From Papiliotrema nemorosa (Eukaryota; Basidiomycota; Tremellomycetes; Tremellales; Rhynchogastremaceae), in contig JASKOT010000028.1 in assembly GCA_032158125.1 (NCBI GenBank), positions 62,001 through 126,000 of the forward strand: a stretch of 64,000 bases of DNA, read 5' to 3'. Below the pieces are notes generated by a model. It was not told the DNA's origin. It ran no database searches and saw only the letters and a program-made list of their open reading frames with translations. Both the position numbers and the translations under genes were made by a program. Below are positions 1-64,000 of the stretch, in pieces (position 1 is the stretch's first letter; each line of letters opens with the position of its first letter).

Positions 1-529
1 GTCGTTGGAGAATCGACGGACTGTACTCTCCAGTAAGGGTAGGATGTGCGAAGCGGAAGATGGATGGTGCTGAACTGTGAATGTGATATATCTAGCATGA
101 TCAGTCATCTCAACGAATAGCTTAGGAGGAGCTGTACCTGTGATAGACGTCCAGTATATCCGTATACCCCTCCAGCATGTCCTCACCAGCACTATCTCTC
201 CTCTCTGATTCTTCGATATCCCGGCGATGTTGATCATGGCCATCCTGTAGCACTTTCTCCGCTTCAGACTTGTCGAACAGACTGGACAAGGTCGCCGCGG
301 AGCGACCTCCCGCCAATGGTCGTATGTTCTCCTTATGCGACTCGATCAGAGTAAAGTCTGTAGTAGGTGTTGGGGCTTCCATCGCTGCTCTGTGTCGCCC
401 AGCAGGCGTCGCGAAGCCCTCCATGACGCTGATACTCTTGATGTTTTGAAAGAAATCAGTCACCAGTCGATTGTTTGTGTTTGGCTCGACGCGCTCGAGG
501 CATGACGTGGCGGACAAGGGTGTTGCCAC
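1..529 (-). CDS. mad3: Mad3/BubR1-family spindle checkpoint protein, N-terminal part (cut by the window edge)
   Basis: Mad3/BubR1 binds Cdc20 and keeps the anaphase-promoting complex inactive until kinetochores are attached. Seen: a KEN box inside HKENIRPL (residues 66-68 from the first ATG), followed by GRSAATL and then LDVYHRY, the usual order before the TPR-like Bub1/Mad3 domain. A 46-nt intron (92-137) splices LDVYHRY to ITFTVQHHP and on to ILPLLESTVRRF, which fits the first helices of that domain. The rest lies left of position 1, so the presence or absence of a Bub1 kinase domain cannot be checked; Bub1 is the alternative, though the KEN box favours Mad3. The start is either 529 or an in-frame ATG at 424 (MEGFATPAGR); the later one gives the more usual short leader. 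It is transcribed away from the antizyme gene. Confidence 0.82.
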
Positions 530-735
530 CCATGTGGCTTATCAATCCCATTTGAGATTTCAGGCTGAATTGGGTGATTTTGCCACTCGACCCAATTCTT
601 CCTTGGGCGTGTGATCAACCCCCATCCATCCTCCCAAGCCAGACTCGACACCTTGCTTCAACACACCTCGTCGACGACCACAGTCACACTTCAACCAGCC
701 TGGCAGCACATAAACCAGCAGGATTTGAGCCCATT

Positions 736-1938
736 ATGAACTCTAGCTCGAGACAGATGACCAAGTCCAACAGGAATCTACGCCCCGCGTGAGTCATACC
801 CGGGCTCCATCTCATGTCCGGGCATGTCGGCTGATGGTCTAGCGGTGCCCTGGGAAGCATCGGTACAGGGGCAGACTCACTCCCTCTCTTATTCAACCCG
901 AACTACAACCACGACGAGCAGAGCTCGAATCCACCTCTGGCTATCGCTCGAGTCGGAGGTCAAGGTGGCTCAGTCTTCGTTTACGCGGATGGACCTCTCG
1001 TGGTGGGCTCCCAAGGAGGTTGCACTTCCTTTGCTGGCGGTGGCAGGCAGTGGTTTTGACGAAGGCAGGAGGAGAACGCCCGTCGTAAGTTGCCGTCGGA
1101 GCAGGCTAGTTGAGGACAAGCGCTGATGAATCTGTAGGACATTGTCGGCGGGTCGCCAAGGAGAGTGAGAGAGTCCTTGACGTCCTACCTGTTCCCCACC
1201 TCTCAAACAACCGCACATCAGAACAGTGGGACGATGTCGGGGTATATATCAAATACCACAAACCTTTTGACCCCTCCATCCTCCTTCACCCACAACTCCC
1301 ACGCGCAGCCCATCCCATCAGTCTCTCAAGAGCTGGATCTATCGCATTCTCTCCCTTTATCACCCGCCGCATCTGACGATTCACTTGAGAATCGTCTACC
1401 TTCAGCTGCAAGGGATTCGACGACTCTAGAGGAAGCAATACCTCTCATCGCTGCGCTTTTCCCTTATTATTCGTCTCATCTGGCTAGATCATCGACAGTT
1501 CTGGAGATCGTCACACCCCCTGATCACGTTTTAACGGGCTTCATATGCGATTTGCCGACCGGAAGGACTGTTTATGTGCACCTGCCTCCCCCGCACATCT
1601 CGTCGCATCGGCCGGAAGCTTTAGGCGGCAACTTCTCAGAGGTCCTGCGACCACATGATCCATCGAAGAGCCCTTCACGTCAGGCAAATTCGCCTTTGGA
1701 CGGCATGGACATACGAGAATCTTTGACAGCCCTGCTTGATCTGGCGTCGGAGTCATTGAATGCGAAAGCGCTGGTGCTGGCTTTGGATAAGAATGATAGG
1801 GAAAGGGAAGGATTGGACGAGTTGCTGCATTCGCTCATGTATGCTGGAGGTCAGGTTTTGCCGCCTGGCCAGGGCGCACTGGACGGTGGGTGGGAGTGGG
1901 ATCCCACAAAGTGGGTGTTGGTAGGTTTGGAGTTGTAA
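736..1938 (+). CDS. Ornithine decarboxylase antizyme, decoded by +1 frameshifting
   Basis: Antizyme binds ornithine decarboxylase and delivers it to the 26S proteasome, and it blocks polyamine uptake; polyamines themselves stimulate the frameshift. Exons are 736-788, 843-1084 and 1138-1938. ORF1 runs 89 codons and stops at TGA 1057-1059. ORF2 is open in the +1 frame from GAC at 1058 through the second intron to TAA at 1938, giving about 364 aa. ORF2 carries the antizyme core: FICDLPTGRTVYV, then ESLTALLDLASESLNAK, ALVLALDKND and LLHSLMYAGG, ending WVLVGLEL. An upstream in-frame ATG at 574 exists, but 736 (MNSSSRQMTK) fits the usual ORF1 length better. Introns of 54 and 53 nt are supported by frame and by GT/AG sites. 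The identification is from motif order, not from a search. Confidence 0.85.
1051..1060 (+). other. Programmed +1 ribosomal frameshift site of the antizyme gene
   Basis: The codons read TGG TTT TGA C. Decoding TTT, skipping the T of TGA and resuming at GAC joins ORF1 to ORF2. Without a shift the protein would end after 89 residues with no antizyme domain. The shift stop is UGA, as in known antizymes, but the P-site codon is UUU and the base after UGA is C, whereas the common motif is UCC UGA U. No intron with GT/AG boundaries was found that removes the stop in frame. Confidence 0.78.
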
Positions 1939-2256
1939 TATTTGTTACCAGCATTCTCAGTTGTAAGATATGATAACGACGCTTAATGTACCTTAGACAC
2001 CTAATGCATCTCTCTTCGCGGTACCCGGACTGAGGGCTCGTTACTGGTCACCCTGGTATGCTCGCGTGAGCCATAGTTTGCCCTCTTGAGCTGCATGTTT
2101 GAGGTGCAAAGTCAAGAATCGCCATAAACGGAGACATGGTCGTGTTTCATAAAATCACTTCTCCAGCCCCTCCTACGCGTCCTTCTGCCCTCCCCTCCGT
2201 CTTGCTTTCACCGTATCATTGGCCTCGACGCTACTCTGTGAGAGGGTCCCGCCAAC
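1939..2256. other. Spacer between antizyme and DIL/ankyrin genes
   Basis: This holds the antizyme 3' UTR and the promoter and 5' UTR of the next gene on the same strand. A pyrimidine-rich stretch lies about 2160-2215 just before the DIL/ankyrin ATG. No further gene is seen. Confidence 0.5.
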
Positions 2257-5200
2257 ATGGCTTCGCACCTCATCATACCAGAGTCGCCCATGATTCAGAC
2301 AGGCTTTCCGAGTCCCGATGTGAACCGCCCAGAATCATCCTCATCGCGGCATCACGCCCCCTTGCCCCGTTTTCTCGCCGACCCTTCGCCTTCCGCTATC
2401 CTCCCCCTGCTGGAGGAAGCTCGGATTGAGAGAGATAGCAAAGGTAAAGGAAACGACCTGCGGACGAGGTTGATCTTGCGACATGCCATAAAGTGGGCCG
2501 TGGAGAGGTGGGACACGGATTTACTGTCATGGTTGATCAACCTCAAGGATGAATGGGTAAGCGACCCATCTTCAACACTGTTGCTTATACTTATGATGAT
2601 CGGAGTTTGACTGATGATCTCAGTCAGCAATCCTGGACGAAGAAATACATGCACTGGAAGATGAAGATGGTTGGAATCTGCTGGGCATGGCCATCCAATC
2701 CTCCTGCGGTCGACAAGAAGCAGAAGAAGGGGTCCGTCTGATTGTATCTCGTTGGGGGATCGTCTTTGGTCCTCGAGGAGGGACTGATCGCTCCGGCTGG
2801 ACCCCTCTTCATCTTGCATCCTTGATCTCTACGCCTCCCCTCATCTCGTTCCTGCTCAATCGCGGCGCATCGCCTCACGCGCTCACTTCTCGTGGTTTGA
2901 CTCCGCTCGACTTGGTTTCTGGAATGCCCGACCGAGCGGATATAGCAGTCTTCCTCGAACATTCTTCAGCTTCAGCTTTGGTCCCCCCTACGATGGATGA
3001 GACTAGCTTATCAGCCCGTCGACAAGTCATGCTATCTCGACGCCGGTTAAGGGCCGCCGAAAAGCTGAGAAGACTGGACGAGGAAGGGAGGACATGGCAA
3101 ATGGAGCAAGACCGAGAGCGGTGGGTCAGGGATCTAGCGAGCCTGGTGGAAGTCTCGCCTGAGCTCTTATTGGCCGACTCCAAAAACGCGAAACGAAGGA
3201 TCTCGCATGATTCGGGATTAGGCGAGACGGCGGATTGGCAGAATGACATGGACACCGAGCAGGAGGATTCAGAGGACGACGAAGAAGGGTCTCAAGGCAA
3301 CGTTGGTCTAGACGAGAGCAACGACTCGATGTTGGTATTCTCGCTCCAGAACTTACCGATGATTTTCGACATCCTCATCTCGACATATCGACCAGTCTGT
3401 TCACCGCTCGAGGAGAGGACCCTACCGGCGAATACGTTGTATCTTTACGCTAGATTTGCGTTTTACCGCTGTGACGCAAGCTGGCTGGAGGAGCTATTGG
3501 ACGGGACGGTGGAGAGGATAGAGCAGGGTGTGTACGTGAGTTGGGAGATCGACATATTCCCCGGCAAGCTAATGGAGCAGAGTAATGTCGAGGACCTCGC
3601 GTATTTAGCATTTTGGGCCTATAACTCAACCGTGTTGCTGCATCTCCTGCGGAGTGATACAAAATTGGCTGAAGCTTGCGAAACTGAGGAGGTGAATTTT
3701 CTAGGCTTATTGGAGGAGTTGATCAATGCGATTCACGGTGCATTTCCCATCTTTGCAATATGTCGACAGCTGATGGCGGACAGTTTTCATCATTCGAGTG
3801 GCAGAACGGCGCATCGATGGGATCCTTGACGCCGCCATACTCGACTACGAGCCTTTGGAAGACTTTAACGACGTTCGGTTCGAAGGGGAGTGGACGCTAT
3901 TCAAGTCCTTTGGTGCAAAACGGCGCCAGGTGATCCCTAAAGCGTCGCAAATTTTCGGCAACGGCGGCAGTCCGACTCTGAACGGTAACGGAGACGGCTC
4001 GAGCTCGCCCAGTCTCCTCGGAACATTCCGCGACAATGTAGCTGCAGCATCGACTTTGAAGTCGTTGGCAAGTCGAACCTCTATACAAGATCTTCGCAGC
4101 GCTCACGCCGTTCGATCGTCATCTATGGACTCGCTCGCAACAGTTGCTGGGAACAGCTTGGGCAACGGAGCCGACTCGGCAATGAGCCCGAAGCAGATTA
4201 CCGATATCTTATCGGGGGTTCTACTAGTCTTACAGCTGTACGAGGTCAACCCTGCGGTGACAATACAAGCTTTCTCTCAGGTGTTCTTTTGGATCTCCTG
4301 CGAGCTGTTCAACCGAATCTTGACGCGTAAAAAGTACTTGTGCAGGAGTAAAGCTGTGCAAATCCGGATGAATATCACCGTCTTGGAAGATTGGGTTCGA
4401 GCAAATGGACTACCGACACAAACGGCTTCCAAATATCTCGAGCCGACCACTCAACTTTTACGATGGCTTCAGTGTTTGTCGCAGGTCAGAGAGTTCGACA
4501 CTTTGATCGGCACTATGCAGAATCTCAAATCCATCAATCCATTGCAAATGCGCAAAGCCGTTCGAGATTACCGGTACGAAGTCAATGAAGGCAGGATGAC
4601 AGACGAGTGCGCGCAATACCTTTCCCAGTTGCAAAAGGATTGGGAAAAGCGGCGAGTGCAGATTGGCGCGGAAGCTGTCCAAGCATCTCGGAAACGACTT
4701 TCAGACGGGTCATCATCGGACTCGGGCACCGATCACTCGACGCCTATCGACGACCTCTTTGATGGGACCACCGCGTTGGCAGACTTTGTACCTCAAGCAC
4801 CGCCAGAATGTCTGGGAGAGCTGCTCGATAGTCGGCACATGTTGCCGTTTGTTCTGCCCTCGAAAGTCGAATATCTCGTTGCGACCCCACCGAGCGGAGC
4901 GGCTTTTGTCATTGCGCATATCACTACACCGGCGGCGGACGGGTCTAGGCTGGTGTCTGCGCCGACTAGTCGATCCTCCTTCTCTTCTTCCCGTCCAATG
5001 GGCTGGAGCCTTCCTGATCAGCGCAAATTGAAGAGATTGCCTCGGCAATTCTTTCGCTGGCTCAAGGATCAAGAGTCGGAACGTCGATATCACCGCGATG
5101 CGCTTCGTCCGAGAAGCACGATAGGACTGGCGCTTGATCCGCCTTTGGGTCCAAGTCAGCGACTTTCACTTCGACCCATGTTGGACACCGGTTCACTGCC

Positions 5201-5717
5201 TCGTGTCAGCGAAGATGACAACAAGACACCTGTTGTGAGCTCGCACTCTCAATCCCTCTCCGCCGGCTTCCCCAGTCCGAATTTGCGTACGAGTGAAAGT
5301 CTGGACCGACTGAGAGAACAAGCAAGAAGAGTTCCATTCGAAACGGTGGATCATCCTCGCCATGTGCGGGAGAACAGTTTCGAGCTGAAACAGCGCAACT
5401 CGATACAGTCTCTTCCAAGTAGGATCGAGAGGTCTCCAGCGACACCTATGAAGGTACCCCAATCGGCTCCGGTAATCAGCTCCCCCTTGGCACCGCGGTA
5501 TGAGATGCCAAAGTGGCAAGGGCCAGGTATAACAGGGTCGACATCGTCGAGTATGACGGGATCTGAGAGTGGCCTGAGCCCGGATAGCTTGAGAGAGAGC
5601 AGTAGTGGACGAAAGTGGTGGAAGCTGGGTAGAACAGTCTCGAGCAGCAGCAGTGTGAGCAGCGAAGGCGAGCGGAAGAGGAGAGAGGATAGCGATGATA
5701 CGATTGTCAGGGGATAA
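2257..5717 (+). CDS. DIL (dilute) and ankyrin-repeat domain protein
   Basis: Exons 2257-2556, 2624-3737 and 3784-5717 give 1115 aa with no internal stop. An ankyrin repeat is clear at about residues 190-235 (GWTPLHLASL, LLNRGASPHA, GLTPLDLVSG). The C-terminal half holds a DIL domain of the kind found in the cargo-binding tail of class V myosin: it starts near VAERRIDGILDAAILDYEP and includes LLVLQLYEVNP, QVFFWISCELFNRIL, RMNITVLEDWVRANGLP and PLQMRKAVRDYRYE. The tail after about residue 820 is Ser-rich and low in complexity. Fungal proteins with this architecture are known only as DIL and ankyrin domain proteins; a role in organelle or vesicle tethering is an inference from the DIL domain. 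It lacks a myosin motor. Confidence 0.85.
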
Positions 5718-5723
5718 CAGTGA

Positions 5724-5742
5724 GGGGGGGGGGGGGGGGGGG
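5724..5742 (+). repeat. Homopolymer of 19 G
   Basis: An uninterrupted run of G lies seven bases after the stop codon of the DIL/ankyrin gene, so it is probably in its 3' UTR. Such tracts are prone to length errors in sequencing and to slippage in vivo, and could form G-quadruplexes in the transcript. Confidence 0.9.
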
Positions 5743-5964
5743 CTACCAAGGGTTCACCACTGAATGGCCCCGTTCATCTGATACATCTCACTCTGCCATA
5801 TCCTTTCGGTCTCTCCAGCAGACACGTCTTACTATGCATACACCTGCAACGATGACTGCGCATCAGGGAGATGAGGAAATGTAACGAGTGCCCAGTACGC
5901 GCCTATCTTTGCGACATGCTACATGTTACGTATCGAAGTCCACCTCTATGTTGATTTTCTTCAG

Positions 5965-7558
5965 ATGTCACATATCGTCCTCGGTGGGGGACTCAGCGGA
6001 CTCACAGCGGCTTACCGACTGTCTCAAGCCTTTCCAAAGTCCCAGGTGACTGTTATCGAGTCGTCGAACCGTCTTGGCGGATGGATCAAATCAACCAGAC
6101 ATGAGGTTGGAGACGGGGATGTCATCCTTGAATCTGGACCTAGGAGTATACGTCCAAGAGGAAGTATTGGCGCTGCGTCAATGCTCCAGCTGGTGAGCGC
6201 ATCCTCCTCAGTATCTCCATCCTGACAGGCGCAGATCTGTGACTTGGGATTGAGGGATGAGATTATAGCTATACCCAAAACACATCCATCGGCCAAAAAT
6301 CGATATATCCTCTCATCATCCAACAAACTACGTCCACTCTCCCTCAACCCTTTCACATCGGCTATATCCCCTTCTACAGTGGTATCTGCATCAGGAGAAC
6401 CATTCAGAGAATCTCGAGATCCAGGTGTGATTGACGAATCGGTCGATTCATTCTTACGTCGACGATTTGGGGACGGAATCGCAAGACTTGCCAGTGCGGG
6501 ATTACATGGGATATACGCTGCGTCGACGGAAGATTTGTCGGCTCAATTCGTTCTTGGAAAAGTGTACCAGTACGAGAAAGATCATGGATCTGTAGTCAAG
6601 GGTCTATGGAAAGGCCCACGGAGTGTAGGGGCCAAGAAGGAGAAGGAAGAGGATCGAGCTAGATGGGCTGCTCTAGGGGATCTGGGGAAAGAAAGGGAGA
6701 GTTGGGCAATGTATGGCTTGAAAGGGGGATTGCAGACCTTAGTCCGAGGTTTGGAAGAACGGTGTAGGCATAATGGAGTCGACTTGCGGTTGAACGAACG
6801 GGTCACCTCTTTGGATGCTTTGGACGAGGGAGTCAAGGTAGGCCATCTTCACACCTAATCGCTGTCAGGCATGGATTGACACAAAGGTATCGACCTCCAC
6901 CTCAACGGTGACACCTTCGAGAATCATCTCTGCCGTGCCGCCTGCTGCACTCGCGCAGCTCATCCCTACCTTGACCATACCCACCGGTCCTCGAACATCA
7001 GTCGGAGTCGTATCCCTCGTTTTCCCTCTCCCACCCTCGAGTATACATGCAGAAGGTTTCGGCTACCTCATCCCACGCCCTTCAGACCCTGCTGCTTCAT
7101 CAAGCAATCCTGACGGGATACTAGGTGTAGTCTTCGATTCGACAGCTCTTCCGGGACTTGATACCGCTTCCAACGTGACCAAACTCACAGTGATGATTGG
7201 CGGTCCATATTGGTCATCCTATCAGCCTACGCTGAATCGACCACAAGACTCTTCACAGCTCGTACCGATCGCAATGTCACATTTACAGACAGTCTTCCCG
7301 GCATTGAAGGGTGTCGAGCCGGTACTGGCGACTCACGCTTTGCACGTGGATTGCATACCTACACCTACGCCAGGACACCGAGATCGGACAAAAGGTCTGC
7401 ATGAGCGGATATTGAGTAGCCCATGGAGAGGGAAGTTGTCTTTGGCGGGTAATGCATGGGGAGGTATCGGGGTGAACGATAGTGTCTATTCGGCCGAGGA
7501 GGTGGTCAAGGGTATACAGGAGGGTCAACCCGCGACTGGGATGGAGAGGTGGGCCTGA
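5965..7558 (+). CDS. HEM14: Protoporphyrinogen oxidase (heme biosynthesis)
   Basis: It oxidises protoporphyrinogen IX to protoporphyrin IX, the penultimate step of heme synthesis, with FAD, at the mitochondrial inner membrane. Exons are 5965-6192, 6235-6837 and 6887-7558 (about 500 aa). Seen: the FAD-binding GGGLSGLTAAYRL at the N-terminus, then ESSNRLGGWIKS, the family motif ESGPRSIRP, LHGIYAAS in the middle, and the C-terminal FAD motif LAGNAWGGIGVNDSV. An in-frame ATG at 5923 would add 14 residues; 5965 places the dinucleotide motif right at the start as is usual. The first intron has two in-frame acceptors six bases apart (6228 and 6234), adding or removing Ala-Gln. The next gene is convergent. 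Confidence 0.92.
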
Positions 7559-7902
7559 TGTGTTGAAGATTAGAAGTTTATAAATCATGTAGCATCGCCA
7601 GCATTGCGTTCTTACTCATACGATATCTCTCATGCATCGCTAACGACCCATGGGCTATGTCCGATTGAGAAACCAGATCAACACCTATCCGCGATATTAC
7701 GCCGTCTGAGCGGTCAGTGTATAGGTGAGCTGTGCAAGGCTAAGATTCCAGAGATATCAAACATCAACGAGGACCCGTAAGTAACGAGGATCGAATGGCA
7801 GTGATCAGTGTGACGAGCGGAAACTGTTATTGATTAATGGGTTTCATCAGATCATCTATTATTCTATACTTCAGACTCTACATTGACTTGCTCGCCTCAA
7901 GG
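7559..7902. other. Convergent intergenic spacer
   Basis: This lies between the stops of HEM14 and the aspartic protease. It should hold both 3' UTRs. No open gene or RNA structure was recognised. Confidence 0.5.
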
Positions 7903-9668
7903 TCACCGCGAGTTGTTGATGCTCGCCGCGAGACCAACTCTAGCACCGTTTGAATAGTCGTAAATCGAATACCAACTCTTCAAAAACGCATCCCCAATAA
8001 TCGCCAAGTTGTCGGGGAACCCATCACTCATAGCCATCACAGCTCCCACACACATGCTTGATCCGGAAGAAGTTCGACCAAGGTTGAAATCGGCAAATGC
8101 CAGTCCGAAAGATCTCCCATTGAAGGATAATGAGAGTGAGAGGGAAGATCTACAGGGGAATTGGTAGAATCCCGCGCCGAATTGGTCAGCTTTGGCTGAA
8201 CCGGGTACCTGGGCGTAAAAGTTGTCTGCAATAGTGACAGGGACGTAGATGAGGGTCGTTCCAGAGTCAATAGCCTATGCCACTGTCAGCTTAATCCAGC
8301 GAGATGGAACGGAGACGGCGAGTCAGGTGAGATGAGGTGGGAAGGTCAGACTTACCCCTACGATGGAATCGGAAATAGCATTTGTCTTCCCTCCATTGGC
8401 ACTGAACCCCGTCATGCTCACACTCCAATACGTCTGTGAAATGACAGGAATCCAATTGATGCCACCGACAAACTTTGACGAATCATAACACCCAATACAA
8501 ATGGTCGAACCGCTCACTTGTCTTCGAGTGAGGTGTAATCCGAAATAAGGCGAAGCGACAGCTTTGTTGTTCATCAAATTTTCGAAAAATGTCGGTTTAC
8601 CAGTAGAAGAGATGGAGGAGAATGCCATGCCGATGACACCCGAGTTGGGGTTCGAGTAAAAGTCTTCAGATTCCGAAGAGACGGCGCCGAAATATTGACC
8701 GTTGACTGTTGTTCCTGCTATATTGACATTCTCTTGGCCTAGAACACCATTGACAGACCCCGAGCCCTAAAGGTCAACTGCCGCCCGCTGAATCCTGAAA
8801 GTATGGAGATTACTCACGTATTCGACAGAAAAGGGCTGTCCAGAGTTGATGAATGTATTGGACGACGCCGAGTTGTATTGCGTCGCCGTGCACCCAGAGC
8901 AATTGGAAGGGAACTGAACATTAGTCCGGAAAGGGTGACCACATGTCAGATGCTTACCCAAAGATCCGCTGATCCAGTGTCGAAGTCCACAGTCAATGAC
9001 TGGGCTGGCGTACCGATGGATATGGAGCCATAGTACAGTACATCCATGCTGCCGCTGATGTAGTCGGTCAAGGGCACACTGCCCGATGTCGTCCCTCGGG
9101 ATTGGAGATCCGGAGGAAGACTTAGCTTGCCGGATGTCGAGTCGGCAGACGAAGGAGCACCGGGAGCTCCGGACGAAGTGGAAGAAGGTGTTGTCTCTGT
9201 GACAGTCGATGATGCGCTAGTAGCGGAAGAGGTCGAGAGCGAAGGAGGAAGACCGAGAGTTGGCCCGCCGATCACCACACTGGTAGATGTAGCGGCAAGA
9301 TTGAGCACTGTCGAGCTGGTCTGACTAGCCCCTGTCGCGCTGGGGTCGGCTGCTTCGCTTACATTACCCATAGGTACGACTACCGAGAGCGGTTCGATGC
9401 TGACGTCGGCTTGGGCAAGTGTGACACCCGATAGATACTTCATAGCGTTTCGATACTTGTTCCGGACACTCGCTATTTCGGCATTGACCAAGTCGGCAGA
9501 CGTGAACACGGAATCATCTTGCCGGGCTGGTATGATCCGATCGCGCCGGTTCAGCGGCAGCACTCGACCAGATGTAGGAGGGTGGGTCGGAGATGAAGAT
9601 GGGATGGGATTACCCTGAGCGAGCAAGGGGAGGAGGTATAAGGCGAGAGGTAACATCGAAGGGGACAT
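7903..9668 (-). CDS. Secreted pepsin-like aspartic protease (family A1)
   Basis: Exons on the minus strand are 9668-8958, 8913-8818, 8766-8356 and 8274-7903, giving 529 aa without internal stops. A signal peptide is plain at residues 1-19 ([14 protein letters not shown]). A Ser/Thr-rich propeptide of about 180 residues follows. The two catalytic aspartates are in [10 protein letters not shown] and [11 protein letters not shown], and the flap-side Tyr region is [19 protein letters not shown] before the first Asp. The C-terminal motif [18 protein letters not shown] is typical of A1 proteases. There is no C-terminal hydrophobic tail, so it is secreted rather than GPI-anchored. The substrate is unknown; such enzymes serve extracellular nutrient digestion or cell-wall protein processing. 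The Pbi2-like inhibitor at 40 kb targets subtilisin-type proteases and is not an obvious partner. Confidence 0.92.
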
Positions 9669-10297
9669 TGTGGATGAGGTGAATGGTGAAGTTCAAGGTC
9701 GAGTCGAAAGTCGTTTCTCTAGGTTCAAGGCGCTTTTACCAGACGGTCAAAAGATTGGTGGAAAAGTTAGGGAGGGATAAGTCAATGAGTTCTATCAGCG
9801 ATGTTTTATACGATCGTCTTGTTAGCTGTCCGTCTCAACGAAGCGCTCCTGTCGACCCAAAGACGTCATGAGAGACGGATTAGGCGATCAGTCGAAAACG
9901 GTCATTGCTTCGTGGATAAAGACACCTGCTTTCGTCCTCGTCGACGCGGAGAAGCTGCTGAAGGCTTCCGACTTGGTAAAACCCACCGACTTAGGTGATG
10001 GAGGATGACATGAGGAAGTGAAACAGTGATATTGGTTGACCGACTTCGGTCGATCCGCTGAGACACCATCTGAGACCTCTCTTTCGTCCCACTTGCGGCC
10101 TGCAGATCATTGCGATTTCCGCTTCAGTGTGCATATGGATGCATGCGGAATGAGGAATAGGTATCACATACATAGATAGAGTCGAGGAGAGCTGACGGAT
10201 CCGGTGTTCGCTATATGTGTATCTGCGAGTTGGAGGGTATACAGGATTTGTCTCACACATCAGTCTACCGGTTTTCGGCATTGTTGAGCTGTTTGCG
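9669..10297. other. Spacer upstream of the aspartic protease and downstream of the BI-1 gene
   Basis: It contains the protease promoter and the BI-1 3' UTR. Only short frames are present and none has motif support. Confidence 0.5.
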
Positions 10298-11245
10298 TCA
10301 GCTAATCTCCCCTTTGCGCTGGATCAGTCGACTCACGACTCGGAGAATGCTCAAGAAGAGGTTCAAGAAGTCCAAATACAATGTCAGAGCTCCGAGAATC
10401 GCCTCGTCCACACTTAGCCGTTTCATGATCTGTTGAGTGTCGTACAGTACGAATCCGGAGAACAGGACGACGGAGAATCCGGCGATCGCTAGATCGACAT
10501 TGGCGTTGAAAGGTAGGAAGATGGATACGAGGGTGGTTGTGAGTAGACCCATGAGACCCGCGAAGAGGAATGGGCCGAAGGATGAGAAATCAAACTGGTC
10601 GTTAGTGATGAGATCGACGATGCTGTGAAGAACTCACCTTGGTCTGGAAGGTGAACAATGTCAGTCCGATGAAGACTCCGAGGGTGATGAATAAAGCTTG
10701 GAGTACCTGAGAGATCAGCGACATTCTAGATGTGATGAGAGGACAATCACGATTCGACTATCGGTGTAGCTGGTCACTGTCCCTACCAACATCGCCTCGA
10801 ACATGGTAAACAATCCCAGTAAAATCAAATTCGCCGGGTGTTGGTGCCTCTTCCAGTAGACACCGCCCAGACTCGCGAGTGATCCAAGCATAGGGATCCA
10901 CATGATCCAGCCGTGTTGTTGCATAAACTCCTTGACAGATCCGATCGACATGGCCATAGACACCCCGGTAGTCGCTAAGAGTTGTACAAACAAAATCGAA
11001 TAAACCTTCCTGATGAATGCTAGGCGAATAGCCGCATCACAGTCTATCACTGCGACTCCCACTTTGAAATCGTCAGGCAGATCATCTTCACCTGGTTGAT
11101 CCATCCACGCGTTTCGAGCCGAAGACGATTGGGCGAGCAGTGGTTCTGCCGCTCCATCTGTGCTGGGTGTCGCGCCATAGTTCTTCTTCGCACCGGAAGA
11201 GGGTCCGGAGGACGGCTCGTCTCTGTACTGGGGAGGAAGAGACAT
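10298..11245 (-). CDS. BAX inhibitor-1 / lifeguard family membrane protein (Bxi1-like)
   Basis: Exons are 11245-10751, 10706-10638 and 10594-10298, giving 286 aa. After an acidic cytosolic N-terminus of about 75 residues there are seven hydrophobic segments starting at FIRKVYSILFVQLLATTGVS. The family signature is VLQALFITLGVFIGLTLFTF joined across the first intron, then FSGFVLYDTQQIMKRL and YLDFLNLFLSILRV near the end. Members sit in ER, Golgi or vacuolar membranes, leak calcium and modulate the unfolded protein response; in budding yeast Bxi1 links the unfolded protein response to cell death. The introns are 44 and 43 nt. A pair of TATA-like stretches (CTATATATCCTATATATTTC, about 11378-11399) lies roughly 140 bp upstream of the ATG. 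Confidence 0.92.
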
Positions 11246-12762
11246 ACTGTGCCAGCAGTGAATGTGTGTGGTAACAAGCTGTTATGCTGTATGACACGTT
11301 GTGGTCATCGATCTCCTCCTCGCAGCGGGTGGCAAACCCGGAAAAGTGGCAAAACATCATGAAAGGTTCCCTCTGCTCCTATATATCCTATATATTTCCA
11401 GACGATTCTAGGTCGGGGTTGATCCATGATCTGACTCCTCAGCCTCATACCTACTGTGTAATCGCTTTCATGTATTCCAGCCTCTCGCTACCGAGACGAT
11501 TCCTCCTGGCATGGTCACTGGTCACAGTCCACTTTGCATATTCCTGTTGAAACTCGCCACTGTGGGTACATCTAACTGAGCATTCTGCGATATCTCGCTT
11601 TCATCTACGTGCGGACCTTCTGTATCGGATCCCTTAGGATTTTATGCTGTGTACGGCTCGGTGCGTGTGGTCCTGAATTGCAGGCATCAACCGAAGTAGA
11701 CCGTTGGCGTTTCCGATAACATACCCCTTAAGGTCATTTTTGCTATTATGGTACGCCTTCGTGAGTCTCATCGTGGGTGCCTGCCTTGAACAACAATCGG
11801 TCGAAGACCCATACATGGTTTGTAAGTCAAAGCCGGATGTATGAGCTCAGGAGCCTGAATATTTGACATCATTTGAGTCTCGTTTCGGATGGCTCGAATG
11901 CCGATCTGCTGATTCGCGAGAATGGGAGCTGGATCCCGGTTCCAGCCATGGTCCACAGTGGGGAGGGCCAGCTCGGTTATCGTTGACCTTTTAAGAACCG
12001 AGGATCGCTCAGGTCCCGGTCTTCCCAACTCGTTAGGCACGCAGACCACTTCATGACGCCTATCAAGCGATTCACCCATCACTTTCTCATATGCTAGGAA
12101 GAGGACCATACGCCGGGTGCCAGTGGTTCTCGTATTCACGTACTCTACTGAGAAGTTCAATACACGACTCTTCTATAGCTAGTACGCGAGGTGAAGGGCT
12201 GCGGCGATTGAGCGAGATGAGACGTTGTGAATGGGGAGTGTTCGTTTTTGCTGAAACAGCCATTTTTCCCATTACGGAATCGTCTCGACGCAAACTATAC
12301 AACCGATAGTCTGACCACGACTCAATGGGATCTCCCTGCTCCCGGGCGCAAGCAAACTATGCACAACTGCCGCCCGGGGCATTGCTCGGTGGTTACACTC
12401 ATTCGGGATAGCGGTGGCTTGGCGGAAGCTAATGAAGAATAAGTTTGTCCACAATACTCTTTCGGCATGGTACGTTTGGGTTACGTTGGGTTGGCCCATG
12501 GGGGCTAAGCCAAAATTGGTCTGGTCTCATGTATGTGGATGCTATTCTTATATTCAGCGACTTGTTCTCACACAAAAAGAAGATCTCCTGCGGATCTGCG
12601 TAGATGACTGCAAATGTCTTCTGGACACCAAGACGCACATTCGTGAATACTATCTACATTACTCTTGGTCGACTTCACTGTCCCCTACGCGCCTGCAGGG
12701 CATAACAATCGTCCTCCGATAGGCATCTCATAATAGGTCCAGGGCCTTACGAAAAGTCGACG
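11246..12762. other. Long divergent intergenic region (1.5 kb)
   Basis: It separates the divergent BI-1 and receptor-like genes and is the longest gene-free stretch in the window. It carries the TATA-like repeats near 11380. Small frames on both strands have no recognisable motif and no convincing splice continuation. No tRNA or snoRNA box pair was recognised. It probably holds two promoters and long 5' UTRs. Confidence 0.45.
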
Positions 12763-15221
12763 ATGGGGATGGACGGGCTGCATGTGGAAAAGATCAATTG
12801 GGGGTCGGTGAGCGACAACCTGGACTTTCAAGTCACCTCCCATCAATCATGGGTGAGTCTCATCCAATCTCATGGTCTAGCAAAGGAGCTTATTGCAGGT
12901 CATCAACGTGATCATGTCTGTAGGGTCCGGTCTGTCCCTGCTCATGTGTGCTTTCGTTTTACTCTCAGCGGCATGGATACACACCTTTCCCAAGTCGAAG
13001 ACCTACATGGATAGACTGTCTTTCCGGTTGTTACTCTGGTCGATGGGCTTTCAAGTGATCTACGACATTGCGCATCTGTCGCTCTACGCTCCGGTACGTC
13101 GATCCCTCAACTGGTCACACTTAGGAGCTGAAATATAGACGGCGATCATGAAGCATAATCAAGCTGGATGCGCAGCGGGCATGTTCTTCCGATTGATGGG
13201 GATCAATGTGTATGTCCATATACACATGTGGGCTTCTCAGTTGACAAACAGGGTCAACTTCCTCTTCACGTGTATCGCAATCAACCTCATGCTCACCATC
13301 GTTTTCGAGATTAGTCCCGTCGAATATCGTATGGCTGATCCCTGTCCCGATGATTCTACCTATAATTGACACTATAGACCTGGAGAAAGTGTATTTAGGA
13401 GGGTCGATCTCGATTGGAATCCTCATACCTGTTATAGCGACGAGTCTGGGTGCTTTTGGATGGGACAACATCTTTCACAATTGGTGCGTCGTCATGGTGT
13501 CTGCAGAACGTCGAGCTGACTTTCAGCTATTTCGCGCCCAGTGAGCATCGCGATGGTCAATGAGGAGACACTGACGATCAGTCGAGAGGGAACTGCGAGT
13601 CAAGCACTTCATTTTCGACCTTGTGAGTGCGATGAGCTCAATGTCGGAACCGCGAACAATGCTCATCAGCCAGTATCTTTGGCAAAGTCTCGCATGTATC
13701 ATCGCGAGCGTATGCGTCATCATCGTGAGTTCGATACACATATCAATAATGCGCCATTATTCATTTACAGACCCTAGTCAGGCTCTTCCGACAGACAAGA
13801 GCCACCAAGCGAGCCACAACATTCGCGGCGCTGCGTTCCGTCACCGAGTCTACACCGTCATCGAACGGCCTGTCAATCCACTCGAAGCGCACGGCCAGGG
13901 GATGGTTCTTGCGCAAGGCATTGTCCTCCAGCGAGTATGAAGAATCGACAATGACAATGTACCAGCTGCAGGACAAGCTGTACGGCATCGCCCTGAGGAT
14001 ATCAGTCTACCCGATTGTCCTGATCTTCCTCAATTCCTTTGTCACTGGTGAGTGATGTTCTTGAACCCCGCCGATGCTCATACTGATTCCATCTAGCCGG
14101 TGACCTGTATACAGCCGTGAAGGGATCGATGCACTCGCATCAAGCTTTATGGCTGACGTCGATCCACATGTCGATCTGCGGCGCTCGTGGCGTCTTCTTT
14201 GCCTCTGTACGTGGATACAAGAGTCCAGAGAGGTGCACCGTTGATAAAGCAGGTGTGCATCTTTGTCGATCCATGCCTTTTACGAGGTATCAGAGCGGCA
14301 CTTCAAGAGCGAAAGCAACGGAAGCCCAGGACAGAAGAGGCTCTGCTTGCGCAAGTGAGTTACCCGATGAAGATGTCGAGCATTCTCTAACGTATGTAGC
14401 GTGAAGGTGACGATCTTACGCCCGGTCAGGAGCTTGTGGAGGTTAAGCCGGCCAAAAACTGCGCAGATTACTCGCCCAAATTCATTCCCCAAGGACAAAC
14501 ACCTCTGGAGCTGGGTTACGACCCGTTTTCGCTCTCACCTTTCGCTTCTGATTTACTCAATGAGTCAAAGGAGACTACAACACCCATTTTGCCATATCAA
14601 GGTCACGGTGGACCATCGAGGCGCACACGCAACGACTCGGAAATCTCCATGGACTTTGCACAAGCTCTCGCTGCTTCCGGTCCTGCAGCCTCACTACCTG
14701 GGTTCCAATCAAGGAAAACGTCCACATTGGATTTCCAAACTGCCTTGGCGATGCAGGGTACACCAAAAGTGGTCGCGGCACCCTTTGACGCGGCGTACAG
14801 CATGACTCCTGTCCACTCGTCGACGGTAGTCAACACCAATCCAGGCGACCAATCGTTTTTGGGCAGACCACAGGGACAACTCAGGGCGAGTAGACAGACG
14901 TCTGGTGGTTCTATCGGCATGAACACTGCACTCGGACTTGAGCCTAGCCCATCACAGTCGTTGAGCCCGGTGGGACTGGATACGAGGGGAGGACCGGGTG
15001 CCAGCGGTCCAGCATTAGGTTACCGGAGAGACTCCTCAAGAGCCGATAATCATCATAAAGGCTTGGAAGAGGAAGCACATATCGATGGTGAAAGCGGGAA
15101 GGAGACAAGTGGGTCAGCGTCCGCTGGGGAGGTCATGAGATTGCGCAGACAAGCGCGGAAGCGTAATGAATGGGTTAGAGGGTTGGAAAAGCTGTACGAG
15201 GAGGCCGAGGCTCAGTTGTGA
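12763..15221 (+). CDS. Seven-transmembrane receptor-like protein, copy 1
   Basis: Twelve exons joined by frame: 12763-12852, 12899-13093, 13139-13209, 13252-13328, 13378-13483, 13527-13540, 13582-13622, 13674-13724, 13771-14047, 14097-14206, 14253-14354 and 14400-15221, for 651 aa. The first half has seven hydrophobic segments, beginning with INVIMSVGSGLSLLMCAF and including NFLFTCIAINLMLTIVFEI, ISIGILIPVIATSLGAF and LWQSLACIIASVCVII. The motif DRLSFRLLLWSMG follows the first segment, as in basidiomycete GPCR-like proteins related to cAMP-receptor or Git3 types. A loop of about 60 residues precedes helix six. The C-terminal 275 residues are Ser/Pro-rich and end in KLYEEAEAQL, a motif shared with the paralogue at 60.6 kb. 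A G-protein coupled sensor role is inferred; no ligand can be named. Confidence 0.78.
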
Positions 15222-15508
15222 TATGCCAGACAGGCTTGGAGACTGGTGTACTGGATCTAGTTGTAAACGTATCGAAGTATCTGTTGGTGTCGGATGCAAA
15301 ACAGGCGATGAGCAAGAGTCCAGTCATTGACACGCTCAGGGATCGACGAGGCGGGACCTGAGAGATCGACGCCACATGCATCACCAACAGGGGGGTCATT
15401 CAACGTGTGCCCAAGCCATTTTGCAAACATCTCGTCTCTTTTCGTCTTTGTATAGATACTAGACTTCTTAGATTCTCATAGGACACACCGAGGAACAATC
15501 AGCTCAAC

Positions 15509-17637
15509 ATGGCTTCACACCAGAACGAAGAGGCTAGAGGGTCTCCAGGTAAGTGATAGCTCAGTTGACGCATGCCATATTGATGTCCAGGCAATTTCAC
15601 CATGATGCAGTTTTTCGAGTGTGTCCATTGACGAGGAGCTCAATGCAGGTCGGCCGCTGATATACAGGTGGTATGCCGAGGGGAAAGGTGTGCACTGGAA
15701 GAAGTATGAGCAGGAGAGTGAGCGTCTGAGCTCGATGGGAATTACTGCCTGTTGGATCCCTCGTAAGTGCAACGACGCGTATGATACCAAAGCTGAGCGA
15801 TTAGCACCCACCAAAGGATCCAGCCAGTAAGCCCAAGAGTGTTAAAATGGTGCCTGCGCTGACGGATAGGGATGGAACCGGATACGATATGTATGTTCTT
15901 CCTCTCAAGCCGTTCTGATGGTAGCTATGATATCTGGGACTTGGGAGAGTTTGACCAGAAAGGAGGTGTCCGAACCAACTGGGGTACCAAGGACGAGCTG
16001 TTGAGTGCTATCAAGGCGGCCAAGGAGAAAGGCATCATCACCTACATTGACGCAGTCATGAACCACAAGTAGGTCTCAGTGATCTGTTGCACAGCCCAGA
16101 AGCTCATACCGCAGGGCGGGAGCGGACGACAAGGAGGAGTTCCTGGCTACCATGGTCGACCAGAGCGACCGAACGAAGACGGTCGGAGAGATGCACAACA
16201 TCGAAGGCTGGACCAAGTTTGATTTCCCGGGCAGGGGAGACAAATACTCGGACATGAAATGGGTCAGTCGGAACAGCGATAGGGGAGAGTCTGCTTGGTG
16301 CTGACGCCTGAATAGAACTACAACCACTTCACTGGGGTGGACTATGATGCCAAGACTGAGACTAATGCCATCTTCAAGGTAGGCCAACCAAGGAGCAATG
16401 CTCGGCAAGCTGAGATAGCAGATTCAAGGAGACGGGAAAACCTGGGCGTCCGACGTCGACAAGGAGAACAAGAACTATGATTACCTTATGTTTGTGAGTA
16501 TCAAGATACCCGCAGAACAGTACCGCTAACATTATACAGGCCGACAGTATGTATCGAGCCATGCCGGGAGATCGGAGCTGACATCGTAGTCGACCACAGT
16601 CATCCGGACGTCGCGAAGGAGTTTTTGTGAGTTCAAAGCTTCCCATCTGGGTGATGCTGACTTTTGCAGCAAATGGGGAAACTGGATCTTGAAAGAGACT
16701 GGAGCATATGGATTCAGATTTGACGCGGTCAAGCATATCTCTGTGAGCCCAGCGCACGTCTGAATGTGGGTCGAGACTGACGCTTAGCAACACTTCATCG
16801 CCGACTTTGTCAAAGATGTTCGATCTGGAGAGAGTGGACGACCCAAGGCATTCTGTGTTGGAGAATTCTGGAAAGACTCTGTCGATTCGCTCGTCAAGTA
16901 TATCGAAGGTCTCGGAACCCAATTCTCCTGCTTCGACTCGTGTCTCCAGAACAACTTTTTCGAGGCGGGTGAGGCCAAGGAGGGCTACGATTTGCGACAG
17001 ATCTTCGACAATACTTTGACGCAAAGACGGCCCATCGATAGTGTGACCTTGGTCGAGAACCACGATACTCAGAAAGGCCAGTCGCTTGAACGATCAGTCT
17101 CTTCCGGTTTCAAACCCCTCGCCTATGCGCTCATTCTGATGCGTGTGGATGGATACCCGTAAGTCTACCTTCAGTCGCGCTTGCGTGCTGACACGCCCCA
17201 GTTGTGTATTCTATGGTGACTTGTACGGTACTGGTGGAGAGAACCCTCAACAGCCCATCAGCCAACTCGAGGATATCGTCCGATGCAGAAAACTCTTTGC
17301 GTACGGAGAACAGGTCGATCACTGGGATCACCCCAACTGTGTCGCTTGGTTGCGAAAGGGTGACGAAGAGCATGACCCGAGTGTCACTGTCATCTGCAAT
17401 GGAAAGGCAGACGGATCGAAAAAGGTCGAGGTGGGCAAGGAACATGCCGGCGAGAAATGGACCGATGCGATGGGCTGGCACCAAGGGGAAGTCACCATTG
17501 ACGAAGGTAAGGGAGACGTTGTCCGCGATCGACCGAACTGACGACTAGATGGATGGGCAGAATTCTACTCGCCTCCGGAGAGTATTTCCATCTGGACCAA
17601 GACGGATGCACGAGGGCGGAAAGAGTTCAAAAAGTAA
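15509..17637 (+). CDS. Cytosolic alpha-amylase (GH13)
   Basis: It hydrolyses alpha-1,4 glucan links; without a signal peptide it should act on intracellular glycogen or on primers for alpha-glucan synthesis. Fourteen short introns were placed by frame, giving roughly 490 aa. The start MASHQNEEAR leads into NFTMMQFFEWYAEGKGVHW, the typical N-terminus of bacterial-like intracellular amylases. Catalytic residues are visible: Asp nucleophile in YGFRFDAVKHI, acid/base Glu in FCVGEFWKDS, and the transition-state Asp in LVENHDTQKGQ. CVFYGDLYG and the C-terminal beta domain with SISIWTKTDARGRKEF complete the fold. One exon is only 7 nt (16540-16546), coding Ala-Asp and the first base of Ile in FADIDHSHPDV. 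It ends at TAA 17635-17637, 394 bp before the next ATG on the same strand. Confidence 0.92.
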
Positions 17638-18030
17638 TCAAAGTCGGCGGATAGACCACTAGATGAGGACACCCGCGCGGAATAGAGGCAATGCCAGGCG
17701 GTGCAGATTTCTTATTTCATTGTCGGTCGGCATTGTAGAGTTTGTCTTGTCTTTTGTGGTGTACTGGTGTATGTTTTGTTCTCATTTCCCCCTCATTTGG
17801 CTGTATCGAACGTGAGACTCGGCGTCGAGGTATCAGCTACCGAAGTCGGAAGCGGGCAGCGGGCAGCTCGACGACCGCGCGGTGCAACAGCACCTCTTCG
17901 GGGGAAATCCCCGACAAGCTAATCGATTACAACACAGCGCACAGAGCAACGGTGAGAAGGTAAAAGCACTCTGCGCACATGCACAATCTTGGTAGTCGAC
18001 TCGACATTCCTCTACGATCGCACGATCATC
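17638..18030. other. Spacer between amylase and GT28 genes
   Basis: It contains the amylase 3' UTR and the promoter of the glycosyltransferase. An alternative in-frame start of the downstream gene lies at 17989. Nothing else was recognised. Confidence 0.45.
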
Positions 18031-21000
18031 ATGCACGAGAAGGGCAAAGAACGAGCAGACTATTATAATGCTGGTGTGTCGAGGCCAGAGGCTAGTGGAT
18101 CACAAAGCGCTCAGCCGGATGGTCCAACTTCATCCTCCAAGGGTGTCCTTCCAGAGTATGCCCCGACCTCGGATGGGACAGACTTGACAGATTTACTCTC
18201 CGAAGAAGGTGAGCTGTCTAGCCCATCAATCATCACCGTTGACTGATAACTAGACCCCGCACCGCCCTTCGATTCGACAGAAGATCTCCGGCCTTCAGAT
18301 AAAGACACGGCAGGAAGGATAGAGATCTCTCTGAATCTCACCAAAAAGCTACCAGCACTGCCCGATGCAGCTAGTCTCAGCGAGGGGAGCAGTGATCATT
18401 GGGATCAGGGATTGGATCCACACAACTCGAATTGTCCCCCTCTGAACATTGTTATATTCATCGTGGGATCCCGCGGTGAGTCCTCCAGACCTCAATCCTT
18501 CACGTGTAGTCAGGTCGCTAACATTGCAGGTGATGTTCAACCGTATATAGCTCTTGCTTTGGGCCTCATCAAGTCTGCGGGACACCGAGTTCGACTGGCT
18601 ACTCATGGAGAGTTCAAGGACTTTGTGTTGGATGCGAATAAGCACCTGAAGGGGCATAGATCGCCAACTGGAGAGTCTCTCGAGGGGAAACTGGAGTTCT
18701 TCGATGCGGGAGGTGATCCAAGGGAACTCATGGCATACATGGTCAAGAGTGAGTCTCCCATCTCTCACCTAACCCCAACATGGTTGGAGCTGACACGACA
18801 GATCCAGGTCTGATGCCTGGTATCGGGACCATCTTCAGCGGGGATATAGCCTCCAAGAAGAAGATGACGGCTCAATACATCCAAGGATTCTACAAATCAA
18901 CCTTCTTCCCTGATAGGTTGAATGGACCCTTCGCTGCCGATGCCATCATCTCCAACCCACCGGCTTTCGCACATATCCACGTAGCTCAAGCTCTCGGTAT
19001 ACCTCTCCACATGTCCTTCAGTGAGCCCTCCCTTACCTCGCTCGAGGTATACTGATGTTGTAGCTATGCCCTGGTCGCCCACCACTGCATTCCAGCACCC
19101 GCTCGTCACTATCAAAGAGTCAAACGCCGAAGCGGCAGTCACAAATTACATCTCGTTCAGTATGGCCGATATACTGTACGTCTCCCTGCAGGAGTCACTG
19201 GATGACACGCTGATATCAGGATGTGGCAAGGGCTAGGAACCCTCATCAACAAGTTCCGAACGTCCGCTCTGGGCTTGAATCGATTGACCTCGAAAGAAGG
19301 GCCATATATCCTGAACCGACTGAATATACCCTGGACATATTGCTGGAGTCAGGCTCTGTTACCCAAGCCCAAGGACTGGAAGAAGCAGATAGATATTGCC
19401 GGATTCTATTTCCTGGAAGGCTCAGCTGGATACACGCCCGATAAGGAGCTGGCAGCATTTCTGAAAGCTGGCTCGCCGCCGATATATATTGGGTAAGAGG
19501 ATACATGTTGTCGTCTGAGCAGAAGCTGATACACAGCTTTGGGTCCGTGCCCGTCAAAGATCCAGAAGCCATGACTCGTCAGTGGTTGAAGTGATGACTG
19601 TGACCATAGAGCTGATCATTAGGAGCCATATTCGAGGGTGTACAGAAAGCAGGCGTAAGAGCGCTGGTCAGTGCTGGCTGGGGTGGTCTCGGTGGGCTCG
19701 AGCCTCCAGCCGAGGTCTTTATCCTGAAAGGTGGGTGGCATGTGAACTTCCAAGCTTCAAAGCTGACTACCTTTAGGCAATATTCCACACGACTGGCTAT
19801 TTGCAGAAGGACGAGTGGCAGCTGTGTGTCATCATGGAGGTGAGCGCCGTGTTGCGCTTTGATCATGCACGATCTCTAGCTGAACTTCAAGGGGCCGGAA
19901 CCACAGCGATAGGGCTGAAGAATGGACTACCTACGATCATAGTACCTTTCTTCGGGGACCAGCAGTGAGTCTCTAGTCCCGAGGTGGGAAAGCAACCATT
20001 AACAGCCAGATTCTGGGGAGATATGGTCGCTCATGGCGGAGCGGGCCCAACCCCTATCCCCCCCAAACAGTTGACCGCCGAGAGGCTGGCTGAGGCTATA
20101 CAATTCGCTCATTCCGAACAGGCCGTCGCGGCTGCGGGAGTCATGGGGGAGACGATACGAGAGGAAGATGGTGTCGAGCAAGGCGTTGCAAGCTTTCATC
20201 GGAATCTTCCACTGCTCAACATGAGGTCTGTCATTGTGTCGGCTTACCGTGAATAAGTTGAGGGTGCTGATTGAATAGATGTGATGTCGATCCATCACGT
20301 GTAGCTGTCTGGTGGTCTGACAAACTTTGTCTGAGGCTCTCAGGAGCCGTTGCCAGTCTGCTAGATCAGCAGGGTCTGATTGACATGAGGGATCTGGAGA
20401 TGCTCAGTGAGCGAAATTACACTCGAGGTATTATTCAACGGTGCGCTGATATCTCCCCAGGGTCTAAGGAGTATGAAGTCATGAAACATCATGGAGATCC
20501 GTTGATCGGAACCTGGCAAGGAGTTGCACATATTCTTACCACCGCCGTCGAGGGGACCGCGAAGCTATTCTACAACCCGGTAAGTCTGCTTCCTTTAGCA
20601 GCGAGTTTCGTAGGACTTCAGAGTGAGGCTGACATGATCGCAGCTTCGCGGGGTTATGGAGCTTACATGGGGAGTATACGCCGCCAGTTGGGACGTCGTT
20701 TATGACATGTATGAAGGTTTCGACAATATTCCCGGGATGATAGGGTCCGACATCAGAGCAAAGGGCAAGGTCACCGATTGGAAGTCTGGGTTCAGGGAGG
20801 GCACTTATGGGCTGGGATACGGATTATGGGATGGAATCACTGGACTGATCACCGAACCCATTGCTGCTGTTAAACATGAAGGGCCAAAAGGTCTAGTTAC
20901 AGGTCTCGGACGTTCCGGTGAGTCGACAAGCTTCGCGACGGAGTGTTTGCTGTTGAATCTCGAGCTCATTGTGAAGCTGCCAATCTTTTTTCTCGACCAA

Positions 21001-22031
21001 TAGCCGGTAGCCTGGGCTTCTTCATGCTTCCAGCGCGAGGCATCGCTCAAAGTGTCATCTCGACCTTTCGGCGCACACCCGAGATGGTTTTCCGTGGACC
21101 TCGTACCGACCTCGGTCGGCTTGAGGCGGCAAAGCTGTCAAAGCCAGACAAAGATCGATTGGTCTCTACGTTCCACAATCTAATGCTAGAGACCAAAGCG
21201 CGACGCAAGACGCAACGGAAACGACGACATCGGGTGTTCTTGACTGGAGAAATGATGAAGGGAGCGGAGGGGGACATTGTGCCGCAGTATGAGGAGAGGT
21301 CTACCTTGTCCAGGACGCATAGTGGAGCCAGTGGATCTTCCCCGAGCGTTAGTACTGCTGGACCGTCGCGACAGCAAAGCATGGGAGTGTGGAGTCAGTC
21401 GAGCTCAGCCACAAGATCAGCCTTACCTAGTCCTTCCACGGCAGCGACATCGACGAGCATCTACAATTCGTTATCCGAAAGCCCGCTGGAAACCCCATCG
21501 AGACCTGATTTTCACACCCATCCCAGCTCGACATCTTCTAGCAAACCCATGTCGGCGAAACAGCTCGCCAAACAGGAGAAGAAGGAGCTAGAAGAGGCAG
21601 AGAAACAAGCTGCAAAGGCAGCCAAACAAGCCAAGAAGGATCAAGAAGAGGCGGAGAAAAGGGCACAATCGCTCGCAGACATGCAAGAGCGGAGAGAAAC
21701 GGCAGAACGAAGGGTATCAGGTGCGAGGGCGATTCTGGATGCCAAGTTGTCGGTCGCAGAGCGGAAACAACAGAGGGAAGAAGAGAAATATGCGTCCAAA
21801 GCTCAAACGAGGGAAGCGGTGATGGCGAATCGGATGATTAAAGCTAAAGGAGATCAAGCAAAGTTTGAAAAGATGGACGCGAAAGATAGGAAGAAATGGG
21901 AAGAAAAAGTGGCCAAGAGGGAAGCTGAGAGGGTCAAGAGTGTGGAGAATGCCGAGAGGTTACGTGCGGGTTTTGTCAAGGATGAAGCAAAGAGGCAGTT
22001 GAAGGAGAAGCAGAAGGACAAGAAGAGGTGA
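18031..22031 (+). CDS. GT28/UDP-glycosyltransferase (sterol-glucosyltransferase-like), copy 1
   Basis: Thirteen introns were placed by frame; the product is roughly 1100 aa. The N-terminal GT28 domain starts at [20 protein letters not shown] and contains RVRLATHGEFKDFVLD and MPWSPTTAFQHPL. The nucleotide-sugar domain has PPIYIGFGSVPV, then the hallmark [18 protein letters not shown] and IVPFFGDQQFWGDMV, as in fungal and plant sterol 3-beta-glucosyltransferases (Atg26 type). The PH and GRAM domains of Atg26 are absent. Downstream is a segment GLWDGITGLITEPI followed by PARGIAQSV, resembling the GLV/P-rich C-terminal motif of Vps13 and Atg2. The last 200 residues are a Lys/Glu/Ala-rich coiled coil. 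The acceptor may be a sterol or other lipid; this is inference. A paralogue begins 9.7 kb further on. Confidence 0.84.
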
Positions 22032-22384
22032 TCAGGGATGATATGTATGGTGGCCTCGTTACTGTATAGCTTTATACTGTGTCTGTACTGTACATTTCGG
22101 ACAACTTAGATGCAATCTGAACACGGTCTGCTCATGTATACGCGTAATCATTCCCAGGCTGTACGAGCCATAGGACTGGATGTGGGAGTACATACTAGCT
22201 CCACTGTGCAGTGCAGTCGAACTCCCACATTCATCAGCCACGACCTAAACCGAAGCATCTGTACTGATTCAGCCCTCTTTCCACTATGCCGGATTGCAGT
22301 AGATCCACCCTGCTCCCGTTTGTGTCGGCTCTATAGGCGCCGCATGCGGTTGCGTAGGGGATAGCTTGAATGTCTCGTCTTTTG
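22032..22384. other. Convergent spacer
   Basis: This is the 3' side of the GT28 gene and of the small secreted protein gene. No feature was recognised. Confidence 0.45.
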
Positions 22385-22914
22385 TCAATTGCGAGCTGAT
22401 TCCGATCCCGCACTATTAGTACTGTCAGTTGCGGCCCTTTCCACCTAAATGTGCACCGAGATCACTAGGTCGACGCGATGAGAGAAGCATCACGATGAGG
22501 ATGGGAATCAAGGTTAAGATCGAAAGGGAGTGGACTTACCGACATTGTGGATGTCGGAACACCATTACATCCCTGATTAGGATCATCATACCAAGCCATA
22601 CCAAATGTATACTGAGTCCAATTGGCATTGAATCCCAATTCGATATACTGATTACACGTTCCCCAAGTATCGTACACATACGCGTAGACCCCCGATTCCG
22701 CTTTGAGGGATACTCTCGCTGGACGGGAGGTTGTAGCGCATAAAGAGGTCAATGAAGGGGTGGCAGAAGAGGGTTTGACGGTTACTTGAGTTGGGGATGG
22801 TAGATGGGTAGCAGGCCAGGAGCGACATGAAGTTGTGGATACCATCCAGGGATCTTGCATTGCTTCGCCTAGGGCTAGGGGGAGGAGTAGTAAGGTGAGA
22901 GTGAGGTGACGCAT
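22385..22914 (-). CDS. Small secreted protein, unrecognised
   Basis: Exon 1 is 22914-22540 and a proposed exon 2 is 22444-22385, giving 144 aa. The start MRHLTLTLLLLPLALGEA is a clear signal peptide; an ATG at 22938 would place eight residues before it. The mature part has a Ser/Thr/Pro-rich stretch, then Tyr/Trp/Asn-rich sequence (YVYDTWGTCNQYIELGF, YTFGMAWYDDPNQGC) with four or five cysteines, which suggests an extracellular disulfide-bonded domain. The second exon is less certain: if the acceptor at the nearer CTAG is used, the protein stops right after the junction. I do not recognise a family. It may be a cell-wall or effector-like protein, but nothing shows that directly. Confidence 0.6.
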
Positions 22915-23234
22915 CGGGCTGCTGGCTGGGGTATACAAGACTGTATCGACGGTATCAGTTTAGACAATAGGTGTCCTAGTATCTGCTCCCCAACGAGTGG
23001 TAGTCCCACTGACACACTGTCGTTGCCTCTGTTTGCCTCTATCCATCGTCTTGCAAGCACGTTCAAAGGATGTCTGGGGTAGGTGACGAGGAGTATTTCA
23101 GTCAAAGGATCAGACCGATATCGCAAGGACGAAACTAGTACGGCAGCCAGTCTGATCAGTCGATCAACGAGAAAAGCTGGAATTTACGGTGCATAAGCGA
23201 TACTCAGTATTGAATGAAACGGTCAGAGGATTGA

Positions 23235-26179
23235 TCAGTAAGCTGCAAAATCATACACCTCGCGGTGAAACTTCTTAGAGTCCATATGGATAAACGCCCT
23301 TTCACTGAGACGATTCCAAAATGGATCTCTGACGAAATTATTCCCCAACCTCTCGTTCTGTCGTCAGCGCGCGTCTCTTGCTCATACATCCACACCAGCG
23401 ACGGAAGGGGAGCTCACAGGTGCTAAATAAACTACCCAACATATGAGGCAGTTGTAACATATCATCCGAGCGATGAAAAGCACGATACTATAGGTCAGTG
23501 CTTGGGTGAATGGGGCACAGGTGGCATACGGATCTTGGGCTTTGAACATCCCAAGTGACAATGTTCCCCAAGCGATACTACAATGAGTGAGGTGCGTGTG
23601 GTGCTGCCGCACGCATAGTCACTCACAAGCCCATGGTCCACCCTATGCCAACGCTACTGAGTCGCGGACCGATCAACGTGACTGGCCAGGGGAGATGCAT
23701 TCCGAATACCCTGTCGTCAGCTCTGGCGTGGGAGCCTTATCGAGAAGTATACCGGTTGTTGCTGAAAGCGACGAGGAAGACTCCGATGCACATGCCAAGC
23801 ATGAACACGTGCCAAAGACCGAGCCAGAACATGCTACAGTCGTGAGTACAGTCTTTACTCAGTGGGATCAGGGACGCACTTGTTCGACACCGCTGGTCAG
23901 CTTTATTCAGACACGCCAATGTTGACGAATCACTCACCACCTTTGAGCGAACCTACACCTGGTTGAGGGTAGATGGCCAGATGGGTGTCAGGGTAATATT
24001 GACACTTGTCTTCTGACGGTTCGCCATTATTTGCGTTGTAGCTGTCCATAGCTGCCGTATAACCATCTCGATACGATTGCCAGTGTCCTATCCCGAACAC
24101 ACTATGCGTCAACCTCGCCCATGAGCGGAAGTCAAAGGTCACTCACTCGCACATGAGTCCAATGTGCAGTGCAAACGCAGCCACAGCACACGCACAAGCG
24201 TATATCCTTCGTAGGTCAAACCAGAATGTACAGAATCGCTCGAACCGGTAGTTGTGTTTCTGAGCCGCAAAGCTGATTCTTTCCTTTTCGTCTTTGGGCT
24301 TGTCCCATCGACGCCAGGGGTGCCAGTGATGTACCCCGTAAAATGCTCGCCAGTGCTTGAACCGGGAATATCGCTGGATATCGATCATATCTTGCTCCGT
24401 CGGTTTCGGCAGTGTGATAGGCAAGCCATGCCAGAATCTATACCATCAACACCTATCCGCAATCTCATCTGAACGTGAGGTCGACTCACTTTCGCAAAGC
24501 CCTCCCTGCCTCTTGCTTTGTCTCACCTTCTGTCTTCCTATACACTTTCTGCGCAGCCTGCTGTTTCTGTCCGTAATTCCATTTCTTCCTATCAATCTTC
24601 TGCCATTGCCAACAATGGTCCCCTATATCCAGTTGCCTCTTTTCAGTCCAGTACCTCGGCTCATCCCCCTTTCGCCTTTGACGAAAATCTTGACGTTTCT
24701 TGGCTTTACGCCATTCTTTCTCGGTCCATGGTCGGATGGGATGTCTTCGGTTCCGGAAAGTGAGGTCAGCGTAAGTGTGATGAGTCAGACCTGCACCGAC
24801 GATGAGTGCTCGGCAGACGTTGTACACCCCAAAGAGGAATATGGCGACGAGCAGGGCGTACTGGACCCGAATGGCGCTGAGCAGGTCAGCACATTCAGGA
24901 CCGAGTCCTGAAAGCCTGGGACGAGGTGCTTACAAGGTCCAGCCCCAGTTTGGGGAGACAGACAAGGTAGCGGCCACTAGACTGTAGAGATCAGCGCCGA
25001 GTAAGCTTTGTGATCTTCACTCACAACATGATGGTATAGCCTACTCCCATTCGACTCCACTGAGGAGCGAAAAGACCCATTCTCACGTTTAACACTTCAT
25101 CCATTATTAGCATGACGCATAAAAGGCATATGAATGCGTGGTATATCCCATACCAGACTATCCCATGTCAGTTTCCTATTGGCACCCCGGTGCTTACCCA
25201 GATTCTCGAGGTTATTGCCCCAATTAGCCATACCCGTGCCCACAATATAAGAACAAAGCTTGTCCCCCTCCGTCAAAAGGCTCTGTGGATCGTCCGGTCT
25301 TTGTCCACCATAGTAGCTATCCAAGAATTTTGCGACCTACAAACATGAGATTCACCATCCCCTTCCCCGCATCAAAGAGATACTCACCGCTGGACTGCCA
25401 AAGTCGTGTACCATCATGAAGACGTGACACCAGAGTATGATCCAGCCACTGAGCGCACCTCCCACTTGCAGACCTTGCCGACTGATAGTCCGCCATGACT
25501 CCCTCATCAGTTCGTACAGCTCCCAAGGTCTTCCCTTGAAGAAGTAAGAGGTTCGTTTACCCATCGGAGCATTCTGCTCCGACCCATTCCCAAACCAAGC
25601 GAAAAAGTCACGGGCTTCACCAAGTCGATCTTCATCATCCCTTGGATCATACTTCTGTTTGACCTTGACCCGGATGAGTTCTTCCCGTTTGTTGAGGTAT
25701 GCAATGTATAGTGAAGGACAGGTGGACGGGAACCATGTCCATGGAATCCAGAGGATGGTAACGATGGGTAGGAAGAAAGCGAGGAGGATAAACGCGTAGA
25801 TAATGTGGAAGAATGTCTTGATGAACACCCAAATGTAACGGAAGATCCTCTTGAAGAAACGTTTGAAGAACCAGCCACATCTCCTAGTCCGCGAGAATTG
25901 GCTTTGAGCAGCTTGTTTCTCCTTGTACTCCCTGCATGTCAGTTGCAGGGAAATGAAATGCTCCGAAGGCGAATGAGGAATGCATACATACTTGTCTTGT
26001 TGCAGAATCCTCTCATTCTCCTCGACGTCGCCCACGAGTGTTTCTGTGTCACTGTCGTAGGTGTCTTCCGCACTGGCCACGGGTTGTCCATCCGGACCTA
26101 GAGCGACCACAGGGTCGGAACTGCCAAAACCGACTTGCCTACCTCCTCCTGGCGGGGGAGTCGGGGGTCTCGGCGCCAT
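23235..26179 (-). CDS. Multi-pass membrane protein, unrecognised
   Basis: Twelve introns were placed by frame, giving roughly 800 aa from MAPRPPTPPPGGGRQVG to FHREVYDFAAY. The N-terminus is Pro-rich and acidic. The rest has about ten hydrophobic segments, among them IIYAFILLAFFLPIVTILWI, WIILWCHVFMMV, IYHAFICLLCVMLIM, YALLVAIFLFGVY, RIYACACAVAAFALHIGLM, MFWLGLWHVFMLGMCIGVF and YSIVLFIARMICYNCL. Long basic and aromatic loops (RRHPIRPWTEKEWRKAKK, HHWHPWRRWDKPKDE) lie between them. One exon is only 13 nt (23880-23892). The many consistent splice junctions and absence of stops show it is a real gene. Wax-synthase-like or other lipid acyltransferase families were considered, but no catalytic motif supports this. 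It diverges from the sirtuin gene. Confidence 0.68.
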
Positions 26180-26519
26180 GTGAATGTGAGCTATAATCAG
26201 ATCTGAGATGCTCTCAGCTAGCATCAGCTGTACTCGGAAATGTATGCAACCCCTCGACGCGCAGGGATGACCTCCTTTGAGGCCGCAACAGGGGCCAGGA
26301 TGTAAAAGGATCGGCCCGCCATGCGCTGCTGGTCTCTCCCGCTCGCATCTTCATCCCATCGAATTCCGATCACTGCAAGATCATCTTTTTGCACAACTAG
26401 TAAGGACAGGAGAGCATGAACTGTTCACGGACATCCTGTCACACTCCGCAGATCTACGTCAACCGTCGATCTGGTCATCCAGTCACCACCTACAACATCT
26501 CGGCAGCTTCGTGAGCACG
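26180..26519. other. Divergent promoter region
   Basis: 340 bp between the ATGs of the membrane protein and the Hst2-like sirtuin. An open frame runs upstream of the sirtuin ATG from 26277, so a longer N-terminus is formally possible. No defined element was recognised. Confidence 0.45.
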
Positions 26520-27919
<1,400 letters not shown>

Positions 27920-28045
27920 CGACGTTGGCTGCGCTGCCCGAACCTTGCGGACTCCATTGTGGGCGAGGACGCTGCAAGTTGTATTTGGATATGATTCTGT
28001 ATCTGTATACTTTGCTGTGCAGTATTGTATTCAAGGTCCATGAGA

Positions 28046-30197
28046 CTATTTGGCAGTCCGCAATAACCCAATCTCTCCTTCACACCCCCGCAACAACCCA
28101 GCCACTTCCTTACCTACCAATCCTCCTCCTGGTCCGAAACCCCGCTCACATGCAACTGAGGCTTTCCGCAGAATGAAAACAGCCTCCGTAAGTCTTTCTA
28201 GGATTTCTTGCTTCGTGGCGGTTTCTTCAGGTTCAACAGCCAGAAGTTTACCCCAGCTAGCCAAGATGATAGCGAGAGTAGGATGCCCAGGGGGATGTAC
28301 AGCTTCTGCTGCGCCGTACACAACAGATGAGGTGTATGCTGCGGTGCGTAGATCCTGCGGTCGACCGGTCGAGGTCAACAGGAGGATCTGCAAACGCAGA
28401 AGAGGAAAGGCGGGGTAAGACGTCGGTGGCATGAGTCGGAGTATAGAAGGGAGGATGGTAGATATTTCCTTCACGGCGAGATCTTGATCTGCTGATCAGC
28501 TGAAATCATGTTCTCTTCTTTGTGACGCACCTAGAGAACCTCGTTCATCTTGTTGCAAAATGTCCCGACTTCGTGTGATCAGTGATCCGAGGGCCGACGC
28601 ATTCACACTGAACACTTGCCCACAAGCCAAACAGGTAGATTGATCCGCTCCCGAATCGATGTCTAGTCCCATGTATCAGCGATGCGTCAAACTTCTAGCT
28701 AGTCTCCTCACCAGGCATAGGACCAGTGCCGTTCTTCGCGCAAGCCGGATGAAAGACACTCCATCGAGGATCTGCAGCCGTGTTCAAGTCCTTCGAGCAC
28801 AGTGAACAATCACAGTCGAATCCGTATTGTTTCTTCAAATCTGCCTGCCGCAGATGTCGAGGCAAAGACACGTCCACATAGCTCGTCAAAACCTCTTGCC
28901 CTGTCTGAATATCGGCGATAGCGACAAAGACCATCTCCTTCGATCCATTCGGGAACACTACGACGGCGTTGGGGCTGCACGAGTGATTACACAGTGCGGC
29001 AGTTGGGGATGTGGCTATTCCAAGTGGGGAGATGGATGGTGAACTCAAAGTGAACGAGTTGACCGAGATCTACGTATTAGCTCCGTCTGAACGCTTGGTT
29101 TGGATGAGATAATCGGTACTAACCGCTGATACGAGATTAAGCAGCTGAGCGGTATTGCCGAAACCAAATTCTTCCATATCTGCGGGAATAGGGTTCTCGG
29201 TTGTCCCGCTCAGAGATGACATTGACAGGTAGTACCTCAACTGCTGTATTTCCTGTCCAAGCTTGAACACTTCTTCGTCTTTAAGTCTCCTCAGATCTAG
29301 ACCGTGAGCTGGATCGGCGACGTGCGAAGCGCAATAAACTGCTCACGAGATTCCATCTCCGATACTGCTCTCCACTGCGCATCAACAGCTATTCGCCTGT
29401 TTCATCGGGGCACATACCCATTCCGGATCTTTGGCATTACTTCTTCCCAGTCTCCTCTTCCAGCATAATCTGCCCAAAAACCTCACTCGCTCCGGGATGA
29501 TCCACCTCGTGTCCTTTTCCGGGTTGGTGCCCGGGTTAGACCTAAGAAAAGCAGCTTTCAAAGCTTTATGCGCAGCGCATTCTGGTTTGTGCAGTGTCCA
29601 ATCATCTCTCTGACATTGCTACTTAACCTTCAGTGATCCATCTTCTAGGTGGACAGGGCGAAACTCACAGTTGAGCAGTACCACGTCAAGCGACACAAAG
29701 TACAACGCTTCAAGGGTTGAGGGGGTTTACCATCAGATTGCAGCGAGATGTCCGTAGGAGAGAGACCACATCCGGAGCAATGTTCAGAGAGTCGAGCTGT
29801 CGATAGCGTTGATACAGTTGGTTTGACTCGTAGTATGATGGATCCTGCTCGAATCAGATATGCGTTACGAGTGCCGTAGAATCTCACCTGCTCTGATGGC
29901 TCTAGCTGCGTAGAGTCCTCTGCCCCTAATGGGCGACTTTCGGAGCTGAAGAGACGATGGTAAGCAATATATGCTGGAGTCTACCGCTATGCTCTGGTCG
30001 GCCTCCTCCTCTATTCTGACCGAGGGAATAGCGGTTTCATTAGGAGCAGGAAAAGCGTTTGACTGTATATCTGTTGACCTGGCTTTTTCCGCGTCACCGG
30101 ATGCTGGTGTCAAGGCTACACTGCTCTTCGATTGCCTAGCTTCCCGTGACGCTTTGAGATCGGCAAAAGAAGAAGGCATGAAGAGGTGGGGATGCAA
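28046..30197 (-). CDS. SET and MYND domain protein (SMYD/Set5-like lysine methyltransferase)
   Basis: About 590 aa with at least seven introns. The SET domain is split by a MYND zinc finger as in SMYD proteins. Seen: IRGRGLYAARAIRAGSIIL at the start of SET; MYND ligands in HCSGCGLS, LKRCTLCRLTWYCSTQCQ and DDWTLHKPEC; then the SET core LCNHSCSPNAVVVF with the S-adenosylmethionine-binding NHSCSPN, GQEVLTSYVD, and the post-SET cysteines in YGFDCDCSLCSK and STCLACGQVF. A TPR-like helical tail follows (ILRLMPPTSYPAFPLLRLQI). The target lysine is not predictable; yeast Set5 acts on histone H4 tails. An ATG at 30179 is an alternative start. It is convergent with the sirtuin (126 bp between stops) and divergent from the orphan gene. 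Confidence 0.87.
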
Positions 30198-30448
30198 GGC
30201 AATGTAACGAGTTCGAAGTCATGGATGGTATTGAAATAGTTTAGCCTAATCCTCGTTCAACGGTTTCCAACTCAGCTTGGTGATTGTACGCCTGGACTGT
30301 GAGTCTTACTTCGATGAAAGGTTACCTGTTGGTTGAATTGTAACACGACTCACGGTATAGCAGAGAAACTCGGAGAAGATTCAGTCGCAATTGCTGAGGC
30401 GATGTACTCATCAGCACACACCACTCCTCGAGCGGAAAGTTACACCTC

Positions 30449-31551
30449 ATGAGCGCTGCATCTTCCCGCTCAAGTAACCCGCCTCGCGCACTGACCAAAG
30501 AAGAAGCGCATATGCTCGGATATCCACCCGCAAGACTAGCTTGCGATATGGAGAACGATATCAAGGATATAATATTGCAGTGTAAAGATCCTATCATCAC
30601 GTCGTCTTCCCGTCATCCCGATGAGTCCTTATCCCGTCTAAGCCTGCATTTCTCGCTGGGCGCGCAGAAGCTTTATCTACGCTCAGATGACAATCACAGG
30701 GCATTCGCCGACACTAGGCTGACAGTCGACCTGGACGGACTGGGTGAACGGAAGGCCGATGACGATGTGAGATCGGCTCTCCTGTCGTCTTTGATTGAGC
30801 AGGAGTTTGGCCTTTCTGGGGAGGCCAAGAGAACATTGGAAAGCTCACAAATGCCTCTGGACACCTCGGAATCGGGCTTGTATTTCAAAGTCTTCAACGG
30901 GGTTCTGGTGGATAGAGGAAGGGGAGAAAGACCGCCCATTCCGGTTAGATTATCGCTCGCGTCCGAGCTACTGGATGGAAATCTACGATTACATACCTTA
31001 AGTATCGAGGGAGACACTTTGAGACCGCGAGAGATACTGTGGAATGTACTGCGGGAGGCCGTTGCGAGCAAAAACTCGGTCCTGCTCTTCAAGCACCTCT
31101 CCAGCCGGTCCACAGCGATCGGCGGCGCGATGATTCATGGTCTAGCATCCTGGTATCAAGATCTATCCAATCGACCTAACGTCCATGTGACACTTCCGTC
31201 ACGTTGAGTTGGTGTCTTCAAACGGACGTCACAATTTACTTAGCAGATACGGATACAACTTACCTCGCTGGGTCATGCATTGGCCCGCAGCACCTGGCGC
31301 AAGCCGTCTCGTACTTGAGAGCCCGGGACCAGATGCAAGACCCACCGGCGACGCCGGGTATCGCTCTTGAGCGGTCTCGGTCGCGGTCAATCGGTCGCAG
31401 GTCCTTCATTGCCAGTGGAGTCATGATGCCGCTGCAGCTTTTCGGTGATACATGGGGAGACCAGGAAGAGACTGTACAAATACTGCCAGTTCGGCTGGAT
31501 CTGACGATAGAAGCTTTCCATCCCAGGCCACTGTTCACTGTAGACGAGTGA
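30449..31551 (+). CDS. Conserved-looking protein of unknown function, 352 aa
   Basis: Exons 30449-31202 and 31247-31551 join in frame through a 44-nt intron with donor GTTGAG and acceptor GCAG. The start MSAASSRSSNPPRALTKEEA has a Ser-rich leader. The body mixes short beta-like segments (LSLHFSLGAQKLYL, GLYFKVFNGVLVDR, LRLHTLSIEGD) and helices (LRARDQMQDP), with no transmembrane segment or signal peptide. It ends in LDLTIEAFHPRPLFTVDE. I do not recognise a family; the codon pattern and lack of stops across the splice make a coding gene likely. It shares a 250-bp divergent promoter with the SET-MYND gene, so co-regulation is possible. Confidence 0.65.
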
Positions 31552-31723
31552 AGCAAGAGGGACGGGGTTATGGGGAAGCAATGCGGGGCTCCGGGGGAGG
31601 TGTTTCATGTCGAAACGCGTCATGCCGATCACTTTGGTTTCCAGTTGACCCCGTTTGATGCATTAGAGGGGGGGTTGACCTACTGCATGTTGCTTCTTTA
31701 CATTCGGCATTGACCCGCCTACG

Positions 31724-34700
31724 ATGGCATCGACAAAGTCACAGAATACACCTGCTCATATGCAGGAGTCGACCGAGGCGTACGACCCTCCTTCAGACTC
31801 GGACGTCTCTGCCGCTGACACTGCTGTGGAAGGGTCAGACTCACAGGGCGCCAAGCAGTCCGACTTGAACAATGCGAACAAGAAAGTTGAAGTCATGGAG
31901 AAGCTCTTGAAGCGCAAGGCGAAGGTCGGCGAGGTGGAGCTTGATCCGGAGATAGGTGGGATCTGCAGTTTGCAGTCGAGTTCAATCTGACCAGCAGATT
32001 ATACCGATTTTACAAAGGATGGACCGGGGTTATCGTCGAGAGCGACAATGACTGATGAAGGGATGATCAACATCTGGGTCAACTTGAAAGAACAGGTTCC
32101 CGATCTTCACAAAGATTACGCGAGAGAGGTCAAAGAGTTCGCGACGGATCCAGAGGGAGGAGCAGATTGTCCCCCACTGAGTATCGTCATTTTCATCGTT
32201 GGTTCGAGGGGTGAGTACGGTACTCGGCTGTGCTATAATGCTAAAAATCAGGTGATGTGCAGCCATATCTGTCACTAGCATTACATCTCATTCGGTCTCA
32301 CAACCACCGAGTCAGAATAGCTACACATCCGGATTTCAAGGATTTCGTATTGGATGTGAACAAGTACCTCAAGGGAGAGAAGGGGAGGGACGGCCAGGAG
32401 CTTGAGGGGAGTTTGGAGTTCTTCGATATTGGAGGTGATCCCAAAGCCCTAATGGCATACATGGTCAAGAGTGAGTCGCGTGCTCTCACACTTTGACAGG
32501 TCAAGGTATTAATGGTAGACCCCGGACTATTGCCCGGTTGGGAAGCTTTGAAGAGCGGGGATATCCAAGCCAAAAGACGGATGACAGCCGATATGCTCCA
32601 AGGATTCTTCAAGTCCATCTATTCGCCTGATCCAGTCTCATCGAGGCCGTTCGCCGCAGATGCTATCATCTCCAATCCACCTGCTTTTGCGCATTGTCAT
32701 ATCGCCGAGGCGTTTGGGCTGCCCCTTCATATGACCTTCAGTAAGCTCGCAATTATAGAACCCCTCGATGGACTAATAAGCTAGCCATGCCTTGGTCCCC
32801 GTCAGAAGCGTTCAATCACCCTTTGGTCAACATCAAGCAGTCTAATGCCGAGAAAGGCCTGACCAATGTCCTGACCTTCTCTTTTGCCGAAATGATGTGA
32901 GCTACTAGGAACGAGGCTCTTTCAAGCTGAAAAACAGGACATGGCAAGGTCTAGGTGATATCATCAATGCTTTCCGAGGCTTGACTCTTGGTCTAGAGCC
33001 GCTGTCGATAAGAACGGGTCCGGCGATATTGGACAGACTGAAACTTCCTTGGACGTATTGCTGGAGTCAAGGCTTGATACCCAAGCCCGATGATTGGAAA
33101 GACCATATTGGTAAGCTCACCCGGACCTAATGGAATGGAACCAACTTAATATGGCAGACATCTCCGGCTTCTACTTTCTAGAGGGAGATTCTGATTTCAA
33201 GCCGGAAGCTGAACTGGAAAATTTCCTGAAGAAGGGAGACCCACCGATATATATTGGGTCAGCAACATCTTCGTAGTGGCTCGTTGAGATGGGACTGACG
33301 GACAGCTTTGGCTCTGTCGTGGTGGAAGATGCTGCTGCAATGACCAGTAAGAGTCTCACCTGCCCGGTAGCGCAAGGCTCATTCGACTAGAGACAATCTT
33401 CGAAGCTGTCAAGCAGTCCGGAGTGAGAGCTTTGGTGAGCGCGGGATGGGGAGGGTTAGGCGGAGAAGAGGTTCCTGAGGAAGTGTTCATACTCAAAGGT
33501 ACCCTGATTTACCAGAGTAGCGCTGATTCCAGGCAATATACCCCACGACTGGCTCTTTGCCAAAGGGCGCGTCACTGCAGTATGTCACCATGGAGGTAAA
33601 TAATTAGCGCCCCAGTGTCGAGATGCGAGCTGAGCATACAGGAGCCGGAACGACCGCAATCGGACTCCGGAATGGCTTGCCCACGATCGTTGTCCCCTTT
33701 TTTGGCGACCAGAAGTGAGCGGATGTGAACTGCTTTCCAACCTGGGACTGACAGTCAGGTTCTGGGGTGAGATGATACATAGAGCAGGGGCCGGACCCGA
33801 TCCTATCCCACAGAAAGAGCTTTCCGCAGAAAAGCTGTCTGCCGCAATCAAGTATGCCGTGTCTGAAGAAGCCAAAGCCGCAGCAGGCGCTATGGGAGAG
33901 AAGATCAGAGCAGAGAAGGGCGAAGAGAAGGGAGTAGAGAGCTTTCACAGGCATCTTCCCCTCAAGACCATGCGGTGAGCAACGGAATCAGTCATAGAGA
34001 GCGAAACTGACAGGTAGATGCGATATCGACCCTCACCGAGTGGCACATTGGTGGTCCCCCGACTTGTTCTTACGCTTGTCAGGAGTTGCAGCTATGGTAC
34101 TGCACGATGCTGGCAAGATCAAATTTGATGACCTCGAGCCTCTCCGTGAGTTTCGAGTGAGACGGTCTAAGCGGAGTGGTTCCCTAATAGTAGGCGCGAA
34201 AGAGTACCAAGCGCGATTCCGGTCATATGATCCCAAAAACAATGATGGACCCAGCGATATACTGTTCGCGATCTCTGACCATTTTGGCGGGAAAGCCCAG
34301 AAGACATTTACGGATACTATCATGCCTCAAGGGGTGGTTGATGTCTTGTCGGGGGTTCATTCTGGAATCGACGCTATACCAGGTCGATTGGGTTCGGATG
34401 TTAGGGAGAAAAAGAAGATTGATGGGCTTATCAGTGGTGTTCGAGAGGCGGGCAAGGGATTGGCATATGGTTGGTGGGATGGAATCACGGGTTTGGCGAC
34501 TGAACCGATATCCGGAGCACAGAAGGAGGTGAGTGGGTTCTGCGAAGGCCGAAGCTCACAAGCAGGGAGCACTCGGCTTTATCAAGGGGATGGGCCGAAG
34601 TTGTGAGTACTCCTCGAACCACATCCGCCATGTTAACGCTCAGATGTGAATGTGGTAGCCCGTCCCGCTGCAGGTGAGGCTACCAAAACCGAAACTCCCC

Positions 34701-35183
34701 ATGGCAAATACTCACATGATAGGTATTGCGGGGACGATAGCCCTGCCGCTGCACGGTGCATACCTCTCAATGCGGCGTAAAGTGGCCGGGACCCCACAAC
34801 GTCTCATGCGAGAGCCCAGAGCGGCCTTGGCTCATCTCGAAGCAGCCACCTTGTCCCAGTCTGACAAAAACAAGATATTGAGTGGTTTTGAGGAAGTACA
34901 GAAGAAGACGGAAGAGAGGAAAGGGTATTATAAGCGCAAAGCCGAGATTTTCTTGATGAATATGAAAAAGGAGGAAGAGGCCAGTGCGGCGGAAAGTGGA
35001 GCTAAAGGCGAACATGGAAAGGGTGGTGCGGGTAGAGGATATGTCTTGACGGAGGGCAATGAGGTGGGATATATACAAGAGGGAGAATTGAGAAAGTTGA
35101 GTGAGGAGGATATCGAGAAGATGAGTTTGGAGGAGAGGCAGGGGTATGAGCAGGCCAAAAAGGAGCTGCAGGGTAGCGAGTAG
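31724..35183 (+). CDS. GT28/UDP-glycosyltransferase (sterol-glucosyltransferase-like), copy 2
   Basis: A paralogue of the gene at 18.0 kb, roughly 900 aa. It has the same motif order: [97 protein letters not shown], then [17 protein letters not shown] and a short charged C-terminus. Most intron positions and phases are the same as in copy 1 (for example within GSRG|D, before GNIPHDW, inside CHHGG|AGTT), but copy 2 has an extra intron before DISGFYF and more introns near the 3' end. It lacks the long Lys/Glu coiled coil of copy 1. It keeps the His-His-Gly-Gly donor-binding motif, so it should be active. The start at 31724 opens [14 protein letters not shown]. Confidence 0.84.
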
Positions 35184-35398
35184 GAGCGAGGTGCAGGGAG
35201 CTTGCTGTAACCGTTGATCTGTATGTTGTTGTACATCATGGATGTCCGGATGCTACCGTGTGCTACTGTATACAAAGTATGAGTGAGGTAGTATACCGCT
35301 CGATGGGACGGCAACGACTGATTAGGAATTCGGCCGGGACTGAGTGGAGGCGGGACTGTCGTGTCTGGGGGTCTGTTGTCTAAACTTGCCCTTTTCCG

Positions 35399-36812
35399 CT
35401 ATTCCTGACCACCATCAATAGACCCCAGCTCTTTTCGTAGCCATAGCCAGAATTGCCTTCCGTATTGGTAATATATGACCCCGAAGAACGCTCCGCCGAG
35501 ATGCGCAACATGATCAAACAGTCTATCACGTCAGCTGGCCGCTCGACAGAGGTAGATAATCGGCAGCTCACCTCCATCCTCGGATCAGACCTATCAGGTC
35601 GAGGGTGACCATACCTGCCACTCCCATGCCGATCGGGAAGCTGAAGAAAGGGACGAAAATCAATCCCACGCTGGTTTCGGGATAAGCGCAAGCGGTCAAT
35701 GTCAAAGCGGCATAGATCGCTCCGCTCGCTCCCAGAGAGGGCAAGATGGCCTGGTGTACCGCCAGTGCCTGAGGCGAGGAAAGTCTTGCGGGGTGATTGA
35801 TTGATCGAATGAGTCGAGGAAGACGGACGAGATTGGTGAACAAGTGCGAGGCGAGGGAAGAGGCCAATCCGGCAGCTACGAAGAAGGCGACAAAGTGAGG
35901 GGTATGTGTGGAAGTGGGCATTCGCTCACTACCTGTCGGTGGACTCGCGAGGAAAGAGTAAGCCGCTGCGCCGAAAGATGAGAGAGCGATGGAGTTGAAG
36001 GCGAAATGAGGGAGAGATTGATGTGAAAACTGATACATCAGCCGAGACTCCTTACGACTTTACAGGACTCACGATGCTAGTGAGGAGAGTGACAGACTCG
36101 GCGGCTTTATTGCTGCTTCCACCGAGGGATACAGGTCGATGCAACCACCATTTACGCATGAACGGTTCTAAACGTCGGATCTTCCAAGCGATAAATACGA
36201 CTCCCATTCCACCTATTATACCCAATGGTGCAATCTCTGCGGGAGGGGTATTGAGACGATATTCCTGAGTCATCACGTATATACGTAAGATGGGAACCAT
36301 GAGGAAAGGAGGTAGAAATGAAAATGTCGACGGGATACTGTTGGCTGTTTGTTGCGCTGCCTGGAAAGTCAGATTCGGCGTATCGTCAGGAAAGGAGGTA
36401 TGTTCACCTTTGCACCTTCCAGAGTCTTCGCTCGGACAATCTCTCGATCAGTCGGGACTGTGTTTCCTCTTCTCCACCATTTTCCCGCACCCAACTTTTC
36501 TGTCCATTTTTGCGTGTCGGCATTGGTATATTGAGCGGCGAGTACGAACCCTCCCCCACCTACAGCCAGACAAAACTGTCATGAGTTACACATTTTGCAA
36601 GCGAAACGTCTAAGACGAACAAGAACAGGCTGAAGTATGTTGGGTCTCGGTATACCCCCATTAGACTGACTACCCGCCGGCACGCGCACAGCAATGCGTT
36701 TAGGTGTTATACGACCGATAGGCGTTCGAGCTGGTGAAGGGGTCGAAGACGAGAACCGTTTCGCCGATCTCGGTCCGAAATTCCTTGCAAGGGATATCAG
36801 AGGAGTCGCCAT
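35399..36812 (-). CDS. Mitochondrial rhomboid protease (Pcp1/PARL-like)
   Basis: An intramembrane serine protease of the mitochondrial inner membrane; yeast Pcp1 cleaves Mgm1 and Ccp1. The N-terminus MATPLISLARNFGPRSAKRF is a good mitochondrial presequence. After basic segments come hydrophobic helices (IAPLGIIGGMGVVFIAWKI, FVAFFVAAGLASSLASHLF). The catalytic Ser is in SLGASGAIYAALTL and the catalytic His in FDHVAHLGGAFFGVIY of the last exon; WWRRGNTVPTDREIVRAKT from an internal exon matches the family's conserved linker. At least five exons are joined by GT/AG introns. An upstream in-frame ATG at 36857 is possible. The ATG lies about 250 bp from the Avl9 start on the other strand. Confidence 0.88.
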
Positions 36813-37065
36813 TGTGCACCTCGAGGACGAGGCTACCATGGATCTTGGGACGAACATGGTGTACTGTATAGGGGAGAATCAATAATCAAGTATGGAATTT
36901 TGGCCAGAATGGATCCCATTTGAGAGGTTCGTCATCGTTGAGCGGACATTGCCGACCGACGTTGAACCGCGTTCCTAGAGTTTCAAGGTGACTGACTTTG
37001 GAAGCAACGACGACGACGACAACAAGCTCAAGGTCGATAAGAGCGTTACCAAGATCAATCTCCAG

Positions 37066-39771
37066 ATGCAAAGGGATTCCATGGTATTTTCCCAAGACGC
37101 GTCGGGATACGAGGATTTATCGCTAGACGACGAACCGGGCAGCTCTGTCGATCCATGGTCATCCCATTCCAAGCCTGATCCGACTTCGTTCCGCTCCTCC
37201 ACTGCATCATCATCCTTCCTTGCGTCCGGATCTCCGGGATCCTCAAGGCCTCAATATGATCGATATACGTCGTCCGCGACCACTACGACCAGTGTCCAGT
37301 TGAGGGACGAAGAAGAGGTACCGCTGGTGCTTGGCGTCGCGGTGGTGGACTTCAACCATTTAGTGAGCTTGCATGATATTTGTGTGCTTGATAGGCGGGC
37401 TGAGGGTACAGGTAGGGCCAACGGTCGAATATGCCTTTCCACCTTCGCTGCATGTCGCGTTGAACGACGATGAAGAGTGGAATCGACTCTTGCCGTTCTT
37501 GGCATTACCGGACGGCGCGCATTTGGTGAGCCAGATCGCAGCCTCGTCAATTTCTGAAGCGGAGCTGACGACTAAGAGCGAAGAGGACTATTCATACTTC
37601 GTACTTATTGCCTTTCAATTTCGCGTTCCGGCTGATCAGAAAGCATTGCACGTACAAGCCATCCGGGGCGGAAGTGGACACCCAAGTACCTCCCGGCCAG
37701 ACACTGTTCGGCGTATCGTGAGATTCTGCATTCGCCGAGAATGTAGAGCTCATCAATCAGGTGTAATAGACAGCTACCAGCTTCTCAGCTGTTACGCAGA
37801 CCGAGCGATGTGACGAGGAGTACGGTGCAGAAGGCCGTTGTGGTAATTGCTTCTCAGCCAATCTTCGTACGTCAGTCTTTGATCTCAAGCTACGCGTGCT
37901 GACTCTTCAGGGACCCATCAGGTGTGTCTGTCGATTGTTGGACTTGCTGTCGTCTAATGAAACAGGGACCAGCTAGGCGTAGTGACCAGGGCGTTCTTTG
38001 CACAACGGTATGTGACATCTCGACCCGTCATCACGTTGCTGAGTAGCTAGGGACTTTACTCAGACCGACATCATAGAGGACTTTTTTGAATCGCTAGAAG
38101 GCAGTCTAGAAGGTAAAAGCGGGGAAGGATCAATATACATGGGCACGAGTCTACGCGAGTTGGTTCATAAGTTCCGCCATAAAACGCTGGTCATGCTGAA
38201 AATGCTCCTACTCCAAAAACGGGTAAGCTCACTCAAGCGCGTGACTCTGAAGCTTACAGGACAGATGATGCTGTTTGGTTACCCTGTAGAAATGCTTTGC
38301 ACCTACCAGTATTCGCTGGTCTCCCTGATACCTGGTGAATTTCCAACGATGCTGCGATACTTTAGGTCCTGATAGCATAGGCCTACTGATGAATCTGCGG
38401 GACTCTGGCGATCCTGAGCTGGATCTCAAAGCGCCACGGGTCAGGCCAACTTCGTTGAGATCCTCGGATAGACAGAGTCTGCTGCGATATATGGGTCTCC
38501 GTTCGTTTCTGCTACTTTGATTCATGACTGGGCTAACAGGCAGCTTTGCATCTGTTTGGCTCGGAATGTTTCTTTCAGCCATACTTGCCGTTACAACAAG
38601 TCGACACGCTACGCTCGAGATCATGGTTGGCGGGGACTACGAACCAGATTGTGACTCAACAGCGGGACTGCAAATACGATCTACTCGTCAATGTAAGCGG
38701 CGGCCCCTTTGATCGGGACGCGAACTAAAAGTCAGATTGAAAATATCTCCTTCACCTTCTCTGATCCCAAAGTGGAACGCATGGTGGCTTTGACACCTGA
38801 GGATCGGCGCTGGATGGATGACGTGGTGAGAACCGTGGAGGAGACTTGGGGTGTCGTGCGTGATCTGTGAAACATCCTGCAACATGGCTGACAAGCAGGA
38901 CGAAGGGAGCAGAACACAGTGAGGTTGCCGTAATGCTTCTATAAGATGACCTGACATTAGTTTCCGAGGGAGTGACGATGACTTGCGACAACGGTTCGAG
39001 GAATACATTTGTGCCGCCCTGTCGTCCATCAAATTTGCCGACTTTCTCACGAAAGGCAAGGCGCAAGATCTGACCATTGTTGGAGTCTGTCAGTTGACCA
39101 GAGACTGGAGCGGAACAGACGCTGACGGATTAGCGGGCGAGGGCGGAGTCATGCAGGCGTTCTCGGAGGCTTGGCTCAGCGCATTCAAGGAGACTGCTGC
39201 GTTTGAACGGTGGAATGCGGTGACGGATCCAGCTTTGTTTGACATTTGCGAGCCCAAGTGAGCTTCTGTGCCTTCTAGGTTGTGCCTACAGCTTACATGC
39301 AGGCATCCTTGTGACACAAAGGTGAATGTCGTGTCCGACCTCGGATTACGTTTAGCGGAGGGCCTCCATGACCTCCACATTGATCAATCCCTAGCTCCGA
39401 CTAGAGAAGCTTTATCATCAGCCTACGCTGCCGGGACTGGAGCCTTGGTAAGCGGCGGATCGAGCCTGTTCAAGGCGTTTGACGGGGTTCGCAATGATAT
39501 TTCGTCAAGGCTAGAAGCCGACAGGGCGAGGAGGGAGAAGGAGAGGTCAGACCGGGCAGCCGCATCGCCATCAGGAGAGGATAGCCCGGCTACGCCCAGT
39601 TCCGCGGCACCGGTCATTCCTATCGCTGAAATTGGAAAGACTTTAGGAGGGATTGGGACTGGTATAGGCAGCTTTTTCGGCAGCAAGTATGCTGCATTCA
39701 AGGGCGGTCAGGGTGGAACGCAGGACAGCAAAGGTCTGAGACCTATGAGTTTGAGCCCGTCGAAAAAGTAG
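37066..39771 (+). CDS. AVL9: Avl9 family protein (late secretory pathway, DENN-like)
   Basis: Avl9 acts in exit of exocytic vesicles from the Golgi in yeast; the family is related to DENN Rab regulators. About 700 aa over some 13 exons. Motifs: VPLVLGVAVVDFNHLVGP at the N-terminus, then EYAFPPSLH, EEDYSYFVLIAFQFRVP, TLFGVSCNRQLPAS, RPSDVTRSTVQKAVVVIAS, LYMGTSLRELVHKFRHKT-like sequence (YMGTSLRELVHKFRHKT), GYPVEMLCTYQYSLVSLIPG and LLMNLRDSGDPELD. The C-terminus is Ser/Ala/Gly-rich and ends SLSPSKK. One exon is 11 nt (37911-37921, coding GPIR with neighbours). The open frame extends upstream to 36988, but only from a non-ATG codon and after a stop at 36976; the first in-frame ATG is 37066. Confidence 0.9.
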
Positions 39772-39918
39772 ACATAGATTGAGCGATGGTCACCACAACG
39801 TATAATCCACATGCATCTTGGCCCATTTCTTGGCTCGTAAACGCTATCCTATCCCTGATCGTGTCTATACAAGTCTGTATCGATGTTTCATACAAATGCT
39901 CCGAGATGCTGTACCTCT

Positions 39919-40313
39919 CTATTGGGTGTGCATGGTACCGTCTTCCTCTTGAGTGTGTCAGCCTACACAAAGGCGAGCGTGATACTAGAAGCTGAGACTC
40001 ACCGACATGGTCTACGGCATGGTGACCACTCTGAACCTCATTGTGCAGGGCGTGGAAATGCTCCTCGGGCAAGCTGACAACAGCAAAGGGGTAGACTGAA
40101 CGGTGAGCTTCCGACTCATGGTAGTACCAGATAGCTCACTGCTTGATCCCACGTTGTCCTCCTTGACGACCTTTCCTCCCTTCGAGGTCAACCCTTGCAG
40201 TACGCCCGCCTTGTCAGCAGCCGAAGCTTCCTTCTTGAACTTGACGATGACTGGAAGATCAGCTCCTGAAGCGAAAACACGATCGCCAGCTGACCGTTTT
40301 TGTGTTCTGACAT
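39919..40313 (-). CDS. PBI2: Proteinase B inhibitor, I9 family (Pbi2-like)
   Basis: A small cytosolic inhibitor related to subtilisin propeptides; yeast Pbi2 inhibits vacuolar proteinase B and also helps vacuole fusion. Exons 40313-40295, 40265-40140, 40095-40003 and 39947-39919 give 88 aa: MSEHKN, then LPVIVKFKKEASAADKAGV, LTSKGGKVVKEDN, YPFAVVSLPEEHFHALHNEV and the typical end EEDGTMHTQ. Length and the charged C-terminus fit the family (75-95 aa). No signal peptide. The first intron as drawn is only 29 nt (40266-40294), which is very short; without it no ATG lies in frame with the domain. It is convergent with Avl9 and divergent from the Etp1/BRAP2 gene. Confidence 0.83.
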
Positions 40314-40567
40314 GGTTCTGGTTAGTGTGTAGAGTGTGCGATTGAGTATGGTGTGTATCGTTGTGCCGAGGTAGAGTAGTGAAGGGGTTGAGCGGTTCTG
40401 CTTCTTCATATCCCAATGACGACACTCCAATGGGTGGCGAATATCGCACATCGCCGGGTGGCAAATCACGTGACACTACCGGATCCGAAGTGACTCGTTT
40501 CTGGTCCATCAGCATGGTCCCCTATGTGCTGATTGTTGTTCACCCTTTGACAAGTCATGTAGATAAC

Positions 40568-42667
40568 ATGGCCTCAAAGCCATTCTACTCTCTCATCATT
40601 GCTGCATACCCAGACGCAGATAATCAGGCCGTCACACGATTGGGAGAGATAAACGTTGATTGGGTGGATTTCACCCGGGAAAAGAGCTCGGATAGACCTC
40701 CTTCACCTCCTTTACCAATCATGAAACCTTCATCGTCCAGACGACGCAATCCGAATCACAAACCCATCCCTGGATCATCTATCACAAATGGACCTTCCTC
40801 TGGACATTCGAAAGCTGCTAACGGAATCAATGGGGCTCACGGAAACACGCCAGATGACTTGTCGCTTCAACCGCTCCTGGGTCATGTTCCCGGTCCAAAT
40901 CCCCTTGATACCTCGTCGGCATCAGGTATAAGTACCTTTGGACGTGGAATAGTCCATCTGTTCCGCCACGCCCCTCCGCCGACTCTGATCGCTTCCCTCG
41001 ACGCACATCCTCTCGGTGAATCTTCCTCTTCAGCTGTTGAAGAGGGCGACTGGGCTGGAGAAAGGGCAGAAGGTGAGGATGGGAGCTTGATTGCTATATT
41101 AGCCGTTCCTGCCTGGATGCGACCTGCCGATTTTCTAGAGTTTATCGGGGGTTGGGCGACATGTCTAGAAGGAGTCAGAATGATCAGGTATGAGCTCCAT
41201 CCAGCTCGAGCCGAGGAAGATTGCTGATCAAGCTAGAGAAGCGACGACTCCTAATCGATCAATTGTCCTGCTTAAATTCCGTGATCCTCTCCAGGCGGCA
41301 GATTTCCTGGTCATCTTCACCGGAAGACCGTTCTCCACTCTTGATGCAAGAGAGACGTGCCACCCTATTCGTATACACCACCTTGTATTGCACCATGTCG
41401 AATCGCCAACCACCTCACCGACCGCTATACCCGCTTTTCCACCATCCACCTATTCGTCGCGCGCCAAAGCTCTTGCTTCGCTACTCAAGGGCGTCCCGAC
41501 CGAGACTATATACGAGCTACCCTCCTGTCCGGTGTGTCTGGAGAGACTGGACTCTTCAGTTACGGGTCTAGTCACCTTGCCTTGCGCCCATACGTTCGAC
41601 TGCGATTGTTTGCGAAAATGGGGCGACTCGAGGTGTCCAGTCTGCCGGGTATCACACCTCCTGCTCTCCAGCTCGTATCCGTCGAGGGATTCAGCATCGG
41701 AAATCACCCGTCTGACTACGTGCGCGACGTGCGGATTGACTTCTGGGAATTGGATATGTGTCGTTTGTGGCGTAGTCGGATGCGGCCGGTACGAACCTGG
41801 CAAGGCACACGCGAGACGACATTGGGAGGAAAGCGGACATGTGCTGGCCATGGAGCTCGACACGCAACGAGTATGGGACTACAAAGGTGACAAGTGTGTG
41901 ATCCCATGCAGTCACAATGGTCGGCCGCTAATGACAGCTACGTGCATCGACTTATACAAACTCGAACAGATGGAAAACTCGTCGAGCTACCATCTGCATC
42001 ATCGCTTGTCACTTCCTCCGTCTCCCGTCCGTTACCCTTATCTAATCACTCCACACCCCAACGACCTTCGGTTGCGTCGCAAACCCCTTCTCCTGCTGCA
42101 GCGACTAGCTCTTTACACCGACACAATCCAAGTGCCGGACCGTCTAGCGATGATGTCGAGAAGATGTCTACAATCGAAGCGATCACCCTGGAATACTCTT
42201 ACCTACTCTCGTCACAGCTCGAGGCCATGCGACAGCACTATGAGAACGCGTCATTGGCTCAATCATCGCGATTAGAGGCGCTCGAGCTGGCTCAGTCCCG
42301 AGTGGTAGAAGCGGAAAAGGCCAAAGCGGAAGCTGAGGCCGCCAAGATGAAGGCGGAGAGAAAGGCTGACAAGGCTTCCGAGCTGACTCGGTCATTACAA
42401 GCGAGTCTGAGCGCCGAGAGAGCCATGTCGGAAGGATTGAGCGTCAGAGTAGGCAAGATGAGAGAGCAATTGGAGGAGATTGACCGGGTGAAACGTGAAA
42501 AGGAAGAAGAGGTCAAAGGGCTGGAAGAGACGGTGAGGGATCTGATGTTCTCCCTCGAGGCGGGGTTGAAGATACAAGAAGGTGGAGGTGAATCAGGAGA
42601 GGGCGGGTCATTGGTCGTGGTCCCTGGTAAGGAAAAGGACAAGGGGAAGAAGAAGAGTAAGAAATGA
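40568..42667 (+). CDS. ETP1: RING and UBP zinc-finger protein (Etp1/BRAP2 homologue)
   Basis: Exons 40568-41187, 41237-41893 and 41938-42667 give 668 aa. Order: an N-terminal RRM-like BRAP2 domain (SLIAILAVPAWMRPADFLEF, SIVLLKFRDPLQAADFLVIF), a RING-H2 finger (LPSCPVCLERLD, LPCAHTFDCDCLRKWGDSRC, PVCRVS), a UBP zinc finger (CATCGLTSGNWICVVCGVVG, CGRYEPGKAHARRHWEESGH) and a C-terminal coiled coil rich in Lys, Glu and Ala. BRAP2 is an E3 ligase that binds ubiquitin; the yeast homologue Etp1 is needed for ethanol tolerance and for turnover of certain transporters. The second intron joins DYKGDN to YVHRLIQTRTDGKLVELP, the usual sequence after the UBP finger. The C-terminal KEKDKGKKKSKK is strongly basic. 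Confidence 0.93.
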
Positions 42668-43113
42668 ACATAACGCAGTGACGAACACGATTCCGACGAC
42701 AAACACGAATAATGACATGCATGATCGCATCGCATCACATGGAAACAATTCGAATCTGTGCAACATCAACAGTTCTCGCCGAGACGGTGCAGTGCGCTCA
42801 TTGCGAAACGGGAAGCCTCAAACGCGTCTCGAAAGGAGGTTGTCAGGCCAAACACGCATTCGTCCAATTGCACATCAGAGGGTTGTCCTCTGACCCCAAG
42901 ACCAAAGGAAGGGCCCGAACAGGTGGAGAGGCTGATTGTCATGCTCCGCTTTGTTCGCACGGGATGAAACTTGGGTCTGGCGCAACGATAGACGACCTAG
43001 TCATCACTTGGACGCCACTGACAATAAACAGACCATACCTCAAGAGTTTGCGGCGTGATCTCGATGCCAACCTTTGACCAATTCGTTCAAGTGAGATCAG
43101 CAAAACAGACCCC
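42668..43113. other. Spacer between ETP1 and the 1343-aa orphan
   Basis: A 121-codon frame (42712-43077) is present but has no motif and overlaps the likely promoter, so it is not annotated as a gene. Nothing else was recognised. Confidence 0.4.
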
Positions 43114-46100
43114 ATGCCGAAGAGCAATTCGAAGAATCGAAATCGGATCAATCCAGAGCAAGCAGGCAAGTCGGTCCAGGCGAAGCTTCGAACCATTCTA
43201 AAAGACTCGGACAGGTTGAAGCCATGCTCGACGGAACATATCAGCGAGTTTGGAACCAAAGATGGGGAGACGAGCGTAGTGAATTTGCCGTTCAGAGAAA
43301 CGGGGGTCAAGCCGGAGAATCTGCCTTTCTTTGTCAGTACAAATGACGAGGGAGTGCTGTACCAGACTTCAGTTGATGAGCGGCCATTGGACTGGGATTC
43401 AGATTTGGCTCAAGAGCTTCAAGAAGTTTTGACGAGAGAAGCGGAAGATTTGCGTTATCGGTGCATGGAGAATTCGGAGGATGGCCAACGGTCATACGAC
43501 CAAGCGATTGAATGGCAGAGGGACAATAAAGGGAAAAAAGTCCACCAGCCCTTGCTCAGATATGTGGATACGCTCCGAAGCGCGAAAGAGTTTGAGCAGT
43601 ATGCGGAAAGCCTGAGGGAGTTGCATGAGAGCTTGACACTATATGCGGAACGGTCCATCGCGAAGTGGGAGGAGGGTTTCAATTTTGGATCGGACTTCAG
43701 GGGGGATATGGCTGAGGTCGAGGCTGATATGCTATCGGTGGCTAGGTACGATCACGAGGTCAAGGTCGATAAGTGGCGCTTGCAGGATATCTATATCCAG
43801 AGTCTCCTGGATGTGGATGAGGAGGAGGAGCAGGTGGCCCAGGGTGGTCAGGAACTCGAGAAGGAAAGATGGGAGAAACGAGCAGAGGAGATATTTGAAT
43901 CGCTAATCAACTTCAATCATCATCAAGAATCGGCATTGAACGCTCAAGCTGCAGTGAATCGATATCGCGCTGATCATTCTGATGATATCATCGCTTCACC
44001 ACAGGATATTTTTACCAAATTCACCATTACAGAAACTCAGCAACACGACGGACCATCTTCGATCAAATTGAAGGAAAGCGAGAAAAGGTGGCGGCCCGAA
44101 TTGACGTTCGGCTATATACCGAGTATAGCCCAAGTGCTAGTACCGGGAAACACAGGGATTCACGTGTATGGCTCGATCAACGGACAAAAGGACGAGTATA
44201 GTTCTGAGCTTTTACCATTGGTGGAGGCTATCAATGTGAGAAACGCATCGAGTGAGATGATGTGGAACTTACAAGCTTCATGGCATGATAGACTGCCGCA
44301 AGGTCAGGTTCTGAGCGAAGCCATGGTTGACTTGGCAATGACCATCGAACAGCGGTCCCGAGAGGCGGAGCAAAGTCTCTTGGAGCGATTGCAAGCCCTC
44401 ACGAGGGTGGAACGGCGTCCTCTAGTAGCCAACGTGGATAGCAATCGAGATGAGGCTGAGGTTGAGGTCAGTGAGAAGAGTGCCGAGGCTGTCGACGTGG
44501 TGGCGGAGAGGGAGAGCGGAAAGGAGATCCATCGATCAGGAACCATCTTTGCGAAAGCTTTCGAGAGCCTCAACCGGGAGACCCTCGCCGAGCTGCAAGA
44601 ACAAGCGAGGGAAGTGGCCATGTGGCGACAACTCGAATGTAGAGCGGACCAAGCAGCCGAACAATGTTGGTCTGAGGTCGAGAACACTTGGTCAGAATGC
44701 ATCAAGAAGCTCGATGAAAACGTGCAGGAATTTGTGCGGGAGGAGAGTGTGGGTGATACTGATAAAGAGGTGGTATCTACTTGGGTGGGAATGGTAAAGC
44801 GGCGTGGGGATCCTTCGATATGGCGGAAGAGTTCTCTGATGACTCTAAGGAGGATGGCTCGAAGTGCTCTAGCACGTTATGGTAAACATCAAGAGAATCG
44901 CAACGAAGGGCAGACCGATGAGATAGGACAGGGTGATGAAGAGCGGTATCAAGCGGACATGGCCATTGAAGCTGCCGATTTTGTCGAGAAGATGTCGAAT
45001 CGCGGGGTCCAGACTATCCCGAGGACAGTGGAGGATCTGTTCATGGGTCTCAGAACACGGCGCCAGGAAGAGCAAATTCCTCAAGACAGTCTTCTGATGG
45101 GCTCTTACGAGGTAACCGCAGATGTGACTGCATCAACCACCTTGGGTGATCCTGCAGTCCGCAAAGAGGGCAATGACGAGGACGCCAAGACTGACTTACA
45201 ACCCATCCAGCATATTCAGACCGACGAAAAGGCCGAAGTGGCTATCCGGCTAGCTGAGCAAACCCTCACGAATAATGTCGATCTTCAAAATGAAGGGGTC
45301 ACCGGGAAGCGCGTAGACTCAACGGGGGCCTCCGATAGCAAGCTGAATATGCAGCTCCAGAACACACTGGCGAGTCTAGAGTCTTCGAGCAAAGAGCTCC
45401 ACACCGTGGTCGCACAAGGAGCCAATGCGGATAGTCGTGTAATGATGCCTAAACTCCCTTCGCTTCAGCCCGGAACGATTCTGCCGATATTCACGATCGA
45501 CGAAGGGGGAGATGATAAAAATGACAATGACACTGCATCTCAAAAGCGGGAAGAAGTGATAGGCAAAGCAACTTGGGACTTGAAAGACGACGATGAGGAG
45601 ACGGTCATTCACTCCCCACCTGTGAGACATACCGCCTCGTCGGGCGCAGGTGGGCACAAGGACGATTCTGATCTAGTTCAAGAGGTGAGCAATCCCTAGA
45701 AGCCTTGCTGATAGCGCAGGCTTCAAAAGCGTCAGTGAGTTTCGGTGAGCAAGGACAACAGAACCCGAATCTCGTCGGCAGGACACATCGCAACCGCATC
45801 AATCATACCAACCGTTCCAGTACTCACACCAATGGCTCCCGCATGGCAAGTCCATACAAGCGAGGAGCGCCTCCACCATACAATCGCTCTGTCGATTCTC
45901 GTCATCCTGTACGATCCACCGTCAACGGACCCAAGTCTCACTCTTCATTAACGGCGCTCTCCACCTCGGTCGGGCGAAATGGTATTCAGCCCCGAATCTC
46001 ATACACTACCTATCAAGCGAGACCCTCTCATCGTGAAACATGGCATCAATCATCCCAGCTGCGTCTTCCCGTTGAAGAGTCTGCCCGACGCCATCATACA

Positions 46101-47227
46101 ACCAGCTATTTTAACTTACCCAAGGTGATATACGCGGAACCCTCGATTGAAGAAGCGATGAGGCTAGCTCAAGAACAACAGCTCGCTGCAATCCAATTAC
46201 ACACTCGAGCCCTCAATATGCAGACTCAATCTGTCCTCGCGGAGACGAGACAACATTTGGACGCTCGACAGTTCGCCTTCAAACAAGGCTCGCTACTGCA
46301 TCCTCAGACGACTGAAGATGGGAGTGTCCCGTGGTCGGCCCCGGATGTAAATGCCTCTACGAATTGGTGGCATGGATCATACGGCCCGCCGCATCCAGCT
46401 TGTCAACAGACATGGGGTGGAAACAGCCTCCTGGACCACCAGTACCCACAGCCTTATACAACTTATTCGGAGGGATGTTCTCACGATACCCCAGCGATGG
46501 TCGCCAACGGCGCATATTCTCAATCACAGGGTCAAAACCTCGTAACTTGCACACCAAACGGCCCTGCGTCAACTTTGGAGATCAACAGATACCCACAGTA
46601 CAGATCAAACATCAGACAAATCCTCCTTATACGCTCAATCAGTCAACCTGGAGCCAGACTATCACAGAATCGCCGAAAATGATCAATGCGCTTCCGCCAG
46701 GCGACGAGCCGAGCGATTTCGAGGCGAGTCACGCCGCATTGAAAGTCTTTGATAGTTCGGGCCAACAGGTATACTTCCCCTCGGTCCACGAGCAAGTGCC
46801 ACATGGTATGGAGACTCCCGAGCTCACACCCTCCATTACCGAAGACGCCCCGACCGGGACCAACAACAATCACGAGGGAGTTTATGCCGTCGATTCTCCA
46901 GCTCTGACTCAAGGAGTAGTCACTCCGCCACTCAAATTGATCCGAGACCATCATGTGGCCAGCTTGTGGACGCCTCCTCAGAGCGTGGACGACTATGTGC
47001 AAGACGCGGATCGATATCTCAAGGCTGATGCGGACTATCCGTCCCAGGCATCCATAATTGAATCCGAGCAACCCACTTACGCCGATGTATGGGTGGATGA
47101 TTTGACGTCGCGGATCATTGAAGAGGGCTCGGGAGACTTTGAGCAGGGAGAACAGGCTCGCAGTTGGGTCAAACATCGAATAAAGGATGTATCTCGCCCG
47201 TCCATTTCACGGAGCGACAGTATATAA
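43114..47227 (+). CDS. Large orphan protein, 1343 aa
   Basis: Exons 43114-45684, 45720-46541 and 46589-47227 join in frame. The first 600 residues are highly charged and helical (Glu, Arg, Gln, Asp), with many coiled-coil-like stretches such as LTREAEDLRYRCMENSEDG and EEEEQVAQGGQELEKERWEK. The middle is Thr/Ser-rich. The last 480 residues are rich in Pro, Tyr, Ser, Gln and His (SPYKRGAPPPYNRSVD). There is no signal peptide or membrane segment. No domain was recognised. It could be a scaffold or a rapidly evolving regulatory protein. The long first exon (857 codons without intron) is unusual beside its intron-rich neighbours. Intron 1 is only 35 nt (45685-45719). It is convergent with the monooxygenase. 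Confidence 0.72.
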
Positions 47228-47374
47228 GGGTCCAACTCGAAATTCATCATGCATTCCTTGACTGAAATCGTTACGGCGCCTGTTTGACAACGTGTCCAGA
47301 TAAATGTATCTCGATAACATCGAGCTCGAAAGATGTCCTCGGGTATGTCCCAGTCGGATCGCGATAGAGTTCGG

Positions 47375-49108
47375 TCAGATGGTCTTTCTCAATGCGGCGG
47401 ACCTCTCCCGCTCCACACTTTTTCGGCCACTCGTCGTCAGCGTCTCACAGGGATTCCATTCTTAATCAACTCACCGACTCAGAATCTGCATGTCAGCTCG
47501 TATCTGCCAATATACCAGAAAGACTTACCCAGATCGCGAGAGGCAAACAAAGGTTCATCACTCTCATCAGGGCCCTTTGCCACACTACCCCCCAGCCTTT
47601 CTTGTGACTGAGCGCCAGTCGTCTTTTGGCATCACGAATATGACCGCTTGCTCTGTGCAACATTTGCTCGTGGAAAACGGGCAAGAGGTCGTCCAACGCT
47701 CCCTCTGATTGTTAGCGCGACGAGACGTGAGTTGCTCACCAGTACCGCCCAATTCGCCCGAAGACAGCAGGACATCGACCAATTCCTCAGCATCCTTCAT
47801 GGCGATTGAGCCACCTACGCCACTGGAATCTCAGCTACTATCTTTTACACGGCATATACTCACCCTTGGGGAGGCATGACGTGGGCCGCATCGCCAATCA
47901 TCACCACTCGTCCACCCTTCCAAGGGATCGGATCCTTCTCGTCCATACTGACAAGCTGCCACGCACCCACAGTCTGCGGTACCCCGTCCTCTTCCACCGC
48001 TCTGATCAATCTCGAGTCCGCTCCGTCCTCTTTGAGCTCCTGCACAATCTTGGCCAACCACGCATTGCCCGTCATATCTTCGTACCCCTGAAACGCCTCC
48101 ATTACGAAGGCCGTGAAGATGTACTCTGGACACGGCTCATTGAGGGCTTGAAGGGTGGGTTCGTACTCTGACGGATCGGAGAACCGGTTTGTCTCGATGG
48201 TTGCCAAAGGAGGAACTGGTGTCCCATGGAACGGCACGAGAATCATAGAGTATGCCGTCTTGCCTAGCACGCACGAGAGGGAGTGGTGCGGAATGTTCGA
48301 CGGAAGATGGGCGAGGCGAGTGAGAAGTTGGAACTGGACTCCAATGTATGGCAAGATGGGGACTTGTGAGTATGACGGATGGAGCTGGTTTCGGACGATT
48401 GATCCTAGACCATCCGCGGCTTGTCCATCAGCACCCTGTAGACTGAGAGGACGGCGAGAGGGGAGACGTACCGACAACCAAATCTACATGCTCTTCCGTC
48501 CCATCATCAAATACAACACCGACCTTCTCCTTCCCGTCCTCTTGTCGAATTCGGACGACCCGCTTGCCTCGTCGTATGTCCACACCTTCTGCTAGAGCTT
48601 CGCCCAGGACCCATCGATGGACAAATTGGGGTTGTTCATGTTGATATCGTTCAACAGTGAAGAGATGCGAGAACCTCTCTGTAAAGGTTGAGATCCCGCC
48701 ATGGACCAGGCCGTGATCCGACTTGACGAGGAGTTTGCCAAAGGATTCGGGAGAGAGGATGGCTCGGAGAGCTTCCCTTCCTTCCTACATGGTCAGATGT
48801 AAGACCTACGTGAACTGATGACATACTGGAGAGACTCGGATGGGATACTTGGTGAAGCTGGAATCCTCTGTCCGTTAGACAACCCTCAAATAGATCAAAG
48901 TTGGCTCACCTTGACGTCTCTCGTACACTATCACTTGGACGGATCCAGCTCTGCCATCCTTCTTGGCCCTCTCCAGTCCATGAGCAACGGCCAGACCAGC
49001 TCTTATTGTGTGTCAGTAGGTGGAATCATGTCATTTGTCACGGATTTTCACTCACAGGCCACCCCCGATCACGGCAATCTTGAATGGCTTGGGAGTGTGG
49101 TCGGACAT
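47375..49108 (-). CDS. FAD-dependent monooxygenase (salicylate-hydroxylase-like)
   Basis: About 450 aa with eight introns. It starts MSDHTPKPFKIAVIGGG; the dinucleotide-binding GGGLAGLAVAHGL is split by intron 1. Next come YPIRVSPEGREAL, DLVVAADGLGSIVRNQL (the family's conserved Asp-Gly segment, with Ala where Gly is usual before ADG), and the second FAD motif GGRVVMIGDAAHVMPPQGG followed by SIAMKDAEELVDVL. Such group A enzymes hydroxylate aromatic or other small molecules with NAD(P)H and oxygen; the substrate is not predictable. There is no signal peptide. The intron before ADG needs the acceptor GACAAG rather than the nearer CTACAG, which would break the frame. Confidence 0.85.
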
Positions 49109-49592
49109 TGCCATACAATTACCTCAAAGTGGTCAAGGTGAGGAACAGCGACAAGAGTTAGAGGACCAACGAGTCGATATAGTCTCCCTTGTGAGAAATG
49201 AGTGATCACATCAAGTTGTGTTGTTGAGTGTCGCCAAGGGTTGTTGAAGGACAAGGGGTCCTTGCGAAACGCAGAGAGTACGGTTGGTGCCTTCCGATCG
49301 GTGTTCCAATCTCGTCAATCCTCACTCGGAGCCATGTCAAGTGAGCCACATATGTAGTTTTCCCTGGTGATTCGTCCTGGGCATCACGTCCTATATCTAT
49401 CTTCCATGTGCATGGCGGATGCTTGGGGATGAGCGGTACTGAGCCTTGCCCTAGTCACGCTCCTTTGTGACCTTTTTTGCCACCCAACCCACCCCTGGCA
49501 GACGATCATTTCCGAGAATTCTCTAAACCCAGACTTTTCGACGACGTACAGAGACTTCAACTCCTACCGACCTCCCCAAGCTTAGTATCGCC
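49109..49592. other. Divergent promoter region
   Basis: 484 bp between the starts of the monooxygenase and Pam16 genes. No element was recognised. Confidence 0.45.
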
Positions 49593-50294
49593 ATGGTGCG
49601 TCTACACGGACGAGAAGACGAGGTTTTCTCGATGCTGAAGCTCTCTAGAACATTGCAAGGATAATCTCGAGTATCACCATTGGTGGTACGAAAGCCTTTG
49701 CAAAAGCCCTTTCCGCCAGTGGAGGTCAAATGGTGAAAAGTCAGTCCACCCAGCACTCTCTAGACTCCCAGACTGATCGGGGACAGACTTCAACTACAAG
49801 CCGGAAGGTTTAGAAAACAGCGGGTCAGCGTCGAGCTCGACGCAAAAGGCCGGAGCGAAAGCGAACAATGTTCAATTCCAAATGTCTCTGGATGAGGCTC
49901 ATCTGATCTTGAATGTGAAGAAGGATGAATCGATGGAAGTCATCCAAAAGGTGAGCAGTGCTGAGACCTGAGGTATGACATGTCTAACTTTAAGCACTAC
50001 GATGCCATCTTCGCAGCCAACGGTCCTCCTCCTGAACCTACCACACCTAAACCCGCCGCACCAGCCAAACCTGGACCCAAACGCAAAGCACCCACACATT
50101 CACACTACCTTCAATCAAAAGTCTACCGTGCTCTGGAACGTATAAAGGCAGAGAGGGGGGAGATGGAAGCCAAGACGCAAGATCCGACGGTGAATGCTGC
50201 AGAGACATTGGGCGCTGCTGCAGCTACGATAAAAGCGCAAGGTCAGGCGGCAGAGGGATCTACAACGACGACACCACCACCACCAAAATCATGA
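49593..50294 (+). CDS. PAM16: Pam16/Tim16, subunit of the mitochondrial import motor
   Basis: Pam16 is the J-like partner that anchors and restrains Pam18 at the TIM23 import channel, on the matrix side. Exons 49593-49595, 49649-49739, 49787-49950 and 49995-50294 give 185 aa. Motifs: IARIISSITIGGTKAFAKAL at the N-terminus, then MSLDEAHLILNVKKDESMEV and HYDAIFAANGPPPEP where DnaJ proteins have HPD, and YLQSKVYRALERIKAE. The extra Pro-rich insertion and the C-terminal TTTTPPPPKS make it longer than the yeast protein (149 aa). The first coding exon is the ATG alone, directly followed by the donor GTGCGT. The alternative, a start further inside, would remove the conserved N-terminal helix. Confidence 0.9.
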
Positions 50295-50449
50295 TTTATA
50301 ATGACGGATCGACAGCTGTAACAATGGCATCACATGCATCACTCCCCTTTCCCCTCCCATTCAGCTTGCAGGATGATATGCGTTGATATGGATAATGCTA
50401 AATTATACGGATGTAGGTCGAAAGTAATTACAAAACGGGCGGGTGGAGC

Positions 50450-51969
50450 CTATCCCTCCGCTCGAGGGCCCTCTACCTCTGGCGGGATCTTCACGACACC
50501 CTTGTCGATGACACTCCTGATGGCATCGATCTCTGGTCCAGTGTTCGTCCTAGCCCTCAGCGAGCGCACACGATGCCTGCTGTCTCGACTCACTGCAACG
50601 CCTCGTCAAGATACGCTCTGAGTACCGGCCCCGCAATCCTATCCATCTTCATCTCCGGGAACCCTGCCAGCGACCTGTCCGCCCGAGAAGGCCCAAGGGA
50701 TATCATCAAGATTGGTTTTTTCTGCTCGTATGCTTGTTTTACCAATCGGAAAGCGGAATACGTTGCGAGGGAGGTGCCGAGAATCAAGAGCTGGGAAGCG
50801 GATTCGAGCATTTCTAATCTGGGTTGTCAGTTTGCGATTGAGCAAGCTTTGGGTTCAACACACGATGTCTCCCTGGTTTCATTTGTCAAGGTCTCTCCCT
50901 GATCCATCAGCCACTTGACCTACGTGGACCATAAACTACTCACAAAGAAGACGACATTGGGCTTTACGATTCCCCCTTTCGCCTCGTTGTCCGCGGCGCA
51001 ATGCCTACAAGGCGGAACCTTAAAGCTGTTGTAATCTACACCGTGCAGTTCTACCTGCAGTACGTATCAGCTTCCACTTGTCGTATTGACACCGCGACCT
51101 ACATCACCATCGGGATTCGTTCTTGGCCTGTTGCCAGTTCGCTCAGCCTGCTTGGCCTCCTCGTCCCAGATCGGATTGGCTTTGGCTATTTGCGCCTGAT
51201 AATCGTCCCTAGACTGTTCGTGCCGATGTTGCATACAGTGGACACGGGCTAACGTCCCGTGTAGTTCTAAGATTTTAGGTTTGGGTGATAGTGCAGTCGC
51301 GGAAGGAGGAAGATGGGATGTTATGAGGGATAGAGCTTTCGGGTGGAGGTTGTCTACCTAGTCGTCAGCGTGCTGATGTAGTGAAGCATTTGCGGTACAT
51401 TTTGAGTGATGAGATTCGGAGCCAGACCCAAGACTTGTAGGGCAGCTACGTATATGTGGGTTGGATTTGGTTGAGCATCTCGGACGGGAGGGTACTGAAT
51501 GTCAGAGCAGTCCGTGTCTTTCAAAAAGTCAACCTACACCCAAGAAAGATCGAGCCCAATCGGTCGGTCAGCTGAGAGAATAGTATTTATACCACGAGCT
51601 CACATCGCTTTCTATGCATCAGCGTCACCATATGTATATCGGGTGATTTCACTCACCTAAAAGTCTCTCCTCGAGGTGTATCCTCTACTAGCTCCTGATA
51701 CATTATAGGTCTACCATGAGCGTCTACAGCTCGATGGCCATGATAACCCACTTGTAATTGGGATTCGAGTATGACCCATCTTTCCCTCTATATGCTCTTA
51801 TACCTGAGTCCACACTCACGCCCGCTCCTCCAAGCATGACCGTCTTGCCCTTGCCCTTGTCGAGAAACTCGGCCAGGTGTGAGGCAGCAGCTCGAGCCGA
51901 GAGCTTGGTCAGGGCAGAAGGGGGTAAGGGCGGCAGGGAAGGTAGCGTGGGAATGGATATACGGACCAT
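50450..51969 (-). CDS. Sirtuin, class II SIRT4-like, with an irregular splice junction
   Basis: Motifs on the minus strand: TVMLGGAGVSVDSGIRAYRG, then NYKPIMYQELVEDTPRGETF, YPPVRDAQPNPTHIYVAAL, LITQNVDNLHPK, LELHGTLARVHC, PRTNPDGDVELHGVDYNSF, PPCRHCAADN, IVKPNVVFFGETL, LILGTSLATYSAFRLV and the end PRAEG. At least nine introns. Class II sirtuins act in mitochondria as deacylases or ADP-ribosyltransferases. The start at 51969 (MVRISIPTLPSLPP) or an in-frame ATG at 52077 (MSIVEFSSTFLHRRSRPSQR) both look like targeting sequences. Between GETFR and YPPVRDA the family has RRYWARSFLG; WARSFLG is present (about 51536-51558) but can be joined only by an intron 51561-51603 that ends in CG rather than AG. 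Using only canonical sites, the frame stays open but these residues are lost. Confidence 0.82.
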
Positions 51970-52223
51970 ATTGAGGTGGGTCGGTGGTCTATCGACGAGA
52001 AGATTTGCTCGTCGACGACGTTGAGAGGGTCGCGATCGGCGGTGAAGGAAGGTGGACGAGAATTCGACGATCGACATTTCCCAACGGAAAAATCCCCCAT
52101 GACGACATTCAAAGCTCGACTTTGATACACACCATCCATACCCATGCACAACCGACATTCTCGACACCCAGGCAGCTGAGTAGAGCAGGAAGAGTGACCA
52201 GAACCACACGGTCGAGATGGAGG

Positions 52224-53557
52224 ATGGGCGAGAGAAATCTCAAACTTTTGAATCAAGGTCAGGCACTCGGCGGCTCCTTCACCTGTGCGATTCTGACGCG
52301 TTCAGGAGTCTATGCGGATATCGTACTGCAACTGCCTGCCACTGATGTCGGTCTTGAACACTGCAGGGGAGTTCAAGAGGAACTTTTGAATGGTCTTCGC
52401 GTGATAAAGGTGGTCCAAGCTCCTCGCAACGGGGTCGACTCAAGTCGACTCCCTCATAATATTGTCCTCGAGGTGCAAATACTTCAACAGGTGAACCATC
52501 TAAACGTGAGCTTGACACCGGCACTGAAATTGTGGACATGGTCGCTTATATCATTCAGATCGTCCCTTATCTGGGCTACGAGTACCACCCGGAGCGAAGT
52601 CTACATGAGCTATACCTCCCGCTCTTGGCTTTTCCCCTTGAAGATCTCCTGGAAGGCCCCTTGTCTAATCCAGACCTCCGCATCGCCTTCCGCCATCTGG
52701 CTCAACAGGCTTTCTCAGGGTTGTCTCATCTACATGGGCTTGGAATCAGTCATCGGGATATCAATCCTCGGAATCTGATGATCGACTGGAATGCGACTCT
52801 GGTTTTCATCGACTTCTCAACGGCGTTTGCGCCGAACATCCTTTCGACAGGGGAGCAAGCCGGCCAGATGGTCTGTCAAGTCGGGACTGGGTAAGCTACC
52901 TCTCCTGAAGATTTACTCAGCTGAGTCAGTAGATCTTACCGAGCGCCGGAGCTGCTGTTTGGCTGCCAGGCGTATGACCCGCAAGCGATCGATCTCTGGG
53001 CAATAGGGACTGTCCTGGCAGAGTTCTTCCTCTCTAGCCGACATGTTGTGGAGATGGACGAGAATCCTCTCGATGATAGCTTCGACCAATCGAGACCCGG
53101 CGAGAAGCGGTTGACCCTATTCGACGCAACGTTCGGCGATATCGGTCTCGCAGCTTCGATCTTTCGAGTGAGGGGATCGCCTCGGTACTCATGGCCTGTA
53201 AGTATCGAATGGCCATGCCGAGCTAAAGAGCAGGAGTTTGACGCTTTGCCTGACAGTGACAAAGTGTCATTTGACGATGTTCCGCCTCGAACATTACGAC
53301 GTATCCTCCCGCGCTTGCAACACGTGCCGCAAGCAGACCGGATGGGAAGTGTCCTGGAAGGGCTGTTGGCACTTTCGCCTTCCAAGCGGATCTCAGCGAA
53401 AGCTGCACTACAATCCCTCGACTCGCTTGCCGAAGCCTCAGGTGATGTGGAAGAAGACAAGAATTGGAAGGGCTCCGCGGTGAAAGATATTTTCGACCCC
53501 TACTTTCTGGTGGCTAGAAAGCGCATCATGAGTAGCATAACAACAAGAAGTACATGA
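52224..53557 (+). CDS. CDK-like serine/threonine protein kinase (possibly Cak1/Csk1-like)
   Basis: Exons 52224-52505, 52559-52890 and 52933-53557 give 412 aa. The kinase fold is clear: VIKVVQAP around the ATP Lys, EVQILQQVNHLNIVPYLGYE, the catalytic loop SHRDINPRNLMID, metal-binding loop VFIDFSTAF (DFS in place of DFG), the activation-segment end GSYRAPELLFGCQAYD, and YDPQAIDLWAIGTVLAEFF. The glycine-rich loop is degenerate (NQGQALGGSF). Such features, with a CMGC-type APELL, resemble fungal CDK-activating kinases Cak1 and Csk1, which lack a classic glycine loop. That assignment is tentative; other CDK-like kinases remain possible. It diverges from the class II sirtuin gene. Confidence 0.75.
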
Positions 53558-53639
53558 TCCAATGCAAAAGCTAGTTGTCACAATTAAATACCAATGGGAC
53601 GCATAATTCCGCGTCCCAACCCTACCCACCGATCGCCAT

Positions 53640-55278
53640 CTATGCGTGTTGTCCACCTCTTGCCAGCAACAGCCTCACCTCCATGTCCTGTAGATCCACG
53701 TCGTGTTCCGACTTGAGATGTCGTCTGACATCGTACACCCGGTGGAATCGCTCTCCACACCGTCCCACAATGTCCTTTAATCCCTCAGCAACGTCCCCTC
53801 CCGCTGTATGCTGTGACATAGATGCAGCCGACAATGGATCGTCGTAAATGAGATGCACTGGACAAGCGAATTGTCGCAGAGCAAGTCTACTCCCCGTGAG
53901 CATCTCCCGAGTCAGATCCTCATCTTCCATCTTGGCCTGTCGAGACGGCGTGGGAGGAGCATCATGTGATGCGAGGTGTTTCTGGAGACTCGACAAATGG
54001 GCAAAAGCCTTATCACACCCTTCCATCGTACAAGTGTGTCGTTTGCCTCGATGCGTTGCTGTAACATGCGAAGCGAGGGCGAATTTCTGCCTGTTGAGAT
54101 GATTCGGATCTTCGAGCAGTGGACTACTCACAGTCTTGAATCTTTTCTCGCAGTTTTCATGGGTGCAAGCCCATTCTTTACCCGCTTGTCCTTCTACCAA
54201 CCTCCTCAATTTTGCTGGTTCCTCCTTGGCTGCTTCGCTCTTTCGTCTCCTTTTGCGTGATCCTGTTCCATCTAGCAGTCCATTGGGCATATCGCTATCG
54301 ATAACTACATTGTCCAGGTCGAGGGACCGCTCGCCGTGGACTTTTAGATGGTCTTTTAGCCTTTGGGCCGATTTGAACGTCCGACCGTGACATTCAGGAT
54401 GTGGACATGTCGGGGCGTGCACTTCGTGCATGTGTGCTTGCAGTGCGGTCCATGTGGGGAAGTTGGGAAATTCATCGTGGTCGGGGTGAGAACACATGTA
54501 TCGTGTAGCTAGGCTAGTCAGCGAGAGGTATCGTTGTGGAGAGAATGGCTAACGATCATGCGTCTTTTCGTGCGCTTTCAGTTGATGTTTGAGGGTGAAA
54601 GACCAGTCACATCCTGGGTGTTGACAATGATAAGTCTTGCTACCAGACGGCATGTGCGCCAGTACAACATGGTCCCGCAACAAATGGGCTTTGGCGAATG
54701 TTTCCGAGCATTGTTCGCACTGATATCAGCGGTCTCCAAGTGTGGGGCAATGAAATACCTTGTAAATGTCAATGTTGTCATGTACAGCCTGATGTCTCTT
54801 CAGATGTGTGCTCGTCCAAAATCGCTTGGTACAACCTTCAAATGTACATGAAAACGGCTTGTCGTCCTCTGTTAGATGTGTCCGGAGATGAGCGTGTAGA
54901 TGCGACGACCTCAGGTAGCTCTGAGAACAATGAGGGCAGGTGTGCGGGCGCTGGTGGTTAGCATCAGACTCTAGGACTTGGGACTCGGTGACTCACCTCG
55001 CCGGTGTGCGTCAGTTGGTGTTCTGCTAGTCGAGATGGCTTGAAGTACGCCTTGTCACATCCCGGATAATCGCAGATGAACCTGCGCTCTGTCCTCGAGG
55101 GAGGTCGACGAGGAGGGGACAGCCGAGGTGATTCTGGACGAGTACTGAGAGACGTAGACGGCAGGTAAGAAGAAGACGAAGCGATTGATGAGGCTCGAAC
55201 AGGAGTGGGTGAATGGAGGGGTACCAGTGGTTGCGTCGGGAGTAGGTTCGTGGGCTGTCTCTGGGACACAATCGACAT
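53640..55278 (-). CDS. Transcription factor IIIA, nine or ten C2H2 zinc fingers
   Basis: TFIIIA binds the internal control region of 5S rRNA genes and recruits TFIIIC. About 490 aa in five or so exons. Fingers in order start FICDYPGCDKAYFKPSRLAE, HTCPHCSQSYLRSSHL, FSCTFEGCTKRFWTSTHLKR, YKCEQCSETFAKAHLL, YHCQHPGCDWSFTLKHQL, YMCSHPDHDEFPNFPTW, PTCPHPECHGRTFKSAQRL, WACTHENCEKRFKT and HTCTMEGCDKAFAHLSSL; a last degenerate finger has an insertion and ends RVYDVRRHLKSEHD. A basic linker (GSRKRRRKSEAAKEE) lies between fingers seven and eight, a feature also of yeast TFIIIA. The N-terminal 65 residues are Ser/Pro-rich. No 5S gene is in the window. Confidence 0.88.
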
Positions 55279-55651
55279 GTTGAAAGCACCTCAGGCTTCA
55301 GTATATCCCCTTGAGACTGCGTTGGCAGGCTGTTACTGCCTGGCTGATGGATAAATGGTCGAGGGCGACCCCGAGATCTGGTCGAGATGAAATGAGCCAG
55401 CTCTGAAAATGCAAAGGAAAACGATAACAAAGGGACCCCACAGTGGCAAATCTAGGTTGATTACGTAAAATAGTCTGGCCCCTCCCCCCTTTCGACGCGT
55501 TGCTCGGTTTGTTTCAAAAGTCAATATCAAAGCAAAGCGGTCCATCAACAACAACACAATACATAGATTGACCCATTTGACAGTAACGACCGCGACGTAT
55601 TCGACTTGGTGAGAAACCGAAATCTGGATCACGAATAGAATCAGCCGAAGC

Positions 55652-56508
55652 ATGTCGGTGAGTCGAGAGTGACGTGGCTAGAGTCATAGCTCATACCTCA
55701 GCATGAAGCAGGTGTGTCCAGGCGGCCTGATATCAAACGGAAATTGGTAGTTGTGGGAGATGGAGGTGCGCATGTCATATGGGCCACTGTCATCGACTGA
55801 TAGTATAGGATGCGGAAAGACATGTCTTCTGACAGTATACGCGGAGAATCGATTTCCAGAGGTGACTCCAATCTGACGCTTTGGTCGCTTTGTGTGCCAG
55901 CTGACTGGAATCAGGAATACGTCCCAACAGTCTTTGAAAATCTCATCACGTAAGTCAAGAGTACTGTTTATGCTGAAGGTGACTGACGGGCAGGATGATA
56001 CCCTCTCCTTTGGACCCTTCCAAGATTATCGAGCTCGCATTGTGGGATACAGCAGGACAAGAGGATTTCGACAGGTTACGTCCGTTATCCTACAACGAAA
56101 CCGACGTCGTCCTCGTCGTCTTTGCATGTAATCATCGTCCGTCTCTTCTCAACGTCCTCGACAAGGTGAGACATCATTGTTGAACGATTGTCGTAGGAGA
56201 CGGCTTATGACCAGTGGCACCCCGAGATGGCACATTTCTGCGAAAACGTCCCGCTACTCCTCATCTGCACCAAGACGGATCTCCGGTCTGACCCCACAAC
56301 AATCTCATTGATGGCTGCTCAAGGCACAGCACCCATATCACCCCTGGAAGGAGAGAAAGTGGCCAAGGAGATAGGTGCGAGGCGGTACCTTGAGTGCAGT
56401 GCGAAAGAGGGCCGAGGGGTGAGGGAAGTGTTTGATGCTGCCATCAGGGAGAGTCTGCGGAAGAGCGGGATGAAGAAGCTCAAGAAGAAGGGATGTGTCG
56501 TGTTGTAA
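55652..56508 (+). CDS. Rho-family small GTPase
   Basis: A GTP switch for actin organisation, polarity or cell-wall synthesis. Six exons, about 205 aa. Motifs: P-loop [14 protein letters not shown], switch I and effector loop [11 protein letters not shown], switch [19 protein letters not shown], nucleotide-base motifs CTKTDLRSD and ECSAKEGRG, and a polybasic tail [11 protein letters not shown] ending in a CAAX box with Leu, so geranylgeranylation is expected. The insert helix typical of Rho proteins is present around [14 protein letters not shown]. The subfamily cannot be fixed; it is not a plain Rho1 or Cdc42. Intron 1 probably ends at CCTCAG, giving [12 protein letters not shown]; an earlier acceptor is also in frame and would add four residues. 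Confidence 0.9.
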
Positions 56509-56840
56509 TCTCGAGTGCGATAGTCTCGGAGCGTTGTTTGGGATCATGCATGTGACGGTATCTAATGTGGCTCAACAGAGGGGCCATGAAGAAGCCCCCC
56601 TGGATCGATGGCTTTGTCACTCCTACTCAGCCTTGCATGTACCCCTCATGAATATACATGCACTACATCTCTGTGTCGGCATTCTCTGTCGCTACGGTGC
56701 GCCGTGCATGGGAGACGGGATAGGCAAGCATCAGGGAATCGAGTCTCGGTGGAGGGGGTTAGTGACCTCCACCTCGAGTCGTTCATCACCGAAGCTACCT
56801 TCTGCACTCGCATTCATACTCTGCGCACCATCGCATCAAG
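56509..56840. other. Spacer between Rho GTPase and cullin genes
   Basis: This is the Rho 3' UTR and cullin promoter. A frame open through it has no motif until it enters cullin sequence after 57036. Confidence 0.45.
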
Positions 56841-59687
56841 ATGGCCTCTCTGATAGTACTCCCACAGTCGGGCGATGCGTTCTCACAATATCGCCCTTCC
56901 AGGAACGCCCACACGGATCTCATCGATCTGCATACCTCGCGAGACCGGAAGCAAGGCGAGTCTTCGAGTTTGAAGACGGTCAGATTGTCGTTCCAAGGTG
57001 TGTCCTATCTAGTACATCACCCGGATCTTACTCAGTCTCAGCTACTCCCTCATCTTCTACGACTCAAGACAAGCTCAAAGAATTGTGCAATGCGATTCCG
57101 CAAATACTTCAAGGAAAATCCACGGACCGATCGTTGCATTTTCTCTCTGATACATGTCATCGGCTCGTTCTTTCTTCCCAAGACAACGGACAAGACATCT
57201 ACAGACACGTCAAGGAAGAGTTGGATAAGAGCGTAGGGCTTTTGGCGAGGGAATGGAGAGCTGGTATCATGGGTAAAGAAGGGGGATGGGTGAGGCGATT
57301 GGTGGATGGGTGGAAATTGTGGGAGGCCAAAGTGGTGAGTTGAGCCATAACGACATAGGGAATTTTGAACTCATATCAGAATCTACTCTCGGCGGTTTTA
57401 GTCTACCTCGATCGAATCTACGCTTCTTCGCTGAAGATTGTCACGATCTAGTGAGTTGACCGAGGTGGAAATCGCTGATGGTAGCGAGCTTGCGGTGCAA
57501 TCTTTCCGAGCAGGTATCTGGAGCAACGAGATCCTCGCGAGTAAGCGTAAAGAGGAGCTCTTGGCATGGGCAGATCAGGAAAGATCAACCGGGCAGTACG
57601 TGACCCAGTCTTAAGACCGCCATGGCGTGGTGCTGATGGTCCAGACCGGATGCTTTGGCTCGATCCACCATCACGGCCTTGACCCAGTTGGCTAAACTGC
57701 TCGACACATTCCATACTATTTCCGAGCCCTATCTCGAAAGTACAGGATGGCATTATACCGAGATTTCACAGACCAATATCGATGCCGTGGAGCAAGGGAC
57801 AATGTCGCCAACTCGCTATGTCGAGTGGGTGCAGCAGAAGGTTGAGGAAGAGGAAGCCAGAGCCAGGGAATGCTTCGATGTCCAGGTAGCTATTTCTGCT
57901 GTAGATATCGTCAGGACGGAAGCTGGGACCAAGAAGAATGCCCAGGTCGTTCGGAAAGGTACGTCAAGCGATACAAGTGGTGGTCGAGCTGAGCTCTCCA
58001 GCACTGGACGAGGCGATGGAGGACTCGGATCAGGCGGCCTTAGGAAGGCTGTATCGACTAGTGGTCGATTGTCACATCTTTGCCTCATTCGTGGATGCTC
58101 TGCGAGACCATATCAAGGTCAGTCGCCAGACAAGTGAAGCAAGCAATTGACAACGCAGACACGACTCACCAAAGTCATCGGTGATCCTGCAAATGATGCC
58201 AATATGATTGAAAGTACTCTCGTACTGAAACGATTTGCCGATGGGGCCATCAAGAGTCTGTTCGAGAAAGGCGATATCGATATGGACAATGCTGGAGACT
58301 CGGCAGTCGATGACAAAGCCGCTATCGTTGGGTTTGAGAATGGTTCGCTGGAGCGTGCGCGACAGATTGAGCTAGATGATGCCATACGAGTGGGCTTCAA
58401 AGCAGGCATGGGAAGTCGTCAGAATGCTCCCGCAGAGTGGATCGGTACGCGTTTCCCTCTCGGAAACTGCTCGCGCTGACGACATAGCCAAACACCTGGA
58501 CGTGGTCATGCGAAAGGGACAAGGGTCAGGGACCGAGGTGGAATTCAATAATCAGCTTGACCAGATCATCGCCTTGATTGGATTCACCAAGGACAAGGAT
58601 GTCTTCAAGGCATTCTACTCGACTCAGCTGGCAAAACGTCTCTTGCTCAACAAATCGGCCAGTGACGATATGGAACGTAACATGATTCTCAAGCTACAAA
58701 ACGAGATGGGTGAAGAGTTCACCTCGGGAGACGTCATGATGAAGGATCTTGCCTTGTCCGAAACGTAGGTGCGGTGGCATGATTGGGCGCTGATGTTAGT
58801 CTGGTGAAATCGTACCAACAGGCTCAATCGAAGAACCCAGAGGCGTTTTGCGATCCAGGCAACTTTACCGCCAATGTTCTTACGGAATCAGCGTGGCCAG
58901 CATATCCTTTACTCAAGGACGGGTGGAACTTTCAGCTTACGCCGGAGTTGCAGACTTCGATCGATCAATTCACAAAGTGGTATTCTACCCAGCACAAGAA
59001 TCGACAGCTTTCGTGGCGTTGGCAGCTGGCGACAGTGTCGCTCACTGCACGATTCCCGTCAGGACGATATGAGATCGGCGTCAGTCTTTTCCAAGCGGTG
59101 GCATTGTTGCAGTTCAATGAGGAGGACTCGATGACTTTTACCGAGCTACAGACCAGAACAGGTATTGGTGAGTGCAGCTGTAGCGGTCGCACATCGATGC
59201 TGATGATAGAACGCTCGGAGCTCGTGCGAACGGTCCAATCATTGTCCATGGGTAGAAAGGGTACACGAGTCATGGTGAAGAAGCCGGCCGGAAAGGAAGT
59301 CAATCCAGACGATGTGATCGGCTGGAACAAAGCTTTCTCTTCGGATCGAATCAAGTTCAAGATCAACCAGATCCAACAAGACATGTCGGCGGAAGAGTCG
59401 CGAAAGACGAATGAGCAGGTTGCTATCGATCGGGTATCCGTTCTGGAGGCTACCATTGTCAGAATTATGAAGGGGAAGAAGAAGATGACGCTGCAATTGC
59501 TGATTGATGCTGTGGTTACGGATGTCAGCAAGCGATTCCCGCCGGATGTAAAGGAGATCAAGAAGAGGATGGAGAGTTTGATCGAGCGAGAGGTGAGCCG
59601 AGCTCCAGTTGTGTTAGGCCTTTGCTGACGAAGCAGTTTTTGATGCGTGACGAGGATGATAGGAACTTGCTTCATTATCTGGCGTAG
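56841..59687 (+). CDS. Cullin, scaffold of a cullin-RING ubiquitin ligase (CUL4/CUL3-like)
   Basis: Cullins hold the substrate adaptor at the N-terminus and the Rbx1 RING and E2 at the C-terminus. About 800 aa in ten or so exons, start MASLIVLPQSGDAF. N-terminal cullin repeats include LKELCNAIPQILQG and YRHVKEELDKSVGLLAREW. The cullin homology domain has IIALIGFTKDKDVFKAFYST, QLAKRLLLNKSASDDMERN and ILKLQNEMGEEFTSGDV. The winged-helix end has the neddylation region ATIVRIMKGKKKMTLQLLID, then IKKRMESLIEREFLMRDEDD and ends LLHYLA. The subtype is unsettled: parts resemble Cul4, the neddylation end also resembles Cul3. The intron after QVVRK was placed with acceptor CTCCAG (58000); a nearer CAAG would make a 19-nt intron. 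Confidence 0.88.
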
Positions 59688-60558
59688 ACTGTCGATGCAG
59701 AAGGGCCGTGGCAGCTTATGCAGGCCCTGAGACGTTGTATGAAGACCTAAGGCTTGATGTCCAAACGATGTATCAAGTATAGCGCTACACATATGGTGTC
59801 TTCAGCTTCACTCACGATCATTTGCTATCAGGGTTCTTCTTCTGTCGTGTTGTACAAGTCTAGATGCCTCTATTTGGTGTTGGAATCCCCCTCCGCATCC
59901 GATACGTCCAACACGACAAGATGGCTGTGGCTCCCGTGGTCTCCTTTGATCTATATCGAGGATATACTTGGCTATGGTGTTTCAGCGATGTTGACGAGTG
60001 ATAACCCTCAACTCTCGGGGCGTCATCATGAGTGTGAGTCTGTCACACCTATTTATGCACCGTCCAGCCTTCAAGCACAGATCGAGTCCCGAGGCGGAAT
60101 CTTTCGATCAGCGCATCTCTTGTCCAGGTAGGAGCGTGCGACAATCTACAAAAACCAAAGCCCGATACCTCACCTGAGACACTCGAGACGACGAGAATTG
60201 CTGCCCTACTTCAACAGGAATCCAAACTGTCTATCCGCTATCGTCCCAGATCCCGAAAAATAGTGGAACGCCAAGAGAACGTAATGTAATTGGGCGTAAG
60301 ATGCGCCGTTCGGAAGAGAATCACTCGAGGTGCCATGGCTGGCTATACATGGCTGGTCATGGCTTACTCGGACGCGTGTGGCATCTTTAAATCGCTCTTG
60401 GTCACCGTCAAATCTGCAATACAATCGAGGGGGTATCTGCATCTTGGGTTAACACGAGCAGAAATGTCATCCGAAGGTGCTCATAGCATCATGATGATGG
60501 AGAACTTGCATCTAGGAATACAACCATGATTGAGACATTCGCGGGCTACTCTCTAATC
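59688..60558. other. Convergent intergenic region
   Basis: 871 bp between the cullin stop and the stop of the second receptor-like gene. Only short frames without motifs are present. Both 3' UTRs should lie here; nothing more was recognised. Confidence 0.45.
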
Positions 60559-62176
60559 TCATAACTGCGCCTCTGCAGCTTGATACATCTTGCTGACCTC
60601 CTCAACTTCCAATCTACCTCTCTCCTCATCCGCCATCCCGCTACTACTGCCCTGAGAGTCAGGAGCCAAATGAAAACTTTTGCCTCCATCGTCTTTCAAT
60701 ACTGGCGTCTGGATGATAGGCGATCCGAAAGAGGTCGAAGTGATACCGTGGACAGAGGTACGTCGATGCATCGAGAAATCCACGTCGAGGACGGATACAC
60801 CTGGAGGAGTCATGGTTGCTGGAGTGTGACGTATCGCGTTCAAGCCTCGACGGAGACATGGATCTACAAAGATGGCCAGCTGCAGAGTCAGACATGATCG
60901 TAAAAGACGAGGCTTACCAGAGCGAGGATGATTCCTCTTCCGCCAAAGAGGCATATGTATACCGCGAACAAGACCCATTCGCCGAGTGTATCAGCTCCAA
61001 GAGCCGTGATGGTGTATACCAGATCGGCAGCTAATAGTCAATCTCGTCCAGACTGTCGGGAAAAGGGAGAACATACTCGTGAGGAAGGTGTTGATGATGA
61101 TGAGGGCGATTGGATAGGCACTGATCCTCAGAGCTACCATGACAAATTGGTGGTTGAGCGTTCCGACCGCTGCAGATGGGATGAGTCGGTTGTTCAAGGG
61201 ATTGCCAGCGAACAATGCTCGGGTGGTCTGCCTCGAGCTGCGGTATAGTGCTACGAGAACCTACAGAGTCAGGTGTCAGGATAGATGACAGTGGTGATCT
61301 GACGTACAGAAATAGTAGAGACGGTTGCAATGACGCAAGATAATCCTTGCCATAGGTACTGCTTATTCAGTATCAGTCTACTCGAACACAGAGGAAACTC
61401 ACAATGTCCAAGATAAGATTGAGAACGCGCTCATGCCGACCGGTATCCGAAAAGAAGCTGTCTCAATCAGCGACACCTCTACAACCCGCTTGTTCAGACT
61501 TGCCATGTGCCGTATACACTCTTGTCGATTCCGAGGTGTCCCAACGCTGCGGGTACGAGTGGAGGGAACAGACCCAGTACGAACGAGGCTCCGACATACC
61601 ACCGTTCTAGACCTGCACGTGAGCGGACCCATTCACATTAATGATGTGAAACGGCGTCAACTTACGTCGATATAACGGGTTCACGTTGAAGACGATGATG
61701 AGCATGAGGTTCACAGCTACGAATGTGCAAAGCCAATTCGCCCTATCCTTCAGCCTCTTTTCCGCTTGTGTGAACACCGGGCCTTACAATAACATGGAAG
61801 CCAACATGACATAGACCAGGATTCCGCAAGGGGCATTGCCCAACCGTTCAGCCTTCCATCAGCCCGGGACTTTCTCTCGTTCACGGCTGAACACTGACAT
61901 GACCAGCATATATTGCAATATACATTGTCCCGTAGACGATTTCCACTCCCATGGCCCAACATAGTAGACGAAACGATATCCGGTCGACAGTTTGCCGACT
62001 CTGAGGTTTGAAGCGGAGGTAGAGCGCCGAGGAGAGGATGAAGATCGCCAAGACGATTGATAGTCCTGCTAGAGCCCAAGACAAGACGTTGACCCGCTAC
62101 AGTTCAGCTCGAGACTCTGGCGCTTTGACAAGGATTGATCTACCCAGTAAAGCTCTGGCGAGAATTTGTAGCCCAT
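60559..62176 (-). CDS. Seven-transmembrane receptor-like protein, copy 2
   Basis: A paralogue of the gene at 12.8-15.2 kb, about 400 aa in ten exons. The first exon codes MGYKFSPELYW, then the hydrophobic LSWALAGLSIVLAIFILSSA and the shared motif DRISFRLLCWAMGVEIVYG. Further shared positions are NWLCTFVAVNLMLIIVFNV, FSDTGRHERVLNLILDIYLW, LRISAYPIALIIINTFLT, TADLVYTITALG, GGRGIILAL and IFVDPCLRRGLNAI, each matching copy 1 in order and mostly at the same intron boundaries. The C-terminus (KMYQAAEAQL) matches copy 1, but the Ser/Pro-rich tail is much shorter and the loop before helix six is also shorter. Intron 61458-61503 starts with GC instead of GT. Function as a sensor is inferred only from topology. 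Confidence 0.76.
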
Positions 62177-63403
62177 CTTCGTACCCGTTGCTAGATCTGT
62201 CGACCGGTCATTCTAGCACCACAACCTTGCATGTCCACAGAATACGAATCCCTATACAAGTTTTCGATGGACGTCGGAATGAACGCAACAAGGTCCAGCC
62301 TGCAGAATGTCAATGCACGCGTTGATAGTCAATAAGAATGATAAAAATGCAAAGCTCGATGCATTCCATCCATTCCAAGCAGTAGGGACTTTTGGCGCCA
62401 GGTTCGGTGGAAGTTGCCCTTCCGGCAGATAGGTCAGATCGACCCAAGACTGTGGTGAAAGACCCAACAGACGTGTTTACGCCCTGAAACCGGAAAAAAA
62501 AAGCCTAGAACGCCACTTGGACGACCTCGCAAGGTTTCTTCATTACGTGAGGCGAAGTCAATTGAGGCTCTGGATTCACGCCAGATGTACCGAGACTGGT
62601 AGTGGTAGCCCTTGCAACGGACGAGGAAGCTGCATAGCTGGATAGCGGGATATCGGGATAGTCGAGACTCGCGTGGACAGGTGAGGGAAGCCACATAGGG
62701 GCAATTCTGGGGAATCCTGCATCTCAATTATGCTGGTTCTGCAGAGGGAAAAGCTCTACGAAGGGCAACTGAGACCTCACTGGCTGCAGACCCTGTCACC
62801 TTGCAGATCGAGGTCCATCGCGTTCAGACCGGCATTAATGTTGCATCTCAGCTCGCCAATGGCATGTTAAAGGTTCGCACCTTATCCGCGACGATCGGCT
62901 GGTTCATATTCCCACTTGCTGTGTGCATGTGTATCCACATGTGAGAAGTGGTGCACATAATAATGTGAGCTGGGGGATGATGAACGGCGTTTAAGTAAAG
63001 TTACTCTATCTAGGCGCGCAGAGGCTGTGTACGGGAGGAGTCTTTCGAAATAGGCGCGCACAATTCCTCCTTGCACTTTCTTGCTTCTTCCCCTTGTGGT
63101 GTTCGTCATCCAACATCGTATACTCAAACCGCTGTATCACTGGCCACATACCCTCATCCTCGGTATATACGCCTGGAGCAAGTCTGGGGATCTCGCACGT
63201 CCTAGCATCCGCAGAGAAAACCGTATCACTGCTATCGTCTCGGATCTCTGACACGCGCCGATCGACCTTACGTCTTCCTCTGCTCCCGACGAAAAACACC
63301 TTGATCTCATTATGACCCGGTAGTGTTCTGTCCAACCGATACCAGCCCTACACCACACTATTCATCAGATTCATAGGATCATTCGCGTCGCAGCTTCATC
63401 ACG
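62177..63403. other. Divergent intergenic region (1.2 kb)
   Basis: It lies between the receptor copy 2 start and the last gene. Small frames such as 63006-63335 on the minus strand start at a non-ATG codon and lack motifs. No RNA gene was recognised. Confidence 0.4.
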
Positions 63404-64000
63404 ATGATCATTCCCCCTGATCCCGAAAAGGACCCCAACGTCTTTTCGGCTTCATCCTCGACTCCATCTCTCGTGTCTCTTCCTTCCGAGGGTACGACGG
63501 ATCTCGTCTCTCCTCCTCGAGCCGTCACTCGCAACTCGGCGTTTGGTTATCCGTTTGGTGGCTCGGCAGATGATCTGGGCCTGGGATACAATGGAGAAGC
63601 TTTACCGCCATACCGGCGAGCAGAAAACGTGGGAGGGGTTGATGCCCCTGTCGACCAGATGAGACAAATCAATCGAAATCGACCCACAATCGTCACTTCG
63701 GGATTCCAACTATCAAACAATGATGATCCTGTCATATTACCTTCAGCGACGGAAGACGAGCTTACGCCCCGTGCGTCAGCCTCGACATCTAGGCTACCCT
63801 TCACCCTCCATGAAACGCAAAGTTCGACCATGGTCGATAGCTCGACCAAGCTTTGGGAGGGCTCAAACTCAGACGGACGCTCTCGGAAAAAAGTGTTCCC
63901 AGCTATGACTCCCGGTTGGAAGCGGTGGTGGAAACGATGGCGGAAATGGGTCTACATTGGGATCGGACTATTGTTGGCTGGGCTAGGTTTGATGGTGGGA
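63404..64000 (+). CDS. N-terminal part of a type II membrane protein (cut by the window edge)
   Basis: From ATG at 63404 (MIIPPDPEKDPNVFSASSS) 199 codons stay open to the window end. The first 175 residues are Ser/Pro/Asp-rich and cytosolic in character. A basic aromatic patch, MTPGWKRWWKRWRKW, is directly followed by a hydrophobic segment VYIGIGLLLAGLGLMVG. This is the layout of a type II (signal-anchor) protein. Beta-1,6-glucan synthesis proteins of the Kre6/Skn1 family have such an N-terminus in fungi, but the diagnostic GH16 domain would lie outside the window, so that is only a possibility. Introns cannot be excluded. Confidence 0.6.
   Translation, partial: MIIPPDPEKDPNVFSASSSTPSLVSLPSEGTTDLVSPPRAVTRNSAFGYPFGGSADDLGLGYNGEALPPYRRAENVGGVDAPVDQMRQINRNRPTIVTSGFQLSNNDDPVILPSATEDELTPRASASTSRLPFTLHETQSSTMVDSSTKLWEGSNSDGRSRKKVFPAMTPGWKRWWKRWRKWVYIGIGLLLAGLGLMVG

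Follow-up and report, generated by a model that had tools for sequence, protein, structure and literature searches.

How does a gene obtain its full-length product when its start codon and its conserved domain lie in different frames, with a stop codon where the first frame ends? This question is raised by an antizyme locus in the window, the whole 64,000-nucleotide stretch of Papiliotrema nemorosa DNA that was analyzed here. Read directly, ORF1 consists of 736-788 plus 843-1056, which gives 267 nt or 89 codons, and its last codons and following bases are TGG (1051-1053), TTT (1054-1056), TGA (1057-1059), and C (1060). The +1 frame, followed from the GAC at 1058 across the intron at 1085-1137, spans 275 codons, and its stop codon ends at 1938 (Table 1). 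The sequence therefore has the two ORFs in the layout that a +1 shift at the end of ORF1 requires. These coordinates and frames agree with the initial annotation, which had described an 89-codon ORF1, two intact ORFs, and a +1 programmed-frameshift arrangement with UGA as the stop. Both introns have support from relatives. Intron 1 is absent from P0068 and P0070, which join its flanks without intron sequence, and three ORF predictions (P0001, P0002, and P0085) enter an apparent unspliced intron at the same residue; protein comparison places NRNL[RC]PA of the relatives at the same point as the end of exon 1. For intron 2, the peptide PVDIVGG runs unbroken across the junction in P0007 and P0022.

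Table 1. Features of the antizyme locus, in coordinates of the window
Feature	Positions	Strand	Details
ORF1 exon 1	736..788	+	ATG at 736; MNSSSRQMTKSNRNLRP plus 2 nt of Ala
Intron 1	789..842	+	GTGAGT...TCTAG
ORF1 exon 2, zero frame	843..1056	+	C-terminal end ...TSFAGGGRQWF
Pre-shift peptide TSFAGGG, codons -11 to -5	1024..1044	+	Conserved; candidate nascent-peptide stimulator
Shift heptamer UUU UGA C	1054..1060	+	P-site Phe codon, ORF1 stop, 3' base
ORF2, exon 2 part, +1 frame	1058..1084	+	DEGRRRTPV
3' hairpin 5' arm, exon 2 part (7 of 10 nt)	1078..1084	+	
Intron 2	1085..1137	+	GTAAGT...CTGTAG
ORF2 exon 3	1138..1938	+	Antizyme domain PF02100 at about 1528-1935
Rest of 3' hairpin	1138..1153	+	5' arm 1138-1140, loop ATT 1141-1143, 3' arm 1144-1153

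The locus is almost certainly a functional ornithine decarboxylase (ODC) antizyme gene of a Tremellomycete fungus, with its product made by a +1 shift at UUU UGA. What the analysis itself shows is the two frames and their conservation, the shared end of ORF1, the domain and the fold of an antizyme, the genome's ODC domain, and a hairpin unusually strong for its position. ORF2 matches PF02100 with an E-value of 9.9e-14 (51.7 bits against a cut-off of 24.2), the one match reported in the whole 19.2 Mb assembly, and by fold its product matches antizymes of solved structure; the genome also encodes an ODC-type domain. The window belongs to a supported set of seven rows (99/98) in the tree built from 40 antizyme proteins; named Tremellomycetes surround this set, and the two Agaricomycetes stand apart. 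Its nearest neighbor in the tree is P0008 (66% identical), and the best named match among those listed is Naematelia encephala (53% over 97%).

Two of the protein searches, the one for longer proteins and the wider one for ORF1, scored 7,994 and 7,992 candidates, respectively, those with the most words in common. An initial ORF1 search gave six ORF1 relatives and the wider query at least 42, the six among them; by reading the sequences, 42 were sorted into 20 Tremellomycete-type and 22 Agaricomycete-type ORF1s. Relatives lacking a stop at this position had been named initially as evidence against frameshifting, and instead all 20 Tremellomycete-type ORF1s among the matches listed end at the shift site, the stop being deduced from a predicted protein that ends there, so that the evidence is protein rather than DNA. 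The last residues are Trp-Phe in 18 of the 20 and Trp-Val in two (P0068 and P0099), or 19 and two among 21 Tremellomycete-type rows once the window is included. Seven of the 22 Agaricomycete-type ORF1s (P0081, P0082, P0083, P0085, P0088, P0091, and P0097) end in Trp-Arg-Phe, 14 end elsewhere, apparently in an unspliced intron, and P0084 continues past the site. The continuation of P0084 (...WRFWRPQSK) corresponds to UGG for UGA, or to translation with a code in which UGA is Trp.

The shared end point makes a pseudogene very unlikely, in line with the original assessment, and it bears equally on the accuracy of the bases. The TTTT at the site is a homopolymer, and one T less would join the frames and abolish any need for a shift, yet such a base-calling error would have to coincide with the same end in 20 of 20 listed Tremellomycete-type relatives and with the same arrangement published for sister classes in the shift-site sections of PMC4505036; an error here is hardly credible. 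The decamer TGGTTTTGAC occurs at 41 places in the assembly, as compared to 31 for a reversed control; it is not rare in itself, and the weight therefore lies on its place and its conservation.

A +1 shift had also been called the only way to join the two ORFs. While the arrangement itself stands, this wording was too strong: a scan of donors from 845 to 1057 and acceptors up to 1259, with introns of at least 36 nt, gave 85 in-frame combinations that on paper remove the TGA, 38 with a GT donor (13 donors) and 47 with a GC donor. If one of these were used, the protein would be made without frameshifting, and named models from Cryptococcus and Kwoniella do seem to bridge the ORFs by an intron (for example, ...GGGRRW followed by DDDIVG). 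However, none of the candidate donors is a GTNNGT, and one, GTGGGC at 1003, fits partly, whereas both accepted introns use GTNNGT (GTGAGT at 789 and GTAAGT at 1085), the sole such sites from 736 to 1140. Every candidate intron would delete the shift site, and most would also delete the conserved FAGGG stretch. Furthermore, the Cryptococcus-type P0068, which lacks the intron 1 sequence, nonetheless ends at the site, and the C. gattii models are mutually inconsistent (P0013 versus P0040). Removal of the TGA by splicing is, in our judgment, very improbable.

Frameshifting at this site fits a pattern that has been described in other fungi. The initial annotation regarded both the TTT in the P site and the C after the stop as unusual. 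Yordanova et al. (PMC4505036) examined 34 Agaricomycetes and one Dacrymycete and report UUU-UGA in every one of them; PMC5009743 gives UCC_UGA for a substantial majority of antizymes and GCG_UGA_C for Saccharomyces cerevisiae. Neither feature is surprising any longer, because these parts of the literature hold both UUU_UGA and UGA_C; the base following the stop, as implied by 14 relatives that read through the site, is a purine in nine and a pyrimidine in five. TGAC as an unusual context was dropped, since this base varies among relatives. The shift site extends a known pattern to a further lineage.

Like Agaricomycetes such as Coprinopsis cinerea (PMC4505036), the locus has UUU-UGA, an ORF1 and ORF2 arranged in the same way, the motif FxGG from codon -9 to codon -6, and a stem beginning about 19 nt downstream; it also shares a pyrimidine after the stop with all four Agaricomycete-type models that show this base. 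Unlike them, it has UGG rather than CGU at codon -2, and it differs at codon -3, where the Agaricomycete feature is UGG (W in 6/6). According to PMC4505036, CGU occupies codon -2 in that set and UGG in some basidiomycetes outside the Agaricomycetes, and shifting was no lower when CGU had been replaced by UGG. S. cerevisiae OAZ1 likewise shifts +1 at UGA followed by C, but is described in PMC5009743 and PMC12661321 as having a P-site GCG, as shifting without apparent re-pairing, and as being controlled by inhibitory elements. The UCC-UGA antizymes share the +1 shift at UGA and polyamine control, and differ, as covered in PMC5009743, in their P-site codon and in the 3' pseudoknot of mammals, which lies only 3 nt from the site.

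Some models read through the site in the +1 frame, and these show G-F-[E/D] or A/V-F-D. If the zero frame stops there, Phe in the +1 frame means that the bases are NTT and then TGA, with E or D after the Phe indicating a purine or a pyrimidine, respectively, as the next base. A motif filter was run over 103 proteins, and 14 of them read the +1 frame through the site, ten of Tremellomycete type (nine with E and one with D after the Phe) and four of Agaricomycete type (all with D). One pair is especially informative: P0073 ends RRWF in the zero frame, P0043 reads GGGFDEG in the +1 frame, and both are assigned to contigs of identical source and length (2,537 nt), probably a single contig, so that jointly they give TGG TTT TGA plus a pyrimidine, the same as the window. 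Cryptococcus antizymes (P0068, P0013, P0016, P0040, and P0042) have a similar ORF1 peptide with an identical end point. They differ in that P0068 ends in Trp-Val and P0040 and P0042 read GFE in the +1 frame, and by this protein-based reasoning Cryptococcus appears to use GUU-UGA plus a purine where the window has UUU-UGA-C. P0068 is close to the C. neoformans and C. gattii ORF1s; as it has no intron 1 sequence, its source would be a gene without that intron or else spliced RNA, in which the stop would then be retained. P0099, from another lineage, also has Trp-Val at its ORF1 end. Among the longer proteins, several named models omit the site entirely and are uninformative on it (P0014, P0041, and P0059, for example), and named models of Cryptococcus and Kwoniella (such as P0013, P0016, P0018, and P0033) apparently force an intron and lose the shift site. 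The 2007 survey by Ivanov and Atkins reportedly covered about 300 antizymes and may already list Tremellomycete shift codons, and we therefore do not claim the UUU and GUU sites of Tremellomycetes as unpublished. Of the literature matches listed, PMC4505036 alone bears on Tremellomycete antizymes; PMC9604110 is a paper on the Ganoderma antizyme.

The residues encoded just past the site bear on whether ORF2 might be translated alone. An in-frame ATG of ORF2 (1234) precedes the Pfam domain and could in principle serve as its start, with ORF1 as a separate upstream ORF. Separate initiation would need no peptide immediately after the site, though, and a +1 peptide [ED]EGRR is kept there in eight of the ten Tremellomycete-type models that cover it; ORF1 is, in addition, similar to the Agaricomycete antizyme ORF1, for which the experimental sections of PMC4505036 report measured frameshifting. 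We give independent translation of ORF2 next to no credence and continue with +1 frameshifting at UUU UGA.

If ribosomes shift here, what might stimulate them? According to PMC4505036, shifting is stimulated, to an extent that depends on polyamines, by a peptide spanning codons -15 to -5, and for its four Tremellomycete sequences the paper reports no amino-acid similarity close to the site. Aligned from the shift site, Tremellomycete peptides largely match Agaricomycete ones over codons -11 to -6, with the pattern [TS][TS]F[AS]GG. Among the 21 Tremellomycete-type rows, F is found at -9 in 16, G at -7 in 20, and G at -6 in all 21. The Agaricomycete-type set comprised six of the seven Trp-Arg-Phe rows, P0085 being left out because its sequence reads through an intron, and carries YYYSTTFSGGP at -15 to -5, of which the YYYS at -15 to -12 is not found in the window-type peptide. 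The mean BLOSUM62 score over -15 to -2 was 9.3, as compared to -12.5 (sd 5.8) for a column-permutation null; a fraction of 0.0012 of 5,000 permutations reached this score, and offset 0 was the best of 26. A profile comparison of ORF1 between the classes by hhalign, for which 16 of 21 Tremellomycete-type rows served, gave a weak result with an E-value of 0.039 and a probability of 1.3%; its alignment took in residues 15-58 of the window's ORF1, away from the part adjoining the shift site. In sequence, the peptide resembles part of the proven Agaricomycete stimulator, where the survey in PMC4505036 saw no similarity, and as a candidate stimulator it probably raises the shift rate.

A second candidate stimulator lies on the 3' side. 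The spliced mRNA is predicted to form a hairpin of 10 pairs, GCCCGUCGAC-AUU-GUCGGCGGGU, with a dG of -16.6, starting 18 nt after the stop; its 9-bp core begins 19 nt after the stop. Intron 2 splits the 5' arm, so the complete hairpin can form only after splicing. A perfect hairpin as good, starting 12-30 nt after the stop, arose in two of 3,000 synonymous recodings, and over the same range of starts its strength was reached in three of 3,000 mononucleotide shuffles and in none of 859 coding windows. Both strands of the window contain eight such hairpins, or 0.002 expected per 30 nt. These measures were framed after the hairpin had been seen, and only its position was fixed beforehand by the literature. 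As compared to synonymous recodings, folding energy was not exceptional in four of six stretches (0.465, 0.115, 0.27, and 0.06), and the other two gave 0.0115 and 0.0185. In a 90-nt fold, a second stem with an 11-nt loop is predicted directly after the hairpin.

The structural passages of PMC4505036 describe a putative two-stem 3' structure starting 19 nt downstream and preceded by AAAU, report that its deletion cut shifting about 1.7- to 1.9-fold, and list the four Tremellomycete sequences as having no 3' structure. A stem about 19 nt after the site is present here as well. Unlike the Agaricomycete structure set out in those passages, however, the window has GGAGAAC rather than AAAU abutting stem 1 and lacks the conserved 7-nt loop 2, and the hairpin was therefore not filed as the basidiomycete two-stem structure. 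A search of the genomic, unspliced strand at 700-1500 against Rfam gave four matches, none of them an antizyme element and all far below gathering scores, and tblastn with the antizyme protein alignment found no DNA of relatives in the viral and genome contig sets. The predicted hairpin, a candidate like the peptide, probably raises the shift rate. Another perfect 10-bp hairpin (loop 8, dG -14.1) lies inside ORF1 at 933-960, ending 93 nt before the TTT codon and covering conserved PPLAIARVGG codons; Agaricomycetes, in the description given in PMC4505036, have a stem 106 nt before the site.

The following sequence of events is proposed. Translation would begin at 736 and proceed through ORF1 of the spliced mRNA until UUU occupied the P site and UGA the A site. 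Most ribosomes would terminate there when polyamines are low, and a larger fraction would shift +1 when they are high. The peptidyl-tRNA(Phe) would slip from UUU at 1054-1056 to the overlapping UUU at 1055-1057 with full re-pairing, and GAC at 1058-1060 would be decoded next, giving a 364-aa antizyme that would inhibit ornithine decarboxylase and mark the enzyme for degradation. Polyamine control and ODC inhibition are established for antizymes; we infer the +1 slip in this fungus. By pairing rules, tRNA-Phe on UUU can re-pair fully in the +1 frame, whereas UCC to CCU and GUU to UUU do not, the latter keeping two of three pairs. The UUU/GUU pair in related fungi would allow full and partial P-site re-pairing to be compared in similar contexts; for yeast, PMC12661321 argues for two separate mechanisms, one at sites where re-pairing occurs and one at sites where it does not.

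More tentatively, and with rather more doubt than confidence, the Agaricomycete stimulators may be older than thought, with Tremellomycetes having a FAGG-core peptide and a different, split-arm hairpin, and with the system surviving a change of P-site codon between UUU and, in Cryptococcus, GUU. This would place a hairpin at the canonical distance in this lineage, with the full frameshift signal existing in spliced mRNA only. If the peptide and hairpin do work, they would supply for Tremellomycetes what the survey in PMC4505036 left missing, add a second system for testing how nascent peptides sense polyamines, and represent a frameshift stimulator assembled by splicing.

A few further observations concern the rest of the window and assembly. 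For 5S rRNA (RF00001), 47 of 1017 first-look candidates in the whole assembly were scored, and none reached threshold. On the minus strand, a divergent ORF at 122-529 contains KENIRPLAGGRSAATLSSLF, which presumably resembles the start of Bub1/Mad3 proteins; the ORF has no Pfam match. The next ORFs downstream of the antizyme gene, at 2257-5717, encode an ankyrin repeat and then a DIL domain (PF01843, E 1.5e-33) and are probably one gene. Further along, 41190-42275 encodes a BRAP2-like RING / zf-UBP protein (PF02148 and PF07576).
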